A stretch of DNA of 64,000 bases. Origin: Merdibacter massiliensis. GTDB lineage: Bacteria; Bacillota_I; Bacilli_A; Erysipelotrichales; Erysipelotrichaceae. A program made the position numbers and the translations under genes. The stretch is from positions 186,001 to 250,000 of the forward strand of contig NZ_LT699727.1 of NCBI RefSeq assembly GCF_900155395.1, read 5' to 3'. Shown in pieces: positions 1 through 64,000 of this stretch (within the stretch, counting starts at the first letter, position 1; every line of letters starts with the position of its first letter). Under the pieces are notes generated by a model. It searched no databases, had not been told where the DNA came from, and was given only the letters and a program-made list of their open reading frames with translations.

Positions 1-87
1 TAAAAAGATACACGACGCCTTTGCCGTTTCTAGATGCATTTCGAGGAAGGAATTCATGGAATGCGGCGGGGATGTCCACGCGTACAT
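1..87 (-). CDS. partial unknown gene cut by window edge
   Basis: Only the first 29 or so codons lie in the window. A start at 87 is preceded by GGAGG (complement of 93-97) at a 5-base spacing, and a near-consensus promoter lies at 114-142, so a gene almost certainly begins here. A second frame starting at ATG 106 is also open to the edge but has no ribosome binding site. The visible residues match no family I recognise. It runs in the same direction as purF, which is just upstream, but it has its own promoter. Confidence 0.4.
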   Translation of the reverse strand, partial: MYAWTSPPHSMNSFLEMHLETAKASCIFL

Positions 88-113
88 GATCGCCTCCATC
101 GTTCATGCTATGC

Positions 114-142
114 ATTATGAAACAAAACAAGAAAAATGTCAA
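114..142 (-). promoter_or_regulatory. sigma-A promoter for the edge gene
   Basis: On the minus strand TTGACA (137-142) and CATAAT (114-119) are 17 bases apart. The predicted start of transcription is near 107, giving a leader of about 20 bases before the ATG at 87. Confidence 0.7.
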
Positions 143-185
143 GTGTTTTGTTGAAAATAATTTCAAATGATGAAACTTTTTTTCT

Positions 186-1562
186 TTAATCTTTTAACTT
201 TTCAGCATAATCATAAAGTTTCGTGACATATTTTCCGTCAAAACAAGCTGTACACAGACCGCCTTTACAAATCGTGGTCATATCTTCAATGCTCAAAAAG
301 CGCAAAGAATCTGCCTGGATATAGGTGCACAATTCTTCACAGCTCTTATGTGCGGCAATCAATTCCTCCCGCGTGGAAGTATCTACACCATAAAAACAAG
401 GATATTTGATCATAGGGGAAGCAATGCGCATATGAATTTCTTTTGCACCTGCTTCTTTCAACAATTGAACGATCCGTTTGGATGTGGTACCGCGAACGAT
501 GGAATCATCGATCAATATGATTCGTTTGCCCTCCACGATGCTGCGGATAGCAGACAGTTTCATACGTACACCGCGATCACGCAATTGTTGTGTTGGCTGG
601 ATAAACGTACGTGCAACATAACGGTTTTTGATCAAACCCATTTCATAAGGGATACCGCTCGCTTCCGCATATCCGCTTGCGGCACTGATAGAAGAATCCG
701 GTACACCGATAACGATATCTGCTTCTATGCCTTTGTCTTTTTTTGCCAGTAATGCACCGCTTGCTTTTCGGAACAAATGCACATTGATACCGTCCAATGT
801 ACTGTCTGGACGAGAAAAATAAATATATTCCATCGCGCACATGGCATGTTGTTTCGCCGGGGCAAAGCGATAATGCTCGACACGGTCGTCACAGAATTTA
901 ACGATTTCGCCAGGTTTTACATCTATAATATCGCTACCGCTGATGACATCATATGTACAAGTCTCCGAACTGATGCAATAGCCATCTTGAACCTTTGCAT
1001 ATGACAAAGGACGAAGTCCATAGCAATCACGTACTGCGTAAATACTGTTGCCGCTCATGATCAAAAAAGCAAATGAACCTTCCAATTGTATCGCTGTCTT
1101 TTTGATTTTCTCTAACAAAGAGCCTTTTTCTCTTTGAATGAGATGAAGGATGATCTCGCTGTCACTAGTTCCTTGAAAGATGCTTCCTGCATCTTCCAAA
1201 GCATTACGTAATTGTGTTGCATTTACGATCTGACCATTATGGACCATGGCCAAAGTTCCCTGATGAGAAACAGATAACATGGGCTGCACATTTTCCAGGA
1301 TGTTCCCCCCTGCAGTTGAATACCGCACATGCCCTACTGCTATATTTCCTTTTAAGGATTGCAACTGTTCTTCTCCAAATACTTCAGCGATCAAACCGCG
1401 CCCCTTATAACTTTTCACCTGTGTCCCATCACTGACAGCAATACCGCACCCTTCCTGTCCGCGATGTTGTAATGCATGTAAACCATAGTATGTCAAAGAC
1501 GCCGCTTCTTCCACATGGTAGACGCCAAAGACACCACATTCTTCATGCAATTCATCCCACAT
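186..1562 (-). CDS. purF: amidophosphoribosyltransferase PurF
   Basis: First enzyme of de novo purine synthesis: it makes 5-phosphoribosylamine from PRPP and glutamine. The N-terminal Ntn-type glutaminase domain starts at the Cys of EECGVFGVYH, exposed after removal of a short propeptide; the C-terminal phosphoribosyltransferase domain has the PRPP motif LIDDSIVRGTT near residue 355. Cysteines in PMIKYPCFYG and GGLCTAC, with an earlier one near CAMEY, fit the Fe-S ligands of the Bacillus-type enzyme. The start at 1562 is chosen over an in-frame ATG at 1592: GGAGGGG sits just before 1562, the propeptide length then fits the family, and the promoter at 1591-1620 puts the 1592 codon upstream of the transcript. 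It stands alone, without other pur genes here. Confidence 0.96.
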   Translation of the reverse strand: MWDELHEECGVFGVYHVEEAASLTYYGLHALQHRGQEGCGIAVSDGTQVKSYKGRGLIAEVFGEEQLQSLKGNIAVGHVRYSTAGGNILENVQPMLSVSHQGTLAMVHNGQIVNATQLRNALEDAGSIFQGTSDSEIILHLIQREKGSLLEKIKKTAIQLEGSFAFLIMSGNSIYAVRDCYGLRPLSYAKVQDGYCISSETCTYDVISGSDIIDVKPGEIVKFCDDRVEHYRFAPAKQHAMCAMEYIYFSRPDSTLDGINVHLFRKASGALLAKKDKGIEADIVIGVPDSSISAASGYAEASGIPYEMGLIKNRYVARTFIQPTQQLRDRGVRMKLSAIRSIVEGKRIILIDDSIVRGTTSKRIVQLLKEAGAKEIHMRIASPMIKYPCFYGVDTSTREELIAAHKSCEELCTYIQADSLRFLSIEDMTTICKGGLCTACFDGKYVTKLYDYAEKLKD

Positions 1563-1590
1563 CAAAACCCCTCCATTTCTTAATGCATGC

Positions 1591-1620
1591 ATATTACATC
1601 ACCTCGCCCTTTTCTGTCAA
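1591..1620 (-). promoter_or_regulatory. purF promoter
   Basis: TTGACA (1615-1620) and TAATAT (1591-1596) on the minus strand with an 18-base spacer. The transcript would begin about 20 bases before the ATG at 1562. I did not find a convincing PurR box pair. Confidence 0.65.
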
Positions 1621-1711
1621 TGCTCAATTGTGATGATTTCCCGAAATCAAGCGCATTTTTCTTGCTTATTGTCATTTCTTTCATGCCCCCTGTAAAAATA
1701 CAAAATGTTCA

Positions 1712-1740
1712 TTGACTTTTCATTTCATATTTTGTATAAA
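1712..1740 (+). promoter_or_regulatory. glnA operon promoter
   Basis: TTGACT (1712-1717) and TATAAA (1735-1740) with a 17-base spacer. The transcript would carry a leader of about 95 bases before glnA, long for this genome. Confidence 0.7.
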
Positions 1741-1762
1741 TATTATGTTAATTCATGAGATT

Positions 1763-1778
1763 TGAGCAATGGCGTTCA
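1763..1778 (+). promoter_or_regulatory. hairpin with ANTAR-type hexaloop in glnA leader
   Basis: Five paired bases (1763-1767 with 1774-1778, one G-U) enclose the six-base loop AATGGC, with A at loop position 1 and G at position 4. These are the two conserved loop bases of RNA targets of ANTAR regulators, and the third gene product encoded behind this leader is an ANTAR protein. A second 5-bp hairpin with a six-base loop (around 1810-1825) lacks the A/G signature. ANTAR targets are normally a pair of matching hairpins, so this is only suggestive. Confidence 0.35.
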
Positions 1779-1842
1779 TCTAAAGGAAGGAGTGTCTTTT
1801 CTTATACGATGAGCGTTTTCATTTTAGACAGGAGGGTTATAC

Positions 1843-3039
1843 ATGTATTCACAGGAAGATGTTCTTACATTTGTTGAAGAAGAAAATGTGAAATTTATCA
1901 AACTCGCTTTCTTTGACGTATTCGGTGTACAGAAAAACATCTCTATTCTTCCTCAAGAACTTCCTCGTGCTTTTGACGAAGGTATTTCTTTCGATGCAAG
2001 TGCAATTGCTGGATTTGGCAACGAAGGTAAAAGTGATCTTTTCCTACATCCTGATCCAAGCACATTATGTATCTTGCCTTGGCGACCAATGGATGGCCGT
2101 GTGATCCGTTTGTATTGTGATGTTCGCTATCCGGATGGAAGCATTTTCCAAGATGACAGCCGCTGGATATTAAAACAAGCAGTCGCCTACGCACAAAAAA
2201 ATGATATTGAGATCAATTTAGGAGCAGAAGTCGAATTTTACTTATTTCAAAGAGATGAAGAAAATAAAGATCTGCGCATCCCGTTTGATCAAGCCGGTTA
2301 TATGGACGTTGCGCCGAAAGATCAAGGAGAAGATATCCGCAGAGAAATCTGCTTTACCTTGATTGAAATGGGCATTCAGCCGGAAGCCAGCCATCATGAA
2401 GAAGGACCGGGACAAAATGAAATTGATTTCCATTATAGTGACGCATTGACTGCCGCAGATCATACCTCTACTTTTAAATGGGTAGTTGAAATGGTAGCAT
2501 CTGGAAATGGATTAGAAGCAGATTTCTCGCCAAAACCATTAGCAGATCACGCAGGAAATGGAATGCATATTAATCTTTCTTTACCAAAGAACCCTGAATT
2601 ACAAGAGGCTTTTCTGGCAGGGATCTTAGACCATATCTGTGAAATGACGGTTTTTTTCAATCCGCATAAAGACAGTTTTCTTCGTTTAGGAGAGAAAAAA
2701 GCACCTCGTTTCGTAAGCTGGTCAAAAGAGAATCGTTCTACATTAATCCGCATTCCTGCTGTCAAAGGGGGACAGCAGCGAATTGAGCTAAGATCTCCTG
2801 ATCCAATGGCCAATCCTTATCTTTGTTATGCACTTTTGATTTATGCAGGAATCGATGGTATCCAAAAGCATCGAAAAGCACCTCAAGCAATTGATGTAAA
2901 TCTCTATACAGCACAACGATCTGTAACCGATCTGTTGCAAAAATTACCTACTACCCATGCAGAAGCATGGAATCGTGCGGCAGCAAGCGATTTTATCAAA
3001 CAATTTATTCCTGCTGCATATCTGCACGCATATCGATAA
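1843..3039 (+). CDS. glnA: glutamine synthetase, short GSI type
   Basis: ATP-dependent synthesis of glutamine from glutamate and ammonia. The beta-grasp N-terminal domain is followed by the catalytic domain, with metal and substrate motifs near GAEVEFYLF, HHEEGPGQNEIDF, KPLADHAGNGMHINLSL and NRSTLIRIP. At 398 residues it is shorter than the usual 440-470 residue GSI enzymes; the C-terminal region is reduced and no adenylylation-tyrosine region is evident. AGGAGGG lies six bases before the start. It leads a plus-strand run with the ANTAR regulator and pyrG. A GS-like gamma-glutamyl ligase is a less likely alternative because the GS signature motifs are complete. Confidence 0.9.
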   Translation: MYSQEDVLTFVEEENVKFIKLAFFDVFGVQKNISILPQELPRAFDEGISFDASAIAGFGNEGKSDLFLHPDPSTLCILPWRPMDGRVIRLYCDVRYPDGSIFQDDSRWILKQAVAYAQKNDIEINLGAEVEFYLFQRDEENKDLRIPFDQAGYMDVAPKDQGEDIRREICFTLIEMGIQPEASHHEEGPGQNEIDFHYSDALTAADHTSTFKWVVEMVASGNGLEADFSPKPLADHAGNGMHINLSLPKNPELQEAFLAGILDHICEMTVFFNPHKDSFLRLGEKKAPRFVSWSKENRSTLIRIPAVKGGQQRIELRSPDPMANPYLCYALLIYAGIDGIQKHRKAPQAIDVNLYTAQRSVTDLLQKLPTTHAEAWNRAAASDFIKQFIPAAYLHAYR

Positions 3040-3065
3040 GAATAAGAAAGGGGAGGAGGAAAAGC

Positions 3066-3641
3066 ATGCCTAATTACAGCATTCTGGTCGTTTCTAAAAG
3101 TGAAATTCCTATGCAAATTTTAAAAGAACTTTTACCGAAAGATCAATATAACATCCTTTTCTCCTCCACCATTGCACAGACACAGCGTTTGCTCATCGGA
3201 CGCAAGATCGATTTGCTGATCATTGATATGCCGTTAAAAGAAGAAAGCGGCCTTCGTTTTGCGCAATCGATTGCACAACGCAGTATTCCTGGTCTGTTAT
3301 TATTGATGAATGCGACATTATATCATACATTGGCAGCACGCATGGAAGAAGTAGGAATTCCAGTCCTTGCCAAGCCCCTTTCACATCAAGCGCTCTATCA
3401 AAGCGTTCGTTTGATGTGTACCCTGCAAAAGCGTATCGAGCGCTATGAAAAAGAGACGCTTGTTTTACAAGATAAAATGAAAGAAATTCAAGCAATCAAT
3501 CAGGCAAAATGGTTATTGGTCGAACATTTTGGTTACAGTGAAGATAAAGCACATCACTTCATATTAAAAAAAGCGATGGACCAGTGTTGTACCAAATATG
3601 AAATTGCAAGACAGATATTAAAGAAACTAGGAGGCAGTTAG
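3066..3641 (+). CDS. ANTAR-domain response regulator
   Basis: A two-domain regulator of 191 residues. Residues 1-115 form a receiver-like domain: the likely phospho-acceptor Asp is in DLLIIDMPL and the conserved Lys in VLAKPL, but the N-terminal acidic pair is not obvious (ILVVSKSE), so phosphorylation may be altered. Residues 125-188 are a coiled-coil plus ANTAR domain (AKWLLVEHFGYSEDKAHHF, ending in EIARQILKK). ANTAR proteins bind hairpin pairs in mRNA leaders and prevent termination. The start at 3066 follows GGGGAGGAGG. It lies 26 bases after glnA, and its last codons contain the pyrG ribosome binding site, so the three genes are probably co-transcribed. A role in nitrogen control through the glnA leader is inferred. 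Confidence 0.88.
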   Translation: MPNYSILVVSKSEIPMQILKELLPKDQYNILFSSTIAQTQRLLIGRKIDLLIIDMPLKEESGLRFAQSIAQRSIPGLLLLMNATLYHTLAARMEEVGIPVLAKPLSHQALYQSVRLMCTLQKRIERYEKETLVLQDKMKEIQAINQAKWLLVEHFGYSEDKAHHFILKKAMDQCCTKYEIARQILKKLGGS

Positions 3642-3644
3642 TTT

Positions 3645-5258
3645 ATGACAAAATATATTTTTGTAACCGGCGGTGTTGTTTCTGGACTAGGTAAAGGAAT
3701 CACAGCCGCATCTTTAGGCAGATTATTAAAAGCGCGCGGATTGAAAGTGGCAGCACAAAAATTAGATCCTTATATCAATGTTGATCCGGGAACCATGAGT
3801 CCTTTTCAACACGGTGAAGTATTCGTAACCGAAGATGGAGCCGAGACCGATTTAGATTTAGGCCATTATGAACGCTTTATCGATGAAAACCTAAACCAGT
3901 ACTCTAACTTAACCACAGGAAAGGTATACTGGAATGTATTAAATAAAGAACGCAGCGGTGAATATTTAGGAGAAACCGTTCAGGTCATCCCTCATATCAC
4001 TAATGAAATCAAGACATTTATCTATCAAGTAGGTAAAAAAACGGATGCCGATATCGTCATCACTGAAATCGGCGGTACAACTGGCGATATCGAAAGTCAG
4101 CCATTCCTGGAAGCGATTCGTCAAGTCGGTTTAGAAGTGGGAGAAGAAAACGCCCTGTTTATCCACGTAACGCTGGTTCCTTATTTAAGCGGCAGTTATG
4201 AACACAAAACAAAGCCGACCCAGCATTCTGTCAAGGAATTACAGGGAATGGGAATCCATCCAGATATCGTCGTCTTGCGTTGTGATCGTCCTTTGGATGA
4301 TTCCGTCTTTAAGAAAATTGCCCTTTTCTGCAATGTAAAAGAAGATTGTGTAATTGAGAATCTGACTGTTCCACAGTTATATGAAGCACCGATCATGTTG
4401 GAACGGAATCATTTTTCAGATATTGTCTGCCGCGAATTACATTTAACGACTGCTCCATGTGATTTACAGGAATGGAATGCAATGTTGGAAAAGGTACACA
4501 ACTGCCATAAACGGACTACGATCGGTCTCGTTGGAAAGTATGTTCAATTGCATGATGCTTACTTATCTGTCGCAGAAGCCTTGCGCCATGGAGGGTATGC
4601 TTCCGACTGCAGCGTATCCATCGAATGGATCGATTCTGAATTATTAAATGAACAAAATGTAGATGAATGCTTGAAAAATTGCGATGCAATCATCGTACCT
4701 GGCGGTTTTGGAGAACGCGGTATCGAAGGAATGGTCGCTGCTGCCAATCATTGCCGCCGTACAAAGAAACCATATTTAGGCATCTGCTTAGGCATGCAGA
4801 TTGCTGTCATTGAATTTGCCCGCCATGTACTAGGTTGGGAAGATGCGGATTCTAGAGAATTCCATCCCGATTCTACACACAAAGTCATAGACTTCCTTCC
4901 AGATCAAAATGATTCCATCAACAAAGGCGGAACACTTCGTTTAGGTGCCTATCCTTGTGTCATCGCTGAAGGAACACAGATGATGAATTGTTATCAGACA
5001 AAAGAAATCCAAGAACGCCATCGTCATCGTTATGAATTTAATAATGACTACCGCAAAGAACTAGAAGAAGCCGGATTAGTGATCAGCGGCACCTCACCTG
5101 ACGGTCACATCGTTGAAACCATTGAAATCAAGGATCATCCATTCTTTATCGGAGTACAATTCCATCCTGAATTCAAAAGCCGTCCAAATCGTCCGCATCC
5201 ATTATTCTTAGGCTTTGTACGTGCTTCCTTGCAACAGGCAAAAAACAACTTAAAATAA
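3645..5258 (+). CDS. pyrG: CTP synthase
   Basis: Converts UTP to CTP using ATP and glutamine. The N-terminal synthetase domain starts with [19 protein letters not shown]; the C-terminal glutaminase domain has the nucleophile Cys in LGICLGMQ and the His-Glu pair in FHPEF. At 537 residues it is full length. It starts three bases after the ANTAR gene stop, and its AGGAGG lies inside that gene, suggesting translational coupling. An IS1182 element begins at the base after the stop codon, so the native terminator has been lost or displaced; the hairpin at 5306-5330 inside the element probably ends the message now. Confidence 0.97.
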
Positions 5259-5305
5259 GAGGCTGTAACGAAATAGAAGATTTTAATTAAACGAATCTGT
5301 CTATT

Positions 5306-5330
5306 GAGGTTACGACCTCTTTTTTCTTTT
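5306..5330 (+). terminator. terminator inside IS left end, serving pyrG
   Basis: GAGGT and ACCTC (5306-5319) enclose the tight loop TACG, followed by a T-rich run to 5330. It lies inside the IS, about 50 bases after the pyrG stop. Confidence 0.7.
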
Positions 5331-5419
5331 CTTTACTTTGAAATTGTTTCAATTCTCCCAATTATCCCTGTTTTTTGGCATTATGAAAACACCTATTGTG
5401 GAAAACCCATCAACATTAT

Positions 5420-7003
5420 TTATGCTTGTGCTTTTTTTCTTGTTTTTTTGTTATGATATTTCATCAGATTAAAGCCTACGCACACCAACAGGAACTCCAT
5501 TTCTACATTTTTGATGCTTCTCCTATGTAATCTGTCATAAGCATAATCTTCTTTTATCACTCCAAATGCTCCTTCGCTTTGTATGGATCTTTGCACTCGA
5601 TGATGGATTCCTTCTTCGCTATTTAGTTTTTTTCTCGCTGTTCTTTCAAACTCCTCAAGTATCGGATTCACGCTTATCGTTCGATCTCCCTTGGCTTTCG
5701 TACATTGAGATTTGAGTGGGCAATCCGTGCATTTGCCACAACTGTGCGTTTGATTGATTCGATAATATTTGCTTCTCTTATCAACCGTTTCATTGATACA
5801 GCCAAATTCATGTCCTGCCGGGCAGATATATCTTCCATTTCCATTTCTGTTCCAGTTTGATTTGATGAATGTTTTTTTCTTGTAGCTCGTTTCTTTTTCT
5901 TTTGAATACATCATATATTTGATATAGGCTTCCATATCATTTTCTAAACAGAAGAAATAATTATCATAGGATCCATATCCTGCATCCGCTACTACTGTTT
6001 TAGGCATCCTGTTATAAAGTGCTCTGAATGTTTCAAGAAATTTGATAAATGTCTTTTGATCGGTTCTATCCTGATAGATACAAGCCAATTGGATATATTC
6101 ACTGCTTACTGCTATCTGTGCATTGTATCCTGCCTTGAAGATTCCTGTCTTCATGTAATGGTCCTCTTTCATGTGCATCATCGTTGCATCGTGGTCTGTT
6201 TTCGAACAGCTGTTTCTGTCAGGTCCGCATAGTTCAATTCTTTCCAAACAGTTTTGCAGTGTTTCTTTGTATTTCATCAATTCATCATAATAACGCTGAA
6301 TCTGGCTTTTTCGCTTACCTTTTCCATAAATGAAAGTGATTCCCTCTTGTTCAACGATATGAAAAATTTGGTTAGCCATATTCTCTATGTCTTTTATTGT
6401 CCACTCCTCTTTTTGAGATGCTTCAATACGATCACCCAGTTTCTTGACCCATTCGTTTAATCGAGTGAATATTTTATCTCTTGTTTTGATTGCGGTCTTT
6501 TTCCAGATGAAAGTAAACTTGTTGGCATTGGCCTCAAGCTTGGTTCCATCAATATAAACCGTATCATGATCAATTGACGGATCTAATATCTCAATTGATT
6601 CAAATATATCTCTAAAAATGAATTGGATGTCATATTTTAAATACTTTTGGATGAAACGATGAAATGCCATGTGACTTGGCGTTTCCTCCTGCATCAAGAA
6701 CATGAAACGGATGTCCGTTCTACAGCTTTTTTCAATATCTCTTAGACTATAAATATGATTCATGAACGCAAACAGGATGACTTTGATCATCTTGAAGGGA
6801 TTATATTCTTCACGCCCTCTGTGAGCAGGGTGATCAAGATATTTGTTCCAGTTGACTCCTTCCATCACTTCAAGAAAACTGTACACCGGATCAGAAGAAT
6901 CGATCTTTTTTTCACAATCCAGTGGTAAAATCATCTGAAATGCGGTATAATTCCTATTGCTCAAATAGGAATGATTTAGCTCTAACACTTCGATGTTTTT
7001 CAT
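5420..7003 (-). CDS. IS1182-family transposase
   Basis: DDE transposase of 527 residues that moves its own element. An N-terminal DUF772-type domain (residues 20-110) is followed by the catalytic domain: the first Asp in YIDGTKLEAN, the second in VVADAGYGSYDNY, and the Glu in EGAFGVIKEDYAYD. A Cys cluster (CGKCTDCPLKSQC, near residue 430) resembles the zinc-binding part of this family. The start at 7003 (MKNIEVLEL) fits the family N-terminus; an in-frame upstream ATG at 7054 would lie beyond the promoter. No ribosome binding site precedes 7003 and the promoter is only seven bases upstream, so the message may be leaderless. The frame is intact and the element looks potentially active. Confidence 0.93.
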   Translation of the reverse strand: MKNIEVLELNHSYLSNRNYTAFQMILPLDCEKKIDSSDPVYSFLEVMEGVNWNKYLDHPAHRGREEYNPFKMIKVILFAFMNHIYSLRDIEKSCRTDIRFMFLMQEETPSHMAFHRFIQKYLKYDIQFIFRDIFESIEILDPSIDHDTVYIDGTKLEANANKFTFIWKKTAIKTRDKIFTRLNEWVKKLGDRIEASQKEEWTIKDIENMANQIFHIVEQEGITFIYGKGKRKSQIQRYYDELMKYKETLQNCLERIELCGPDRNSCSKTDHDATMMHMKEDHYMKTGIFKAGYNAQIAVSSEYIQLACIYQDRTDQKTFIKFLETFRALYNRMPKTVVADAGYGSYDNYFFCLENDMEAYIKYMMYSKEKETSYKKKTFIKSNWNRNGNGRYICPAGHEFGCINETVDKRSKYYRINQTHSCGKCTDCPLKSQCTKAKGDRTISVNPILEEFERTARKKLNSEEGIHHRVQRSIQSEGAFGVIKEDYAYDRLHRRSIKNVEMEFLLVCVGFNLMKYHNKKTRKKAQA

Positions 7004-7009
7004 AGCTAA

Positions 7010-7018
7010 ATTATACCA
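7010..7018 (-). promoter_or_regulatory. extended -10 promoter of the transposase
   Basis: TGGTATAAT on the minus strand. Transcription would start at about the first base of the ATG at 7003. No good -35 box is visible. Confidence 0.6.
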
Positions 7019-7059
7019 AAAAATGCATCCTTTCTCTTTCGAGATTAGATGCATTTTTT
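7018..7059. terminator. 12-bp hairpin shielding the transposase
   Basis: Arms 7018-7029 and 7048-7059 are perfect complements (AAAAAATGCATC and GATGCATTTTTT) with an 18-base loop. It lies between the amidase gene and the transposase promoter, so it can stop read-through from outside into the transposase and also end the amidase message. Confidence 0.7.
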
Positions 7060-7094
7060 ATTTTTGGCTATTCCTTATTCGTTACAGCCTCTTT

Positions 7095-7817
7095 TTATAT
7101 GCTTTCTTGAGCAATGCTCATGATAATGCCCTTTGCTACTGCCTGGGCTAATTCTTCCGGATTGGAAAGAATAAAATTCATATCTTGCGCATTGCTCATA
7201 AATCCTAATTCTAATAATAAAGACGGAATCGAATTCTTACAGATCACATAAAGCGAACTATCATACGCATCTTTTAATCCTCGATCTATGCTGTAATCCA
7301 AATCAGACAGCTGTGAATGAATATTTTCTGCCATGCTTACCGTTGACGCTTCGTTTAGATCTACATACGTCTCATAACCGCGAATGTCATTTCCATCTTC
7401 ACTGGAATTTAAATGAATAGAGATAAAATAATCCGCTTGCGCATCTTCCGCAATTTGTACACGAGATTGCAAATCAATCAAATTATCGCTTTCCCACTCC
7501 ACATCGTCGCTTGTTCGTGTATAAACGACATTAATTCCTTCCTCTTCCAAATAGTCTCCTATTAACAGCACCAGACCTAATGTGATGTTTTTTTCATATA
7601 CTCCCTCCAAGCTGACACTGCCGCTGTCGTAACCGCCATGACCAGCATCCAGAACGATTGTCAAAGAATCATCTTGCTCCGTGTTTGAAATCAAAATGGT
7701 ACTTGCATTCTCATATGAAAATAAAGGAAAAAATAATTTAACAACAACCATAATCATGATAACCGATAAAATGATCAGGATTTTGTTCTGCTTTCGTTTC
7801 TTTCTATTCTGCTGCAT
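7095..7817 (-). CDS. N-acetylmuramoyl-L-alanine amidase, membrane anchored
   Basis: Cuts the bond between MurNAc and the stem peptide of peptidoglycan (Amidase_3 fold). One N-terminal membrane segment (about residues 12-33, after a very basic start) anchors it outside the cell. The catalytic domain, residues 50-238, has the zinc ligands and active-site motifs VLDAGHGG, FISIHLNSS and LLLELGFMSN. At 240 residues with no extra wall-binding repeats it is a minimal CwlD/CwlM-like form. It is convergent with pyrG; the IS1182 element lies three bases after its stop. Its ribosome binding site falls in a hairpin (7821-7850). Whether it acts in growth, division or sporulation cannot be told. Confidence 0.92.
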   Translation of the reverse strand: MQQNRKKRKQNKILIILSVIMIMVVVKLFFPLFSYENASTILISNTEQDDSLTIVLDAGHGGYDSGSVSLEGVYEKNITLGLVLLIGDYLEEEGINVVYTRTSDDVEWESDNLIDLQSRVQIAEDAQADYFISIHLNSSEDGNDIRGYETYVDLNEASTVSMAENIHSQLSDLDYSIDRGLKDAYDSSLYVICKNSIPSLLLELGFMSNAQDMNFILSNPEELAQAVAKGIIMSIAQESI

Positions 7818-7820
7818 ATC

Positions 7821-7850
7821 TATACTCCTCTTTCACTTAAGAAGAGTATA
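7821..7850 (-). promoter_or_regulatory. hairpin covering the amidase ribosome binding site
   Basis: Arms 7821-7832 and 7839-7850 pair over 11 of 12 positions. On the minus strand the AGGAG of the amidase ribosome binding site lies in the downstream arm, so folding would hide it. A regulatory role is inferred from position only. Confidence 0.45.
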
Positions 7851-7906
7851 GTAAACAAATATGAATATTATTTGAATGAATACTGTTTCTACAATGAAGA
7901 AACAGA

Positions 7907-9037
7907 CTATCGATCTTTAGAAGCATGAATCAGACGAAATAACTGATATGCACTCTCTTCCAGATACTCTGCTGTATGGGCGATTGCTTCTTTCAACGGA
8001 TATACCCCTTGCTGTATAGAGAAGATACCATCAAAACAGGCTGACAGCTCATCGATGTTGCCTGTTTTCTGCCCGCAAAGTGCAATAACCGGTTTTCGAT
8101 ATTGCTGTGCTAGTCTTGCAATACAGAATGGTAACTTTCCCTGTAAAGTCTGTTCATTCATGCCGCCTTCTCCTGTAACGATCCAGTCAGCATCTTGTAT
8201 TTTCTTTTCCAATTCCAATGAGCGGCTGATTACTTCAAAACCTGAAGTCAGGGTACCGCCTAACAAAAGCATGCCTGCTCCACAACCGCCGCCGGCACCG
8301 CAACCTGGTTGAGTCAGATCTTCTTTTACATAGTCTTGTAAATAATGCAATTGACGTTCCAATAACACTTGCTGTCTTAAATTGGCTCCCTTTTGCGGAG
8401 CATAAAGCAAAGCACATCCTGACTTTCCAAACAAAGGTGCATTTACATCACAGCCGATGACGATCTCTATTTTTGAACAAATTTCTTTTGCCTGTTGAAA
8501 AGTAGAAACATCCCAATGATGGAAAGAAAATAAGGGATTGATCGTAGAAGAAATCAGATGGTTTTTCGCATCAAACAGCTGTACCCCTAATCCCTGCAAT
8601 AAACCTAAGCCGGCGTCTGTCGTGATCGTCCCTCCTAGAAAAAACAATAGTTTTTGGACATGGGCGTCCACCAAGGCTTTGATCAATTCACCAACGCCAA
8701 ATGTATTGGTCTCCTCTACGGTCTGATAAGAAACCGCATGACCATGCAAGCCGAAAATAGAGGCTGCTTCTACTCCTGCACATAATATGCCGTTTTCCTC
8801 GAATAAGAAAACATCGACATCAATTGGATGATGAAAAGCATCTCTGCAAGTAAAAGCACGAAACTGTCCAGTCTTGTGTGTAGCCAAAGCTTCTACGCTT
8901 CCTTCTCCTCCATCTGCTACTGCATAGACTTCACTTGAAGCTATTTTTGTCCTTTCGATACCACGTGCAACTGCCATTCCTGCCTCAAACGAAGATAAGG
9001 ATCCTTTAAAAGAGTCAACCGCAACTAATACTTTCAT
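7907..9037 (-). CDS. glycerate kinase (GarK/GlxK type)
   Basis: Phosphorylates D-glycerate with ATP, probably to 2-phosphoglycerate as in the GarK family, feeding sugar-acid or glyoxylate carbon into glycolysis. The N-terminal VAVDSFKGSLSS, the Gly-rich LFFLGGTITTDAGLG and the stretch CGAGGGCGAGML are typical; 376 residues is the family length. The start at 9037 (MKVLVAVDS) fits the family and has AGGTGGAAG upstream; an in-frame GTG four codons earlier overlaps that site. Upstream and divergent lies the CdaR-type regulator gene, now separated by an IS110 element. In E. coli CdaR controls garK, so regulation by the neighbour is likely; the inverted repeat at 9052-9094 is a candidate site. Confidence 0.92.
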   Translation of the reverse strand: MKVLVAVDSFKGSLSSFEAGMAVARGIERTKIASSEVYAVADGGEGSVEALATHKTGQFRAFTCRDAFHHPIDVDVFLFEENGILCAGVEAASIFGLHGHAVSYQTVEETNTFGVGELIKALVDAHVQKLLFFLGGTITTDAGLGLLQGLGVQLFDAKNHLISSTINPLFSFHHWDVSTFQQAKEICSKIEIVIGCDVNAPLFGKSGCALLYAPQKGANLRQQVLLERQLHYLQDYVKEDLTQPGCGAGGGCGAGMLLLGGTLTSGFEVISRSLELEKKIQDADWIVTGEGGMNEQTLQGKLPFCIARLAQQYRKPVIALCGQKTGNIDELSACFDGIFSIQQGVYPLKEAIAHTAEYLEESAYQLFRLIHASKDR

Positions 9038-9051
9038 ATTTTCTTCCACCT

Positions 9052-9094
9052 GGTATATTGTAAAAGACTCATCTAATAGTCACTACAATATACC
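9052..9094. promoter_or_regulatory. 11-bp inverted repeat in front of glycerate kinase
   Basis: GGTATATTGTA at 9052-9062 and its exact complement at 9084-9094, 21 bases apart, with a further four-base inner pairing. It lies directly before the ribosome binding site of glycerate kinase and could be an operator (possibly for the CdaR-like protein) or a leader hairpin. Confidence 0.5.
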
Positions 9095-9109
9095 TTTTCC
9101 TTTCTATCA

Positions 9110-9349
9110 ACCTTTTATAACCGTAGGTTGAAGACGGTAAGTTTCATTTGTAGAATATTGAAATATGTGAATGTGGATTTGTATTCCTCCTTGTGGCTTT
9201 GACTACTTTGGAAAGGTTCTTACCACGCCTTATTCCAAAACAATGATTAGTTAGATGAGTCTTTGAATTCATATCGCGCACCAGGATTTGTGGTTTAAGT
9301 GCTGTGGTTCTTCACTTCACATAGTTTTTAGAAAGGACGTGTTTTTTTT
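9110..9349 (+). ncRNA. non-coding IS110 leader, possible bridge RNA region
   Basis: About 240 bases without an open reading frame, between the glycerate kinase upstream region and the transposase. IS110 elements carry a structured bridge RNA in this position. Seen here: a small hairpin (ACCGT 9120-9124 with ACGGT 9134-9138) and a run of eight T just before the transposase ATG. I cannot derive the full fold, and I found no strong terminator like that of the second element. Confidence 0.35.
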
Positions 9350-10533
9350 ATGTTTCTTGTCGGAATCGATATCGGTAAACTCTCTCATGTCTTCTGTATC
9401 ATGGATTCGACTACCGGTGAATTTCTTGTCGAACCTGTTTCGTTCAAAAACAATAAACAGGGATTCGATCTTTTAATAAACAAAATCAAATCATTTCCTG
9501 AAAAGAATGTTCTCATCGGAATGGAAGATACCGGTCATTACCATTTCAATCTTTTGAAATTCTTACTCGATGCCGGTCATACCGTTGCCCTGATCAATCC
9601 AGTAACTACCGATATGACCCGTAAAATGCAGCTTGGTGCCACCAAAGATGATAATCTGGATGCCCAGCTGATTTGTGATATTCTGGCTTCCAATCAAAGA
9701 AGAAAGGGTTACCGGATATCAAAAGTCAACAGCTTTGAACTCTATGAACAGAAACGATTGACCCGCGAACATCACGACCTCAAGGAACAGCTGAATGTCT
9801 ACTCCAACAAGCTACAGAAATGTATCGATATCGTGTTTCCTGAATTTAATTCTTTGTTTAGATCCAAATACGGAATCGTTTATATGAATGTGCTGAAAAC
9901 ATTCGGCAGTGCCGATTCTATCGCTCATGCCAATATACGCAGTATCCGTAAATGTTTTGAGACGAATGGAAGAGGCCGTCAGATTGCACTGACACCGGAA
10001 AGGCTGAAGAAGTGGCTAAAAATTCGATTGGTTTCCCCTCCAAGGCGGAAGTCATTGAAATGAAACATCTGATTGCCATGATGGAACTGATCCATGAGCA
10101 AATCAGAGAACTGGACAAAAAAATAGAAGAATTCAGCCTGCAACTAAACTCTCCTATCCTCAGCATACCAGGGATTTCTCATTTCTCTGGTACTTCCATT
10201 TTAGCGGAATTAGGAGATTTGCACAACTATTCCACGGCTTCTCAAATCATAAAGTTTGCCGGTGTATCTCCCTACAAGCACAAATCGAGCCAGTATGAAG
10301 CACAACATACGGCCATCACCAAGAAAGGATCGCGCTATTTAAGGAAAACACTCTACCAGGTTATCCTTCCGGTTATAAACTTCAATCCCGTGTTCCATGC
10401 CTACTATCGTCATAAACTGTCACAGGGCAAAGGACATCGATGTGCACAGGGGCACTGTGTAAGAAAGTTATTACGCATCATCTATCATTTGGTAACAACA
10501 AATCAACAGTTTGATTCGGAACTTTTAAGATAA
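9350..10533 (+). pseudogene. IS110-family transposase, frameshifted
   Basis: The first part (9350-10063) is the DEDD catalytic domain, with Asp in GIDIGKLSH, Glu in EDTGHYH and the Asp pair in TKDDNLDAQ. The second part (to 10533) is the C-terminal Transposase_20 domain with the Ser-containing FAGVSPYKHKSS. The two are in different frames: at 9998-10002 the sequence GGAAAGG needs one more A to continue from LTPE into KAEEVAKNSIG. IS110 transposases are normally one chain of about 400 residues and no good slippery heptamer is present, so a one-base deletion (or a homopolymer sequencing error) is the simplest reading. AAAGGA stands 12 bases before the ATG. Confidence 0.88.
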
Positions 10534-10564
10534 ATAGATCGAGCACATCAAGATCAAAAAATTG

Positions 10565-10585
10565 AACCTTTTTCAGGTTGTTTTT
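10565..10585 (+). terminator. terminator after the IS110 transposase
   Basis: AACCT (10565-10569) and AGGTT (10575-10579) enclose a five-base loop and are followed by G and five T. The rest of 10586-10759 is AT-rich and shows nothing I can name; the IS end is somewhere in it. Confidence 0.55.
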
Positions 10586-10759
10586 GTCATGCCTTTTTAT
10601 TCACATTTTCAAAGATCTCTACAAAATTAGCTAACTGGTATCAACAGTTTTACATTTTCAAACTTTTTCATCTAAACTACTTGATTTTTATATAGTTAGC
10701 TTTCATAAGGGATTATATCGCTCTTCTGCCTATTTAAATATATTTTATAGACCAAAAAA

Positions 10760-10768
10760 TGATATAAT
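10760..10768 (+). promoter_or_regulatory. extended -10 promoter of the cdaR-like gene
   Basis: TGATATAAT, with no clear -35 box. It lies about 45 bases before the start codon. Confidence 0.55.
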
Positions 10769-10812
10769 TAATAAGTAAATATATGGTACAAAAGACAAAG
10801 GAGGATGCTGAA

Positions 10813-11940
10813 GTGAAATTATCACCTGTTTTGGCACAACAAATCGTTCACGATATTCATGATGTGCTGCATCAAGAAATAAATTTTATGGATGAAAACG
10901 GGCTGATCATTGCCAGCACAGATTTCAATCGTATCAACCAGATACATGAAGGTGCACAGATTGTCATACAGAGCAAAAAACAGCTGACGATTCATAGTGA
11001 TCATCAATATGAAGGTACTAGAAAAGGAATTAATATGCCCGTTTTTTTTGATCATGAAGTCATTGGCGTCATAGGAATCACTGGTGATGAAAAAGATGTA
11101 CTGTATTATGGACAGATTTTGCAAAAAATGACACAGATATTGATTCGTGACGCCTATGATCGGGATATTCGCAATCAAAAGCGAACAAATGATCGGTTAT
11201 GGATCGAGCAGCTGATCCAAGCACGTGATGATCCTCATCTGCATCCATCTTTTCACACGATTCAAAATCATGCTTTTCAGTTTCTTTATGCAATTCCTTC
11301 CCGCCCCATGAATGCTGGACAAATAGAACAGGTGCATCGACTGACAGAATCTCCTACTTATGCAGAAATGATACAGAAAAAAGCAATTTATTCATCTGAA
11401 ATGATCTTGCTCATCAATAAAACTCCATTACAAAAAATAGATTCATTGATAGATGCAGCAAAGAAAATTGCTGATGAAATCTACTGGGGCATAGGAAATA
11501 CATATGAAGAGAAAAAAGCGTTATACACTGCTTATCAACAAGCGAAACAGTCTGCCATCTGGGGGAAAAGAATCCTGCATATACCATTGATTGCCTATGA
11601 AAAAAGTGAATTAGGCATGCTGGTGCCATGGCTGACGCAACAGGATAACACTCCATTTTTACAATCTGTTTTTCATTCCCTTCCGCAAGAAAAAATCATG
11701 AGTATCCTTTCTTTTTTAGATCTTTATGAACAGGCAAACGGTTCTTTGAAAAAAGCCGCAGAAATAGGGAATATGCATAAAAACACAATACAATACAAGA
11801 TCTTGCAGATCATCCAAGAAACAGGATATGATCCTCGTCAATATCATGATTTCACTATTTTGAAAACAGCTGCATTGCTGTACCGTTATAAATATGAGCT
11901 GAATTTGCAAAAAAATAGTGCATATCATTGGACAATATGA
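10813..11940 (+). CDS. CdaR-type sugar-diacid regulator
   Basis: Transcription regulator of 375 residues. Residues 5-130 are a diacid-recognition domain (LAQQIVHDIHD, NFMDENGLIIASTD, GVIGITGDEK), the part that senses glycerate, glucarate or galactarate in E. coli CdaR. The C-terminal 60 residues are a PucR-type helix-turn-helix (KKAAEIGNMHKNTIQYKI). The start is taken as GTG 10813, eight bases after AAAGGAGG; the ATG at 10783 has no ribosome binding site and CdaR proteins begin near KLSPVLAQQ. It is divergent from glycerate kinase, its likely target, with an IS110 copy in between. The real ligand is not known. Confidence 0.88.
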   Translation: MKLSPVLAQQIVHDIHDVLHQEINFMDENGLIIASTDFNRINQIHEGAQIVIQSKKQLTIHSDHQYEGTRKGINMPVFFDHEVIGVIGITGDEKDVLYYGQILQKMTQILIRDAYDRDIRNQKRTNDRLWIEQLIQARDDPHLHPSFHTIQNHAFQFLYAIPSRPMNAGQIEQVHRLTESPTYAEMIQKKAIYSSEMILLINKTPLQKIDSLIDAAKKIADEIYWGIGNTYEEKKALYTAYQQAKQSAIWGKRILHIPLIAYEKSELGMLVPWLTQQDNTPFLQSVFHSLPQEKIMSILSFLDLYEQANGSLKKAAEIGNMHKNTIQYKILQIIQETGYDPRQYHDFTILKTAALLYRYKYELNLQKNSAYHWTI

Positions 11941-11956
11941 AAAAAATGGATATAAT
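11928..11956 (+). promoter_or_regulatory. promoter of the flavodiiron gene
   Basis: TTGGAC (11928-11933) and TATAAT (11951-11956), 17 bases apart. The -35 box overlaps the last codons of the cdaR-like gene. Confidence 0.65.
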
Positions 11957-11996
11957 AATACCGATTGAAGAAAAGGCAAGAAAGAAAAGAGGTTAT

Positions 11997-13202
11997 ATGA
12001 TGTACTGTACTCGTAAAATCACAGATTCTATCGTATGGGTCGGTGGCAGTGATCGCCGGTTAGCTTTATTTGAAAATTTATTTCCGATCCCACGTGGTGT
12101 CTCATACAATTCTTATCTGATATTAGATGAAAAAACTTGTTTACTAGATACGGCAGATGCTTCCATCCGTCAACAGTTTATTGAAAATGTGTTGGCAACA
12201 TTAAACGGACGCTCATTAGACTATTTGGTCGTGAATCATATGGAACCCGACCATTGTGCAAATATTGAAGAATTGGCACTGCGTTTTCCTGATATGAAAA
12301 TTGTAGGAAATGCAAAAACATTAAGTTTCATCGGACAATTCTACGATATGGATCTCCATGATCGCACTATTACAGTAACAGAAAAAGATACGCTTTCTCT
12401 TGGAACACATGAACTGCATTTCGTATTCGCACCAATGGTTCATTGGCCGGAAGTCATGATGACTTATGAAGCCAGCGAAAAGATTTTGTTCTCTGCAGAT
12501 GCATTTGGCAGCTTTGGTGCTTTAAACGGCACCCTGTTTGATGATGAAATCGATCTGGACAGCGAATGGTTAAATGATGCACGCCGCTATTATACAAATA
12601 TCGTTGGAAAATATGGCGTTCAAGTACAGACGGCATTGAAAAAGGCAGGGGCTGTCGATATTCAAATGATCGCACCTCTTCACGGCATCGTCTGGAGAAA
12701 GAACATTAGCTATATTTTAGAGAAATATCAATTGTGGAGCACCTATACTCCGGAAGAAAAAGGTGTTGTCATTCTTTATGGTTCCATGTATGGAAATACA
12801 GAAAATGCAGCGAATATCTTAGCAGGCATGCTTGCTGACAAAGGAATTCATAAAATAGCAGTATATGATGTCTCCAATACGCATGTATCGACGTTGATTG
12901 CCGAATCATTCCGTTACAGTCACCTTGTACTGGCTGCACCTACTTACAATAATGAGATCTATCCAGCTATGTACAACTATCTCCATGATCTGAAGGCGCT
13001 CAATTTACAAAAACGCTGTGTAGCATTGATTGAAAATGGAACATGGGGACCACTGAGCGGCAAATTGATGAATGAATTTTTGCAAGGAATAAAAGATATG
13101 CAAATTCTGGAACCAAAAGTTACCGTTCGTTCATCCTTAAAGGAGGATAGCCGTCAGCAACTAGAAACGCTGGCTCAATGCATCGTTGATTCATTGGCAT
13201 AA
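11997..13202 (+). CDS. A-type flavodiiron protein (FprA/NorV-like)
   Basis: Cytoplasmic enzyme that reduces O2 to water and/or NO to N2O, protecting anaerobes. The N-terminal metallo-beta-lactamase-like domain carries di-iron ligands in HMEPDHCANIEEL and later His/Asp residues (HWPEVMM, SADAFGSFG, LHGIVWRKN); the C-terminal flavodoxin domain starts at ILYGSMYGNTENAA near residue 258 and binds FMN. At 401 residues it is the plain two-domain form without a rubredoxin tail. The start is ATG 11997 or the adjacent ATG 12000, after AGAGG; the longer frame from 11928 would begin upstream of the -10 box. A terminator follows at 13220. Confidence 0.93.
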   Translation: MMYCTRKITDSIVWVGGSDRRLALFENLFPIPRGVSYNSYLILDEKTCLLDTADASIRQQFIENVLATLNGRSLDYLVVNHMEPDHCANIEELALRFPDMKIVGNAKTLSFIGQFYDMDLHDRTITVTEKDTLSLGTHELHFVFAPMVHWPEVMMTYEASEKILFSADAFGSFGALNGTLFDDEIDLDSEWLNDARRYYTNIVGKYGVQVQTALKKAGAVDIQMIAPLHGIVWRKNISYILEKYQLWSTYTPEEKGVVILYGSMYGNTENAANILAGMLADKGIHKIAVYDVSNTHVSTLIAESFRYSHLVLAAPTYNNEIYPAMYNYLHDLKALNLQKRCVALIENGTWGPLSGKLMNEFLQGIKDMQILEPKVTVRSSLKEDSRQQLETLAQCIVDSLA

Positions 13203-13219
13203 ACATATATGCATCGATC

Positions 13220-13250
13220 AAGGCTGATTCTATATCGGCCTTTTTCTTTT
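13220..13250 (+). terminator. terminator of the flavodiiron gene
   Basis: AAGGCTGAT and ATCGGCCTT (13220-13242) pair with one G-U around a five-base loop and run into a T-rich tail. Confidence 0.8.
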
Positions 13251-13268
13251 TGACTAAGGGGGATTTAT

Positions 13269-13964
13269 ATGAATAAAAATACTGTTTATCGTTTTTTTCT
13301 TTTACACGTTGGGATTATTGATCTTGTCCATGGGTTTGACGCTAAATACAAAAGCGGGATTAGGGGTCTCCCCGATCATTTCTGTGCCTTACAGTATTTC
13401 AAATATCTTCTATTTCAATTTTGGAAATGCGACACTGATTTATTATTGTTTTTTTGTTATTCTGCAACTCCTATTGCATAGCTTTTACATCAAAAAAGCG
13501 GCAATAAAAACGACAACAAACTAATCTTGTTGATGGATGTTTTACAAATACCGCTCAGTATCATATTTACTCGATTTTTAAATATCTTTGCTTTTTTGCT
13601 GCCAGCTTTTTCATCCGATGCGAATGAGCAATTACCGATTCGTCTTCTCGTCCTTTTTTTCGCAATCGTATTTACAGGTGTAGGAGCAGCTATGTCGCTT
13701 TCGATGCGATTAGTTCCAAATCCAGGAGATGGCATCGTACAAGCAATCGCCGATGCGATACATAAAAGTGTTGGATTTACAAAAAATTGTTTTGATCTGT
13801 TAAATATTTCGATCACGATTTGTTTGAGTCTTTTGATTGCCAATCAAATTGTAGGAATCGGCATTGGTACACTGATCGCAATGATCGGTGTCGGGCGGAT
13901 CATGGCTCTCTATCATCATTTTACGCAGAAAAAGATCAGTAAACTGACGAATCTAGTTTATTGA
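13269..13964 (+). pseudogene. YczE/YitT-like membrane protein, two frameshifts
   Basis: Integral membrane protein of unknown function, about 230 residues when the frames are joined, with five or so hydrophobic segments (SMGLTLNTKAGLGVSP near the N-terminus, VPNPGDGIVQAIADAIHK in the middle). The N-terminal dozen codons are in one frame, the middle in a second and the C-terminal two thirds back in the first. Two single-base changes explain this: an extra T in the run of seven at 13292-13298 and a missing A in the run of six at 13492-13497. Compensating indels, both in homopolymers, could be true decay or consensus errors. The stop is one base from the stop of the convergent gene. Confidence 0.75.
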
Positions 13965-13965
13965 T

Positions 13966-15207
13966 TTAATAAGTTTGGACAGCAAAATGGAAATTGGTTT
14001 CTTTCATCAGCTCTAAAAACGGCATCGGATCAAATGCTTCTAATGAGTAGACGCCTGCCTGATGATAAATATCTCTTGCATACAATTCAATGGCAATGGC
14101 AGCTCCAAATCCTGTTTGAGCAACAACTGCCTGCAAGCCAAACTGCTGCATTGCTTCTTCCTGTGAAAATTTCTGATACATCATCACTTTTTTCTCTTTT
14201 CCATCTTTTTGTCCAATGGCATAGACGCCGACAATCATATTGCCGGCCATTTTTGTTTGCTCGCTCGGCTGAGGTGCGCAGGCTGCAATAACATCTCTTG
14301 GTACGACCATCGTATCTTTTACCTGAACAGGTTCGATTGAGTTTAAATGGAGCTTATCCAATACCTTTAGTGCCTGAATCAAGTTTTCATCTAGTGCAAT
14401 CTTAAAACTGCAGCGCTTCAAACCATACTGTGACAAATATCTCGGCATCGTTACTGTTTCTTCATGTTCTACCTTCACCAAAGTATTCATGCCTGCTTCC
14501 GGCATGCAAAACTGCTCTTCACCGGCAAATGCTTTTTCTACGATATATCTCCCATCTATATATTCAACATTGGGATTCATCACTTCATCTAATACGGTCC
14601 AGACATTAAAACCAAATACGATATCCTCCGGATCAGATTGCAAAGCATGAAGATCTCCTCCATCTTTTACATGCAGTTCCTGTACCCGGTCAAATTCATA
14701 TGCGCATAAGTATTTGGCAAATACATTTACGACACCTGGATCAATGCCTAGACAGATCAAAGCCATGTTTCCTTGTTTTTTCCATTGTTCATGACGGTCA
14801 AAATGATAAGCAGTCATGACTTCATCATAACTATTTTCGATTCCCTCTCCATAAGCCGGTACTTTCTTAGGTACAGACCAAGTACCTAAATTTGCATAAT
14901 CTGCCTTTGCCTCAAATGCTGCATCAAAAATATAGTTTGCACAAAAAGGACTAGCCGCATCCAAAACAAACGTGATCTGGTGTTCCTTCATCAAATCAAC
15001 CATTGCTTGCTTGTCTGTCGCATCTAGTTTTGCGCATGCAATACGCGTGTCGCTGCAATCTGCCTGAATCTTTTCTGCATGTCTGATATCAATATCACAT
15101 AACAATGCGTAAGCAAACCACTCTTTCTTGGGATCGCGTTTTAACAGCTGTTTGACGATACAGTGTGCGACGGCACCGGATCCTACGACCATCATTCTCA
15201 TTTTCAT
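13966..15207 (-). CDS. saccharopine dehydrogenase-like oxidoreductase
   Basis: NAD(P)-dependent oxidoreductase of the saccharopine / carboxynorspermidine dehydrogenase fold, 413 residues. The Rossmann motif is at the N-terminus (MMVVGSGAVAHCIVKQL) and the family motif CLGIDPGVVNVFAKY is near residue 155. The start at 15207 has GGAGG seven bases upstream; an earlier in-frame ATG would overlap that site. Members join or split amino acids through secondary amines (lysine or polyamine metabolism). No polyamine decarboxylase or lysine gene is nearby, so the substrate is open. It is expressed behind a tandem glycine riboswitch and terminator (15233-15445), an unusual pairing that suggests glycine or a related amine affects its substrate supply. 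Confidence 0.85.
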   Translation of the reverse strand: MKMRMMVVGSGAVAHCIVKQLLKRDPKKEWFAYALLCDIDIRHAEKIQADCSDTRIACAKLDATDKQAMVDLMKEHQITFVLDAASPFCANYIFDAAFEAKADYANLGTWSVPKKVPAYGEGIENSYDEVMTAYHFDRHEQWKKQGNMALICLGIDPGVVNVFAKYLCAYEFDRVQELHVKDGGDLHALQSDPEDIVFGFNVWTVLDEVMNPNVEYIDGRYIVEKAFAGEEQFCMPEAGMNTLVKVEHEETVTMPRYLSQYGLKRCSFKIALDENLIQALKVLDKLHLNSIEPVQVKDTMVVPRDVIAACAPQPSEQTKMAGNMIVGVYAIGQKDGKEKKVMMYQKFSQEEAMQQFGLQAVVAQTGFGAAIAIELYARDIYHQAGVYSLEAFDPMPFLELMKETNFHFAVQTY

Positions 15208-15232
15208 CTTCCTACCTCCTGGCATTTGAATA

Positions 15233-15270
15233 CAAAAAAAGAAGAAAAATGCTGCTGCATTTTATCTTCT
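15233..15270 (-). terminator. riboswitch expression-platform terminator
   Basis: On the minus strand a long stem (arms 15257-15270 and 15240-15252, one bulged base, four-base loop) is followed by seven or eight T. It ends about 25 bases before the start codon at 15207. Confidence 0.8.
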
Positions 15271-15445
15271 TTGTCCCTTTACCAGTTGGTTATATCCACG
15301 TAGGTGATACATATTCGTATTCTCTCCAAAGAGCTGTCAGCCAACCTTCCTTTTGCCTGCTAGTTTCCGCTTTTGATCCAAATGCAGATATCAAACAGCT
15401 TGCTGCTTCGGCCCTATATCCAGTGTCTAAAGTTGGCGTCATCCA
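15271..15445 (-). promoter_or_regulatory. tandem glycine riboswitch
   Basis: Read on the minus strand. Aptamer 1 has its closing helix from GCCAACTTT (complement of about 15429-15437) and AAGGTTGGC (complement of about 15338-15346), with the conserved core pieces GCCGAAGC (15405-15412) and CAGGCAAAAGGA between. Aptamer 2 follows the usual linker with TTTGGAGAG (complement near 15322-15330), CACC near 15303-15306 and TGGTAAAGGGAC (15273-15284); CTCTTT and AAAGGG can form its closing helix. The order and linker resemble the two-aptamer gcvT leader of Bacillus. Glycine riboswitches usually activate glycine-cleavage genes when glycine is bound. Confidence 0.8.
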
Positions 15446-15464
15446 ATTCAATTTTTGTATGTTC

Positions 15465-15493
15465 AATGTAACAAAAAATAATCAAAATGTCAA
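15465..15493 (-). promoter_or_regulatory. promoter of the riboswitch leader
   Basis: TTGACA (15488-15493) and TACATT (15465-15470) on the minus strand, 17 bases apart; transcription would start about 15 bases before the first aptamer. Confidence 0.7.
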
Positions 15494-15510
15494 TTCATAA
15501 TCGATCCTAA

Positions 15511-15534
15511 AAAAAGCAGCATCCGCTGCTTTTT
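15511..15534 (-). terminator. terminator of the marR-ABC operon
   Basis: AAAAAGCAGC (15511-15520) and its complement (15525-15534) with a four-base loop, two bases after the ABC gene stop; a T run follows on the minus strand. Confidence 0.85.
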
Positions 15535-15536
15535 AT

Positions 15537-17414
15537 TTACTCTTCTTCGCTGTCAAATTGAGAATTATACAATTGTGTATAGAAACCATTCGCCTTCATC
15601 AATTCTTCATGATTGCCTGCTTCAATGATATCGCCATCTTTCATGACCAAGATCAAATCCGCATCACGAATCGTCGATAAACGATGAGCAATGACAAAGC
15701 TGGTACGATTCTCCATTAATTTATCCATACCTTTTTGGATCAATACCTCCGTACGCGTATCGACACTGCTCGTTGCTTCATCCAAGATCAAGATCTTTGG
15801 ATCCGCAAGAAAGGCACGGGCAATGGTCAACAACTGTTTTTGTCCTTGTGAGATATTGCTGCTTTCTTCATTGATGATCGTATCATATCCATGATCCAGC
15901 GTACGGATAAAATGATCAACATAGGCTGCATCTGCTGCTTTGATCACTTCTTCATCACTGGCATCTAATTTTCCATACCGCAGGTTTTCCATGATCGTTC
16001 CATTAAACAGCCAGGCATCTTGTAACACCATACCAAACAAAGCACGCAAATCTTTTCTTCGCATCTGTGTTGTTTGAATGCCATCGATATAAATGGCACC
16101 GCTGTTTAATTCGTAAAAACGCATCAGCAGTTTGATGATCGTTGTCTTTCCAGCACCGGTTGGACCAACGATTGCAATCTTCTTGCCTGGTTTGATATAC
16201 ATCGAGAAATCATGAATGATGATCTTATCCGGTGTATAACCAAAGTGTACATTTTCAAATGTAACCTGACCTTGAATCTTTGTATTGCCTTGTGCATCAA
16301 AGATTTCTACTGGATCTTTGCATTCTTCTACTTCTTCCTCTTCGCTTAAGAATTCAAATACACGTTCTGCAGCTGCCGCAGTTGACTGCAAGATATTCAT
16401 ATTCTGCGCAATCATTGAAATCGGCTGATTAAAGCTGCGGACATAAGTGATGAAGGATTGAATATCACCAATCGTGATCGATCCCTGCATCGCTAAATAA
16501 CCGCCAAGAATAGCCACGCCTACATAGCCTAGATTGCCGACAAATACACTGATCGGCTGCATCAATCCACTTAGAAATTGCGATTTCCATGCCGACTCAT
16601 ACAATTCATCATTCAAGCGGTCAAAGGTTTCCATGCTCTCCTCTTCCCCGTTGAATGCTTTCATGATGATATGCGCCCCATACATCTCTTCAATATGACC
16701 GTTGACATTTCCTAAAGAACGTTGCTGTGCCGCAAAGAATCGCTGCGAGTGTTTAACAACGGTCGTGATCAAAAGCAGTGAAAGCGGAACAACGATCAAA
16801 GCAATCAATGTCATCGGCAATGAAATGCTCAACATCATTACCAGATAACCAACCACTTGTACAAAACTGTTCAACAATTGTGATAAAGATTGATTCATGG
16901 TCTGTTGGATCATATCCACATCGTTTGAAAAACGAGAAAGTACCTCTCCATGTGACTGTCTATCAAAATAAGCAAACGGCAGCCGATTTACTTTTTGAGC
17001 CATCTCATTGCGCAGATTGTAAGCAACTTTTTGAGAGACCCCGGCCATCAGCCAACTTTGGATGAAACCGCAAAGAGTCGAAATCAGATATAAGCCGATC
17101 AATTGCAATAAGATGACCTCAATTGCGCCAAAATCAATATCACCAGTGCCATAGATCTTGGCCATAAAACCTTTTGTCAATTCGGTCGTTGCATTTCCCA
17201 AGATCTTTGGTCCCACGACCATAAAGATCACTGAACAAATAGAGAATAGAAAGGATATAAGAATATTGATACGGTACGGTTTCAGATATCGAATCAGACG
17301 TATCATCGTACCTTTGAAATTTTTTGCTTTTTCAGCAGGACCGTGTCCTCCATGCATGCCGCCCATTGGACCTCTTCTCACTGGTCTTGAAGAATTATTC
17401 GATTGTTTGCTCAT
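15537..17414 (-). CDS. ABC exporter half, active ATPase partner
   Basis: Membrane-plus-ATPase half transporter of 625 residues. A Gly/His-rich N-terminal tail (RRGPMGGMHGGHGP) precedes six membrane spans (about 55-340) and an ATPase domain with Walker A GPTGAGKTT, signature ISQGQKQ and Walker B ending ILILDEATSSVD, so the catalytic Glu is present. The start at 17414 follows AGGAGG and overlaps the end of the upstream partner gene by 20 bases. With that partner, which has a degenerate site, it should form a heterodimeric exporter of the BmrCD/TM287-288 type. The substrate is unknown; an upstream MarR regulator suggests drug or toxic-metabolite export. Confidence 0.92.
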   Translation of the reverse strand: MSKQSNNSSRPVRRGPMGGMHGGHGPAEKAKNFKGTMIRLIRYLKPYRINILISFLFSICSVIFMVVGPKILGNATTELTKGFMAKIYGTGDIDFGAIEVILLQLIGLYLISTLCGFIQSWLMAGVSQKVAYNLRNEMAQKVNRLPFAYFDRQSHGEVLSRFSNDVDMIQQTMNQSLSQLLNSFVQVVGYLVMMLSISLPMTLIALIVVPLSLLLITTVVKHSQRFFAAQQRSLGNVNGHIEEMYGAHIIMKAFNGEEESMETFDRLNDELYESAWKSQFLSGLMQPISVFVGNLGYVGVAILGGYLAMQGSITIGDIQSFITYVRSFNQPISMIAQNMNILQSTAAAAERVFEFLSEEEEVEECKDPVEIFDAQGNTKIQGQVTFENVHFGYTPDKIIIHDFSMYIKPGKKIAIVGPTGAGKTTIIKLLMRFYELNSGAIYIDGIQTTQMRRKDLRALFGMVLQDAWLFNGTIMENLRYGKLDASDEEVIKAADAAYVDHFIRTLDHGYDTIINEESSNISQGQKQLLTIARAFLADPKILILDEATSSVDTRTEVLIQKGMDKLMENRTSFVIAHRLSTIRDADLILVMKDGDIIEAGNHEELMKANGFYTQLYNSQFDSEEE

Positions 17415-19686
17415 CTTCCAATTCCTCCTTTGATAACTGACTGTAGGCGATCTCGCGATAAACATCGCAATCGTTCATCAATTCCTGATGGGTGCCGATT
17501 CCTACGATTCTTCCTTTATCCAATACAATGATCTGATCTGCATGCAAAATAGACGAAATACGCTGTGCTACCATCAAAACGGTACTGCCCTTTTCTTTGC
17601 ACATTTTAGTCAACGCTTTTCGTAAACGAGCATCGGTCTTAAAATCCAATGCAGAAAAAGTATCGTCAAAGATAAATATTTCTGGTTGTTTCATCAATGC
17701 GCGTGCAATGGATAATCGTTGACGCTGACCGCCGGATACATTGCTTCCCCCTTGTGCGATCGGTGTATCAAAACCTTCCGGCTTTTCCTCGATAAATTCC
17801 ATTGCCTGCGCAATGCTGCTGGCTTCTTCCATCTCTTTTCTGTCTGCATCTTTTTTCGCATACTGCAAGTTTGTGGCAATCGTTCCTGTGAACAGATACC
17901 CTTTTTGTGGAACATATCCGATACGTTCCCGCAAATCATGCTGGGAAACATCCTTCACATCGACACCATCGACCAGTACCGTTCCTTCGCTTGCGTCAAA
18001 AAATCTAGGAACCAAATTGATCAATGTTGATTTGCCGCTGCCAGTGCTTCCGATAAATGCAGTCGTTTGACCGGGCTGTGCGGTGAAACTCAAATGATGC
18101 AGAATGGGTTCTTCTGCTCCAGGATATCGAAAAGAAACATCTTGGAATTGTACACAGCCTTTCTTTGTTTCATCAAATGATTTTACCTGCACAGGATCTT
18201 TGATCTGCGGCTGAGTCTTTAAGACTTCATCGATTCGTCCGGCAGCTACTGATGCACGTGGGATCATGATTGACAACATTGTGATCATCATAAAAGCCAT
18301 GATGATCTGCATCGCATACTGCATGAATGCCATCATATCTCCAACCTGCATGACACCGTCACCCACTTGATGTGCCCCGACCCAAACGATCAAAATGGAG
18401 GTGCAGTTCATCACCAGCATGATCAACGGCATCAACAAGCCCATTGAACGGCCGACAAACAACAAGTTTTTCATGATGCGGCGGTTGGCTTCTTCAAATT
18501 TTTTCTCTTCCACTTTCTGATTGTTAAATGCACGAATCACAGACATACCGTCTAAAAATTCACGAACAACTGCATTCAAGTGGTCCATCAATTTTTGTGT
18601 GATGCGGAATTTTGGTAATACGACCAGGAACGCACTGCCCATGATTCCCAAGATGACAATGATGACCAGGGCAATGATCCAGGTCATGCTGACATCGGAT
18701 GTCAACACTTTGATCAAAGCTCCGATACCGATGATCGGCGCATAAATGACCATTCGCAGCATCATGACCAAAACCATCTGTACCTGTTGAATATCGTTGG
18801 TCGTTCTTGTCAATAACGTATTTGTTGAAAAACGTCCAAATTCTATGAGGGAAAAACTTTCTACTTTTTCAAAAACATCATGTCGAACATGCTTTCCCAA
18901 TCCAGCTGCAATACGGCTGGCCAAGAATCCAACACAGACCGCACAGGTTGCTGATCCCAGTGCCAGCAACAACATGAGCCCGCCATTGCTAAACAAATAT
19001 GCATATTGAATAGAATCGGTATCCATACCGATTGCCTTATATTCTTCCAAGACAAATTGTGCATTTGCAGTATCGATCGTGCTTTGTCCCATTGCATCCC
19101 CCAATACATTCATTTGCGATATCATCGCATCTAACTGTTCTTGCGGCAGCATCGACAAAAGATCATACAGATCCTTTCCTTCTGGCAGCTGTTCGTACAT
19201 AGCCAGCATTTGTTTTTGTTCATCCGTTAAAGAAGCTCTCGTATCTGCATCTTGCATTGCCTTTTTCAACGTACCTTCTTGCTGATCCACTCCCATCACG
19301 CAAGTTTCTGCTTGTGACAATGCCATTTTGATTTCTTCATGCGAATAAGGGGCATTTTCCTTTAAAACAAAAAGATCTTCCTTTTTCACTGCAGGATACG
19401 CATCCTGATCTGCCTGTGTCGCATCTTGAACTGTGATCAGTTCATAGCTGTCCGCAAAGACCTTCTTTTGTTCATCACTCATAAATACAGCCATTTTTTC
19501 ATACTCTTGTGAACGAACAGCCTGTAACACCCCATCTTCAATGCCATGTGCATTGATACCGGTATTGACGATATTGGACATATAGTCTGGCATGGTCAAT
19601 TCGCACATCGCCTGTCCAAAAAGCAAAACGATGATGACAAGTATGGATCCGATAAATGGTTTCAGATACTTTCTCAGTTTTAACAT
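17395..19686 (-). CDS. ABC exporter half with degenerate ATPase site
   Basis: Half transporter of 763 residues, longer than usual because about 200 polar residues (roughly 45-235, Gln/Asp/Glu-rich, helical) lie between the first and second membrane spans and must face the outside. The ATPase domain has Walker A GSTGSGKST, signature VSGGQRQ and Walker B FIFDDTFSALD, where Asp replaces the catalytic Glu, as in the degenerate half of heterodimeric exporters. Its start overlaps the marR stop by seven bases and its end overlaps the partner gene, so the three form one operon. Confidence 0.92.
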   Translation of the reverse strand: MLKLRKYLKPFIGSILVIIVLLFGQAMCELTMPDYMSNIVNTGINAHGIEDGVLQAVRSQEYEKMAVFMSDEQKKVFADSYELITVQDATQADQDAYPAVKKEDLFVLKENAPYSHEEIKMALSQAETCVMGVDQQEGTLKKAMQDADTRASLTDEQKQMLAMYEQLPEGKDLYDLLSMLPQEQLDAMISQMNVLGDAMGQSTIDTANAQFVLEEYKAIGMDTDSIQYAYLFSNGGLMLLLALGSATCAVCVGFLASRIAAGLGKHVRHDVFEKVESFSLIEFGRFSTNTLLTRTTNDIQQVQMVLVMMLRMVIYAPIIGIGALIKVLTSDVSMTWIIALVIIVILGIMGSAFLVVLPKFRITQKLMDHLNAVVREFLDGMSVIRAFNNQKVEEKKFEEANRRIMKNLLFVGRSMGLLMPLIMLVMNCTSILIVWVGAHQVGDGVMQVGDMMAFMQYAMQIIMAFMMITMLSIMIPRASVAAGRIDEVLKTQPQIKDPVQVKSFDETKKGCVQFQDVSFRYPGAEEPILHHLSFTAQPGQTTAFIGSTGSGKSTLINLVPRFFDASEGTVLVDGVDVKDVSQHDLRERIGYVPQKGYLFTGTIATNLQYAKKDADRKEMEEASSIAQAMEFIEEKPEGFDTPIAQGGSNVSGGQRQRLSIARALMKQPEIFIFDDTFSALDFKTDARLRKALTKMCKEKGSTVLMVAQRISSILHADQIIVLDKGRIVGIGTHQELMNDCDVYREIAYSQLSKEELEDEQTIE

Positions 19687-20147
19687 GCAGTTTCTCCTCT
19701 CTTAGATTCCACGTTGCTGTCTTGTTCCTGATAATAGGCTACAGCTTTATCTAATATACGTACAAGTGCATTTGCATCCTCTTCTCCAAGTGACAAAAGA
19801 AACGAATGCAGGTTTCTTTGGACTTGTTGATAACATCTTGACATCTGCAACTGTGCCTCAGACGTTGCATGCAGATAGGTCGTTCGCCGATCATTTGCAG
19901 GAATGACCCGTTCCACCCATCCTTTTTCTTCAAATGTCTTTACTACCTGCGATACCGCTGCCGGCGTCACTTTAAAATGACCGCTGATATCATTCATCTT
20001 TACCGGGGCACCTCGCCGTTGACATTGTAAAATGGAATGCAAGATCATCAAATCACGAAATTTCATCCCGCTGTGCACCTTTTTATTCTTTTTTTGAAAT
20101 ATATAGAATAAAGTCAGTAATTGATGCATAATCTCTTTTTCATCCAT
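19680..20147 (-). CDS. MarR-family regulator
   Basis: Winged-helix repressor of 155 residues (helix-turn-helix around MNDISGHFKVTPAAVSQVVK, wing near RVIPANDRRTTYLH). It heads the operon with the two ABC genes and probably represses it. The start at 20147 follows GGAGG at eight bases; an earlier in-frame codon at 20183 would lie inside the ribosome binding region. The palindromes at 20168-20197, between its promoter and its start, are the likely autoregulatory site. Confidence 0.92.
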   Translation of the reverse strand: MDEKEIMHQLLTLFYIFQKKNKKVHSGMKFRDLMILHSILQCQRRGAPVKMNDISGHFKVTPAAVSQVVKTFEEKGWVERVIPANDRRTTYLHATSEAQLQMSRCYQQVQRNLHSFLLSLGEEDANALVRILDKAVAYYQEQDSNVESKRGETAC

Positions 20148-20167
20148 CGAATCGCCTCCAAAAAAAC

Positions 20168-20197
20168 TTAAGTTACTTAACAATTAACTTACTAAAG
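20168..20197. promoter_or_regulatory. MarR operator, two half-related palindromes
   Basis: TTAAGTTACTTAA (20168-20180) is a palindrome about a single centre base; a related copy TTAACTTACTAAAG follows at 20184-20197, 16 bases on. Both lie between the -10 box and the ribosome binding site of marR, the usual place for a MarR operator. Confidence 0.65.
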
Positions 20198-20198
20198 T

Positions 20199-20226
20199 AT
20201 TATATGCAAAAAATGTTTCTTGTCAA
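20199..20226 (-). promoter_or_regulatory. marR-ABC operon promoter
   Basis: TTGACA (20221-20226) and TATAAT (20199-20204) on the minus strand with a 16-base spacer, both boxes perfect. Confidence 0.8.
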
Positions 20227-20271
20227 TCATTATCGTTCACAAAATTTCCCATAATTTTATAAGGACATTAC

Positions 20272-20314
20272 AATAGAAAAGGATAGGTGTCACGATCACC
20301 TATCCTTTTCTATT
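20272..20314. repeat. 18-bp perfect hairpin
   Basis: Arms 20272-20289 and 20297-20314 are exact complements with a seven-base loop. There is no T run beyond the stem in either direction, although the stem ends are AT-rich. It may act as a weak bidirectional terminator between the small ORF and marR. Confidence 0.6.
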
Positions 20315-20346
20315 ACAACGCTCTTTGGTCAAAAGAAGAACACCAT

Positions 20347-20374
20347 TAAAAAAGAATCCCCCAATCACGGATTC
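20347..20374 (-). terminator. terminator of the 68-residue ORF
   Basis: GAATCC (20354-20359) pairs with GGATTC (20369-20374); on the minus strand six T follow. It lies two bases after the ORF stop. Confidence 0.7.
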
Positions 20375-20376
20375 CT

Positions 20377-20583
20377 CTACGGCTCATTCAGCTCAACAAT
20401 CTTCCGATGTCCCCGCTGATTCCGCTTCAGCCATTTGCTGGCTGCTTGCTCGTCTTTCAGCCGTACAATGATTGCGTTAGGACAAGAGGCAAGAATCCGC
20501 TGAACATCTGCGGTCGTGCCTCTTATCAGTCGAATCTCACGTCGCAGTTTGATGCCATAGATGCATTCTCGTCCATGCTGCAT
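20377..20583 (-). CDS. small basic hypothetical protein, 68 aa
   Basis: No family recognised. The protein is rich in Arg and Lys, with no membrane segment and no cysteine pair. It is probably real: AAGGAG precedes the ATG by seven bases and a terminator follows directly after the stop. It stands alone between the marR operon and a thioesterase gene. The 175 bases upstream (20584-20758) are AT-rich with several CATTGAA-like words but no clear second gene. Confidence 0.6.
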   Translation of the reverse strand: MQHGRECIYGIKLRREIRLIRGTTADVQRILASCPNAIIVRLKDEQAASKWLKRNQRGHRKIVELNEP

Positions 20584-20758
20584 ATCATCACTCCTTATAC
20601 ATATTGTAATACATTATTTCTATTTTTACAAAATGAATATACAGCTTTTATCTACATTCTGTGACGTGTTTCGACTTTTCAATCAGCGATTGTATGCTTC
20701 TCATTGAATAGAAACAGCTTTTCAATGAAAGCGATTTCTTTTCATTGTTTACAATCTC

Positions 20759-21190
20759 TTACACGCTTTTTGTATTGATTGCATATGCGCCGTTTGCGCT
20801 GGCAATGACATTCCCCTCTTGATCATAAGCAACTGCTCTGGTCATTGCCATGCGGCTTCCTGCATGATCACATGTAGCTTCAATACGCAATATATCCCCT
20901 GCCGTAGATCCTTTCACAAAATTTACGGCTAATTGGATCGTGGGCGTAAAAACTGCTTGTGAAAAAACATAGGCAGCTCCGCCCATGGCCACATCCAGCA
21001 TAGCAGACAGAATACCGCCATGCGTATGATTCACCGGATTCATTTCCCAAGATTGCAGCGGAAACTGAACTACCAGTGTCTGGCTATCTTTTTTCAGTTC
21101 TATCAACTGCATCTCCAACATTGCGTTGATCGTGTCTTTCTTCTCGTTTCGCAGATTCACAAAGTGATGAATTCTTTCGTCCAAGTTCAT
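20759..21190 (-). CDS. PaaI-type hotdog thioesterase
   Basis: Single hotdog-fold domain of 143 residues, expected to hydrolyse acyl- or aryl-CoA thioesters. The family core NHTHGGILSAMLDVAMGGAA contains the HGG turn and the Asp next to the active site. The ribosome binding site GGAATGGGAG precedes the ATG. It is divergent from the dGTPase gene and transcribed alone. The substrate cannot be told from sequence. Confidence 0.85.
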   Translation of the reverse strand: MNLDERIHHFVNLRNEKKDTINAMLEMQLIELKKDSQTLVVQFPLQSWEMNPVNHTHGGILSAMLDVAMGGAAYVFSQAVFTPTIQLAVNFVKGSTAGDILRIEATCDHAGSRMAMTRAVAYDQEGNVIASANGAYAINTKSV

Positions 21191-21266
21191 CTCCCATTCC
21201 TCCTATTCACATTTTTTTATTCTACCCTTTTCTACCCAATAACGCAAATCAAGTTACAATGAACCA

Positions 21267-21275
21267 TGTTATAAT
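21267..21275 (+). promoter_or_regulatory. dGTPase promoter
   Basis: Extended -10, TGTTATAAT, with a TTACAA-like word upstream at 21254-21259. Confidence 0.55.
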
Positions 21276-21300
21276 AGTAAAAGAAAATGGAGGGATCTTC

Positions 21301-22731
21301 ATGAATAGAATGAATTGGAATCAATTGCTCAGTGAAGAACGAATTCCGCAAAGCAAGAAAAATAACAATCTGACATCTTTGCGCAGCGAAGTGGAAAGTG
21401 ATTATTATCGAATCATCAACAGTGCTTCTTTTCGCCGCCTGCAGGACAAGACACAAGTGTTTCCTTTAGACCGCGGGGATTTCGTACGGACACGGCTGAC
21501 ACATTCACTGGAGGTATCAGCGGTTGCAAAATTTATTGGAAAACAGGTTTGTTCACAGATCATTGAACAAGGATTGGAAAAAGAAGATATCAATACCCAT
21601 GATATGGTAGAAACATTGGCGTGTGCTTCGCTGATCCACGATATCGGCAATCCGCCTTTCGGGCATTTTGGAGAATCTGCCATCCAAAACTGGTTTCAGC
21701 AGCACTTAAAACAAATACCTTACAACGAGCAGGAAAGCATCCATGATGTATTAAATGAACAACAGCGAAATGATCTATATTATTATGAAGGAAATGCACA
21801 AAGCCTGCGGATCATCACCAGACTGCACCGTCTCAACAGCAAATACGGATTGCATTTAACAAGCGGGGTTTTGGATACGATCATCAAGTATCCTTGCGAT
21901 TCTACAGCCAAAAAAATGGAAAGTGACAAACCAAAAGATCAACGCTCTTTATTACGAAAAAAACACGGATATTTTTACAGTGAAGAAGCAATCTACAGAC
22001 AGATCAAAGAAAATACCGGTACAGCGCAGACAAGGCATCCTTTGACATTCATCCTGGAAGCAGCTGATGACTTAGCCTATATATTCTCTGATCTAGAAGA
22101 TGGCTACAATAAAGGATCTTACAGTTATGATGAATTGCGGCAGCAACTCATTGACGGAAAGGATGAAGGCGGTTTACGCCGATTGGAAAACTTATATAAA
22201 AAATTTCAGGAAGATCACACACTGCAAAATAACTCGACCCGCACCGCTATATTTAACTGGTTGACCGCAAAACAGCTCTTTTGCATTTCAGAAGTATCAA
22301 AAGCATTTATCGAGCATTATGAAGAAATCATGCACGGGACATTTGAAAAAGAGCTTTTGGCTGTATGCAGTCAAGCTTCCGTGATTTCCAGATTGAAAAA
22401 ATTTGCTTTTGACCGCGTATATCAAACACGGCCGATCATCAAATTAGAACTGATGGGAAATGAGATCATCTCCTTTCTGCTTGCACAATTTGTAGATGCA
22501 GCGTTACACCTAGATCGTCCTGAACCGATGAATGACATCCAAGAAAAATATTATCGGTTATTATCAAAAAACTATATTGAAAATTATTACGATTCCGTTC
22601 AAGGGTTACAGGATGATCGTGAGAAGGTCTACTATCGTTTGCTGTTAGCTGCAGACTTTGTTGCCGGGATGAGCGATTCTTATGCAAAGACCCTCTATCA
22701 AGAAATCAAAGGAATTGCTGCATTAAGTTAA
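21301..22731 (+). CDS. dgt: dGTP triphosphohydrolase
   Basis: HD-domain enzyme that splits dGTP (or other dNTPs) into nucleoside and triphosphate, tuning dNTP pools. The metal motifs are RLTHSLEVSAV near residue 70 and CASLIHDIGNPPFGHFGE near residue 110; the family N-terminus SDYYRIINSASFRRLQDKTQ is present. The start at 21301 follows GGAGG; the frame is open a little further upstream, into the promoter. 476 residues is normal. Two terminators follow and separate it from the convergent gene at 22873. Confidence 0.94.
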   Translation: MNRMNWNQLLSEERIPQSKKNNNLTSLRSEVESDYYRIINSASFRRLQDKTQVFPLDRGDFVRTRLTHSLEVSAVAKFIGKQVCSQIIEQGLEKEDINTHDMVETLACASLIHDIGNPPFGHFGESAIQNWFQQHLKQIPYNEQESIHDVLNEQQRNDLYYYEGNAQSLRIITRLHRLNSKYGLHLTSGVLDTIIKYPCDSTAKKMESDKPKDQRSLLRKKHGYFYSEEAIYRQIKENTGTAQTRHPLTFILEAADDLAYIFSDLEDGYNKGSYSYDELRQQLIDGKDEGGLRRLENLYKKFQEDHTLQNNSTRTAIFNWLTAKQLFCISEVSKAFIEHYEEIMHGTFEKELLAVCSQASVISRLKKFAFDRVYQTRPIIKLELMGNEIISFLLAQFVDAALHLDRPEPMNDIQEKYYRLLSKNYIENYYDSVQGLQDDREKVYYRLLLAADFVAGMSDSYAKTLYQEIKGIAALS

Positions 22732-22756
22732 AAAGGAGACCATTTTGGTCTCCTTT
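22732..22756 (+). terminator. hairpin after dgt
   Basis: AAAGGAGACC (22732-22741) and its complement (22747-22756) around a five-base loop, starting at the dgt stop. The T run is only that inside the stem. Confidence 0.6.
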
Positions 22757-22798
22757 ACAGGCAGTAAAAATCAATCAGATATGGGATATATTGTATCA

Positions 22799-22831
22799 AC
22801 CATCTTGCCGCAGAAGACAAGATGGTTTTTT
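22799..22831 (+). terminator. main dgt terminator
   Basis: ACCATCTTG (22799-22807) pairs with CAAGATGGT (22818-22826), followed by a run of T to 22831. Confidence 0.85.
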
Positions 22832-22872
22832 AATTACTTGCATATCTCTAGTTCCCTTCTTCCTGCATGCTC

Positions 22873-25209
22873 TTATTCGCTCTGTGAAAGGAAAGACTGG
22901 ATTTGCTCGCTTTTTGAAGAAAAATCATAGGTCAAAGGATATAGTTCCGATAATAATTGTTTTACAGATATGACATACGTATCTTCTGATGTATAGGGAA
23001 TGATGATTTGTGTAGGTGGAGGAGCATCCCCTGTTTTGTAATAGAAGCACAAGCCTTCTTTACAAAGTACATATTCAGTATCTTCCTTTAGTATTTCTAG
23101 CTCTGTATCTGTTGGCGTGCCTAATGACTTTTCAAAATAATATCTTAGAATTCTATCAATTTCCTCATCTGTTCCCTCTAAAATATCCGAGTACGTCAGT
23201 TCCCTTCCCGTAATCAGATCATAATTCAAACCGAACACATTTTGATAGGGATGTACCCCTCCTGTCCACATCGAGTGATTTTCTTTAATGGAAAAAGCAC
23301 CTAAATCATTATAAACTACTTGACATATGACATCCTCATAGTAAGGCAGGACAAAGGTATTTGATCCCTGCTCTACAAACATTTGATACCACTCCTCAAA
23401 ATCTCGATCATTTCTTTTACAGTCCAAGATCATATCGGCGTATCGCTGGTTTAAAGTCGTTCCTACCACAGAAGTATTGTTAAAAGAAGGATATTCAATG
23501 ATATTTCTATAAAAGCATGTGCCATCTGAAACAGGAAATTCAATTGTTTCTTTCTGCATCACATAATTCAATTGCATTTCATTTGCTGTTTGATCTTTAA
23601 CAGTAAAAGAAGTGATATCTAAAGGAAGATAATTATAATATCCATCATCCTGAAGTACGCTCAATTGATACAGCGATACTGCCAGCCTATCTATTTTAGA
23701 TTCAAACTGATGTACCCGCTCATCTTGATCCTGTCCAAATTGATCTCCCATTGTGATCAAGTTTTCGTACATGGCAATCGAAGTTTGATCATAAAGCTGC
23801 AAGGCTTGGATATATTTGGCATAGACCTCACGATCGCCCCATTGTCCCTGCATTCGCTGGTGCATGCGCACAGCTGCCTCATGCACATTTTGCTGCAATT
23901 CAGATAAATACAAGACTCTTTTATCTGTGCTGATTTCTGTCAGCAAAGATTCATCCAAAGGAAAATGATCTTTCAGCTGCTGTGCAAAATCTTGACTATA
24001 TTCCCAAGAACTTTCATTGACAGCTGATGCATCTGTTACATCTGCGCCGATTAACGTTTCCCAGCTAAGCTTGTTCATAAAGAGCTGAATAGCTTTTGTT
24101 TCCATCTGCGGTGCTGACATTTTCCATATGTTCCGGTATTGGTCAGCGATACTCGACCATTTATTGTCCACTGTTGTCATTTCCAAGGAATCCAGATTTT
24201 CCTTCCCCATTACATTGTAAATCAAATTATCAGTGGTATTGATATGCTTCATTTGCTGTGCAGCGTCTGCGGCTGCAGAAACAAACAGCAAGAGATAGTC
24301 GGTATCATCAAAATACGTTTCTGCTGTTTCCTTTGTTTTATATTTCTGAATGAACGCTTCATAAAATTTCTCTCCATGATGTTTGGTATCGGTTTTCTTA
24401 CCTGTTTCCAAAGCATCATATGCACGGCGAACAAATGAATTCTCAACTGCATTATTGTAATACTGGATATACCACTGCGTTGGCTCAGCTGTATCAGACA
24501 AAATACTTCTGATTACTTGCAAAAATTCGTTTCCTTTTTTTGAATAAAGGTCCAAATACAAATCGCTTTGACTAGATTCTTTATACTTTTGGACAGAGGA
24601 ATAATCGTATGGATCCACACGCAAAGCAGCAAGATAAGCATCGTGCAAATACGCATCCTCTGCAGAGCTGGCATTTGATGTGGAAGAAAAGATCTTATTT
24701 CCTTCATCATCACATAACGTATGGATGTCTGTCAAAGTATCCGAGTCATCCGTATAAAGTGCCTCCCAGGCAGTATACAGAGTACCATTTTCAATACAGG
24801 CGCTCGCCTTGAAATAGTTCAAAAACAGCAAAGCAGGGACAGCATATTTATTCTCGGATAGTTTTAGGATCGTTGTGGGTGCCGATTGATAACCATCATC
24901 GAATTGTTGTTTTCCAATATCAAAGGTAACGCTCCAGCTTCCCTGTGTAACAGAAATGATATCTCCATCTGTCTGCTGTGTACACCGTGTCAATTGGCAC
25001 AAGTCCTCCAAGGTGATATAGTGTATTGAATCAAATAAATACAGATCAATCGAGGAATCATCACTGACAGCAGTATTTAGCGAAAGACTCACTTTTTCAA
25101 CATCATTTTTCGTGGAATGTTGTGAACGTACAATCAATGTTAACAGCAAAGCACAGACAGTGGCAATCATCAGCAATTGTTTTCCACCAACATGGACTTG
25201 AGTTCTCAT
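22873..25209 (-). CDS. large membrane-anchored protein, DUF3298-like C-terminus
   Basis: Function unknown. An N-terminal membrane segment (about residues 12-28) should place the remaining 750 residues outside. Residues 45-150 look like a copper-amine-oxidase N-terminal-type domain (ITLEDLCQL, KYAVPALLFLNYFKA), a fold common in Gram-positive surface proteins. The middle is helical with no recognised family. The last 220 residues, with GVHPYQNVFGLNYDLITGREL, resemble the DUF4163/DUF3298 pair found in RsiV and PdaC. RsiV-like domains bind lysozyme, so a wall-stress sensor is conceivable but not shown. The start at 25209 follows GGGGG; a GTG six codons earlier is less likely. The 230 bases upstream show no clear promoter. 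Confidence 0.75.
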   Translation of the reverse strand: MRTQVHVGGKQLLMIATVCALLLTLIVRSQHSTKNDVEKVSLSLNTAVSDDSSIDLYLFDSIHYITLEDLCQLTRCTQQTDGDIISVTQGSWSVTFDIGKQQFDDGYQSAPTTILKLSENKYAVPALLFLNYFKASACIENGTLYTAWEALYTDDSDTLTDIHTLCDDEGNKIFSSTSNASSAEDAYLHDAYLAALRVDPYDYSSVQKYKESSQSDLYLDLYSKKGNEFLQVIRSILSDTAEPTQWYIQYYNNAVENSFVRRAYDALETGKKTDTKHHGEKFYEAFIQKYKTKETAETYFDDTDYLLLFVSAAADAAQQMKHINTTDNLIYNVMGKENLDSLEMTTVDNKWSSIADQYRNIWKMSAPQMETKAIQLFMNKLSWETLIGADVTDASAVNESSWEYSQDFAQQLKDHFPLDESLLTEISTDKRVLYLSELQQNVHEAAVRMHQRMQGQWGDREVYAKYIQALQLYDQTSIAMYENLITMGDQFGQDQDERVHQFESKIDRLAVSLYQLSVLQDDGYYNYLPLDITSFTVKDQTANEMQLNYVMQKETIEFPVSDGTCFYRNIIEYPSFNNTSVVGTTLNQRYADMILDCKRNDRDFEEWYQMFVEQGSNTFVLPYYEDVICQVVYNDLGAFSIKENHSMWTGGVHPYQNVFGLNYDLITGRELTYSDILEGTDEEIDRILRYYFEKSLGTPTDTELEILKEDTEYVLCKEGLCFYYKTGDAPPPTQIIIPYTSEDTYVISVKQLLSELYPLTYDFSSKSEQIQSFLSQSE

Positions 25210-25441
25210 TTCCAATCCCCCTAACACTTAAATGAATCTTTCCTCTCTATTCCTAAACTAACCTTTCTCAATTACTTGCTTCTTAATCTTTTTCTGTTCT
25301 TTTCTATATCCATTTCAGCCATGTGCTCTAAAACAGAAAAATGTTTTTCTTTTGCACATTCTGGCGCATCATCTAGCAGGCAACGCTGGGATAGACATAT
25401 CTTCATCCCGCCTTCCCACCTATTGCATATCGTCCATCTGT

Positions 25442-26815
25442 TTATTCCTGCAAAGAGGACTTTTTACAAACCTTCTGAATGCCGATTGCTTCTTTGGTAA
25501 GCAAAGCAACATTTTCTATCGAATGGGTTTGCGGAAACATATCAACAGGCTGTACCATTTCACAATGGTATCCCAGATCTTCTAAGATTCGCAGATCACG
25601 TGCTAATGTACCTGGATCGCAAGATACGTAAACGATGCGCTTTGGCTGCATGCTGACGATATCTTCTAATACGCTTTTTGCACATCCTTTTCTTGGCGGA
25701 TCTACACAGACAACATCTGGATGCAATTTCTCTTGTGCCAGTTTTTTTGCATAAGCGGTGGCATCGCTGCAGACAAATTCAATATTATGGATCCCGTTTC
25801 TTTTTGCATTTGCCTTTGCATTGCGGATTGCCGATGGGACGATCTCGATACCGATCACCTTTTTGGCATGTTTTGCAAGAAACATAGAAATTGTCCCCAC
25901 TCCGCAATAAAGATCGATCACGATCTCTTGTCCGCTCAATTGACACGCCTGCAAAGCTGTGTCATACAACACTTTTGTTTGTACAGGGTTGACCTGATAA
26001 AAAGATTTTGCGGAAATATGAAATAAAAAATCCGCCATTTGATCGACAATATAGTCACGTCCATACAAGCATATTTCTTTCTCCCCTAAAATCACATTAT
26101 CCTTTCGATCATTGATATTCAACATGACACTTTGGATCTTTGAATGTAATGAAACCATTTCTCTTGCTAATGCATTCCAATCCTGACTATCATTGGGACG
26201 GCTGATAAAAACAAGCATGATCTCATCTTTATACACTGCATGTTTGATCAGCACATGACGCAGGGAAGATGCTAAATGAGGATAGCGCAATAAAACTTGA
26301 CGCACATCTGCATATATTTGATTGATTTCCTTGCTTTGAATGCAGCATGTATCCATATCGATTATTGTATTGCTGTTGATGCGATAAAATCCGCTGTGTA
26401 AATGACCATCTGTATAACAAAATGGTATTTGGGCTTTATTGCGATAAAAATATGGTTCTTCCATCCCTTTTACCGGAAGGACCTCTAGATTCAAATGTGC
26501 AATTCGTTTGATTACGTCCTGCACCTTTTGTCTTTTAAAGCGAAGCTGTTCATCATAAGACATATGCTGCAGCTGACAGCCGCCGCATGCTTTCGCTATC
26601 GGACAAGCAGGCACTTTTCTTGCATCCGATGAATCCAATAATTCAATGATGCGGGCATAGCCGTAGGTCTTCTTTAACTTAGTAACACCGATCAATGCTT
26701 TTTCATTTACTAGCAATCCTTTGACGAACAAAGGAAAACCATCTGCTTTTACTACGCCCATTCCATCATATGTATAATTTTCACAGGTACCAATCAGGGT
26801 ATCGTTTTTCTTCAT
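25442..26815 (-). CDS. 23S rRNA (uracil-C5) methyltransferase, RlmD/TrmA family
   Basis: SAM-dependent methylation of a uracil in rRNA. The TRAM domain (residues 1-60) is followed by the Fe-S cluster motif CPIAKACGGCQLQHM and the methyltransferase domain (LYCGVGTISMFLA), with the catalytic region VDPPRKGC and the nucleophile in VSCDPGTLARDL. The start at 26815 follows AGAGG. Firmicutes carry RlmD-like and RlmCD-like members of this family, so the exact target uracil is uncertain. It stands alone on the minus strand. Confidence 0.9.
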   Translation of the reverse strand: MKKNDTLIGTCENYTYDGMGVVKADGFPLFVKGLLVNEKALIGVTKLKKTYGYARIIELLDSSDARKVPACPIAKACGGCQLQHMSYDEQLRFKRQKVQDVIKRIAHLNLEVLPVKGMEEPYFYRNKAQIPFCYTDGHLHSGFYRINSNTIIDMDTCCIQSKEINQIYADVRQVLLRYPHLASSLRHVLIKHAVYKDEIMLVFISRPNDSQDWNALAREMVSLHSKIQSVMLNINDRKDNVILGEKEICLYGRDYIVDQMADFLFHISAKSFYQVNPVQTKVLYDTALQACQLSGQEIVIDLYCGVGTISMFLAKHAKKVIGIEIVPSAIRNAKANAKRNGIHNIEFVCSDATAYAKKLAQEKLHPDVVCVDPPRKGCAKSVLEDIVSMQPKRIVYVSCDPGTLARDLRILEDLGYHCEMVQPVDMFPQTHSIENVALLTKEAIGIQKVCKKSSLQE

Positions 26816-26871
26816 CTCTATTCCTCTTTTCACTTGCCAACATTATACCGCATGTTCCTTCTTCCTGCTAT

Positions 26872-26903
26872 AAAAAAAAGAAATGGATCATTTCCATTTC
26901 TTT
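26872..26903 (-). terminator. terminator of the 26.9-27.5 kb gene
   Basis: AAAGAAATGG (26877-26886) and its complement (26894-26903) with a seven-base loop; on the minus strand the stem runs into T. Confidence 0.8.
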
Positions 26904-26907
26904 CTTA

Positions 26908-27519
26908 CTATTCCACGGTCGTTCCGTTCATCACCGCTTCTGCTGTTTCCGGATCTCTTGCTTCACTAACAACATCTAGCACACTGTCTTCTGACGCAGA
27001 ATTTTTAATCAAGCAAATATAGATCCATTGATCTTCTGGATGTGTATCATCAAAGTTGGAATAATTATACACATTGATGGAGAGATCATACATCTTTCCA
27101 TCTTCTTTTTGCTGGAAGTACGTATCTACTGGCAATATTTTATTAATGGCACTGTAGGCACTCTTTGCAATACTTTTCACAGTATCTTTATCGCTTGCTG
27201 TCAGATTATCCGCCAAATTGATATTTACGCGAAGCGTAGCACTTTTTAAATTCACCTCTACGCTTTCTACAGAATCAAGACCTTCCATTGCTTCTTTTAC
27301 TTGTGCAATCTGATCATCGCTAATAGCAGGATTTAAATCACTTTCGGAAAAACGATTTCCCACAACCGGCTGTCCAGAATTTTCGGTCGAAGTCATAACG
27401 ACTATTCCTATCAACAACATTGGTATCAAAATGACAGCACAAGCGATCCAGACAAGGATGTGACTTTGCTTTTCTTTATTTTTTTTCATCCCCTGTTTTT
27501 TATTTGTAACTTTCTTCAT
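26908..27519 (-). CDS. membrane-anchored hypothetical protein, 203 aa
   Basis: No family recognised. A strongly basic N-terminus (MKKVTNKKQGMKKNKEKQ) precedes one membrane span (about residues 22-44), then about 155 mostly polar residues outside the cell, with an alternating pattern like an alpha/beta domain (SVESVEVNLKSATLRVNIN). AGGAG stands eight bases before the start at 27519. It lies between gatB and rlmD on the same strand, with a terminator behind it. Confidence 0.75.
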   Translation of the reverse strand: MKKVTNKKQGMKKNKEKQSHILVWIACAVILIPMLLIGIVVMTSTENSGQPVVGNRFSESDLNPAISDDQIAQVKEAMEGLDSVESVEVNLKSATLRVNINLADNLTASDKDTVKSIAKSAYSAINKILPVDTYFQQKEDGKMYDLSINVYNYSNFDDTHPEDQWIYICLIKNSASEDSVLDVVSEARDPETAEAVMNGTTVE

Positions 27520-27568
27520 CGTTATCACTCCTGATCAACTCTATTCTACTAGAAATCTGTAAAGAATG

Positions 27569-28993
27569 CTATCTTTTCTTTAATTCTTGCTGGATCAGCT
27601 GATTGGTCATTGCAGGATTTGCCTGTCCTTTGCTGGCTTTCATCACTTGTCCTACCAAATAGCCGACAGCGCGATCTTTTCCATTTTTAAAATCTGCAAT
27701 CGACTGCGGATTGGCATCTAATACGCTTTGGATCATCGCTAACAGTTCCCCTGTATCGCTCATCTGTTTCATGCCTTTTTCTTCGACGACTTTCTTCGGA
27801 TCTTTTCCTTTTAGTATTTCTTCAAAGACAACTTTTGCTTGTTTGCCGCTGATATCTCCCTTTTCGACCATATTGATCATATCAGCTAAATAAGTTGGAT
27901 CGCATGGATTATCTTTCACTTTCAAATTTGCTTTGTTTAAAGCGGCTGTCAACTCAACGATGACCCAGTTAGCTGCTTTTTTATATGCTTTTGTATGCTG
28001 GCATACACTTTCGAAGAAATCAGCCAGTTCGCGTGTTGCTACCAATACGCCGGCATCATAATCATTCAAACCAAAATCGTGCATGTAACGCTCTTTTCGC
28101 TGATCTGGCAGTTCCTCCAAATGATCTTGGATCTCTTTGATCCATGCATCATCTAACCTTATAGGGAAGATATTCGGTTCCGGGAAATATTTATAATCTA
28201 CATTTCCTTCCTTTTTACGCATCAAGATCGTCGTCTTTTGCGTTTCATCATAACGACGTGTCGCTTGTTCAACTTCGCCGCCTGCCTCTAAGATCTGGCG
28301 CTGACGTTCAACTTCGGCATCGATTGCTTTTTGAACATTAGAAATAGAGTTTAGATTCTTAATTTCGGTTTTGACGCCAAAGGTATCACTGCCTTGCGGA
28401 CGAAGGGATATATTGACATCGCAGCGCATGCTGCCCTCTTCCATCTTTACATCACTGACACCAAGATATAACAAGATCATACGCAGTTTTTCTACATAAG
28501 CTGCTGCTTGCGCACCATTGCGCATATCTGGCTCACTGACGATTTCCACTAACGGCGTTCCAGCACGGTTAAAATCGATCAGAGTTCCCGCATCGCTGTG
28601 AAACTGTTTTGCCGTATCCTCTTCCATATGCATACGGTTCAAACGAATTTTTTTCTTGCCCTCTTCTGTCTCGATTTCCACATAGCCTCCGCTTCCAATC
28701 GGGTGAAACTGCTGGGTAATCTGGAAACCTTTTGGAAGGTCTGAATAATAATAGTTTTTACGATCAAAGCGAATCAGCGGATCGATCGTACAATGCAAAG
28801 CGGTTGCTGCTTTGATAGCTAAACGAACTGCTTCTTTATTTACACATGGCAAAATACCAGGATGCCCTAAATCAATTTCATTGACACATGTATTTGCCAC
28901 TTCTCCAAAGCGAACAGGAGCACTGGAAAACATTTTTGTATTCGTTTTCAGTTCGCAGTGGATCTCAATTCCGATGACTGTTTCGTAATTCAT
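27569..28993 (-). CDS. gatB: Asp/Glu-tRNA(Asn/Gln) amidotransferase subunit B
   Basis: Transfers the amide group to misacylated Glu-tRNA(Gln), phosphorylating the glutamyl group first. The N-terminal kinase-like domain opens with ETVIGIEIHCELKTNTKMFS and has NRAGTPLVEIVSEPDM; the C-terminal YqeY-like helical domain ends with GQANPAMTNQLIQQELKKR. At 474 residues it is full length. Its start overlaps the gatA stop by four bases (ATGA), and gatC lies before gatA: the standard gatCAB operon. Confidence 0.97.
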   Translation of the reverse strand: MNYETVIGIEIHCELKTNTKMFSSAPVRFGEVANTCVNEIDLGHPGILPCVNKEAVRLAIKAATALHCTIDPLIRFDRKNYYYSDLPKGFQITQQFHPIGSGGYVEIETEEGKKKIRLNRMHMEEDTAKQFHSDAGTLIDFNRAGTPLVEIVSEPDMRNGAQAAAYVEKLRMILLYLGVSDVKMEEGSMRCDVNISLRPQGSDTFGVKTEIKNLNSISNVQKAIDAEVERQRQILEAGGEVEQATRRYDETQKTTILMRKKEGNVDYKYFPEPNIFPIRLDDAWIKEIQDHLEELPDQRKERYMHDFGLNDYDAGVLVATRELADFFESVCQHTKAYKKAANWVIVELTAALNKANLKVKDNPCDPTYLADMINMVEKGDISGKQAKVVFEEILKGKDPKKVVEEKGMKQMSDTGELLAMIQSVLDANPQSIADFKNGKDRAVGYLVGQVMKASKGQANPAMTNQLIQQELKKR

Positions 28994-30411
28994 GCTTTCA
29001 CCTCCACTGTATGATCGGCTAGTCCTGTTTCTTCTTCGATTGCTTTGCCGATATTGAACATCGTCTGTTCTTCAAATGGCCGACAAGTAATATTGACACC
29101 GATCGGCATGCCGTCGATAGACCCGCTTGGCAATGTCATGCTTGGATAACCAGAAAAGTTTCCCAACTGCATATGGTTATCTGCAACCAAGCGTTCCAAT
29201 CCCAGTGCTTCATCCATTGCCTCATCCTCATATGGCGCAATCGTCGGTGCTGCACTTGCGATGATGCAGTCGCATTCTTCAAACAAGGCACGATAGTGGT
29301 CAACGATCAGACGGCGGATCTTTTGCGCTTTGCGGAATAATTTATCTTGATTTTCAACAAACAAAGAATAACTTCCGATGATGAAACGCTTGCGTACATA
29401 AGCAGAGAATCCTTTGGTACGGGAATGTTTCATCACTTCTTCTACGCTCTCCCCATCTTCGCGCATTCCAAATCGAATGCCGTCCAAATTGGAATGATTC
29501 GCTGTTGCTTCCGCATTTGCAATGGTCAGATAAACTGGCAAGATCGTCTCCATCAGTTCTTGCGGCATTTGTACATGACGGATCTGTGCTCCCCGTGCTG
29601 CTAATTTTGCACAAAGCTCTTCAACATTGGTTTTAATGCGTTCTTCTTTGATCGTATCTTGTACACTGTCCAAGATGCCGATGACCTTTCCTTTTAGATC
29701 ACTGTTCAAATGCTCACGATAAGCTTCCACTTCACGATAGGAACTTGTCATATCACGGTCATCTCTGCCTGCAAGCACTTCTAACATCGTACATGCATCT
29801 TCAACGTTAGTTGTGAAATAACCAACATGGTCCAAAGAAGAAGCATACGGTATGATTCCATAACGGCTGATACGGCCATACGTTGGTTTGACACCAATAA
29901 TTCCATTGTAAGCTGCTGGTTTGCGCACACTGTCGCCTGTATCCGTACCAATTGCAACAGCAACCCCGCCTGCCGCAACTAATACGGCACTGCCTCCGCT
30001 GCTTCCCCCGGATATACGTTTCAGATCATATGGATTATTGACTTTTCCTGTATAGGCATTCTTATTCGTACCTCCCATACCAAGCTCATCCATACTGGCT
30101 TTGGCAATGATGATCGCACCTTGTTCTTTCAAACGTTCGACGATATTTGCATCATATACCGGCACATAGTTGTCTAAGATGCGGCTGGACGCCGTTGTAC
30201 GAATGCCTTTTGTACTGACATTGTCTTTCAAAACAATCGGCATTCCATATAGTTTTCCTTTTGGATCTCTGTCTTTTAAAGCTTCTAACTGTTCATCAAT
30301 ATCACAAAACGTAACTACTGCATTTAATTGGGGCTGCAGTGTACGCAGTTTCTCCAGCGCCTGTTCACAACGTTCTCTGATTCCCTGTTTTTCATAATCA
30401 CATAAACGCAT
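28990..30411 (-). CDS. gatA: Asp/Glu-tRNA amidotransferase subunit A
   Basis: Amidase-signature subunit that frees ammonia from glutamine for GatB. The Ser-cisSer-Lys triad is visible as Lys in IVLKDNVS and the serines of SGGSSGGSA. 473 residues, normal length. It begins one base after the gatC stop and overlaps gatB by four bases. Confidence 0.97.
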   Translation of the reverse strand: MRLCDYEKQGIRERCEQALEKLRTLQPQLNAVVTFCDIDEQLEALKDRDPKGKLYGMPIVLKDNVSTKGIRTTASSRILDNYVPVYDANIVERLKEQGAIIIAKASMDELGMGGTNKNAYTGKVNNPYDLKRISGGSSGGSAVLVAAGGVAVAIGTDTGDSVRKPAAYNGIIGVKPTYGRISRYGIIPYASSLDHVGYFTTNVEDACTMLEVLAGRDDRDMTSSYREVEAYREHLNSDLKGKVIGILDSVQDTIKEERIKTNVEELCAKLAARGAQIRHVQMPQELMETILPVYLTIANAEATANHSNLDGIRFGMREDGESVEEVMKHSRTKGFSAYVRKRFIIGSYSLFVENQDKLFRKAQKIRRLIVDHYRALFEECDCIIASAAPTIAPYEDEAMDEALGLERLVADNHMQLGNFSGYPSMTLPSGSIDGMPIGVNITCRPFEEQTMFNIGKAIEEETGLADHTVEVKA

Positions 30412-30412
30412 C

Positions 30413-30706
30413 TTACTTCACCACCTTTGGCACATGAACATGTCCTGCTTTTACGCTCTTTGCATTTTTCAACGCATCTTCCTGTGAAAGCACATGCTCT
30501 ACGACATCTTCCCGCAAAAATGTCGTCGGTTCTTCAAATGGATAGACCATTGGTTCGACCCCTTCTGTATCTACCTTGTCAAACAGATGAATCTGCTTCG
30601 TCAAGACTTCAAATTCTTTTTGCAGATCCGCAATTTCCTCGTCATTGACATCCAGCATGATCCCATTGGCGAGCTTTTGAAAATACTCTTTGTCAAATGT
30701 TTCCAT
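30413..30706 (-). CDS. gatC: Asp/Glu-tRNA amidotransferase subunit C
   Basis: Small belt-like subunit (97 residues) that holds GatA and GatB together. FDKEYFQKLANGIMLDVNDEE at the N-terminus and the central VDTEGVEPM are typical. The start at 30706 follows GGAGG; the codon before it is TTG. It heads the gatCAB operon directly behind camS. Confidence 0.94.
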   Translation of the reverse strand: METFDKEYFQKLANGIMLDVNDEEIADLQKEFEVLTKQIHLFDKVDTEGVEPMVYPFEEPTTFLREDVVEHVLSQEDALKNAKSVKAGHVHVPKVVK

Positions 30707-30722
30707 CAAATCCTCCTGCTTT

Positions 30723-33807
<3,085 letters not shown>

Positions 33808-36021
33808 TTATTTTCTGCTTAACGAAGGATGATCGATCAAGATCTTACGCACGCCAAATTTTTGTTCAAATGCAATGGTAGCTAAACCATCTTCTATCTG
33901 AATGATCACTCCATCTCCAAAAGAATCATGATGCACAAGATCTCCCTTGCGCATGCGGCCATCCCGTTTACGGCGTTTCTCTTTTTTCTTATCTTCTGTT
34001 GCAGGTTTTCCATGACCAGCCACCTGGCGCGTGGCTCCAAAACCACCTTGCTGATATAAATCAATATCATCACTGAATCGATTCCGTGGTTTTGCTCCTA
34101 CATCTTCCATCAGTTCACTTGGTATTTCCATAACAAAGCGCGATGGGGTCTTGATCTTGTCCAATACAAAGCTGTATCCCATCGAGTCTGAAATAAACAA
34201 CTGCTTTTTCGCACGTGTCATCGCTACGTAGATGAGCCTTCTCTCTTCTTCTAAAGCAGCGCTTCCACCCTCGCTGATACTTCTTTCGCTTGGGAAAATA
34301 CCTTCACACAGATTATAGATGAATACACAGTCAAATTCCAATCCTTTTGCTGCATGGACCGTCATCAGCTGTACGACATCATTTCCTTCATAAAGATCAT
34401 TATCTGTATACAACGCAATTTCCTGCAAATAATCATTGAGATCCGCTTCGGGATTCCATTCGATATATTGCTGCATGTCATTCAACAATTCTTTGATATT
34501 TTCCATCCGATCGCTTTCATTGTCTTCCTGCAGCATTTGCAGATAGCCGCTATCTTCCAATACCTTTTTCATTAACAGATCGATACTTAATGTAGATGCA
34601 CATGCGCGGCATTCTTCGATCACATGTACAAACGAGGCAATACCGCTTTTGGCTTTCGACTGTGAAAGCGCCGGATGCTTTAATACCTCATATAAATTTG
34701 TATCTTCTGCTTTTGCCTGTGTTTCCAATTGTTCTATGCTTTTTGCACCGATTCCCCGCTTTGGTACATTTAATACACGTCGAACGGCCAAGCTTTTCCA
34801 CAATTCTTTTGTATCTCCTTCTATCTTAGGAGCTAACAGGCGTAGATAAGAGAGCGCATCTTTGATCTCGGCACGCTCATAGAAACGGATGCCCCCATAG
34901 ATACGATATGGAATGTGTGCATCTAAAAACGCTTTTTCCAATGCTCTCGACAAATAATTGGAACGATACAATACTGCCATATCCCGATACGAAACACCGC
35001 TGTGGTGTAATGTCTTAATTTTTGCCGCCACCCAAACCGGCTCATTCTGTTCATCAGAAGCAGAGAAATGGATGATTTTTTGATCGCTGTGCTGACTGGT
35101 AAATAAATCCTTTTCAATACGATTCTTGTTATTTTTGATTACCGCGTTTGCTCCTTTGAGGATATGTTCCTGACTACGGTAATTTTCATTTAAGATAACT
35201 GTCTTGCAATCAGGAAAATCTTTTTCAAAATGCAAGATGATATCCACTTGCGCCCCACGCCATGTATAGATCGTTTGATCTGGATCTCCTACTACGCATA
35301 ATTTTGTATGTTCTCCGCAAAGCAATCGGATGATATTATATTGCAAGTCATCTACATCCTGAAATTCATCCACATGAATATAAGAAAAGCGGCGCTGCCA
35401 TTTTGCTCGCAGCTCCTCACTTTTTGCTAATAAATGATAAGCATCCAATAAAAGATCATCAAAATCTAAGGCGTACATATCTTTCAATCTTTTTTCATAA
35501 GTTTCATAAACATCGGCTTTGATGCGCTGTCCTTCTAACTGGGCCATCTCTTTTGCCTGCACTGGTGAAACAAAAGCACTTTTGCATGCAGAGATATAGC
35601 CTAGCATTGATGGATATGAATAAACCTTGGAATCAACGGACTTCTCTTTATATAGTTCTTTTAAGATGCTTTTTTGATCTTCGCTGTCTAATATCGTAAA
35701 ATTACGAGGATAACCAAGTTCACGAATATCTTCCCTTAATAAACGGACACAAAAAGAATGGATCGTCGATATTTGCACGCTGTGAGCCATCGGCCCCAGC
35801 ATGTTCTCTACCCGCTCCTTCATTTCCCTTGCAGCTTTATTGGTAAATGTGATCGCCAAGATTTTATTGGGATACACATGACATTCCTCTATCAAATATG
35901 CGATTCGTGTAGTAACGACTCTTGTTTTTCCACTGCCTGCTCCTGCAATGATTCGAACATGCCGATCTACACAAGCAGCAGCTTCTCTTTGTTTGGCATT
36001 CAATCGTTCTAGAACGGACAC
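33808..36021 (-). CDS. pcrA: ATP-dependent DNA helicase PcrA/UvrD
   Basis: Superfamily 1A 3'-5' helicase for repair and plasmid replication. Walker A is AGAGSGKTRV, motif II VDEFQDVDDLQY, motif III GDPDQTIYTWRGA, and motif VI YVAMTRAKKQLF. The C-terminal end (HHDSFGDGVIIQIEDG...) is the Tudor-like domain that binds RNA polymerase in PcrA. The start is a GTG at 36021 after AGAGGTGG. It is the first gene of the pcrA-ligA-camS-gatCAB series. Confidence 0.96.
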   Translation of the reverse strand: MSVLERLNAKQREAAACVDRHVRIIAGAGSGKTRVVTTRIAYLIEECHVYPNKILAITFTNKAAREMKERVENMLGPMAHSVQISTIHSFCVRLLREDIRELGYPRNFTILDSEDQKSILKELYKEKSVDSKVYSYPSMLGYISACKSAFVSPVQAKEMAQLEGQRIKADVYETYEKRLKDMYALDFDDLLLDAYHLLAKSEELRAKWQRRFSYIHVDEFQDVDDLQYNIIRLLCGEHTKLCVVGDPDQTIYTWRGAQVDIILHFEKDFPDCKTVILNENYRSQEHILKGANAVIKNNKNRIEKDLFTSQHSDQKIIHFSASDEQNEPVWVAAKIKTLHHSGVSYRDMAVLYRSNYLSRALEKAFLDAHIPYRIYGGIRFYERAEIKDALSYLRLLAPKIEGDTKELWKSLAVRRVLNVPKRGIGAKSIEQLETQAKAEDTNLYEVLKHPALSQSKAKSGIASFVHVIEECRACASTLSIDLLMKKVLEDSGYLQMLQEDNESDRMENIKELLNDMQQYIEWNPEADLNDYLQEIALYTDNDLYEGNDVVQLMTVHAAKGLEFDCVFIYNLCEGIFPSERSISEGGSAALEEERRLIYVAMTRAKKQLFISDSMGYSFVLDKIKTPSRFVMEIPSELMEDVGAKPRNRFSDDIDLYQQGGFGATRQVAGHGKPATEDKKKEKRRKRDGRMRKGDLVHHDSFGDGVIIQIEDGLATIAFEQKFGVRKILIDHPSLSRK

Positions 36022-36156
36022 AAGACCACCTCTGCACTATTATACACTAAAATCCATTAAAAACATCTGTTTGTTTTTGAAAAATACGATGAATAGTGAA
36101 ATATAACAAAATAGATACATCCTTAAAAATCAATAGCTTTTTCACTATCTCTATAT

Positions 36157-36162
36157 TATAAT
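36157..36162 (+). promoter_or_regulatory. -10 box of the first LCP gene
   Basis: TATAAT, 24 bases before the ATG at 36186. The -35 region (TAGCTT) is poor. Confidence 0.45.
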
Positions 36163-36185
36163 AAGGGACGTATTGAGGTGTCACA

Positions 36186-37763
36186 ATGAAGAAAAAAAGA
36201 AGAAATTATTCACGCACCATTGATTTGCTGTTTCTATTGGTGTTACTGATTTCGATCATTTACAGTTTTTATACTTTATTTGCAATGAACTTATTACCTA
36301 CTCTTTGGTTGGTTCTTGCATTGATCGTAACAGTTATGATCTATATTTTATTGTTTTATTCTATCACGAAACGATGGGCCAAATGGTTCGTCTATGCAAA
36401 ACGTGTTTTTATTTGCCTTCTATGCGCCGCATTTATGATTGCCGGCCATTTCAGCGGCCGCATCAACCGCTTGCTGAATGATATTTCTACTGCAGAAGAT
36501 GAACAAATTCAAGTATATGTCTTAAGCAGAAATGAAAGTGATCTCTCCGGTATCCAAAGTCTTGACGATGTTGCGACAATTGGTGTTCAAAACGGAAGCG
36601 ATGCCGAAGTCGGTACCTATATGAAAGAACAATTAGCAAAAGATGCCCCTGCTGCACAGATCAGTGATGATACCTATTATTCCAATCTGATCACCAATCT
36701 GTCTTTAGGCAATTTGGATGCTGTTGCCATCAGCGCCAACTATTATGATATGATGATCCAGAATAAAGAGATTCAGCAAGATGATTTTCGAACCATAGCA
36801 ACATATTCTTATACAAAGACATGGCAAGATGACAGCAATAAGAATCTGGCTACCGATGGATTTGTCGTTTATATCAGCGGAATCGATGAGATGGGTTCAC
36901 CTGATCAGCAGTTACGAAGTGATGTCAACATTTTGCTGTTCATCAATCCGATCGCTCATCATGTTACGATGATCTCATTGCCAAGAGATGCCTATATTCC
37001 TAACGCAGCCTATGAAGGCAGTGAATTTACTTTAGATAAACTCACGCATACCGGTTTGTATGGAGCAGACATTACTGTAAAAAGCGTGGAAGACTATTTC
37101 AACATCGATATCGATTACTATGCGCGCATTTCTTTTTCCAGCGTCATTGAAATTGTAGATGCGTTGGGGGGAATCGATGTTGACGTCGAAATCGATTTCT
37201 GTGAGCAAGATGAAAATCGAAACAAAGATGCAGAACATCAGATTTGTTTAAGTGCCGGAAAACAGCATTTAGATGGGCAACAAGCATTGGCATATGCACG
37301 CCATCGCAAGACAGTTGGTTATGATACTGCTGGTAGAGAACGTGCACAGCAGCGAATCTTAAAGGCAATCATTGACCGTTTGATATCGGTGCAAGGTGTT
37401 TCTTCCATCGAAACATTGATGGATATCATTCCTTCCTATGTTGAAACGAACATGCCGACATCAAAAATGACAGAATTTGCAAAGCAGCAACTCTCTAACA
37501 TGCAACCTTGGACAATCGAGAGCCTGTCATTAGACAATGGCGTCAATGCACATTATCTCTATCAAGCATCTTTAAACGATCTTTCCGATGCCTATGTTTT
37601 TAGCAAAACCGATGTACAGTATGTAGAATATGCTTACGAATCCAACGCCACGAATCCAAAGATGAAAGATTTCTATTTTGACTTGAATGACCTTTCAAAA
37701 GGCAGAAAGCAATTCCAAGACAAGGAAGAATATGTGTGGAGCAACGAAGTAGAAGCTTACTAA
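36186..37763 (+). CDS. LytR-CpsA-Psr protein with extra binding-protein-like domain
   Basis: LCP enzymes attach wall teichoic acid or other glycopolymers to peptidoglycan. Here three hydrophobic segments (about residues 12-34, 37-60, 70-88) precede residues 100-215, which look like half of a type-2 solute-binding fold (IQSLDDVATIGVQNGSDAEV, then SLGNLDAVAISANYYDMM). The LCP domain follows (about 220-430), with RSDVNILLFINP, MISLPRDAYIP, DKLTHTGLYG and QQALAYARHRK containing the Arg and Asp residues that bind the polyprenyl phosphate. A Cys pair flanks the loop EQDENRNKDAEHQI. A second paralogue follows after a terminator. Most LCP proteins have only one membrane span and lack the added domain. 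Confidence 0.88.
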   Translation: MKKKRRNYSRTIDLLFLLVLLISIIYSFYTLFAMNLLPTLWLVLALIVTVMIYILLFYSITKRWAKWFVYAKRVFICLLCAAFMIAGHFSGRINRLLNDISTAEDEQIQVYVLSRNESDLSGIQSLDDVATIGVQNGSDAEVGTYMKEQLAKDAPAAQISDDTYYSNLITNLSLGNLDAVAISANYYDMMIQNKEIQQDDFRTIATYSYTKTWQDDSNKNLATDGFVVYISGIDEMGSPDQQLRSDVNILLFINPIAHHVTMISLPRDAYIPNAAYEGSEFTLDKLTHTGLYGADITVKSVEDYFNIDIDYYARISFSSVIEIVDALGGIDVDVEIDFCEQDENRNKDAEHQICLSAGKQHLDGQQALAYARHRKTVGYDTAGRERAQQRILKAIIDRLISVQGVSSIETLMDIIPSYVETNMPTSKMTEFAKQQLSNMQPWTIESLSLDNGVNAHYLYQASLNDLSDAYVFSKTDVQYVEYAYESNATNPKMKDFYFDLNDLSKGRKQFQDKEEYVWSNEVEAY

Positions 37764-37772
37764 AATTTGTGA

Positions 37773-37808
37773 AAAGTATGTGAATATCCTCATTCACATA
37801 CTTTTTTT
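37773..37808 (+). terminator. terminator between the two LCP genes
   Basis: AAAGTATGTGAAT (37773-37785) and its complement (37792-37804) with a six-base loop, followed by T to 37808. Confidence 0.9.
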
Positions 37809-37855
37809 ATTTCTTTTCCTTCACACTTCCTCTATAATAAAAAAAGGTGATATTT

Positions 37856-39727
37856 ATGAAGAAAGAAAAAAAAGCAATAAAAAAAGATACACGCCTGCTG
37901 TCTCCTAAGATAGACTGGGCCGTTTTCGTTATTTTTGCCATCGTGGCACTCATTTCCTTTTATTACTTCTTCCACTTGTATACATTGCTGCCAAGCAATC
38001 GTGTCTTGTGGATCTTACTTGCAGTATCCGCTGTCATACTCATCATCGGCGTAGTCAGTTTTCTGCTGATCTTCTTTAAAAAAAGAAATGCAGTCGCTAC
38101 TTGGATCCACCGCATATTTCTGCTTTTGCTTTGCGGTGTCTTATGTTTTTCCAGTTATACGATCCAGCACTCCAGCAATACATTAGCAATCGTTACACAA
38201 GGTGATCAATCAGTCATCAAAATTTCAGTTATCACGCCTTCAGATTCATCTATCCGCTCCATTGCAGATTTAAGCGGGCATAGTGTCGGCATACAAAGCG
38301 GACTGGATTCAGACAATGCACAATATGCCAAGGAACAATTAGACGAAGAAGTCAATGATATAAATTATACAGAGCTTCTGGATTATACTTCCATGTATGA
38401 ACAGATGCAAAATGGCGAGTTAGATGCCATGATCATTTCCAACACCAGTATTTCATTATTAGAAGAACAATATGAAAATATGCAAAGTGAGATACGGGTA
38501 TTAACCACTTATGAACGCGAAAGTTCTTCTGTCAACACAGCAACGACAGATAAAGATCTGCGCACGGAACCATTTGTTGTTTATTTAGGAGGAATGGATG
38601 AAGGAGATGATCCGAGCATCAACGGACGATGCGATGTCAACATTTTATTGATGATCAATCCAAAAACAAACAAAATCACTACCATTTCAATTCCACGCGA
38701 CTCTTACGTTCCTAATCCGGCATTAGGCAATGCAAGCGACAAATTGACCCATTTAGGAAATAACGGGCCGGAAAACAGCATTGCCGGTCTGGAAGAATTT
38801 ACAGGTATCGATATTGACTATTATGCCAAAGTAAACTTCTTCTCCGTAATTGAGATCGTTGATGCGATCGGCGGCGTTGATGTTGATGTTAAATTAGATT
38901 TTTGTGAACAGGACGAATACCGAAATAAAGACAGTGAACATCAAATCTGTTTAACAGCAGGTCAGCAGCACTTGAATGGAAAACAAGCATTGGCATACTC
39001 CAGACATCGCAAAACAGAAACTTGGGGTACACAGGGCCGTGAATTTGCACAAACCCAAATCATTGAAGCCATCATCAAAAAACTGACAACTGTAGAAGGT
39101 GCATCCAATGTCAATAAAGTGATGAGCATTGCACAAAAATATGTTTCTACCAATATTCCAATGACGCAGCTTTCTTCTTTTCTTTCTTACCAATTGGATC
39201 ATTTATCTCCTTGGAGCGTAGAAAGCATTACGCTGACAGACGGCTATGATATGCAGTTATCTACAGCGAGCATGCCTGGAACACCGCTGTCTTGCCATTT
39301 ATTGACAAAAGAAGATGCGCAGCTGATCAATCTTGCATATAATAGCATGTTCGAAACTCCTTCTATGTCCGCATTTACGTTCAATGTGAATGATTTAAAT
39401 TTCAATGACGTGGAATTTAAAGAAAGCAGTTATATGGTTTGGGCTGATGAAGCCGCAAACCTGAACCCATACAGTGTCTATTCTGGATCGGATAACAGCG
39501 TTTCATATGAAACTCCTTCTGTTGAAACACCGCCGCAGACCACACCTTCTACCCAAACACCGGCAACACCAGAAACCACACCTCCTGTTACTGAAGAAAC
39601 TCCAACACAGCCAACAGAACCGGAAGTACCGCAGGAACAGCCAACTACTCCGCCGCAGGAAACAACGCCTAGTGAAGGTACACAGGTACAAGATCCTTCT
39701 CAATCACAAACAGCACCTGCTCAATAA
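37856..39727 (+). CDS. second LCP protein, with Pro/Thr-rich tail
   Basis: Paralogue of the preceding gene with the same plan: three hydrophobic segments within residues 20-105, a solute-binding-like domain (SIADLSGHSVGIQSGLDSDN ... NGELDAMIISNTSISLLEE), then the LCP domain (RCDVNILLMINP, TTISIPRDSYVPN, DKLTHLGNNG, GKQALAYSRHRK). It ends in about 75 residues of Pro, Thr, Glu and Gln (repeats such as [18 protein letters not shown]), probably a flexible wall-spanning tail. The start at 37856 follows AAAGGTGAT. The strong terminator between the genes means separate transcripts, with a TATAAT just before this gene. Confidence 0.88.
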   Translation: MKKEKKAIKKDTRLLSPKIDWAVFVIFAIVALISFYYFFHLYTLLPSNRVLWILLAVSAVILIIGVVSFLLIFFKKRNAVATWIHRIFLLLLCGVLCFSSYTIQHSSNTLAIVTQGDQSVIKISVITPSDSSIRSIADLSGHSVGIQSGLDSDNAQYAKEQLDEEVNDINYTELLDYTSMYEQMQNGELDAMIISNTSISLLEEQYENMQSEIRVLTTYERESSSVNTATTDKDLRTEPFVVYLGGMDEGDDPSINGRCDVNILLMINPKTNKITTISIPRDSYVPNPALGNASDKLTHLGNNGPENSIAGLEEFTGIDIDYYAKVNFFSVIEIVDAIGGVDVDVKLDFCEQDEYRNKDSEHQICLTAGQQHLNGKQALAYSRHRKTETWGTQGREFAQTQIIEAIIKKLTTVEGASNVNKVMSIAQKYVSTNIPMTQLSSFLSYQLDHLSPWSVESITLTDGYDMQLSTASMPGTPLSCHLLTKEDAQLINLAYNSMFETPSMSAFTFNVNDLNFNDVEFKESSYMVWADEAANLNPYSVYSGSDNSVSYETPSVETPPQTTPSTQTPATPETTPPVTEETPTQPTEPEVPQEQPTTPPQETTPSEGTQVQDPSQSQTAPAQ

Positions 39728-39737
39728 ACAGGGTACT

Positions 39738-39776
39738 AAAAAAGTCATTCTATCATAGGATAGGATGACTTTTTTT
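39738..39776. terminator. bidirectional terminator
   Basis: A long hairpin (AAAAAGTCAT-type arm, CTATC 39750-39754 paired with GATAG 39759-39763, then ATGACTTTTTT) with A and T runs on both sides. It serves the LCP gene and the convergent gene at 39775. Confidence 0.85.
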
Positions 39777-40965
39777 ACTCAGCTGTTATAGGATGTAAAT
39801 GATATTGACAACGGCGGATACAAGTTTTTAAATATGGAATATCTTTTTCATCTCGAATTACGATCTCAATATACAATGGATGTTCTCCGTATAAAATGGC
39901 CTGCAGATGATCATATTCATCTTTATTAGAAACCAGATACTGGCCATTGACTGTTTCGTTCTGCCATTTTTCACCATTTTCTTTCACCGTTGTCCAATGA
40001 GACGGTTCCTGCAGATGAGTGGAGATCTTCCACATCCATTCCCATCCGCTTTCCGCATTTTCATAAGGAGCCATCAAATACAGCTCATCATGAATGACAT
40101 CATAGCTTCTTTCACAGCATCCAGGTGCATAAATGCTCCATTCGTGAAATAAATGATATACTTCTTGCAAACGATATTGCGAAACTTCTTCATCCATCAT
40201 CACACCATCCTGGATCTGCTCTTCTCTATGCAGTAATTGACATAATTCATGATAGGCTTGAAGAGGCAACGTGATAGCAGGATCCTTCGAATAAGCAATT
40301 TCAATATAATCGACAATTGCAGAAGCATATTTTTCACTTTGCTCATTCATGCACGCATACATGCCATACCCTTCTTTTGCCAACAGGTGCAATGCACAAT
40401 TTTTATAAAATAGCGCATCTCTCTCTTCATTGATCCACAGAAAAAAATAAGGGGCCAATCGCTCTGTATCCATTTCTTCAAATTCTTTACGATCTAAGAA
40501 TCCGCAAGGCGTAATGATCACATCTTCGCGATGGATGGGCAAATAATGTGTTGTATCAAAATAATAATTGTGATGCTGCATTGTCCCTTCCAAGATCAAG
40601 CGTTTCAAATCGCTTAACCAAGGAAAAAAGACTTCATATTTCAAATGTTCAAAATTTGGATTTTCCATATATCCACAATCATCTTGTACATGACATTGTG
40701 CATCGCATTCTTCATCGACCCATTCCATCAGATTGACACAAAAAGCATGAAAGCCAGGACCGCCGTGGCTGGTATGAGCTTCCATATGGATCACATTGCC
40801 ATTCTCCAAGCATTCGATCGCCCCTTGTGGACAAACGTCAATTACAACTCGCTCTCCGCGCTCCTCAATTTGTAATTTTTCTTGATCGCAGATTAATTTT
40901 AAAACTTCATAAAATTCATTTTTTTGTTTCTCATCTTTACATATTGCCCGTAAAGTTACTTGCAT
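39775..40965 (-). CDS. hypothetical protein, 396 aa
   Basis: I recognise no family. The protein is acidic, rich in His, Tyr, Trp and Cys (for example HTSHGGPGFHAFCVNL near residue 66 and CDAQCHVQDDCGYM near 92), with no signal peptide or membrane span, so it is likely cytoplasmic. The first 60 residues look like a small alpha/beta domain. GAGGAGGG precedes the ATG. Monocistronic, between convergent LCP genes and a lipoprotein gene. The scattered Cys/His residues could bind metal, but there is no regular motif. Confidence 0.7.
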   Translation of the reverse strand: MQVTLRAICKDEKQKNEFYEVLKLICDQEKLQIEERGERVVIDVCPQGAIECLENGNVIHMEAHTSHGGPGFHAFCVNLMEWVDEECDAQCHVQDDCGYMENPNFEHLKYEVFFPWLSDLKRLILEGTMQHHNYYFDTTHYLPIHREDVIITPCGFLDRKEFEEMDTERLAPYFFLWINEERDALFYKNCALHLLAKEGYGMYACMNEQSEKYASAIVDYIEIAYSKDPAITLPLQAYHELCQLLHREEQIQDGVMMDEEVSQYRLQEVYHLFHEWSIYAPGCCERSYDVIHDELYLMAPYENAESGWEWMWKISTHLQEPSHWTTVKENGEKWQNETVNGQYLVSNKDEYDHLQAILYGEHPLYIEIVIRDEKDIPYLKTCIRRCQYHLHPITAE

Positions 40966-40982
40966 AGATACCCTCCTCGTTC

Positions 40983-41009
40983 AAAAAAGAACTGATAGAA
41001 TCAGTTCTT
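40983..41009 (-). terminator. terminator of the lipoprotein gene
   Basis: AAGAACTGA (40987-40995) and its complement (41001-41009) around five bases; on the minus strand the stem runs into T. Confidence 0.85.
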
Positions 41010-41016
41010 CATTTTT

Positions 41017-41679
41017 TTACTCTAATGCAATGACACGCATCAATGTTTTTGGTGACGGCGTTTCGCTCAGCTCGCCATTATTGATAGAAACCAAAGTATC
41101 ATAGTCATAATCATCCATCTTGATGATCGACAGTGTTGCTGATGTTTTCAAATCAGAGGCTTTTGTATCATCATAAGCAATATCTACACTGACTTGATAT
41201 CCATCATAATTGGTATTTCCATAAGTAATCTGTGCTGGTGTTGTCTCTTTTACAGTGACCTCTTTGACCGTCGGCAGTTCTTCTTTGCCTAACTCAGCAA
41301 CAATCGATGAATAGTTATTGTAAAAGTAAAAACGTGCATACGTTTCCATATCCTCATATGTCTCACTCGGAACATAATTTAATCCGCCGATATCGGTATC
41401 TGAATCCTTATTTGATAATGTAAAGAAATCTGCTACAAACAATTTTGCGACTGCCTGCGCTTCTGCCTCTGCATCTGATTGCCGCAAAGCATCGCTTACT
41501 TCATCATAAGCCGTTTTCATATAAGAAGTTGGTTCATCCGGTACCAGATAAACAGCATTTTCCGTAATCTCGATCTTTTCTTCTTTCGTTGTTTCTTCAT
41601 CCTGTTTGTTGCTGCAGCCGCCTAATAACAAAGCACCTGCGCAAAGCACAACAAATATCCGCTTCAAATACTGAGCCAT
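41017..41679 (-). CDS. hypothetical lipoprotein, 220 aa
   Basis: The signal peptide KRIFVVLCAGALLLGGC ends in a lipobox with the Cys near residue 22, so the protein is anchored to the outer face of the membrane. The mature part is acidic (about 195 residues, with VYLVPDEPTSYMKTAYDEV and a beta-rich second half) and matches no family I can name. It has its own terminator. The next gene on the same strand starts about 90 bases upstream. Confidence 0.75.
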   Translation of the reverse strand: MAQYLKRIFVVLCAGALLLGGCSNKQDEETTKEEKIEITENAVYLVPDEPTSYMKTAYDEVSDALRQSDAEAEAQAVAKLFVADFFTLSNKDSDTDIGGLNYVPSETYEDMETYARFYFYNNYSSIVAELGKEELPTVKEVTVKETTPAQITYGNTNYDGYQVSVDIAYDDTKASDLKTSATLSIIKMDDYDYDTLVSINNGELSETPSPKTLMRVIALE

Positions 41680-41768
41680 CAGTATACCTCCTAGTCAAAA
41701 TAACAAATAAAGTATACCATATTCTTTTTAGAAAATCATGGGATTGCTGTGTTTTCTATACGAACATT

Positions 41769-42638
41769 TTATTCTTTTGGAAGATACCATGTAATCAGCT
41801 GCTGTGTTCCGCTGTCTGCAAATCCTTTTTTTGCTAAATCCTCAAAATTGGAAAGGACGAGTTCTAGAACATTCAGCGCAAGCGCATCTTCTCTTGCCTC
41901 TTCTTTTGCCAGTCGCATATCTTTGATAAAATGTTTGATAAAAAAACCAGGTGCAAAATCTTCATTTACCATCTTCGGACCTAATAATTGCAATTGTCTT
42001 GATCCGGCAGCCCCATCTTGTAAATATGAAATGACCATGGATGGATCGATTTCCTGTTTTTTTGCATAAGCGAGTGCTTCACAGACCCCGCTTAATGTTC
42101 CGGCAATCATGATTTGATTGGCCAGCTTCATATGCTGTCCTTTACCGGCTGCTCCACAGTAGTAAATATGCGTTCCCATAGCTGTAAATAATGGATATGC
42201 ACGTTCGAATATCTGCTTTTCTCCACCGACCAAGATCGTTAAAGTTCCTTCTTTTGCTCCAACATCACCTCCAGTGACAGGAGCATCCAACACATCTAAA
42301 GATCGTGCTTTTCCATGTGCATACAGCATGTCTGCCAGTTTTGGGGAGGAAGTCGTCATGTCGATCAGCAAGCTTCCAGCGGACGCCGCTGCAAAGATGC
42401 CATTTTCTCCTAAATATACTTCTTCTACATCGCTTGGATAGCCTAACATCGTGATGATTGCTTCACTTGCTCGCACACAATCAGCAATCGTATCATGCAG
42501 AACGGCTCCTTCTTTCACGATGGATTCTACTTTTTTTGGGTGACGTGCATAAATGTGCACTTCATATTGATTTTTCATCAAATTGCGAACCATGGAGCTG
42601 CCCATGATACCAACGCCGATAAATCCGATTTTCTTCAT
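41769..42638 (-). CDS. beta-hydroxyacid dehydrogenase (HIBADH/GarR family)
   Basis: NAD(P)-dependent dehydrogenase of 289 residues. The Rossmann motif is IGFIGVGIMGSSMVRNL; the substrate-binding region LDAPVTGGDVGAKEGTL and the catalytic Lys in GKGQHMKLANQ are typical. Family members act on 3-hydroxyisobutyrate or tartronate semialdehyde (GarR). Because a glycerate kinase and CdaR-like regulator lie elsewhere in the window, tartronate semialdehyde reductase is attractive, but the gene sits in a different operon, so the substrate is open. It is the last gene of a three-gene operon with a nitroreductase and an acetyltransferase (gaps of 9 and 18 bases). Confidence 0.88.
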   Translation of the reverse strand: MKKIGFIGVGIMGSSMVRNLMKNQYEVHIYARHPKKVESIVKEGAVLHDTIADCVRASEAIITMLGYPSDVEEVYLGENGIFAAASAGSLLIDMTTSSPKLADMLYAHGKARSLDVLDAPVTGGDVGAKEGTLTILVGGEKQIFERAYPLFTAMGTHIYYCGAAGKGQHMKLANQIMIAGTLSGVCEALAYAKKQEIDPSMVISYLQDGAAGSRQLQLLGPKMVNEDFAPGFFIKHFIKDMRLAKEEAREDALALNVLELVLSNFEDLAKKGFADSGTQQLITWYLPKE

Positions 42639-42647
42639 ATTCCTTGC

Positions 42648-43397
42648 CTACTTTTCCTTGTCTGCAAAAAAATGCAGATAAGCTTGTGCACTTCGATTCA
42701 TCTCATTTGAGAATGCACTCTCATATTTTCTTTTCCAAAAAGCCTCAACTTGTGCATGAAAATCAACGATTGGCGCTCCGTTGCGTTGTGCTCTTTCTTC
42801 ATAAAAAGCGCGATGTTTCTCATCATTCATCAATTCGTATTGATCAATGTGTACAATATAGTCTTTATGGAAACGAGCAGGTTTTTTCCTATCGATCTGC
42901 TGCTGTGTTGGATAACCAAATACCAACATGCAGGCCGGGAATACTTCATCTGGTAAACAAAGTGCATTTTTAACCGTTTCATACTGCTCAATGATATCAC
43001 CGATATAGCAGCTTCCAATACCCAAAGATTCAGCTGCAACAACCATATTCTGCGCAGCAATATTGGCATCGCTCATCGCTAGCCAGGCATCGCCTAATCC
43101 CGGTTTTCTTGGTGTACAATCTGCTGCTTTATACAAATCGCACCAACGTCGGTGGTCTGCTACAAAAACAACGATCAATGGAGCTTTTAATATCCAATCT
43201 TGATGATCGCATGTTTCTGCCAAAAGCTTTCTCTTTTCTTCACTTTGGATCTCAATGATGCTATACAGCATTTGATTGCCAGCGGTCGGTGCTTCAAATG
43301 CTGCTGTGTATAATTTTTCCTTCGTTTCATCATCTATCGGCCGTTCCTCAAATACACGGACACTTTTTCTCTTTTTTAATTCATCTAATACGCTCAT
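42648..43397 (-). CDS. nitroreductase-family flavoprotein
   Basis: FMN-dependent NAD(P)H oxidoreductase of 249 residues, NfsA/NfrA-like. The N-terminal KKRKSVRVFEERPIDDE has the Arg-Ser-Arg type FMN phosphate contacts, and GIGSCYIGDI near residue 130 is the second flavin motif. About 50 extra residues at the C-terminus are charged. Natural substrate unknown. Middle gene of the operon. Confidence 0.87.
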   Translation of the reverse strand: MSVLDELKKRKSVRVFEERPIDDETKEKLYTAAFEAPTAGNQMLYSIIEIQSEEKRKLLAETCDHQDWILKAPLIVVFVADHRRWCDLYKAADCTPRKPGLGDAWLAMSDANIAAQNMVVAAESLGIGSCYIGDIIEQYETVKNALCLPDEVFPACMLVFGYPTQQQIDRKKPARFHKDYIVHIDQYELMNDEKHRAFYEERAQRNGAPIVDFHAQVEAFWKRKYESAFSNEMNRSAQAYLHFFADKEK

Positions 43398-43415
43398 CTT
43401 TCTTTCCTCCTTAAA

Positions 43416-43988
43416 TTATCTTTCTTTTAGTATTGCACCCTTTTGCTCCTTCAGCGTTGTAACTTCTTGAATCGGGCAAATAGGTTTTGGCTCACATGGT
43501 TCATACAGCATTTTTTCCATCCAAACCACATCATGCCATTCGCCAAATTTATAACCGCTTTTGCTCAAACATCCTGCTTTGTGAAAGGACATCCGTTCAT
43601 GAAATCGAATACTCTTCTCATTTCCCTCGGTAATGATGGCATAAACGATACGGATATGTTGGCGTAATAACAATTCCATCAATGTTTCGTATAGCAGACG
43701 GGCTCCTCCATGATGCGGATGATCCATCTTAAAATAAATAGCAAGATCTACACACCAGTCATACGCTGCTCTTTCAAATGCTCTTGATGCATACGCATAT
43801 CCCAGAATCTCCCCGTTTTCTTCGGCAACTAACCATGGATAGAAGCAGGAAATCGCAAGAAATCGTTTTTGAAACTGATCAAAGGCTGGTACTTCTGTTT
43901 CAAAGGTAATTGCTGTTTTTAAGATATAAGGACAATAGATATCATAAATTGCTTGCACATCATTGATCTGGGCAAAACGAATTTGCAT
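43416..43988 (-). CDS. GNAT acetyltransferase, phosphinothricin-type
   Basis: Acetyl-CoA-dependent N-acetyltransferase of 190 residues. The N-terminus IRFAQINDVQAIYDIY, the region AITFETEVP and LAIYFKMDHPHHGGARLLYE match the PAT-like branch (methionine sulfoximine or phosphinothricin analogues, also other amines). The CoA loop is less canonical (DHPHHGGARLL in place of the R/Q-x-x-G-x-G/A form). The C-terminal 25 residues extend beyond the fold. First gene of the operon; GGAGGGGG precedes the start. Confidence 0.82.
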   Translation of the reverse strand: MQIRFAQINDVQAIYDIYCPYILKTAITFETEVPAFDQFQKRFLAISCFYPWLVAEENGEILGYAYASRAFERAAYDWCVDLAIYFKMDHPHHGGARLLYETLMELLLRQHIRIVYAIITEGNEKSIRFHERMSFHKAGCLSKSGYKFGEWHDVVWMEKMLYEPCEPKPICPIQEVTTLKEQKGAILKER

Positions 43989-44120
43989 ATAGCCCCCTCC
44001 TTAAATATAACACTGTATATTCTATCATAACTTCTATTTCGTGTATAATTTTCTTTTCCAAGATCTGCTTTGCGGATCAAATAGAGTAGAGGGAAGAAAT
44101 TAATCTTCGCCCCTCTCATT

Positions 44121-44152
44121 GCACCGTACGTACGGGTCTCGTATACGGCGCT
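44121..44152 (-). ncRNA. group II intron domain V
   Basis: On the minus strand AGCGCCGTA pairs with TACGGTGC (eight pairs, one G-U) around a short distal stem; the catalytic AGC is at the 5' side. Domain VI follows with GAGAGGG pairing to CCCTCT. Confidence 0.8.
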
Positions 44153-44173
44153 ACATTTATATGTTAATACAAC

Positions 44174-45466
44174 CTATCTTAGATAGTATGCTAGAGGATT
44201 GACCAATCCAGGTCTTTCCTCTTTTCTTATGGCTAGAATATCCGCATTAAGTAAGAAATTAATTACATTCCCATTTGCTTGTTTATATAGGCCAAGCCTT
44301 GTATTCGCTACCGAGTAGAGTTGTTCATCACTGAAGTGATATGGCAATTTCTCATTCAACTTTTGTAGATTTTTATATATCCTCGGTGGTACTTTCCACT
44401 GTTTTAAGATGATGACCCTTATTTTGTGCCTTAACCATTGTCCAAATTCATCGATGAAGTTCTTCATCCTTCCGATTCGAAAGTAGTTTATCCATCCTTT
44501 GACGATTTGGTTTATCCTGGTGAATGTTTTAGCGTTGGTCTGTGCTACACATTTCTTTCGAATGAGTTCCTTTCGACATTTATCATACAGGCTTTTCTTA
44601 CTCTTCTTTGTAGGAATACATTCCCATTTTGATGAGTTCTTCCAGTATGTAAAACCTAGAAAATTACTATTCGTTGGTCGTACTACCTTTGTTTTGGTTG
44701 CACTGACTTTTAGGAATAATTTTCTCTCCAGCCATGATGTGACGGACTTCATCACTCGATTTGCTGCCATCTCGCTTTTAACGAAGATATTACTATCATC
44801 TGCATATCTCACAAAGCATAGTCCCCTTTCTTCCAGTTCCTTATCAAATTTATCTAAGTAAATATTTGATAGAATTGGACTTAGAGGTCCTCCTTGTGGC
44901 ATTCCTATGGCATTTGCTTTGACAAAACCATTTTCCATGATTCCTGCCTGCAGGAATTTACGAATCAAATGCAATGTTGTCGAATCATTCACATGCTCTC
45001 TAAGTATTGAAATTAATTTATCGTGATTTACTGTATCGAAGTATGCTTCTATATCTAAATCGATGACCCATTCGTATCCTTCATTTAAGTAGTCCAGTGT
45101 TCGCAGGATGGCATCATGTGCACTCCTGTTTGGTCGAAATCCAAAACTATTCTCACTGAATTTACTATCATAAATATCTGATAACACTTGAGCTATCGCC
45201 TGTTGGATGACCCTGTCTACTACTGTTGGAATTCCCAGGGGTCTTTTCTTTCCATTTGATTTAGGAATATAGACTCTTCTTACAGGTTGAGGTTTGTATT
45301 TCTTCGCCAGTATCTGTTTCTTTATCTGTTCCCTATAGGCCTTGAAATACTCGTCAATTTCATCCACTGTCATCTTATCAATGCCAGGTACACCTTTATT
45401 ACTTTTGACTCTTTTGATTGCCTCTTCGAGATTTTCATCTCTTAAGATCACTTCGATCAATTTCAT
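44174..45466 (-). CDS. ltrA: group II intron reverse transcriptase/maturase
   Basis: Helps the intron splice and copies it into new sites. RT fingers and palm (RRVYIPKSNGKKRPLGIPTV, then FGFRPNRSAHDA), the active site FVRYADD near residue 220, and the GIIM maturase domain with INQIVKGWINYFRIG. There is no C-terminal endonuclease, typical of class C. The start is taken at 45466 (MKLIEVILRDENL, GGAG ten bases upstream); the frame continues 21 codons further and an earlier start is possible. It is intact, so the intron may be mobile. Confidence 0.93.
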   Translation of the reverse strand: MKLIEVILRDENLEEAIKRVKSNKGVPGIDKMTVDEIDEYFKAYREQIKKQILAKKYKPQPVRRVYIPKSNGKKRPLGIPTVVDRVIQQAIAQVLSDIYDSKFSENSFGFRPNRSAHDAILRTLDYLNEGYEWVIDLDIEAYFDTVNHDKLISILREHVNDSTTLHLIRKFLQAGIMENGFVKANAIGMPQGGPLSPILSNIYLDKFDKELEERGLCFVRYADDSNIFVKSEMAANRVMKSVTSWLERKLFLKVSATKTKVVRPTNSNFLGFTYWKNSSKWECIPTKKSKKSLYDKCRKELIRKKCVAQTNAKTFTRINQIVKGWINYFRIGRMKNFIDEFGQWLRHKIRVIILKQWKVPPRIYKNLQKLNEKLPYHFSDEQLYSVANTRLGLYKQANGNVINFLLNADILAIRKEERPGLVNPLAYYLR

Positions 45467-46005
45467 GTTGTTGCTTCTCCTTCCTTTTGTAAATATATTT
45501 GGAACCATTCCCTCTACCTTCATTCCCATGGGATTACGATTCCCACTTATGGAACTATCCTCGATTTCGAACTATCCAAACATTGCGCATGGTGAGCTGC
45601 ACCATATAAACATTAGGTCCTTGGGTATAGATGTCTCTACCTACTACGACCTCAGCTGACTTCTTGTGGTAAACCTTTTTCGACCGATGTTACCATCACT
45701 GATTTTAAAGATATTGGATTTCATCGTCCACAAGACCTCCCGGGGTAATTCACGAATCCTGTTTCTTTCACAACGTCCTGATTTACTGTCTTGGTTTTAC
45801 GTTTACCTTTTGGACTTCGGTTTGATATGCAACCTTATCCACCATTTAGCCTTATATCCGGTTTCTGTTCGTACGCTCGAAAGAATCGCTACACCACTTC
45901 CTCCATCCTCAACATCACTGTTAACGACTTGTGGTTCGCTACACTTGGCGGTAACTACCTGTGGTTGGCTTATCTCCAACTGAATTCGTGCCATGCCCGG
46001 CACAC

Positions 46006-46047
46006 ATAAAATGGATGTCTCCTGTAACAGATACAGAAAACATCCAT
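46006..46047 (-). terminator. P-type ATPase terminator and intron target
   Basis: Outer stem ATGGATGT/ACATCCAT (46011-46018 with 46040-46047) and inner stem CTGTA/TACAG (46022-46026 with 46032-46036) separated by a 3x3 internal loop; a short T-rich tail (46006-46010) then meets the intron 5' end. The rest of 46048-46144 shows nothing else. Confidence 0.85.
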
Positions 46048-46144
46048 AGAATAAAACATCGCATGATCAATAAATCTGCAGACACCTCTCTCTAAAAGCG
46101 TCGGACAGATGCATAATAGAAAAGCTCTTTGATTGAAACGTTAT

Positions 46145-48529
46145 TTATTGTTTGATTTTCTCTCTTTTCCATTTATGAAGGATCTTTCGCATAGAATTTT
46201 TCATCGTTTGATGCATCATCGGTGTATCTAAATATCGATTGACCAGCTTGGAAATAAGCGTTACCAATAAGATGCCGCAGATGACCGCAACCGCAATGTA
46301 CGTTGCCAGTTCATAATTCATCGGTGCCAGTTCCAGCCAATTCCAGAAGAATAAAGATGCAATGAAGAAACCGGCAATATCTAAGATCAATACCATTCCT
46401 CGATACCAATTGAGCGGTGCATAGATTCGATAGATCATATGAATGGAAATAATGGAAGCAGAGAAATATAAAATTGTAAACATTTCCTCTTGTGTTAACT
46501 GCATTTGAATGCTGAGCAGACGTATCAGACAAACGATCAAGACGATTGCCAGTGCATTCGGCAGCGAATAACGCAGCGCATGGCGGCCAATCGACTCTTT
46601 CTGGCGCTCGATATTTCTTTCAAACAAGATCATAAAGGAAGGAAACCCGGCAACAAAATTGTCCAGCAGTGTCATTTGGAAAGGAATAAATGGATATGGC
46701 ATATTCAAGAAAAGGATGATGATGGAAATCAAGATCGTATAAATCGTTTTCAAATAATACATCGATGCGGAACGTGTCACATTATTTGTATCCAGTCGGC
46801 CTTCTCTGACCACTTCAGCCAATGTGCTGAGATCGCCATTGATCACTACGAATTGAGATATCTGTTTCGCTGCGTCAGACCCGCTTCCCATGGCAATGGA
46901 AACATCCGCATCTTTCAACGCTAAAACATCATTTACGCCATCTCCTGTCATAGCTACGGTTCTGCCGTGACGCTGCAAAGCCAGGATCATTTTATGTTTT
47001 TGTTGCGGTGTTGCCCGTCCAATAGTGGAATGTGTCAAGATCGCCTGTTCGATCTCCTCATCGCTTTGTAGTGTAGTTGCATCTACACAATTCTGTGCAT
47101 CTTTCACACCGGCTTTCTTTGCTAATGCAGCCACAGTCGTCGGAGAATCCCCGGATATGATCTTGATGTCCACTTCATTTTCTTGAAAGAATTGAATCGT
47201 TTCCTGCGCATCTTCACGCAAAGGATCCTGAATGATGATCACCGCAAACGGCTCGGCATCGCTCATCGTCTCTTGAAAAGTAGCAAAATCAGGATGGATA
47301 GCAGCTAATAAGACTCGTGCCCCACCATGTTTTGCTTCTTCGATCGAAGCTTCAAATGAATAATTTGGCAAGATAAACTCAGGTGCACCTAATATGACCG
47401 TGCCTATGCCATCCAATTCCAAAGCGCTCCATTTTCTTGCTGAAGAAAAAGAAACACGGCGCTGAGGAGCATAAACTGCTTCTCCTTGAAAATGCTGTGC
47501 CAATGTTTGTGAAGTTGCATTGCTGTCCAGACTTCCTCTCACAAAAGAAGTCAAAACTTTTTCAACTGCTTCCATCGAATGTTCCTGTAACGGAAGCACT
47601 TTTTCTACACGCATCTTTCCCTGCGTCAAGGTGCCCGTTTTATCCAGACACAATGTATCTGCGTACGACAATGTTTCAATACTGAACATCTCCTGCACAA
47701 CTACCTTTTTTTTGCCTAATCGTACAACGCTCGCCATCATAGAAATGCTGGCAAGCAATACAAGACCGATCGGCAGCATGCCCAGCAGCGCCGTAGAAGT
47801 ATTGACGACCGTGCTGGTGATTGGCTGCTTACGCAATACCAGTGCTTCAAAAAACAGCAAAGCACTCAACGGTACTACCAGACAACTGGTTAATCTGGTA
47901 ACTTTGCTGAAAACCTTGACCATTTCTGAAGATACCGGCTTTCTTTTTCGCGTTTCATCCGCTATTTTAGTAGCGTAATTGTCTAGTCCAACATGCTCAA
48001 CCTGCGCATAACACGCTCCGGACAATAAGAAGCTTCCAGAAAGAAGATGATCTCCTGGTCCCTTTAAGATTGGTTCTGCCTCTCCAGACAGCATCGATTC
48101 ATCCACTTCTACCTGTGTATCTAAAATAATACAGTCAGCCGCAATCTGCATACCGCTTTTTAAATGGATGACATCATCCATGACGATTTCTTCATTGTCG
48201 ATTTCCTGCTCAATGCCGTCACGAATAACTTTTGTTTTTGGGGAGATGATCAAATTTAGTTTTGCGACCATATTACGTGATTTGATTTCTTGATAAATAC
48301 GTAAAAATGTATTCGAACTTACAATGACAACAAAGAACAGACTGGTCCAAGCTTTCACCAGCACCAGTGCGAGCGCGATACAAAAATTATACGCATTAAA
48401 CAAATTAAATGTATGTTCACATATAATTTGCCGATAGCTTTTTACTGCCGGTTTAGGAGAAATATTCACCTGTCCTTTTCGAATCCGTTCTTTTACTTCT
48501 GTACTGTTTAAACCAAATCGCTTATCCAT
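46145..48529 (-). CDS. P-type cation-transporting ATPase
   Basis: Membrane pump of 794 residues. Actuator motif LSGEAEP, phosphorylation site CLDKTGTLTQG, hinge TGDGVNDVLALKDADVSIAMG, and about ten hydrophobic spans. In the fourth span the ion-binding motif reads LGMLPIGLVLL instead of the PEGL of Ca2+ pumps or the CPC of heavy-metal pumps; this marks a less-studied branch, so the ion is unknown. The start at 48529 follows GGGGTG; the frame opens ten codons earlier without a ribosome binding site. A group IIC intron sits right behind its terminator. Confidence 0.9.
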   Translation of the reverse strand: MDKRFGLNSTEVKERIRKGQVNISPKPAVKSYRQIICEHTFNLFNAYNFCIALALVLVKAWTSLFFVVIVSSNTFLRIYQEIKSRNMVAKLNLIISPKTKVIRDGIEQEIDNEEIVMDDVIHLKSGMQIAADCIILDTQVEVDESMLSGEAEPILKGPGDHLLSGSFLLSGACYAQVEHVGLDNYATKIADETRKRKPVSSEMVKVFSKVTRLTSCLVVPLSALLFFEALVLRKQPITSTVVNTSTALLGMLPIGLVLLASISMMASVVRLGKKKVVVQEMFSIETLSYADTLCLDKTGTLTQGKMRVEKVLPLQEHSMEAVEKVLTSFVRGSLDSNATSQTLAQHFQGEAVYAPQRRVSFSSARKWSALELDGIGTVILGAPEFILPNYSFEASIEEAKHGGARVLLAAIHPDFATFQETMSDAEPFAVIIIQDPLREDAQETIQFFQENEVDIKIISGDSPTTVAALAKKAGVKDAQNCVDATTLQSDEEIEQAILTHSTIGRATPQQKHKMILALQRHGRTVAMTGDGVNDVLALKDADVSIAMGSGSDAAKQISQFVVINGDLSTLAEVVREGRLDTNNVTRSASMYYLKTIYTILISIIILFLNMPYPFIPFQMTLLDNFVAGFPSFMILFERNIERQKESIGRHALRYSLPNALAIVLIVCLIRLLSIQMQLTQEEMFTILYFSASIISIHMIYRIYAPLNWYRGMVLILDIAGFFIASLFFWNWLELAPMNYELATYIAVAVICGILLVTLISKLVNRYLDTPMMHQTMKNSMRKILHKWKREKIKQ

Positions 48530-48570
48530 GCTTTTATTCACCCCGCGCTTGTTAATCATAATAACATATG

Positions 48571-48620
48571 AAATTGCTTGAATGTCAGATTCTTACAGAA
48601 TTTTAACATTCAAGCAATTT
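48571..48620. terminator. 15-bp hairpin between tsaD and the ATPase gene
   Basis: Arms 48571-48585 and 48606-48620 are perfect complements; the 20-base loop can form a further partial helix. It lies after the tsaD stop and probably ends the t6A operon message. Confidence 0.7.
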
Positions 48621-48651
48621 ATTTATTCCCATTCACTTTTGATTCTATCAT

Positions 48652-49671
48652 TTATTCTGTAACAAGTTCCATTCCCGGTTTTGCACCGATATCAAAAGCA
48701 GAGCGGCGGCCGTGCTGATAAGCAATCGTTCCTGCTACAGCGATCATGGCTGCATTATCTGTACAGCAAGAAAGCGGCGGAATCGTAAATTCAATTTCTG
48801 GATACCGCGGTGCAATTTCTTCACTGATCAATGTACGCAGTCTAGAATTAGCTGCTACACCTCCAGCTACGACAAAATGGCGAATACCGCTCACATGGTC
48901 CAAAGCATATACCACTCTAGATAAAAGTGCATCTAATGCAGTTTCTTGAAAACTGCATGCAAGATCAGCCGGTACAAATGTCTCATGTTTTCTTTCGCAG
49001 CGAGCCTGAAATTGCAATACACTGCTTTTCAACCCGCTAAAGGAAAAATCCATCGGTTGTTCCGTTTTGGGTTTTGCCAATGTATAGACAGGATGTCCTT
49101 CTTTCGCTAAGCGGTCAATCTGCGGTCCGCCTGGATATGGAAGTCCCATTACACGTGCCACTTTATCAAAAGCCTCGCCAATGGCGTCATCCTGTGTTTC
49201 TCCTAATACTTGAAAACTATTCTCATCTTTCAGATAAACCAGTTCTGTATGTCCGCCGGAAACAACCAATGCCAATAAAGGATACTGCAGATCTGTCACT
49301 AATTCATTGGCAAATATATGACCAGCAATATGATGAACGCCGATCAGCGGTTTATGAAATGCCCATGCCAACGTTTTCGCTGACTGCAGGCCAATATGCA
49401 GACAACCAACTAGTCCTGGTCCTTGCGTCACCGCTACTGCATCAATATCTTCCATCGTGCAGTTGGCCTTTTTCAAAGCCTGATCGATCACCATCGAGAT
49501 ATTTTCAACATGAATACGGCTGGCCACTTCTGGCACAACGCCGCCAAACTCTTTATGTACATCAATTTGTGTCGCTACGACACTGGAAAGTACTTCTTTT
49601 TTATTACGAACGACCGCCGCTGCCGTTTCATCACAACTGCTCTCTATTCCTAGTATCAATGTATCTTTCAT
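48652..49671 (-). CDS. tsaD: tRNA t6A threonylcarbamoyltransferase TsaD
   Basis: Transfers the threonylcarbamoyl group to A37 of ANN-decoding tRNAs. ASKHA fold starting ILGIESSCDETAAAVV; metal ligands in GVHHIAGHIFANEL near residue 110. 339 residues. The start at 49671 overlaps the rimI stop (ATGA); GGAGGG lies eight bases before it. It is the last gene of tsaE-tsaB-rimI-tsaD. Confidence 0.97.
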   Translation of the reverse strand: MKDTLILGIESSCDETAAAVVRNKKEVLSSVVATQIDVHKEFGGVVPEVASRIHVENISMVIDQALKKANCTMEDIDAVAVTQGPGLVGCLHIGLQSAKTLAWAFHKPLIGVHHIAGHIFANELVTDLQYPLLALVVSGGHTELVYLKDENSFQVLGETQDDAIGEAFDKVARVMGLPYPGGPQIDRLAKEGHPVYTLAKPKTEQPMDFSFSGLKSSVLQFQARCERKHETFVPADLACSFQETALDALLSRVVYALDHVSGIRHFVVAGGVAANSRLRTLISEEIAPRYPEIEFTIPPLSCCTDNAAMIAVAGTIAYQHGRRSAFDIGAKPGMELVTE

Positions 49672-50117
49672 TCTACGATCCCTCCAATCGAACATGCATA
49701 AACATATGCATCTTCTCCATTATCTTGATAATATGATTTGCGTATTCCAACCTGTTCAAAACCAAATTTTTTATATAAAGCTATAGCCGGCTGGTTGCTG
49801 ACACGAACTTCCAGCGTTATGAATTCACATTGCGCCTGCTTTGTATCCTTTAGTAACTGTTGCATCAAAACAGCGGCAATTCCTTTTTTCCGATGCTGCG
49901 GTGCAACTGCAATCTTACATAACTGGGCAGTTTCAAAGGTGATCCAATAAATCATATACGCAAGGATCTTCCCTTCTTCTTTCACGACATAAGCATGTGA
50001 AAATGCATTTTCCTCTAATTCATATCGAAACTGTTCTTCGCTCCAGCAGGATGTGAAACATTCTTCTTCCAAACAGGCGACCTCCTTGAGATCCTCTGTC
50101 TGCAATAAAGATATCAT
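49668..50117 (-). CDS. rimI: ribosomal protein S18 N-acetyltransferase RimI
   Basis: GNAT acetyltransferase of 149 residues. CKIAVAPQHRKKGIAAVLM holds the acetyl-CoA loop, and LEVRVSNQPAIALYKKFGF is typical of RimI. It overlaps tsaB and tsaD by four bases each, a conserved arrangement in Firmicutes. Confidence 0.92.
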   Translation of the reverse strand: MISLLQTEDLKEVACLEEECFTSCWSEEQFRYELEENAFSHAYVVKEEGKILAYMIYWITFETAQLCKIAVAPQHRKKGIAAVLMQQLLKDTKQAQCEFITLEVRVSNQPAIALYKKFGFEQVGIRKSYYQDNGEDAYVYACSIGGIVE

Positions 50118-50722
50118 TTGACCTCCAGATGATATGCACTTTGATCCTTCAGATAACGCGGTGTCAACGTATGTATATTATCCACTGATCGATAAAATGG
50201 ACGAAGCGCAATAAAATTATCTAAGAGATCATACGGACAGGATATCATGCCTAACAAAGCAGCATCTCCATATACTTGATAATCATTTTCTTTTACCAGC
50301 CGCTGGATTTCATCCAAATCTAGAATCGTCTCCGGTTCAACCAGTTTTCCTTGATCGACGATTCCCACATAAGCGCGATGACTGCGTGCATCCATCAGCA
50401 CCAATGCATTGGCAGCTAAACCTGCATACAACTGCAGAGAGCTGACTGTATACAATGGCAGATGTTTTTGCGTACAGAAAACTTTGGCAACAGACATCGC
50501 AATACGCACACCGGTATAGCTTCCAGGTCCATCTGTGATGACCACTTCATCAATATCATCACTGTCCCATCCAGCCTCTTCCATGCATTCGATCAACATG
50601 GGAAACAAAGTCTCGCTTTGTCTCTTCCATGACTCTTTCATCGTACCGCTGATCAACCGATCATCTTCATATAAACCAATCACTAAATAGCGATTGGTCG
50701 TATCCATACACAATGTTTTCAT
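50114..50722 (-). CDS. tsaB: t6A synthesis protein TsaB
   Basis: Partner of TsaD in the t6A complex; ASKHA fold without full catalytic residues. Motifs CMDTTNRYLVIGLY and DGPGSYTGVRIAMSVAK. 202 residues. It overlaps tsaE and rimI by four bases each. Confidence 0.94.
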   Translation of the reverse strand: MKTLCMDTTNRYLVIGLYEDDRLISGTMKESWKRQSETLFPMLIECMEEAGWDSDDIDEVVITDGPGSYTGVRIAMSVAKVFCTQKHLPLYTVSSLQLYAGLAANALVLMDARSHRAYVGIVDQGKLVEPETILDLDEIQRLVKENDYQVYGDAALLGMISCPYDLLDNFIALRPFYRSVDNIHTLTPRYLKDQSAYHLEVK

Positions 50723-51168
50723 TTTAGTTCCTCCACGATCTGCTCATATACTTTTCCTGTTGCATTGATTATAAATACCCTCTGTTCGTCTACTCCATTT
50801 TGAATTTGGATATCTAATCGTTCTTTCGGCAATGCATGTGCAATATAATCAGGCCATTCTATGACACAAACACCTTCATCAAAACATTCTTCTATGCCTA
50901 ATTCCTGTACGATTCCTTCCAAACGATATGCATCTACATGATGCAACATCCAGCCATCTCCCATTTCATAGCTCTTTAAGATCGTAAAGGTGGGCGAGTT
51001 GATCGTTCCTTTTACGCCTAATGCTTTTCCCAAAGATTTCGTAAATGTTGTTTTTCCCGCACCTAGATCGCCGCTCAATGTGATCAATGCCGGTCTTGGC
51101 AACAATTCTGCAATTTTTTCAGCAAATTCTTTTGTCTCTTTCAATGAATGAATCTGGATCTCCTTCAT
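50719..51168 (-). CDS. tsaE: t6A synthesis ATPase TsaE
   Basis: Small P-loop ATPase (149 residues) that drives the TsaB-TsaD cycle. Walker A SGDLGAGKTTFTKSLG; the region NSPTFTILKSYE and the Trp-Pro of IEWPDYI are family marks. First gene of the operon; GGAG lies nine bases before the ATG. Confidence 0.95.
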   Translation of the reverse strand: MKEIQIHSLKETKEFAEKIAELLPRPALITLSGDLGAGKTTFTKSLGKALGVKGTINSPTFTILKSYEMGDGWMLHHVDAYRLEGIVQELGIEECFDEGVCVIEWPDYIAHALPKERLDIQIQNGVDEQRVFIINATGKVYEQIVEELK

Positions 51169-51240
51169 TTCTGCTGCTCCTTTCTTCTTTTATTTCTTAC
51201 GTTATCCACGTATTTTTATTTATGAAAATTACGCCTTTAT

Positions 51241-51249
51241 AGTATATCA
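51241..51249 (-). promoter_or_regulatory. t6A operon promoter
   Basis: Extended -10, TGATATACT on the minus strand. The -35 area holds a 7-bp inverted repeat, TTATCTC (51254-51260) with GAGATAA (51272-51278), which could be a regulator site. Confidence 0.5.
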
Positions 51250-51284
51250 CATTTTATCTCTATCTGCTTTAGAGATAACAATTA

Positions 51285-51321
51285 AAAAGAACTGTTTCTG
51301 CTCATTTGAAACAGTTCTTTT
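51285..51321 (-). terminator. terminator of the ABC permease gene
   Basis: AAAAGAACTGTTTC (51285-51298) and its complement (51308-51321) with a nine-base loop; A/T runs lie at both ends of the stem. It is three bases from the permease stop. Confidence 0.85.
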
Positions 51322-51323
51322 GA

Positions 51324-52037
51324 TCATTCTTCGATTCGATATAACAAATAGCGAGTCATGCACAGTGCCAGGATTCCGATCATGAGTAACGGCAGCATCA
51401 TTTCCAAAGACAAAACAGCCGTTTTCATCATCTCATATCCCCAATAAGCCGGGAAAAACTTTCCTGCTGTCAATAATACAGCAGGCAACAAATGAGCAGG
51501 AAATAAAATAGAGGAAAGCAAGATCGACGGAAGAAAAAATAAAATCGACACCATGGAAACTTTTGCCGGATCTCGGACAAGCAGACCGATCACATCAGCT
51601 ACAATGATCGTGGCAAGGACAAATAACAGGAATGCGCATGCATAAGACACGCCATTCACTGGCAGTGCCGCATCAAAGATCAAAGGGGCAGATACCCCTA
51701 TTGCGATACCCAGGATCGATAAATGCAAAAAGGCAGAAAGATCACACAGGATGATTCCCATGCTCAATGGTACTCCATTTGCCTGGTATACCTTCTTTAG
51801 ATCACTATGATATATTTCCATTATTGTCGGCGGCAAACCAATCAAAGCTCCCATGGAAATTCCAAATATATGCATGGATGCAATCAATGTTTCTTTTGCA
51901 TTAGGCATGATCATCGTGAAAATGCCGCCCATCACCAGATAAAAAGTCAAAGGAACTAAGTAACAGGTAAGTAATAAGGTCTTGCTGCGTATATCTAATT
52001 TCCATTGTAAACAAATTGCATAACACCAGGCTTTCAT
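51324..52037 (-). CDS. ABC-2 type permease
   Basis: Integral membrane protein of 237 residues with about six hydrophobic segments (LLLTCYLVPLTFYLVMGGIF at 21-40, GISMGALIGLPPTIMEI near 78). It pairs with the ATPase encoded just upstream; their genes overlap by four bases. Such pairs export drugs, peptides or lipids. Substrate unknown. Confidence 0.85.
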   Translation of the reverse strand: MKAWCYAICLQWKLDIRSKTLLLTCYLVPLTFYLVMGGIFTMIMPNAKETLIASMHIFGISMGALIGLPPTIMEIYHSDLKKVYQANGVPLSMGIILCDLSAFLHLSILGIAIGVSAPLIFDAALPVNGVSYACAFLLFVLATIIVADVIGLLVRDPAKVSMVSILFFLPSILLSSILFPAHLLPAVLLTAGKFFPAYWGYEMMKTAVLSLEMMLPLLMIGILALCMTRYLLYRIEE

Positions 52038-52849
52038 TCTTGCTCTCCTTTCATCAGATTCAAAAAATGCTGTTCCAACGTTCCTCTTGTAACTCGCATA
52101 TCTTTGATTTCAATTTTTTTTGTTTTGTACTTTTGCAATGAGGCAAGCAAAGAATCAACGACATTTTCACATTGATATTCCTCTTTCCCCAGCCTGCTTT
52201 GAATGACGACCTGATATTGCCTGCCTACTCGCTCATGCAATTGATTGATCGTTCCCGCAAATACTATTTTTCCTTGTGACAGGATTACTATTCGATCACA
52301 TAAGGTCTCCACCTCTGCCATATCATGACTGGCCAAGACGATCGTCTTTCCTTTTTCACGCAATAAACGAATCTGTTCATGAAAGGAAACACGACCCTCT
52401 ACATCCAATCCCGCACTCGGTTCATCTAAAAACAAGATATCTGGTTCTCGAAGCAAAGCCAGGGCCAAATGTACCCTCCGTTTTTGTCCCGTTGATAATT
52501 TGCCATAATACTGCTCAGAAAGATGGGAAACACCTAAAGCATGCAATTGTGCTTTATCTTCTGTTGTATGATTCCAATTGGCGAATAAATGAATTGCTTC
52601 TTTTACTTTGATGTATTCCGGTAAAGAAGCAGTCTGCAATTGAATACCAATTTTACCTCTTATCTCGATTTTTCCAGCATCATACTTGCGCAATCCTTCA
52701 AGACATTCGAAAGTGGTTGTCTTTCCCGCTCCGTTGACTCCTAACAAGCCGAAAATTTCACCTGCATGTACATTGAAATTGACACCATGCAGCACTTCAT
52801 TTTTCCCATAACGCTTTATTAAACCTTTGACTGTGATCATCTCTTTCAT
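52034..52849 (-). CDS. ABC transporter ATPase
   Basis: ATP-binding subunit of 271 residues for the neighbouring ABC-2 permease. Walker A LLGVNGAGKTTTFE, signature LSTGQKRR, Walker B DILFLDEPSAGLD, and the drug-exporter-type C-terminal extension. The start at 52849 has GGAGG five bases upstream. Just before that site is a GC-rich 6-bp hairpin (CCGCGC 52866-52871 with GCGCGG 52880-52885). A MerR gene in the same direction lies upstream, beyond the IS110 element, and probably belonged to this unit. Confidence 0.9.
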   Translation of the reverse strand: MKEMITVKGLIKRYGKNEVLHGVNFNVHAGEIFGLLGVNGAGKTTTFECLEGLRKYDAGKIEIRGKIGIQLQTASLPEYIKVKEAIHLFANWNHTTEDKAQLHALGVSHLSEQYYGKLSTGQKRRVHLALALLREPDILFLDEPSAGLDVEGRVSFHEQIRLLREKGKTIVLASHDMAEVETLCDRIVILSQGKIVFAGTINQLHERVGRQYQVVIQSRLGKEEYQCENVVDSLLASLQKYKTKKIEIKDMRVTRGTLEQHFLNLMKGEQE

Positions 52850-52946
52850 TTTTTCCTCCATTTCCCCGCGCCTAAAGTCGCGCGGACACAAATATTTCAT
52901 CAATAAATCCCACATGCTTTATTTTCGTGTTACCCTATAAGAGAGG

Positions 52947-52955
52947 TGGTATACT
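52947..52955 (+). promoter_or_regulatory. promoter of the IS110 leader RNA
   Basis: Extended -10, TGGTATACT. The transcript would begin near 52962. Confidence 0.55.
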
Positions 52956-52961
52956 ACAGAG

Positions 52962-53148
52962 CACGTGGAGGTGAGTAGGAATTCTACTCAATTGAATATC
53001 CTGTATTTTTATAAGTTGCCGTCATCATATCAAGCACAAATAAGTAGGACTTTGAGCCTGGACACTTATGATTGTTCAATCAACTGTTGTCGATTCGCTT
53101 TGATGACAGTCAATGCCACCTCTCCTTTTGTATGAAAGGAGCTTTTTT
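52962..53148 (+). ncRNA. candidate IS110 bridge RNA
   Basis: A non-coding stretch of about 187 bases between an extended -10 promoter and a strong terminator that ends just before the transposase ATG. It contains a 7-bp hairpin (TGAGTAG 52972-52978 with CTACTCA 52984-52990) near its 5' end and further possible loops. IS110 elements of the IS621 type make a bridge RNA of about this size from the same place, with loops that pair to target and donor DNA. The loops here cannot be assigned without the element's junction sequences. Confidence 0.5.
53122..53148 (+). terminator. terminator overlapping the transposase ribosome binding site
   Basis: CTCCTTT (53122-53128) and AAAGGAG (53135-53141) with a six-base loop, then C and six T. 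The AAAGGAG arm is also the ribosome binding site of the ATG at 53151. The hairpin can therefore both end the leader RNA and hide the transposase start. Confidence 0.85.
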
Positions 53149-53150
53149 AT

Positions 53151-54407
53151 ATGGCAATGAAAATCGTTCGTTTCAACTGCTGTGGCATGGATGTTCACAA
53201 AGATCTGGTCGTCGCTACTATTGGTATCACCGATAGACAGTCGAACATCACAGAATATTTCCAACAATCTTTTTCCACTTTAAACTCGGACCTATATCGT
53301 TTAAAGGATTGGCTGAATTCTTATCACTGTTGTGATGTCTGCATGGAATCTACCGGTAAATACTGGATCCCTATCTTCAACATTCTTGAAGGTGAGATCA
53401 ATGTCCATTTAACTCATCCCAAGTATGTCAAAGCCATCAAAGGCAAAAAAACTGATAAGAAAGATTCCAAATGGATCTGTGATCTCTTCAAACATGATCT
53501 GATCAAATTCTCGTTTATCCCTCCAAAAGAAATCCGAGAACTGCGTGAGATCGCCCGTTACCGATACAAGCTGGTCTGCATGCGTTCTTCAGAACGGAAT
53601 CGTTATCAGAACTGTATGACCGTTTCCAATATCGGATTAGCTTCTGTTGTCTCCGATCCTTTTGGCAAGACAGCTTCCAATATCATGAAAGAAGTCATGA
53701 AGCCAAACGTGATTGATGATGACAAGATCTTAAAACTCATTCACAAAAATTGTAAGAACAAAGATAAGATACTAGACTCCCTTCACGGCTATCACATCGA
53801 AGCGGATCAACGATTCAAGATGGAAAAATCATTGAATCATATGGAGTACTTGGATCAACTCATCAATTCATGTGAAGCAGAATTGGTCAAGCGGGCTTAT
53901 CCTTTACGCGAATCTTTCCAGCATATCACACAAATAAAAGGAATTAGTTCCTTATCGGCCATTCTGATCATCTCTGAAATAGGAATCGATATGTCTCAGT
54001 TTGAATCCGACAAACAACTTGTCAGTTGGGCTGGACTTTCTCCTGCCAACAACGAAAGTGCCGGCAAGAAAAAGTCAGTTCGTATCTCCAAAGCTGGACA
54101 ATATCTCAAACCACTGCTTGTCCAATGTGCTTTATCGACCATCAAAGATAAGACATCTTATTTTGGAAGAAAGTATTCCAATATCAAGAAACGACGTGGT
54201 CACAAGAAAGCCATCATTGCGATCGCACGCATGATGTTGGTCAGTATCTATCACATGATCCTAACAGGCGAAGTATTTCAACCAACGGATTATGAATCCT
54301 TCATGAATCCACGATCCGATACCAAACAATCACTAACAGTTGAAGAAGCATTAAACTTTTTGAAACAATCCGGCATTGATATATCTTCTATTCAAATCAA
54401 CTTATAA
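53151..54407 (+). CDS. IS110-family transposase, intact
   Basis: DEDD recombinase of 418 residues. RuvC-like N-terminal domain with Asp in CCGMDVHKDLVV, Glu in MESTGKYW and the Asp pair in KKTDKKDSKW; C-terminal Transposase_20 domain with ITQIKGISSLSAILIISEIG and the Ser-bearing SWAGLSPANNESAGKKKS. Unlike the copy at 9.4 kb the frame is unbroken; the two proteins are distant relatives, not copies of one element. Its translation start is enclosed by a terminator hairpin. Confidence 0.95.
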   Translation: MAMKIVRFNCCGMDVHKDLVVATIGITDRQSNITEYFQQSFSTLNSDLYRLKDWLNSYHCCDVCMESTGKYWIPIFNILEGEINVHLTHPKYVKAIKGKKTDKKDSKWICDLFKHDLIKFSFIPPKEIRELREIARYRYKLVCMRSSERNRYQNCMTVSNIGLASVVSDPFGKTASNIMKEVMKPNVIDDDKILKLIHKNCKNKDKILDSLHGYHIEADQRFKMEKSLNHMEYLDQLINSCEAELVKRAYPLRESFQHITQIKGISSLSAILIISEIGIDMSQFESDKQLVSWAGLSPANNESAGKKKSVRISKAGQYLKPLLVQCALSTIKDKTSYFGRKYSNIKKRRGHKKAIIAIARMMLVSIYHMILTGEVFQPTDYESFMNPRSDTKQSLTVEEALNFLKQSGIDISSIQINL

Positions 54408-54464
54408 ATTTTTTCGATATTTTTACTACTTATTTTTAAGTCGGCTTTTTTTTTACAGTTTTAT

Positions 54465-55262
54465 TCACACTTCACTCTCCTGAAACGGATTATCCTTTCT
54501 TTTCGAAAAATAAGCATTCAAAGCTTGTTCAACATAACTATTTGCTTCCTGCTGCTTTTGCTGCCACTGTTGATCCAGGTTCTCTGATTGTCCAAAAGCA
54601 ACAAGTTTCGATAAGATCTGCAGATCTCCTCCTGTAAAATGCATAATCATTTTCCAATACTCTTGTGCAAATATTTGTCCCTCTGCGCTGTCAGCGGGTA
54701 TATTTTGTTTTTTCAAAGTAATCGCCCGTTCTTGCAGAGACAGAAATCTTTTCATAAAAGCCCTTCCGCTTTGCTTATCAAAATGATTTCGGATATGTTC
54801 CAACATTTGATCATCGAAATGTTTGATCAAATAATAAAATTCATTGTGCATCTGCAAATTAACGATGATATCTGCATATTTTTTAAAGTCCACTGTACGC
54901 ATTTGCAAGACTTCTTCTCGAAGAAGCTCCAGCTCCTGTAAAGATTGTGTCAGCTTGTCTATCTTTTCACGAACTGCCGTTGCCTGCTCCTGCAAAACGT
55001 TTGCGACTTCTTGCGGAGTATCTAAAGAAATCAAGCGATTCTTAATATCACTTAAAGAAAAGCCTAAGTGTTTTAACGATAAGATCTGATGGAGACGGAT
55101 GACATCTTTGTCTGTATATAAACGACGTCCGCCGTCACTTATGGCAGTAGGATTCAGTAATCCTGCATGATCATAATGCTGTAATGTACGTACGCTGACA
55201 TCCATTTTTTTTGCTATTTCTCCGATAGTCATATATCGTTTGGCACGAGTTGTTTCTTTCAT
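54465..55262 (-). CDS. MerR-family regulator
   Basis: Winged-helix activator/repressor of 265 residues. The N-terminal domain YMTIGEIAKKMDVSVRTLQHYD binds DNA; a coiled coil (about 85-120) gives the dimer; the C-terminal 130 residues resemble the TipAS-like ligand-binding domain. The start at 55262 follows GGAGATGAG. Its promoter has the 19-base spacer and central palindrome of MerR-controlled promoters. The ABC exporter genes downstream in the same direction are its likely targets, but an IS110 element now lies between. Confidence 0.9.
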   Translation of the reverse strand: MKETTRAKRYMTIGEIAKKMDVSVRTLQHYDHAGLLNPTAISDGGRRLYTDKDVIRLHQILSLKHLGFSLSDIKNRLISLDTPQEVANVLQEQATAVREKIDKLTQSLQELELLREEVLQMRTVDFKKYADIIVNLQMHNEFYYLIKHFDDQMLEHIRNHFDKQSGRAFMKRFLSLQERAITLKKQNIPADSAEGQIFAQEYWKMIMHFTGGDLQILSKLVAFGQSENLDQQWQQKQQEANSYVEQALNAYFSKRKDNPFQESEV

Positions 55263-55283
55263 TCTCTCATCTCCTCTATTCAT

Positions 55284-55314
55284 ACTATAAAACATGACGT
55301 TACGTCATAAGCAA
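55284..55314 (-). promoter_or_regulatory. MerR-type promoter with 19-base spacer and operator
   Basis: TTGCTT (55309-55314) and TATAGT (55284-55289) on the minus strand are 19 bases apart, longer than the normal 17. The spacer holds a 15-base palindrome, ATGACGT-T-ACGTCAT (55294-55308). This is the classic layout of promoters twisted into shape by a MerR protein. Confidence 0.8.
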
Positions 55315-55330
55315 GCACATTTTATTTCTT

Positions 55331-55377
55331 TCAAAAAAAAGAACAAATAGCAGGATTCATCTGTTTTATTTGTTCTT
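55331..55377 (-). terminator. terminator of the LysR gene
   Basis: AAGAACAAATA (55339-55349) and its complement (55367-55377) with a 17-base loop; eight T follow on the minus strand. Confidence 0.8.
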
Positions 55378-55380
55378 CTC

Positions 55381-56247
55381 TTATAATTTGTCTTTACAAA
55401 ACGATTGAAAGGCCATCAAACAGTTTCTCTGCTTTGTTCGCTTCTTCCAGGTTCCATAAATTTTCCATTGATAATTTTCTTTAAAAGGAATGGCTTTCAG
55501 ATGATGGAAAGAAGGATTGGGAAAAGCCGGACAAAGTGCAAGTCCAACTTTTTGTTCACAGAGGTGATAAAGCGTTTCACCATCCATTGTTTTGGCACAG
55601 ATGTTCGGCAGAAAGCCGTGCATCTGACATGAGCGCATAAAATCATAATAAATATGGTATTGTTCATTCATCACGATCATATCTTCCTTCTGCAGCATAT
55701 CCATGCTCACTTCATTTTCCTTCCAGAAAGGATGTCCTTCATAGACTAGCAGCAGGATCGGCAAACGAATCAGCTCCATTTGCTGAAACAGAGAATCCTC
55801 TATTTTAGATGTGACAAATCCATAGTCGATCGTATCTTCCTTGATACCTCTTAATACTATTTCATTCTCATTTTCACCCCAGATGATACGCTGTTCTGGG
55901 TATAATTTCTGATAATCAAATATCCGCTGTAGTGAAATTGCTTTTAAAGTACCCGCAGAAAAACCGATACGCAACTCATTTTTCTCCCGGTTCATCATCG
56001 CAATTTCCCTTTTCATCTCCTGTATCTCTTTTGTGAACTGTTTGCTTTTCTCATAAAAAATTTTTCCGCTCTCAGTTGCAACTACCCCTTTCTTTGTTCG
56101 AGTTAAAAGGGCAGCACCCATTTCTTCTTCCAAGGCCTTTATGATCTTTCCCAGCCCTTGCGGAGAGATATACAGTTTTTTTGCTGCTGTATGGATATTT
56201 TGTTCTTCGTACACTGTTTGAAAATAATAAAACACTTTGATATCCAT
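55381..56247 (-). CDS. LysR-family regulator
   Basis: Transcription regulator of 288 residues: N-terminal helix-turn-helix (IHTAAKKLYISPQGLGKIIKAL) and a C-terminal effector-binding domain (ELRIGFSAGTLKAISLQRIF). The start at 56247 follows GGAGG at ten bases. It lies about 110 bases downstream of the enoate-reductase-like gene on the same strand and may control it; the 21-base tandem repeat in front of that gene is a candidate site. Confidence 0.9.
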   Translation of the reverse strand: MDIKVFYYFQTVYEEQNIHTAAKKLYISPQGLGKIIKALEEEMGAALLTRTKKGVVATESGKIFYEKSKQFTKEIQEMKREIAMMNREKNELRIGFSAGTLKAISLQRIFDYQKLYPEQRIIWGENENEIVLRGIKEDTIDYGFVTSKIEDSLFQQMELIRLPILLLVYEGHPFWKENEVSMDMLQKEDMIVMNEQYHIYYDFMRSCQMHGFLPNICAKTMDGETLYHLCEQKVGLALCPAFPNPSFHHLKAIPFKENYQWKIYGTWKKRTKQRNCLMAFQSFCKDKL

Positions 56248-56360
56248 GCGTCTCGCCTCCAAACAAAAGAAAAGTAGCATACTGAAGTCTATCCGTATAC
56301 TACTTTTTAGTTTAGCATAGATCTCTGTTTACAACAACAAAGCCTTCGATCATGTATGTT

Positions 56361-58355
56361 TTATGCAATATGGTTGGCTACTTCAAAGGCATCCCAAATC
56401 GCATACATGATGTTCGATACTTTCTTGGCATCACCTAATACATAAAGCTGTGGAACTTCAAATTCGAGTTCTTGGTACAATTGATTTTCTTCTCTGTATC
56501 CCACTGCCAATATTACACTGTCACATGCAATTTCTTTCTTTTCTCCATTTTGATCAGCAACTAATTTACCATCTTTGAAATGTTCCACTTTAGCACTTGT
56601 CATTACTTCAATGCCGTTAAACGGTATCAAAGCTTCCAACATTTCATGATTTGCTTCGCAAAGAGGACCATTCACTGCCATCAATTTATCCAATGCTTCT
56701 ACGATTGTCACCTTTTTACCTTGTTGTGCCAACCACAAAGCTGTTTCGCAGCCGACTAATCCTCCGCCGATCACAACTGTCTTTTCACCGCAGTCTTTTT
56801 CTTTCAACAATACTTGTGCAGCTGTATAAACATGTGCATCATCGCCTAAAGAGAATACTTTTGGTTTGGATCCTGTAGCGATGATCACTGTATCACAGCC
56901 GGAAGCGAGTACCATCTCACTTGTTACTTTCGTTTGCAAATGCACTTCTACATCTAAACGTTGTAATTCATTTGTATACCATTTTGCCAATGCCAGATCA
57001 TCTTCTTTAAAATCAGGGGCACCGCCAGCTAACAGGTTGCCTCCCAACTGATCGCTCATTTCATATAAAACCGGTTCGTGTCCGCGAATCGCCAGTACCC
57101 GTGCAGCTTCGCAGCCTGCTACACCGCCGCCGACAATCAGCACTTTTTTCTTTTTTAAGACTGGTTCATATGCCGTCACGCGTTCTCTTGCGGCCTGCGG
57201 ATTAACAGCACAGTTAATCAAAGAGAATGCTGCAACACGACCCATGCATCCTTCCTGACAGGAAATACATGGACGAATTTCTGCTAATCGGCCACTGCGC
57301 AGCTTGTTACAATAATCCGGATCTGCCAATAATGGTCTGCCTAGGTCAATGACATCACATTCTCCGTTTTCAATTGCCTCTAAAGCCATGTCCGGATCAT
57401 CCATACGTCCTGCACAGAACACAGGAATATTTACAACTTCTTTTACCATCTTGCAATATTCTCTGTATAATCCTTTCTTTTGATACATCGGCGGATGATT
57501 CCACCACCAAGCATCATAAGTTCCAACATCCGTATCTAGCGCATCATAACCATAAGATTCAAGAAGTTTAGCCGCTTGCAGCCCTTCTTCTACATCACGG
57601 CCTTTCTCTTCAAATTCTTCTCCTGGCAATGCACCTACGCGCCAATCTTTGATCATGCTCTTCACACTGAAGCGCAATGTTACAGGGAAATCTTTTCCGC
57701 AGCGTTTTTTGATTTCTTCAACGACTTCTTTAGCAAAACGCAAGCGATTTTCCAAAGAACCTCCATATTCATCTGTACGTTGATTGAACATGGAAATAGC
57801 AAATTGATCCAACAGATAACCTTCATGCACCGCATGGATCTGCACACCATCAAATCCGGCACGTTGTGCATGATAAGCAGCATCACCAAATTGTTTTACG
57901 ATCATATGGATTTCGTCTACTGTGATTGCACGGCAAATTTTATCTAACCAACGATGGGGGATCGCAGAAGGTGCAATTGGCGGAATATCTCCTACATTGG
58001 TTGGAATCGTAACACGTCCAAATCCGGCAGATAATTGTAAAAATATTTTGCTGCCATAGGCATGCACTCTTTCCGTCATCTCTCTGCTTGTTTTTACAAA
58101 CTGCACTGGTTTATACAATGGATTAGGTACCGTTGAAGGATCTTGTTTCTCTACAAACTGATCAAAAAAAGTAACACCGGTAATGATCAGACCAGTTCCT
58201 CCTTTGGCACGTTCTGTATAATAGTCGATTCCTCTTTGATTCCATCCGCCATTAGCATCTGCTAAACCTAAAGGCCCCATCGGTGCCATAGCAAAACGGT
58301 TCTTTAAAGTAACGCTTCCGACCTTGATCGGGGTAAACAATGTTTTGTACTTCAT
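56361..58355 (-). CDS. Fe-S/FMN/FAD enoate-reductase-type oxidoreductase
   Basis: 664-residue flavoenzyme of the 2,4-dienoyl-CoA reductase / 2-enoate reductase / BaiCD-BaiH group. Residues 1-345 are an Old Yellow Enzyme barrel (NRFAMAPMGPLG, IHAVHEGYLLDQF); four Cys of a 4Fe-4S cluster are in RPCISCQEGCMGR and NCAVNP; residues 390-664 bind FAD and NAD(P)H (VLIVGGGVAGCEAARVL, VVIGGGLVGCETALWL). It reduces an activated C=C bond, but the substrate (unsaturated acid, aromatic acrylate, steroid or bile acid) cannot be read from sequence. AAGGAGGAC precedes the start. It has its own promoter and stands next to a LysR gene. Confidence 0.9.
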   Translation of the reverse strand: MKYKTLFTPIKVGSVTLKNRFAMAPMGPLGLADANGGWNQRGIDYYTERAKGGTGLIITGVTFFDQFVEKQDPSTVPNPLYKPVQFVKTSREMTERVHAYGSKIFLQLSAGFGRVTIPTNVGDIPPIAPSAIPHRWLDKICRAITVDEIHMIVKQFGDAAYHAQRAGFDGVQIHAVHEGYLLDQFAISMFNQRTDEYGGSLENRLRFAKEVVEEIKKRCGKDFPVTLRFSVKSMIKDWRVGALPGEEFEEKGRDVEEGLQAAKLLESYGYDALDTDVGTYDAWWWNHPPMYQKKGLYREYCKMVKEVVNIPVFCAGRMDDPDMALEAIENGECDVIDLGRPLLADPDYCNKLRSGRLAEIRPCISCQEGCMGRVAAFSLINCAVNPQAARERVTAYEPVLKKKKVLIVGGGVAGCEAARVLAIRGHEPVLYEMSDQLGGNLLAGGAPDFKEDDLALAKWYTNELQRLDVEVHLQTKVTSEMVLASGCDTVIIATGSKPKVFSLGDDAHVYTAAQVLLKEKDCGEKTVVIGGGLVGCETALWLAQQGKKVTIVEALDKLMAVNGPLCEANHEMLEALIPFNGIEVMTSAKVEHFKDGKLVADQNGEKKEIACDSVILAVGYREENQLYQELEFEVPQLYVLGDAKKVSNIMYAIWDAFEVANHIA

Positions 58356-58378
58356 ATTGTCCTCCTTATGTTGTAAAA

Positions 58379-58387
58379 ATTATAACA
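58379..58387 (-). promoter_or_regulatory. promoter of the enoate-reductase-like gene
   Basis: Extended -10, TGTTATAAT on the minus strand, about 24 bases before the ATG at 58355. Confidence 0.55.
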
Positions 58388-58442
58388 TTGTATGAAGTTC
58401 TGCCTTATCAACCAATTGTTTCTCTGTATAAATAAATCATTT

Positions 58443-58484
58443 CCAAAAATTATAAATAATGCACCAAAAATTATAAATAATGCA
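58443..58484. repeat. 21-base tandem direct repeat
   Basis: Two perfect copies of a 21-base unit (CCAAAAATTATAAATAATGCA) at 58443-58463 and 58464-58484. They lie between the promoter of the enoate-reductase-like gene and the tRNA promoter. Two turns of DNA per unit would suit a regulator binding on one face. Confidence 0.85.
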
Positions 58485-58492
58485 TTTTTTTA

Positions 58493-58521
58493 TTGACATA
58501 ACATAAACACAGTGATATTAT
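58493..58521 (+). promoter_or_regulatory. tRNA operon promoter
   Basis: TTGACA (58493-58498) and TATTAT (58516-58521), 17 bases apart; 22 bases before tRNA-Ile. Confidence 0.8.
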
Positions 58522-58543
58522 AAATGAGCAATTCGATGGAAAC

Positions 58544-58620
<77 letters not shown>

Positions 58621-58640
58621 TTGAATTTTTATATACAGAT

Positions 58641-58716
58641 GGGGTGTTAGCTCAGCTGGGAGAGCACCTGCTTTGCACGCAGGGGGTCAGGAGTTCGATC
58701 CTCCTACGCTCCACCA
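58641..58716 (+). tRNA. tRNA-Ala (TGC anticodon)
   Basis: 76 bases with encoded CCA. The anticodon stem-loop is CCTGC-TTTGCAC-GCAGG with TGC at 58674-58676. It follows tRNA-Ile by 20 bases on the same transcript. Confidence 0.98.
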
Positions 58717-58726
58717 TGGAAAATAA

Positions 58727-58751
58727 AACGTTGAGAAATCAACGTTTTTTT
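58727..58751 (+). terminator. terminator of the tRNA pair
   Basis: AACGTTGA (58727-58734) and TCAACGTT (58739-58746) closed by a GAAA loop, then T. Confidence 0.9.
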
Positions 58752-59018
58752 ATTTTTATTAGCCTATCGTCAACGCTTGGGCCAAACAAAGACAGATTCC
58801 TTTGCTTTATAGAAACGCTATTTTTTAACTCCTCTCTGATACAAAGATCTGCCATAACTTCTTAAAGAATCAAAATAATTAATTACGAAATGCATGATTG
58901 TTCTTCATTCAGAAACTGGATATATATCTTTGTTGTTCAACTTGTCAGATCTGCATTTTTTTATTCATAAATACATATTAAATACATATTTTTTCTGCAT
59001 CTCTTTAGTCGTAGCAAT
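58752..59018. other. AT-rich stretch without a gene
   Basis: I see no convincing coding region or RNA here. Short open frames lack ribosome binding sites, and the only one of note overlaps the tRNA-Ala gene. Confidence 0.5.
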
Positions 59019-59051
59019 AAAAAAACCATAACACATATTCAGCTGTTATGG
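59019..59051 (-). terminator. terminator of the glyoxalase-like gene
   Basis: CCATAACA (59026-59033) pairs with TGTTATGG (59044-59051); on the minus strand seven T follow. About 95 bases lie between it and the gene stop. Confidence 0.75.
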
Positions 59052-59147
59052 TCATGGATTTCAATTTAAAATTCATTTTCTATTTACGTATTTATTCATA
59101 ATTTGTCTGCAAAGTTCAGCGCAGGAATCAATGCCGTTTTCAAAATA

Positions 59148-59510
59148 CTATTTTGATGGTACGATTTCTAACCAATATCCGTCTGGATCTTCAATAAAAT
59201 AAATACCCATTTCTTTATTTTCAAAACAAATGCAGCCCATTTCCTCATGTTTTTTATGTGCAGCCGCAAAATCATCTGTTTCAAATGCCAAATGGAATTC
59301 ACACTCTCCAAGGTCATATGCTTGTGGATGATCCTTTAACCAGGTGAGTTCTAATTCAAAATCGCTCTCTTCGTTCTTGACGTAAACGATCGTAAAACTG
59401 TCATTTGTGATCCTTCTGCTTTCCTTTAATCCCAGTGCTTCTTCATAAAATTTTAAAGAAGCTGATAAATCACTGACATTATAATTTTCATGAATCATTT
59501 TAAAACGCAT
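59148..59510 (-). CDS. glyoxalase I-like VOC protein
   Basis: Single vicinal-oxygen-chelate protein of 120 residues. Metal-ligand positions are visible: His in FKMIHENYNV, Glu in FELELTWL, His in CEFHLAFET and Glu in YWLEIVPS, as in lactoylglutathione lyase. It probably removes methylglyoxal adducts, though many VOC proteins act on other substrates. The start at 59510 has AGGAG eight bases upstream. Confidence 0.87.
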   Translation of the reverse strand: MRFKMIHENYNVSDLSASLKFYEEALGLKESRRITNDSFTIVYVKNEESDFELELTWLKDHPQAYDLGECEFHLAFETDDFAAAHKKHEEMGCICFENKEMGIYFIEDPDGYWLEIVPSK

Positions 59511-59602
59511 CAATTATTCTCCTCTCTCTATTTGTTGAATTAATAAAAACCACGCCAAAATTGTAAAGCTCCAATAAAATGGGACACTTATAAATAACCA
59601 CA

Positions 59603-60511
59603 CTATAGGTAGGATTCTCTGTATTTCATAGGAGGCATACCTTTTAATTTCTTTTGTGGTCTTTGATGATTATAGAAGTAGATATAATCATCAACTTTCT
59701 TAATAAGATCATCAAAGGTATTTGGGATATTGTTATTAAGTTCTAAGCATTCAGATTTAAGATGAGAAAAGAAATTTTCACAACAGGCATTATCATAACA
59801 ATTCGCTTTTCTTGAATGTGATATTGTAACTCCATAACTATCAAGATATTTGATATATATGATATTTGTATACTGGAAACCTTGATCGCTATGGATGATG
59901 CATTCAATTGTTGGATTCCATATCTTATCATTGATGATCTCTTTTATATTGTTCATAACGATATTCATATCGTTAAATTTAGATATTTTATATGCTAAAA
60001 TAGAATTGTCATAAAGATCTTTAATAACGGAAATATACATACGACCTTTTTGACAATAGATATAGCTTACGTCAGTAACTAACTTTTCTAAAGGACGTGA
60101 AGCTTTAAAGTTTCTAGCGAGGACATTATCACAAACTGTTCTTGCTTTTTTGTCTTTTTCTTGAATCGTACAGCATTTAAACTTTTTCTTCCTGATAGGT
60201 GAGGATAAACCTAATATCTTCATATAACGATAAACAGTCTTTTCATTATAAATGACACCAGTATCTAAAGCTATTTTCATTGTTATATAACGATATCCTT
60301 TATAAGATTCATAAAATATCATTTCTATCTGATCGGCTAAGAAATCATCAAATGAATACCTTATAGGCCTGCCTATATTTAACCAACGATAATATCCACT
60401 ACTTGATACTTTAAGATAATTACATAATCTTCTAACTGGATATTTATCTTTTAAATCATAAACTATCGAATATCTTAGTGCTCTCCGTATATTTTGCGGA
60501 GAGCCTTCGCT
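59603..60511 (-). CDS. IS3-family OrfB (transposase catalytic part)
   Basis: The rve-type DDE integrase domain: first Asp in VTDVSYIYCQKG, second in IIHSDQGFQYTN, Glu in NACCENFFSHLKSE, with the end PQKKLKGMPPMKYRE. It has no good start of its own (the first ATG, 60322, lies inside the domain); the frame is open without a stop back to the slip site at 60511-60517, so it is made as an OrfAB fusion by a -1 shift. The HTH_21-like linker runs from about 60480 to 60320. Intact. Confidence 0.92.
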   Translation of the reverse strand, partial: SEGSPQNIRRALRYSIVYDLKDKYPVRRLCNYLKVSSSGYYRWLNIGRPIRYSFDDFLADQIEMIFYESYKGYRYITMKIALDTGVIYNEKTVYRYMKILGLSSPIRKKKFKCCTIQEKDKKARTVCDNVLARNFKASRPLEKLVTDVSYIYCQKGRMYISVIKDLYDNSILAYKISKFNDMNIVMNNIKEIINDKIWNPTIECIIHSDQGFQYTNIIYIKYLDSYGVTISHSRKANCYDNACCENFFSHLKSECLELNNNIPNTFDDLIKKVDDYIYFYNHQRPQKKLKGMPPMKYRESYL

Positions 60512-60822
60512 TTTTTTAATATTTCGTTCTCCATCTTAAGATATTCTAGCTGTTCATCTTTGGTCATATAATCAAGATTTATTTTCTTAGATCTACCTTT
60601 ATATACTCCATCTTTTTTACCTAAGCGTCTGCCATCATCTTTAAGTAATTCTGGATTTTGTTTATATAGTCTTATCCAATTTCTTAAGGTTCTATTATCT
60701 TTGATACCATATATTTTGCATATGCTGCGTAATCCACCATATTCATCACTTAGATAATCTTCTACTGCTTTAGTTTTTAACTCTGGAGTATATTTATTAA
60801 ATTTTGTACTCTTTTTAGCCAT
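60475..60822 (-). CDS. IS3-family OrfA (DNA-binding part)
   Basis: 115 residues: helix-turn-helix of the transposase_8 type (YTPELKTKAVEDYLSDEYGG, GIKDNRTLRNWIRLY) and a leucine-zipper-like end (KDEQLEYLKMENEILKKA). The AAA AAA slip site lies 14 codons before its stop. AAAGGGG lies just upstream of the ATG. Confidence 0.92.
   Translation of the reverse strand: MAKKSTKFNKYTPELKTKAVEDYLSDEYGGLRSICKIYGIKDNRTLRNWIRLYKQNPELLKDDGRRLGKKDGVYKGRSKKINLDYMTKDEQLEYLKMENEILKKAKALRKIYGEH
60480..60517 (-). promoter_or_regulatory. programmed -1 frameshift signal
   Basis: Seven A on the minus strand (60511-60517; codons ttA AAA AAA), a six-base spacer, then a perfect 7-bp hairpin GCTCTCC/GGAGAGC (60498-60504 with 60480-60486). 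A -1 shift after the second AAA leads straight into orfB (next residues SEGSPQN). Confidence 0.9.
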
Positions 60823-60914
60823 GATAAAAGCCCCTTTCTATTAGAGTCATGTGTGGTTTTATTATACATGTCTATTATAACTGGGGCTTTACATAGCACG
60901 TGGTTTTTTATTTC

Positions 60915-60967
60915 GCATCTTCGATGCTCAACTGACTGAAGTCATCTATTCATATTTCTATGAATAG
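60915..60967. repeat. three consecutive small hairpins
   Basis: GCATC-ttc-GATGC (60915-60927), TGAC-tgaa-GTCA (60933-60944) and CTATTCATA-tttc-TATGAATAG (60946-60967), followed at once by the recombinase terminator. They fill the space between the IS3 end and the recombinase gene. Confidence 0.7.
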
Positions 60968-60973
60968 TACAAT

Positions 60974-60998
60974 AAAAAACTCGAACATAGTTCGAGTT
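60974..60998 (-). terminator. terminator of the serine recombinase gene
   Basis: AACTCGAAC (60978-60986) and GTTCGAGTT (60990-60998) with a three-base loop; T follows on the minus strand. The stem overlaps the recombinase stop codon. Confidence 0.85.
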
Positions 60999-62503
60999 TA
61001 GAAACTAAATGGTGGAACGCTTTCCTCAATGGTCGAACCCTCGGTATTATTATCTCTTTTTAATGCTTTATTGATTGATTTAATAGGTATATCATTAATG
61101 CTTAATTGTTTATTGCTGCCGTTTAGGATGATATTGAAATGATCATCATATAAATATACTGAATGAACGAAGATATTGATCAAAGATCTTTTCTTATTCA
61201 GATCATCGATCGGTTTACCGGAAATATGTCTTAAAAAGGCATAGATCTGATCCTCGCTTAAGTTGATCTTTTTACTTTCTTCGATAACCAATTGCTTTTC
61301 TATTTCGTCTTTTTCGCTCTGGCGATCATTTAGACGGTTCAATATGAGTTCAGTTGCTGTTCCTGATTCAATAGCTTTAAAAAGATTATTGATAGCTATG
61401 TCGATATCTTTAAGCTTTTTCTTTAGATCTTTGATGATATAGCTTTCTTTAGTATTACTACATTCTTGAGTGATCCTTTGAGCGATATAGGAAATACTTT
61501 CTTTATCTAAGAGTTTCAGACATTCTTTAACTACTAAGTTTTCAATATAGTCTTTATTGATGACTTTTTTATCGCATTCTTTTTTACGAGCTTTCTTGCA
61601 GATATAATAGCGATAAGTCTTACCAAGTTTACCTGTGCCGCCATACCCAATCATCATTTCCTTACAATGGCCACAAAATAACTTTGTGGTTAAGATATAT
61701 TCTTCTTTAGCCCGATTATGAGCCCTTGCATTTTTGTTTTTATTCATTCTATCTTGCACCTTATAAAATAAATCATCATCTAATATTCTTGGCATGCCAT
61801 CTTTGGTTTCTTGATCCTTATATAAGTAATAACCAATATAGCGCTTATTGCTCAAAATACGATTCAAGCTGTTTTTAGAAAAGGCATTGCCTTTTGAAGT
61901 TTTGATTTGCCGTCTTTGAAGATCATCAACGATCTCATTTTTCGTTTCGCCTCTGGCATATCTTTCGTAGATCTCTTTTACGATCTTTGCTTCATCTTCA
62001 TCGACATAAAACTTACGATCTTTATCAACTTTATAACCAAGCCCGGGATTAGGTCCTGTTGATAGGCATTTCTCGGCGTTGATATTCATACCTCTTCTTA
62101 TCTTTTGTGATAATTCGGCTGAATAATATTCAGCCATTGATTCGAGTACACCTTCCATCAAAACACCAGAGGCATCATCAGAGATATTTTCTTTAGCTGA
62201 TATGACCTTAACACCGTTCTTTTTAAGTCTTGATTTATAGATGGCACTATCAATACGATTTCTGGCAAAACGATCTAATTGATAAACAAGCACCCCATCA
62301 AAGATATGTTTATCGCTGTCGCTGATCATTTTTTGAAATTCGATTCGCTGTGTTGTCTTAGCACTTTGGGCTCTATCAATGTATTCGCCTATGACGATAT
62401 AGTCATGGGCTTTGGCATATTCATAGCAGACCTTTAATTGTCCTTCGATGGATTGTTCACTCTGGCTATGACTGGAAAAACGGGCATAGATAACTACACG
62501 CAT
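60998..62503 (-). CDS. large serine recombinase
   Basis: Site-specific integrase/excisionase of 501 residues. Catalytic domain 1-150 with the nucleophile Ser in YARFSSHSQSEQSIEGQ and Arg in YQLDRFARNR; recombinase domain around 160-270; zinc ribbon with LFCGHCKEMM and later Cys pair (YICKKARKKEC); coiled coil 350-400. AAAGGAGGAGG precedes the start. As the last gene of the element it probably integrates and excises it. Full length and intact. Confidence 0.93.
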   Translation of the reverse strand: MRVVIYARFSSHSQSEQSIEGQLKVCYEYAKAHDYIVIGEYIDRAQSAKTTQRIEFQKMISDSDKHIFDGVLVYQLDRFARNRIDSAIYKSRLKKNGVKVISAKENISDDASGVLMEGVLESMAEYYSAELSQKIRRGMNINAEKCLSTGPNPGLGYKVDKDRKFYVDEDEAKIVKEIYERYARGETKNEIVDDLQRRQIKTSKGNAFSKNSLNRILSNKRYIGYYLYKDQETKDGMPRILDDDLFYKVQDRMNKNKNARAHNRAKEEYILTTKLFCGHCKEMMIGYGGTGKLGKTYRYYICKKARKKECDKKVINKDYIENLVVKECLKLLDKESISYIAQRITQECSNTKESYIIKDLKKKLKDIDIAINNLFKAIESGTATELILNRLNDRQSEKDEIEKQLVIEESKKINLSEDQIYAFLRHISGKPIDDLNKKRSLINIFVHSVYLYDDHFNIILNGSNKQLSINDIPIKSINKALKRDNNTEGSTIEESVPPFSF

Positions 62504-62561
62504 AGGCCTCCTCCTTTCTTTAAATCATTATTAGATGAAAATATCTAGTTTGTCATTTGTG

Positions 62562-62738
62562 TCATTTACAGCCTTGAAAACTATTTGATGATTTATCTTT
62601 ATCATCTTGGTATTTATCAAAGTATTCTTGACCCTCTTTAGAGTTATAAAAGGCAATGATCTCATCTTTAAGACATAAAGCTAAGGCATCCAAGATCTCT
62701 TGGGGCAAGGTAATCTTTTCTTGTTTAGTATCATTCAT
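62562..62738 (-). CDS. small element-encoded protein, 58 aa
   Basis: Unrecognised acidic protein (MNDTKQEKITLPQEILDALA...). Its ATG shares one base with the ParB-like gene stop (TAATG), a sign of translational coupling, and it ends about 60 bases before the recombinase start. The position between a partition gene and an integrase suggests a helper or regulator, but nothing in the sequence shows which. Confidence 0.7.
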   Translation of the reverse strand: MNDTKQEKITLPQEILDALALCLKDEIIAFYNSKEGQEYFDKYQDDKDKSSNSFQGCK

Positions 62739-63589
62739 TACCTATCCCTGCCTTTTTGTCTTTCTAAATACCTTTGATAATAAGCACAAGCTTTAATGAT
62801 GAAGTCTTCAAGTTCTTTATGAGAACTGGCTTTAGGACGATATGCTTTGATCTTATCAACAGGTAGCTTTAAAACTTCTTTTTGATTGCCTTTTGCTTCG
62901 CTTAATATTTCATAGATCTTATCTCTATCAAGTAAGCCGTCTTTAGAATAAGTTTTCAATCTTTGAGCTTGTGATAATGAAGGTGATGAATCTTCATAAT
63001 AGATCTCTTCATAGACTATGAATTGTTCGTCCTCTTTTAGATAAGATAATTCGACCGCCGGTGTGATAGCGATCCTTTTATCATCGACCATTTTTAATAA
63101 TTCAGGAATAAGATAAGTTAAGCGGATATAGCGGTGTAGGGTTTCTTTACCTATGCCAAGTTGATTGGCTACAAAGGAATCATTTCTTTGTGTCCCAAGT
63201 TGGGACAAAGTTAATTCATCTTTATTTTGTTTTCTAAAAGCTTTCAGTTTCATCTTGTAGGCATAAGCCTTTTCGCTTGGTAAGATGTTCTCTCTTTTTA
63301 GGTTTGAATCAACCATCATAATGATCGCCTCTTCATCGCTTAAGTTTTTAACAATCACCGGCACTTCATTTATTCCTAATCCTTTTAAGGCATCAAGCCT
63401 TCTGTGTCCTGAGATAACTTCATATTTACCACCCGAAAGAACAGGTCTTACAATCAGCGGTTCAATAATCTGATTGGATTTGATACTAGTCATAAGTTCT
63501 TCTTTTTCTTCGCCATCTCTTAACTTAAAGGGATGATCTTTAAAGGGAATTAGATCCTTGATATTGACGCTTTGGATTATTTCACTCAT
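62738..63589 (-). CDS. ParB/Spo0J-like partition protein
   Basis: 283 residues. ParB N-terminal domain with KYEVISGHRRLDALKGLG (the GHRR CTPase/DNA motif) and a central helix-turn-helix (NDSFVANQLGIGKETLHRYIR). The C-terminal 90 residues are charged and diverge from chromosomal ParB. No parA is visible in the window. In elements of this kind such proteins aid partition or regulate transfer genes. The ribosome binding site is weak (GGTAAAT). Confidence 0.87.
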   Translation of the reverse strand: MSEIIQSVNIKDLIPFKDHPFKLRDGEEKEELMTSIKSNQIIEPLIVRPVLSGGKYEVISGHRRLDALKGLGINEVPVIVKNLSDEEAIIMMVDSNLKRENILPSEKAYAYKMKLKAFRKQNKDELTLSQLGTQRNDSFVANQLGIGKETLHRYIRLTYLIPELLKMVDDKRIAITPAVELSYLKEDEQFIVYEEIYYEDSSPSLSQAQRLKTYSKDGLLDRDKIYEILSEAKGNQKEVLKLPVDKIKAYRPKASSHKELEDFIIKACAYYQRYLERQKGRDR

Positions 63590-63703
63590 ATTTACCTATA
63601 TCTATAATTATTACTTAATACACATTTTTTCGACTGGTAAAGTGCAGTATTACTCTATCGTTATTAGTAGGTTCTAAATGCACGATATTTAAAGATCTGA
63701 AAC

Positions 63704-64000
63704 TTAGACTTCTAATCTTTTGATATAGATGATACTGGGTTTACCTTGGCCTTGTCTTTTACGCTTGATAAGATGAGCCTTTTCTAGTTCTTTAAATAAT
63801 CTGATTGCCTTATCATGACCAATATTCAATCTTTGCATGACTTCTTTAATGGTGAAGTAGATATATAAGCGATAACCATGATCATACCAGCCGTTCTTAT
63901 TAGACAGGCTAAGACGATCATATAAAAGCGTATAAAGCAGTTTTGACTCATTTGATATATCTTTATACCTTTCATTAAATAAAGCTTTAGGGAACTTATA
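63704..64000 (-). CDS. replication initiator RepA_N, partial
   Basis: Cut by the window edge; the C-terminal 98 residues are seen. YKFPKALFNERYKDISNES, LLYDRLSLSNKNGWYD and RKRQGQGKPSIIYIKRLEV match the RepA_N domain of Gram-positive plasmids and integrative elements, including its winged-helix part. The protein stops right after this domain, so either it is a short form or the usual C-terminal part is missing. The gap to the ParB-like gene (63590-63703) holds no gene. Confidence 0.85.
   Translation of the reverse strand, partial: YKFPKALFNERYKDISNESKLLYTLLYDRLSLSNKNGWYDHGYRLYIYFTIKEVMQRLNIGHDKAIRLFKELEKAHLIKRKRQGQGKPSIIYIKRLEV

Follow-up and report, generated by a model that had tools for sequence, protein, structure and literature searches.

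A glycine-GGAnGA variant riboswitch ahead of a saccharopine-dehydrogenase-fold gene in Merdibacter massiliensis, with a small amine as its probable ligand

Architecture of the locus

The stretch of DNA analysed here (the window; 64,000 nucleotides of the Merdibacter massiliensis contig NZ_LT699727.1) carries on its minus strand a two-aptamer riboswitch that ends in an intrinsic terminator and is followed by a dehydrogenase gene. In the order of transcription, the parts of the locus are:

15465-15493, minus strand: sigma-70-like promoter, TTGACA-17-TACATT, matching the consensus at 10 of 12 positions
15334-15446, minus strand: aptamer 1 with its GGAUGA leader and linker; core UUUAGACA / GGGCCGAAGCAGCAA / GAAACUAGCAGGCAAAAGGA, type A, placed from the RF03166 alignment and the relatives
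15269-15331, minus strand: aptamer 2 with a rebuilt core, CACCUACGUGGAUAUAACCAACUGGUAAA, and closing stem CUUUG...CAAAG, placed from the RF03166 alignment and an invariant block
15234-15272, minus strand: intrinsic terminator, its 5' arm reusing the 3' strand of the aptamer-2 closing stem (AAAG, 15272-15269), placed from the fold
15217-15223, minus strand: ribosome-binding-site-like AGGAGGT shortly 5' of the ATG, from the sequence
13966-15210, minus strand: the controlled gene, ATG at 15210, encoding a 414-aa saccharopine-dehydrogenase-fold oxidoreductase (clade A), from domain, structure and alignment matches

The covariance model of the glycine-GGAnGA family (RF03166) matches positions 15446-15267 of the minus strand over its whole length (1-177) with 134.9 bits (E 9.7e-29), which clears the curated gathering score of 110 bits; seven scanned relatives score 141-156 bits. 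A genome-wide scan found this to be the sole RF03166 copy in M. massiliensis. The plain glycine model (RF00504) had 0 matches across the whole genome, the same search being positive in 2 control genomes, and a homology search found no GcvT homologue in this genome (completeness 99.85). Because the genome has neither an RF00504 match nor GcvT, the element is not an ordinary glycine riboswitch, a candidate that the RF03166 match and the targets of canonical copies (below) also reject; it belongs to RF03166, a rare variant family. The helices of the family covary, with two-sided compensatory changes in 22 of 34 predicted pairs among 38 aligned sequences (window copy included), all of type A and drawn from 65 available; together with the E value of the RF03166 match, this led us to reject a chance match. 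The preliminary description of this DNA, made from the sequence alone, had named a tandem glycine riboswitch at 15233-15493 and had suggested an Infernal search of the minus strand as its check. The span is right, from promoter-like site through RF03166 match to hairpin and U-run, and so is the two-aptamer glycine architecture with its terminator; the family is another one, as the significant Infernal match comes from RF03166 and RF00504 itself gives none. Nor is the second aptamer merely a degenerate copy: its core (AACCAACUGG) has been rebuilt and is strongly conserved, and in both aptamers the core belongs to the variant class.

We presume that RF03166 is one of the glycine-rejecting variants of work from 2017. 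The literature searched, which did not include that 2017 primary study, contained no identified RF03166 ligand and no printed link between RF03166 and a dehydrogenase. A 2022 review describes glycine-riboswitch variants with mutated cores that reject glycine (PMC9481103), and a further paper names RF03166 only for its score threshold (PMC12452182).

Folding of 15290-15225 gives a hairpin at 15272-15238 on the minus strand followed by a U-run (-16.7 kcal/mol, z -3.1), so that the terminator described ahead of the start codon stands; it goes unlisted by a simple terminator scan that demands at least 3 G-C pairs. The 17-bp-spaced promoter that had been described is likewise present, with 10 of 12 matches, but about 1 promoter-like site of such quality is expected by chance in a region of this size, and the number found is no better than that. 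The next gene (13527-13964, plus strand) lies in the opposite orientation and converges on the dehydrogenase gene; the switch therefore controls a single gene, as had been stated. This neighbour encodes an apparently truncated YczE/DUF6198-type membrane protein of 145 aa, of which the relative L076 carries a 238-aa copy in the same convergent place.

The 3' strand of the aptamer-2 closing stem (CAAAG, 15273-15269) overlaps the 5' arm of the terminator, which begins at 15272. Since the two share a strand, they are mutually exclusive, and by a fold criterion the same reuse of the closing strand recurs in 60 of 64 relatives (exceptions L042, L044, L052 and L082). From this anatomy we predict a transcriptional ON switch. 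When ligand is absent, the 3' strand of the closing stem would be drawn into the terminator and transcription would stop; when ligand is present, the closing stem would be held, the terminator blocked and the dehydrogenase gene transcribed, the stabilisation of the stem by ligand being supposed from how such switches work.

Elsewhere the window holds pieces of a group II intron (44081-45924, minus strand; RF02001 with 106.3 bits, RF01998 and RF00029 near their cut-offs), two overlapping open reading frames in different frames that resemble, by eye, one IS110-type transposase (9350-10533, plus strand), and an adjacent pair of tRNA genes (58544-58713, plus strand).

The controlled enzyme and its paralogues

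The domains PF03435 (45.4 bits) and PF16653 (69.3 bits), both above cut-off, bear out the saccharopine-dehydrogenase-like NAD(P) enzyme that had been described downstream. Its nearest solved relatives, matched in sequence over full length, are 4rl6, 4ina, 8deb and 8h4z, the last of which we take, on our own reading, to be the Helicobacter pylori enzyme of PMC10413350. In that paper 8deb is the Bacteroides fragilis carboxyspermidine dehydrogenase, an activity that 4rl6 and 4ina probably share, and Ser144, Glu188, His228, Glu229 and Glu230 are named for carboxyspermidine dehydrogenase (PMC10413350). A residue-by-residue alignment shows Glu188 and the HEE triad (at 228-230 of 8deb) conserved in the window protein, with Val at 144. 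The relay position 144 is Val rather than Ser or Thr in the clade-A consensus as well: EHEE occurs in 41/41 clade-A proteins and DPGVVN in 36/41. In all 10 carboxyspermidine-dehydrogenase-like paralogues of the window's order the corresponding features are HHEE and Ser/Thr144 (DPGV(T/S)). The window enzyme scores 137.3 bits against NF043000, below its cut-off of 800; clade A shares a mean identity of 27% with the polyamine-synthesis-type copies; and homologues of nspC (carboxyspermidine decarboxylase) and speE were found in 0 of 64 riboswitch loci, with up to 8 kb of DNA for each. Because of these differences in residues, identity, family score and neighbours, we regard clade A, on sequence grounds, as a separate paralogue of carboxyspermidine dehydrogenase with predicted related chemistry. 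Polyamine synthesis as its role was rejected, given the 0/64 for nspC and speE. A tree (clade A sampled as every second sequence, 41 of 60 rows) resolves clade A, a second riboswitch-associated clade (clade B, below) and carboxyspermidine dehydrogenase as three separated groups with bootstraps of 98 to 100.

The approximately 27%-identical paralogues adjoin spermidine-synthase-like and agmatinase-like genes and mostly also an nspC-like decarboxylase gene (5 of 18 loci read, names by eye); one of these decarboxylases was confirmed by Pfam, and at L154 there is none downstream within the available DNA. Among 314 genomes of the window's order, 25 have a homologue at E 1e-15 and 7 have one that is at least 56% identical, 4 of these with the riboswitch and 3 without an Rfam match upstream. 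Two of the three riboswitch-less genes follow a DeoC-like aldolase gene (one checked by Pfam), the dehydrogenase lying directly 3' of it at L147 (2733-3395, minus strand) and L148. After the controlled dehydrogenase, five loci (L039, L048, L055, L056 and L058) have an arylsulfotransferase-family gene (PF05935, one checked).

A gene for the spermidine/putrescine-binding protein PotD lies within the available DNA of 8 of the 64 loci, a floor because the reach of that DNA varies between loci. It is downstream on the same strand in L033, L038, L056 and L065, divergent in L079 and L091, and upstream in L067 and L068, the last two forming a diverged set (34% identical) that includes a whole transporter; the PotD and PotA assignments rest on family scores.

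Relatives, target genes and two core types

The 64 loci were collected with an exact-match pattern over the aptamer-2 core from 84,980 species genomes; copies diverged in aptamer 2 are missed, since the pattern fixes part of it, and L002, L003 and L004, which share contigs with L035, L076 and L041, were excluded. By record title the loci come from Clostridia, Erysipelotrichaceae, other Bacillota or only a 'bacterium', and a viral collection gave 0 matches to the pattern. The covariance model places RF03166 above cut-off in 4/315 genomes of the window's order and in 2/394, 10/397 and 6/287 genomes of three other groups, from which we conclude that the family is rare. The first downstream gene is a clade-A dehydrogenase in 45 of the 64 (L042 having merely a remnant), an APC permease of one kind (APC80) in nine and of another (APC88) in one, a CDF cation-efflux-like gene in six and a clade-B dehydrogenase in one; two have no listed target, namely L046 and L070, where the DNA ends 157 bases on. 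As a check on pattern bias, 18 covariance-model matches above cut-off, which were collected independently of the pattern and include some of the 64 loci, have 11 clade-A, 1 APC80 (permease) and 6 CDF targets, and all 18 carry AACCAACUGGNAAA.

Several targets show features of their own. The CDF genes (PF01545; L040, L043, L049, L064, L066 and L075) are followed by an SseB gene (PF07179, PF14581) in 5 of 6, where the DNA extends far enough, and the usual D-D/H-D metal site of their proteins looks altered by eye. L046 is a second, type-B copy in the genome that also has L087 (G323) and precedes a Na+/H+-antiporter-family gene and then amidohydrolase genes. At L042 and L134 the riboswitch runs straight into a C-terminal dehydrogenase remnant, as if the target had been deleted.

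The cores fall into two types by a CCUACG/CCAAUG split: type A, with 53 of the 64 and the window copy, and type B, with 11 of the 64, both of which pass the RF03166 cut-off. Type A mostly reads CUAGA(C/G)A, CCGAAGAAGCAA, GGAGAGA and CC(U/C)ACG, and the window copy shows small departures such as GCAGCAA; type B has UGA(A/G)AC or a close form, CCGA(A/C)GCGGAAA in most, GGAAAGA and CCAAUGAGG. The division of target genes follows that of the cores exactly: APC80 and clade-B targets are all type B, and clade-A, APC88 and CDF targets are all type A, a correspondence that host relatedness could partly explain. This split within RF03166 is the part of our analysis most likely to be new.

Type-B operons contain the permease, the clade-B dehydrogenase, a CoA-acylating aldehyde dehydrogenase and a beta-alanyl-CoA:ammonia lyase; Clostridium sp. 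ASF356 is among the carriers. In the seven loci whose DNA extends past the clade-B gene (L034, L045, L051, L074, L080, L085 and L089), the aldehyde dehydrogenase is present in four (L034, L045, L051, where it is cut by the contig end, and L089) and the lyase in four (L045, L074, L080 and L089, where it is split by frame); two have both, and L085 has neither. The best matches of the APC permease are AdiC and basic amino-acid/polyamine antiporters, the SucD-like aldehyde dehydrogenase is closest to the succinate-semialdehyde dehydrogenase 8cei (E 2.5e-132), and the lyase has a full-length match to beta-alanyl-CoA:ammonia lyase 2 (4mtu; E 9.4e-79), with long stretches of near identity. Lysine fermentation, suggested by the NCBIfam 3-aminobutyryl-CoA ammonia lyase model (114 bits, cut-off 160), was dropped, as 4mtu matches far better. 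At the HAHDE motif of clade B, at Glu229/230, HMMER and MAFFT alignments disagree. Among 240 genomes of one family, no clade-B gene was found outside riboswitch genomes; the 2 that have one both carry the riboswitch. We infer that the type-B operon may serve amine import, oxidation to an aldehyde, conversion to an acyl-CoA and loss of the beta-amino group, for which the simplest fitting compound would be 1,3-diaminopropane, passing through 3-aminopropanal and beta-alanyl-CoA.

Canonical glycine riboswitches provide a contrast. Our set comprises 26 weaker matches, 25 from the window's order (L005-L030, minus L015, which was left out for its close contig end) and L137; L010 has no gene in view. 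By N-terminal sequence, 13 precede gcvT and 12 a sodium:alanine symporter gene, which accounts for 25 of the 25 loci with a gene in view (three targets confirmed by Pfam), while the window's target is neither a glycine cleavage nor a glycine/alanine symporter gene but a dehydrogenase. One genome (G899) carries both kinds, a canonical copy (L137; RF00504 69.1 bits) before gcvT and a variant copy (L129) before a clade-A dehydrogenase. L010 (genome G235), possibly a further variant, matches RF03166 with 92 bits; its first aptamer is odd, and the second half of the element fits RF00504 (50.8 bits).

The ligand and comparison with known systems

In dozens of gut bacteria, the genes that these riboswitches control suggest a small amine as the signal in place of glycine. 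We consider it probable that the window element is an RF03166 ON switch whose ligand would be a small amine metabolite, and that the carboxyspermidine-dehydrogenase paralogue would oxidise this metabolite or a close product, so that the switch would induce its breakdown or clearance. Amine chemistry is favoured by the homology to carboxyspermidine dehydrogenases, by the EHEE motif throughout the clade-A sample and by potD genes from two diverged sets; a diamine or beta-amino ligand is favoured by the permease, SucD-like aldehyde dehydrogenase and beta-alanyl-CoA:ammonia lyase of type B. Since the type-B core and enzyme clade differ from those of type A, carrying this chemistry to the window is an extrapolation. 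On our best reading, most weight falls on a small diamine or beta-amino compound and glycine is unlikely; the first candidates would be 1,3-diaminopropane and beta-alanine, then L-2,4-diaminobutyrate and other diamines or polyamines. The preliminary description had hinted at an unassigned glycine-linked reaction, for which we find no support, given RF03166 rather than RF00504, the lack of GcvT and 64 relatives that control non-glycine genes.

Several observations count against a small-amine switch. The CDF and SseB targets (6/64) do not follow from amine oxidation; the potD association concerns a minority of loci, most of them in Lachnospiraceae; descent from a glycine pocket might leave the aptamers with a preference for a carboxylate, an argument for an amino acid and not a pure diamine; of the 7 genomes in the order whose clade-A gene is at least 56% identical, 3 have it without a riboswitch that Rfam detects; and the promoter is supported no better than by chance. 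A more specific proposal, which we advance only tentatively, is that RF03166 comprises two specificities: type A would sense a small diamine or diamino compound and control the carboxyspermidine-dehydrogenase paralogue, and type B would sense a related C3 compound, 1,3-diaminopropane or beta-alanine, and control a catabolic operon (import, oxidation to 3-aminopropanal, beta-alanyl-CoA, then acryloyl-CoA and ammonia).

In one alternative the RNA binds an alpha-amino acid that carries a second amine, for example L-2,4-diaminobutyrate, and the enzyme is a diamino-acid dehydrogenase that forms aspartate semialdehyde. Such a ligand retains the glycine part, clade A keeps the Glu188 position and HEE, and the type-B aldehyde dehydrogenase is closest to a succinate-semialdehyde dehydrogenase; in carboxyspermidine dehydrogenases, Glu188 and Glu229 are thought to place aspartate semialdehyde (PMC10413350). 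We nevertheless judge it unlikely, with the relay Ser144 replaced by Val in clade A and a type-B lyase so close to beta-alanyl-CoA:ammonia lyase that a C3 amine fits better. Sensing of polyamine surplus, with spermidine or norspermidine as ligand, would suit the enzyme family and the potD or potA genes near the switch, and a spermidine variant riboswitch is a precedent (PMC10853860); it is somewhat less likely still, against a pocket derived from that for glycine, loci without nspC or speE homologues and a type-B operon that points to a C3 aldehyde.

Simple drift of an ordinary tandem glycine riboswitch, by now in control of a glycine-linked oxidoreductase, would explain the common architecture, including CCGAAG, CAGGCAAAAGG, GGAGAGA and the GGAUGA leader, and the membership of RF00504 in the same Rfam clan (CL00125). 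Against it, the core changes are conserved rather than drifting (54 of 65 sequences are of the same type), the genome has neither an RF00504 match nor GcvT, the controlled genes differ from those of every canonical copy with a gene in view, and G899 keeps both kinds, each with its own target; we hold it to be improbable. The reverse logic, an OFF switch whose ligand is the product of the enzyme, is compatible with the sequence alone, provided that the ligand promoted terminator formation, but the competition of closing stem and terminator for one strand in 60/64 leaves it the slightest chance of these readings.

Should the two-specificity proposal be true, RF03166 would represent a class of riboswitches that respond to a short diamine or beta-amino acid, and it would mark an as yet unassigned anaerobic route for the breakdown of such compounds in gut bacteria. 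The gene contexts, above all the type-B operon that ends in the lyase, narrow the hunt for the ligand to about a dozen small compounds. Finding that ligand would reveal how a pocket for glycine came to accept a different amine, and two unassigned dehydrogenase clades of gut Bacillota would gain a function.

Set beside known systems, the window element shares with the RF03166 family its two-aptamer fold, its core and a full-length match, and departs from it in nothing; what we add to the family is the tie between its two core types and different target genes. With RF00504 it shares the tandem layout, the leader-linker and the CCGAAG and CAGGCAAAAGG elements, whereas in the variant GGAGAGA of aptamer 1 has become CUAGA(C/G)A, CUCUCAGG has become CUGACAGG, P3 of aptamer 2 is replaced by CCUACGAGGCUAUAACCAACUGG, and the target genes are different too. 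The type-B lyase matches 4mtu at full length, its relatives occurring both within type-B operons and at other places in the same genomes, and not at the window. With the carboxyspermidine/carboxynorspermidine dehydrogenases (8deb, 4rl6, 4ina, 8h4z; NF043000), clade A has in common the fold, full-length homology, the HEE triad and Glu188, and it differs from carboxyspermidine dehydrogenase in Val144, in its 27% identity and in neighbours other than those of polyamine synthesis.

Follow-up and report, generated by a model that had tools for sequence, protein, structure and literature searches.

The leader which precedes the recombinase gene of an IS110-type element in Merdibacter massiliensis very probably encodes a bridge RNA in which three guides can be read. 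It is found at about 52941–53148 of the window, as we call the whole stretch of 64,000 nucleotides analysed here (contig NZ_LT699727.1, positions 186,001 to 250,000). We consider it likely, with considerable confidence, that this RNA steers the adjacent recombinase to translation start sites by means of a guide which imitates a Shine-Dalgarno (SD) sequence. A bridge RNA at this place had been proposed in an earlier sequence-only reading. The proposal passes the computational tests which that reading had suggested: collection of copies, definition of ends and core, covariation of the leaders and complementarity to the flanks. The bridge RNA thus appears to be real, and comparison of sequences supports it well. 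Targeting of the SD and start codon by an SD-like guide, which is its most notable feature, was absent from the earlier reading. The coordinates of all features are given in Table 1.

Table 1. Features of the IS110 element and of its insertion site, in window positions
Feature	Position	Strand	Basis
Interrupted host gene, ABC transporter ATP-binding protein, 271 aa	52034..52849	-	ATG is CAT 52847-52849
Three variable target bases and core base beside the start codon	52850..52853	+	Vary among copies with identical RNA; match the guide
IS110 element, type 1 copy	52854..54472	+	Aligned junctions of 21 full-length genome copies; left boundary certain within about 2 bases
Replacement SD GGAGG	52855..52859	-	Five bases from host ATG; same in 21/21 copies; putative function
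Probable bridge-RNA -10, TGtTACCCT, weak in the window copy	52928..52936	+	Conserved position
Predicted bridge RNA	52941..53148	+	Covariation and guide matches
P1 closing stem, 5' arm GAGAGGUGGUAU; approximate RNA 5' end	52941..52952	+	Covariation
Right target guide GGAGGUGAGU	52967..52976	+	Guide changes between copies go with target changes in G012 and L144; permutation
P3 hairpin, between both target guides	52977..53002	+	Stem permutation
Left target guide	53004..53010	+	Covaries with left junction
P2 stem, 5' arm (partner 53101-53107)	53021..53027	+	Stem permutation and covariation
Left donor guide ACACUU, same sequence as right element end ACACTT	53062..53067	+	78/85 own right ends
P1 closing stem, 3' arm AUGCCACCUCUC	53113..53124	+	Covariation; three-base overlap with RBS hairpin
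Hairpin predicted to sequester the RBS (53122-53141), then U tract (53143-53148)	53122..53148	+	Window copy; predicted function
IS110 recombinase gene, 418 aa	53151..54407	+	Domain matches and IS621 alignment
Right element end ACACTT, core included	54467..54472	+	Junction alignment and donor-guide match
Displaced host SD complement CACTCTCCT (AGGAGAGTG on the - strand)	54473..54481	+	Junction alignment

The element is intact, as had been claimed. Its recombinase contains the domains DEDD_Tnp_IS110 (PF01548) and Transposase_20 (PF02371), both above the cut-off, and aligns with that of IS621 across the catalytic regions. Of the 21 full-length copies in the genome (2.47 Mb), 11 belong to type 1 and are over 99% identical to the window copy; the other 10, of type 2, share about 90% identity with it. 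Alignment of all 21 defines the ends and the core: the non-coding left end is about 300 bases long, the right one about 65, and the junctions have no target duplication. Many relatives also have a conserved motif CACAAA(T/C)A, common to the left-end DNA (52893–52900) and to the RNA (53034–53041). One related copy in genome G012 (L151) has no CCTCCATTTCC block in its left end; its left terminus has probably been lost.

All copies are found in the same kind of site. The left flank ends in CAT and the right flank has CCTCC, or a close variant, within a few bases. On the opposite strand the CAT reads as a start codon and the CCTCC as an SD: every insertion (21/21) falls between a start codon and an SD-like sequence. 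The CAT starts an open reading frame of at least 50 aa in 20 of the 21 copies, the exception being L017; in the homologues, 16 insertions out of 89 are not at long open frames. As a control, CCTC or CTCC is present in the next 12 bases at just 46 of the 963 CATNNNT sites of the window. A rigid register of the SD was considered and found no support, since the spacing between SD and ATG varies in the targets at least as widely as it does in ordinary genes; the register of the right guide shifts by a few bases.

The bases at the left junction appear to belong to the target. Some copies with an identical RNA differ there by wobble-compatible bases, T/C in type 1 and G/A in L122/L123, which points to a target origin of these DNA bases. 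We also searched for empty sites in two other species of the genus. The SD–ATG spacing in insertion-free relatives fits the assignment of 52850–52853 to the target at three of the four sites (L003, L015 and L018); at L016 it is at odds with the empty-site model.

For the guides we compared about 100 homologous elements, drawn from Erysipelotrichales, Lachnospiraceae, other Clostridia, Streptococcus and Enterococcus. In an unbiased scan, which set each RNA column against each DNA position, the left target and left donor guides rank highest, as colinear stretches. The left target guide is (U/C/A)AU-NNN-(U/A) in the RNA, and the left junction is CAT-NNN-(T/A). In 66 non-redundant loci, RNA positions 53007–53010 match the left flank and core as follows: 60, 62 and 64 matches at the three variable positions and 66 at the core, versus permuted means of 29.0, 25.3, 41.8 and 47.7. 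Positions 6 and 7 after CAT are also above permutation, with 49/66 (permuted maximum 46) and 32/66 (maximum 30); they might correspond to the handshake pairing described for IS621 (PMC11208158). The left donor guide matches the right end of its own element in 78 out of 85 cases, versus 13.0 when permuted (maximum 23). In the scan the right-end part used guide-anchored ends, while this donor-guide test did not. Guide and right end change jointly in relatives: ACTCTT, AATCTT, AAACTT, ATACTT, ACACTA and others are found. Two loci, L076 and L092, have no CAT at the left; the flank there resembles the right end of an IS110 element (..ACACTT) and the guide matches it, which suggests that these copies have inserted beside another element.

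The right target guide is the 5' segment of the RNA, GGAGGUGAGU, which imitates an SD. Copies in genome G012 are 98–100% identical overall, they differ in this guide and their flanks differ correspondingly. In L144 the guide GGCUUUUAG is found at the flank CTCAAAGCC, with 8/9 pairs. The corresponding permutation values are 0.0025 in G012 and 0/2000 at other loci. Our permutations ignore relatedness, so that these figures are not exact probabilities. Complementarity to target and donor flanks, to which the sequence-only reading had pointed as a check, is therefore present in the left target, left donor and right target guides.

Two alternatives should be weighed at this point. The GGAGG segment might be structural, with the target SD recognised in some other way and only the left target and left donor sequences acting as true guides. 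Its register is indeed not rigid, and the segment is so strongly conserved that most of the alignment carries no covariation there. However, the copy- or family-specific changes that do occur follow the right flank (L144, L155, L164 and L165), and CAT-NNN-T by itself is far too frequent to account for 21/21 gene starts, so that we find this explanation unlikely. A more radical possibility is that the leader is a regulatory 5' UTR alone, with an attenuator and RBS sequestration, and that recognition by the protein, or the selective loss of harmful insertions, accounts for the position at start codons. The hairpin, the U tract and the RBS overlap described below are real in the window copy; an element which lands between SD and ATG and brings a new SD should do almost no harm, and selection would retain such insertions. 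Selection alone, however, would leave many intergenic insertions too. A regulatory UTR also leaves unexplained why, across families, bases of the RNA change together with the target and with the right end, and why guide and target do so between copies of one genome. We regard it as very improbable, and keep the bridge RNA as our interpretation.

The predicted bridge RNA runs from about 52941 to 53148, approximately 205 nt. A leader of about 187 bases had been proposed; a non-coding leader of about 200 nt does precede the transposase gene, but the predicted RNA is longer than was thought. It is closed by a 12-bp stem, P1, which RNAalifold predicted unprompted. In relatives P1 is swapped for unrelated complementary sequences, for example GAACAGCAA/UUGCUGUUC in L078 and AGAAUAUAUAAA/UUUAUAUAUUCU in L096. 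The covariation score of P1 and P2 together is 0.664, versus 0.265 in shuffled alignments and at most 0.272 when they are slid by 1–3 columns. Covariation folding of the leaders, also suggested earlier, thus gives strong support to the closing stem by compensatory changes. P3 exceeds its stem permutation (5.54 versus a mean of 4.63 and a maximum of 5.02), and the leader as a whole folds better than shuffled sequences (z = -2.83). No Rfam family matches the leader.

The extended -10 box that had been proposed as promoter, TGGTATACT (52947–52955), cannot be retained as a conserved one: comparative data place it inside the P1 stem, within the RNA. The conserved -10 is found just upstream of P1, where 57 of 76 homologues have a TATAAT-like box (at least 5/6); a control region further upstream has one in 5/76. 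There may be an additional internal transcription start.

At the 3' end of the RNA we find a hairpin of 8 pairs, CTCCTTTT-GTAT-GAAAGGAG, followed by T6, which ends two bases before the ATG. The arm GAAAGGAG is likely to be the ribosome binding site (RBS) of the transposase. Both features had been noted from the sequence. Between 52830 and 53200 this is the only terminator-like site, versus 0.2 expected in shuffles, and termination would take place at 53143–53148. In 43/46 homologues the sequence which pairs best with the RBS region shares bases with the 3' arm of P1, and the pairing of leaders with their own RBS is above permutation (7.48 versus a mean of 6.72 and a maximum of 7.22). This evidence is moderate, because pyrimidine-rich arms pair easily with purine-rich SDs. 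In the window copy CUC (53122–53124) is common to P1 and to the RBS hairpin, so that both cannot form fully; this exclusion might act as a switch which controls translation of the recombinase.

The idea that one hairpin could both end the RNA and block the RBS is structurally right for the window element; the U tract, however, is mainly found in close relatives, and what recurs broadly is the pairing of the RBS with a partner that overlaps P1. The 3' end of the bridge RNA could instead be generated by processing, the U tract being incidental or associated only with read-through. In favour of this, most of the distant homologues have no U tract and keep the RBS pairing, and for ISEc21 short seekRNAs are reported to be more abundant than the longer form (PMC11187229). 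On the other hand, the U tract is part of the sole terminator-like site of this region, where 0.2 would be expected by chance, and is shared by close relatives. Processing is a serious possibility, which we place somewhat short of probable.

In the window the element parts an ABC-transporter gene from its own SD. The genes interrupted by the copies include metK, ribosomal protein L9, TypA, XerC/D-like, PhoB-like and ABC proteins. The only metK of the genome has a type 2 copy between a SAM riboswitch (L018:3195–3290) and its ATG. Since metK is normally essential, its expression has probably been retained despite the insertion; its transcription and regulation should be altered. A consensus scan of the left end did not find any outward sigma-70 promoter. 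The left end also has an open frame on the - strand of 52850–52915 (ATG at 52915). The fixed distance to the host ATG keeps it in the reading frame of the host gene, to which it would contribute 22 residues; most type 1 copies have 23 open codons here.

These features may be combined in the following mechanism. The recombinase would bind the RNA, once it is made. The 5' guide GGAGGUGAGU would pair with the strand complementary to the SD of the host gene. The second guide (U/C/A-A-U-NNN-U) would pair with the left half of the target, formed by the start codon, the three variable bases and the core, and the third, ACACUU, with the right end of the element itself. In this way the element would come to lie between the SD and the start codon. 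Its left end would supply a new SD, GGAGG, at five bases from the ATG, so that the host gene can remain translatable. The RNA would be closed by the 12-bp stem. Since the 3' arm of this stem shares bases with the sequence predicted to pair with the transposase RBS, folding, transcript ending and recombinase translation could be coupled. The overlap makes such a coupling of guide RNA and recombinase directly testable.

We may tentatively extend this model to a large clade of IS110 elements, a generalization which is quite possible, though short of probable. They would have an SD-imitating bridge RNA with inverted guide order and a replacement SD, and would be nearly neutral for expression even in essential genes. 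Competition between closing stem and RBS hairpin would make translation of the recombinase depend on the folding of its own guide RNA. The mechanism proposed for the window element, for its part, suggests how an element can sit before essential genes such as metK. It also points to natural retargeting of bridge RNAs between copies of one genome, and offers an inverted-order set of guides for engineering.

Among known systems the closest comparison is with IS621, a member of the IS110 group which has a structured bridge RNA upstream of the DEDD recombinase gene (PMC11208160, PMC11208158). Both RNAs have guides for the two target strands and for the donor, hairpins between guides and a similar length, and in both the variable bases beside the core look programmable. 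The order of the guides is different: here the top-strand guide is 5' and the bottom-strand guide 3', the reverse of IS621, as 53004–53010 is found 3' of 52967–52976. The window RNA also differs by its 5'/3' closing stem, by a promoter inside the left end and by the SD/start-codon target; a right donor guide, unlike in IS621, was not found in it by eye or by the all-against-all scan. ISEc21 has the guide order of IS621, so that the window RNA is the reverse of both. The seekRNAs of IS1111 elements share the order of the window RNA, since the top-strand complement precedes that of the bottom strand (PMC11187229). However, IS1111 elements have their RNA downstream of the transposase gene and subterminal inverted repeats. 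In the window element the RNA precedes the gene, within the left end, an arrangement shared with the IS110 group, and we saw no such repeats in the element by eye.

Other IS110 elements are present in the same genome. A distant one has five copies (L187–L191) of about 1590 bp, with an open frame of 394 aa. The leader contains AAAGGAG, each copy has CTCCTTT at its right edge, and a CAT which opens a long frame lies 9–11 bases before the left end; this suggests SD-like targeting of the same kind. A further IS110-type transposase is found at 9350–10533 of the window; its reading frame is split into two parts, of 237 and 173 aa, which overlap, and it is therefore probably disrupted.

In the open-licence literature we found no start-site targeting explained by an SD-like guide. 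A known precedent for the targeting itself is IS900 of Mycobacterium avium subsp. paratuberculosis, an IS110-family element which inserts at translation initiation signals (PMC8141618, citing Doran et al. 1997). Its target motif CATGNNNNNNTCTCCTT has the same layout of start codon and SD as the sites described here. The host belongs to a different phylum, and the article offers no explanation by an RNA guide. The bridge RNA of the window element provides a possible RNA-guided explanation for this old observation.
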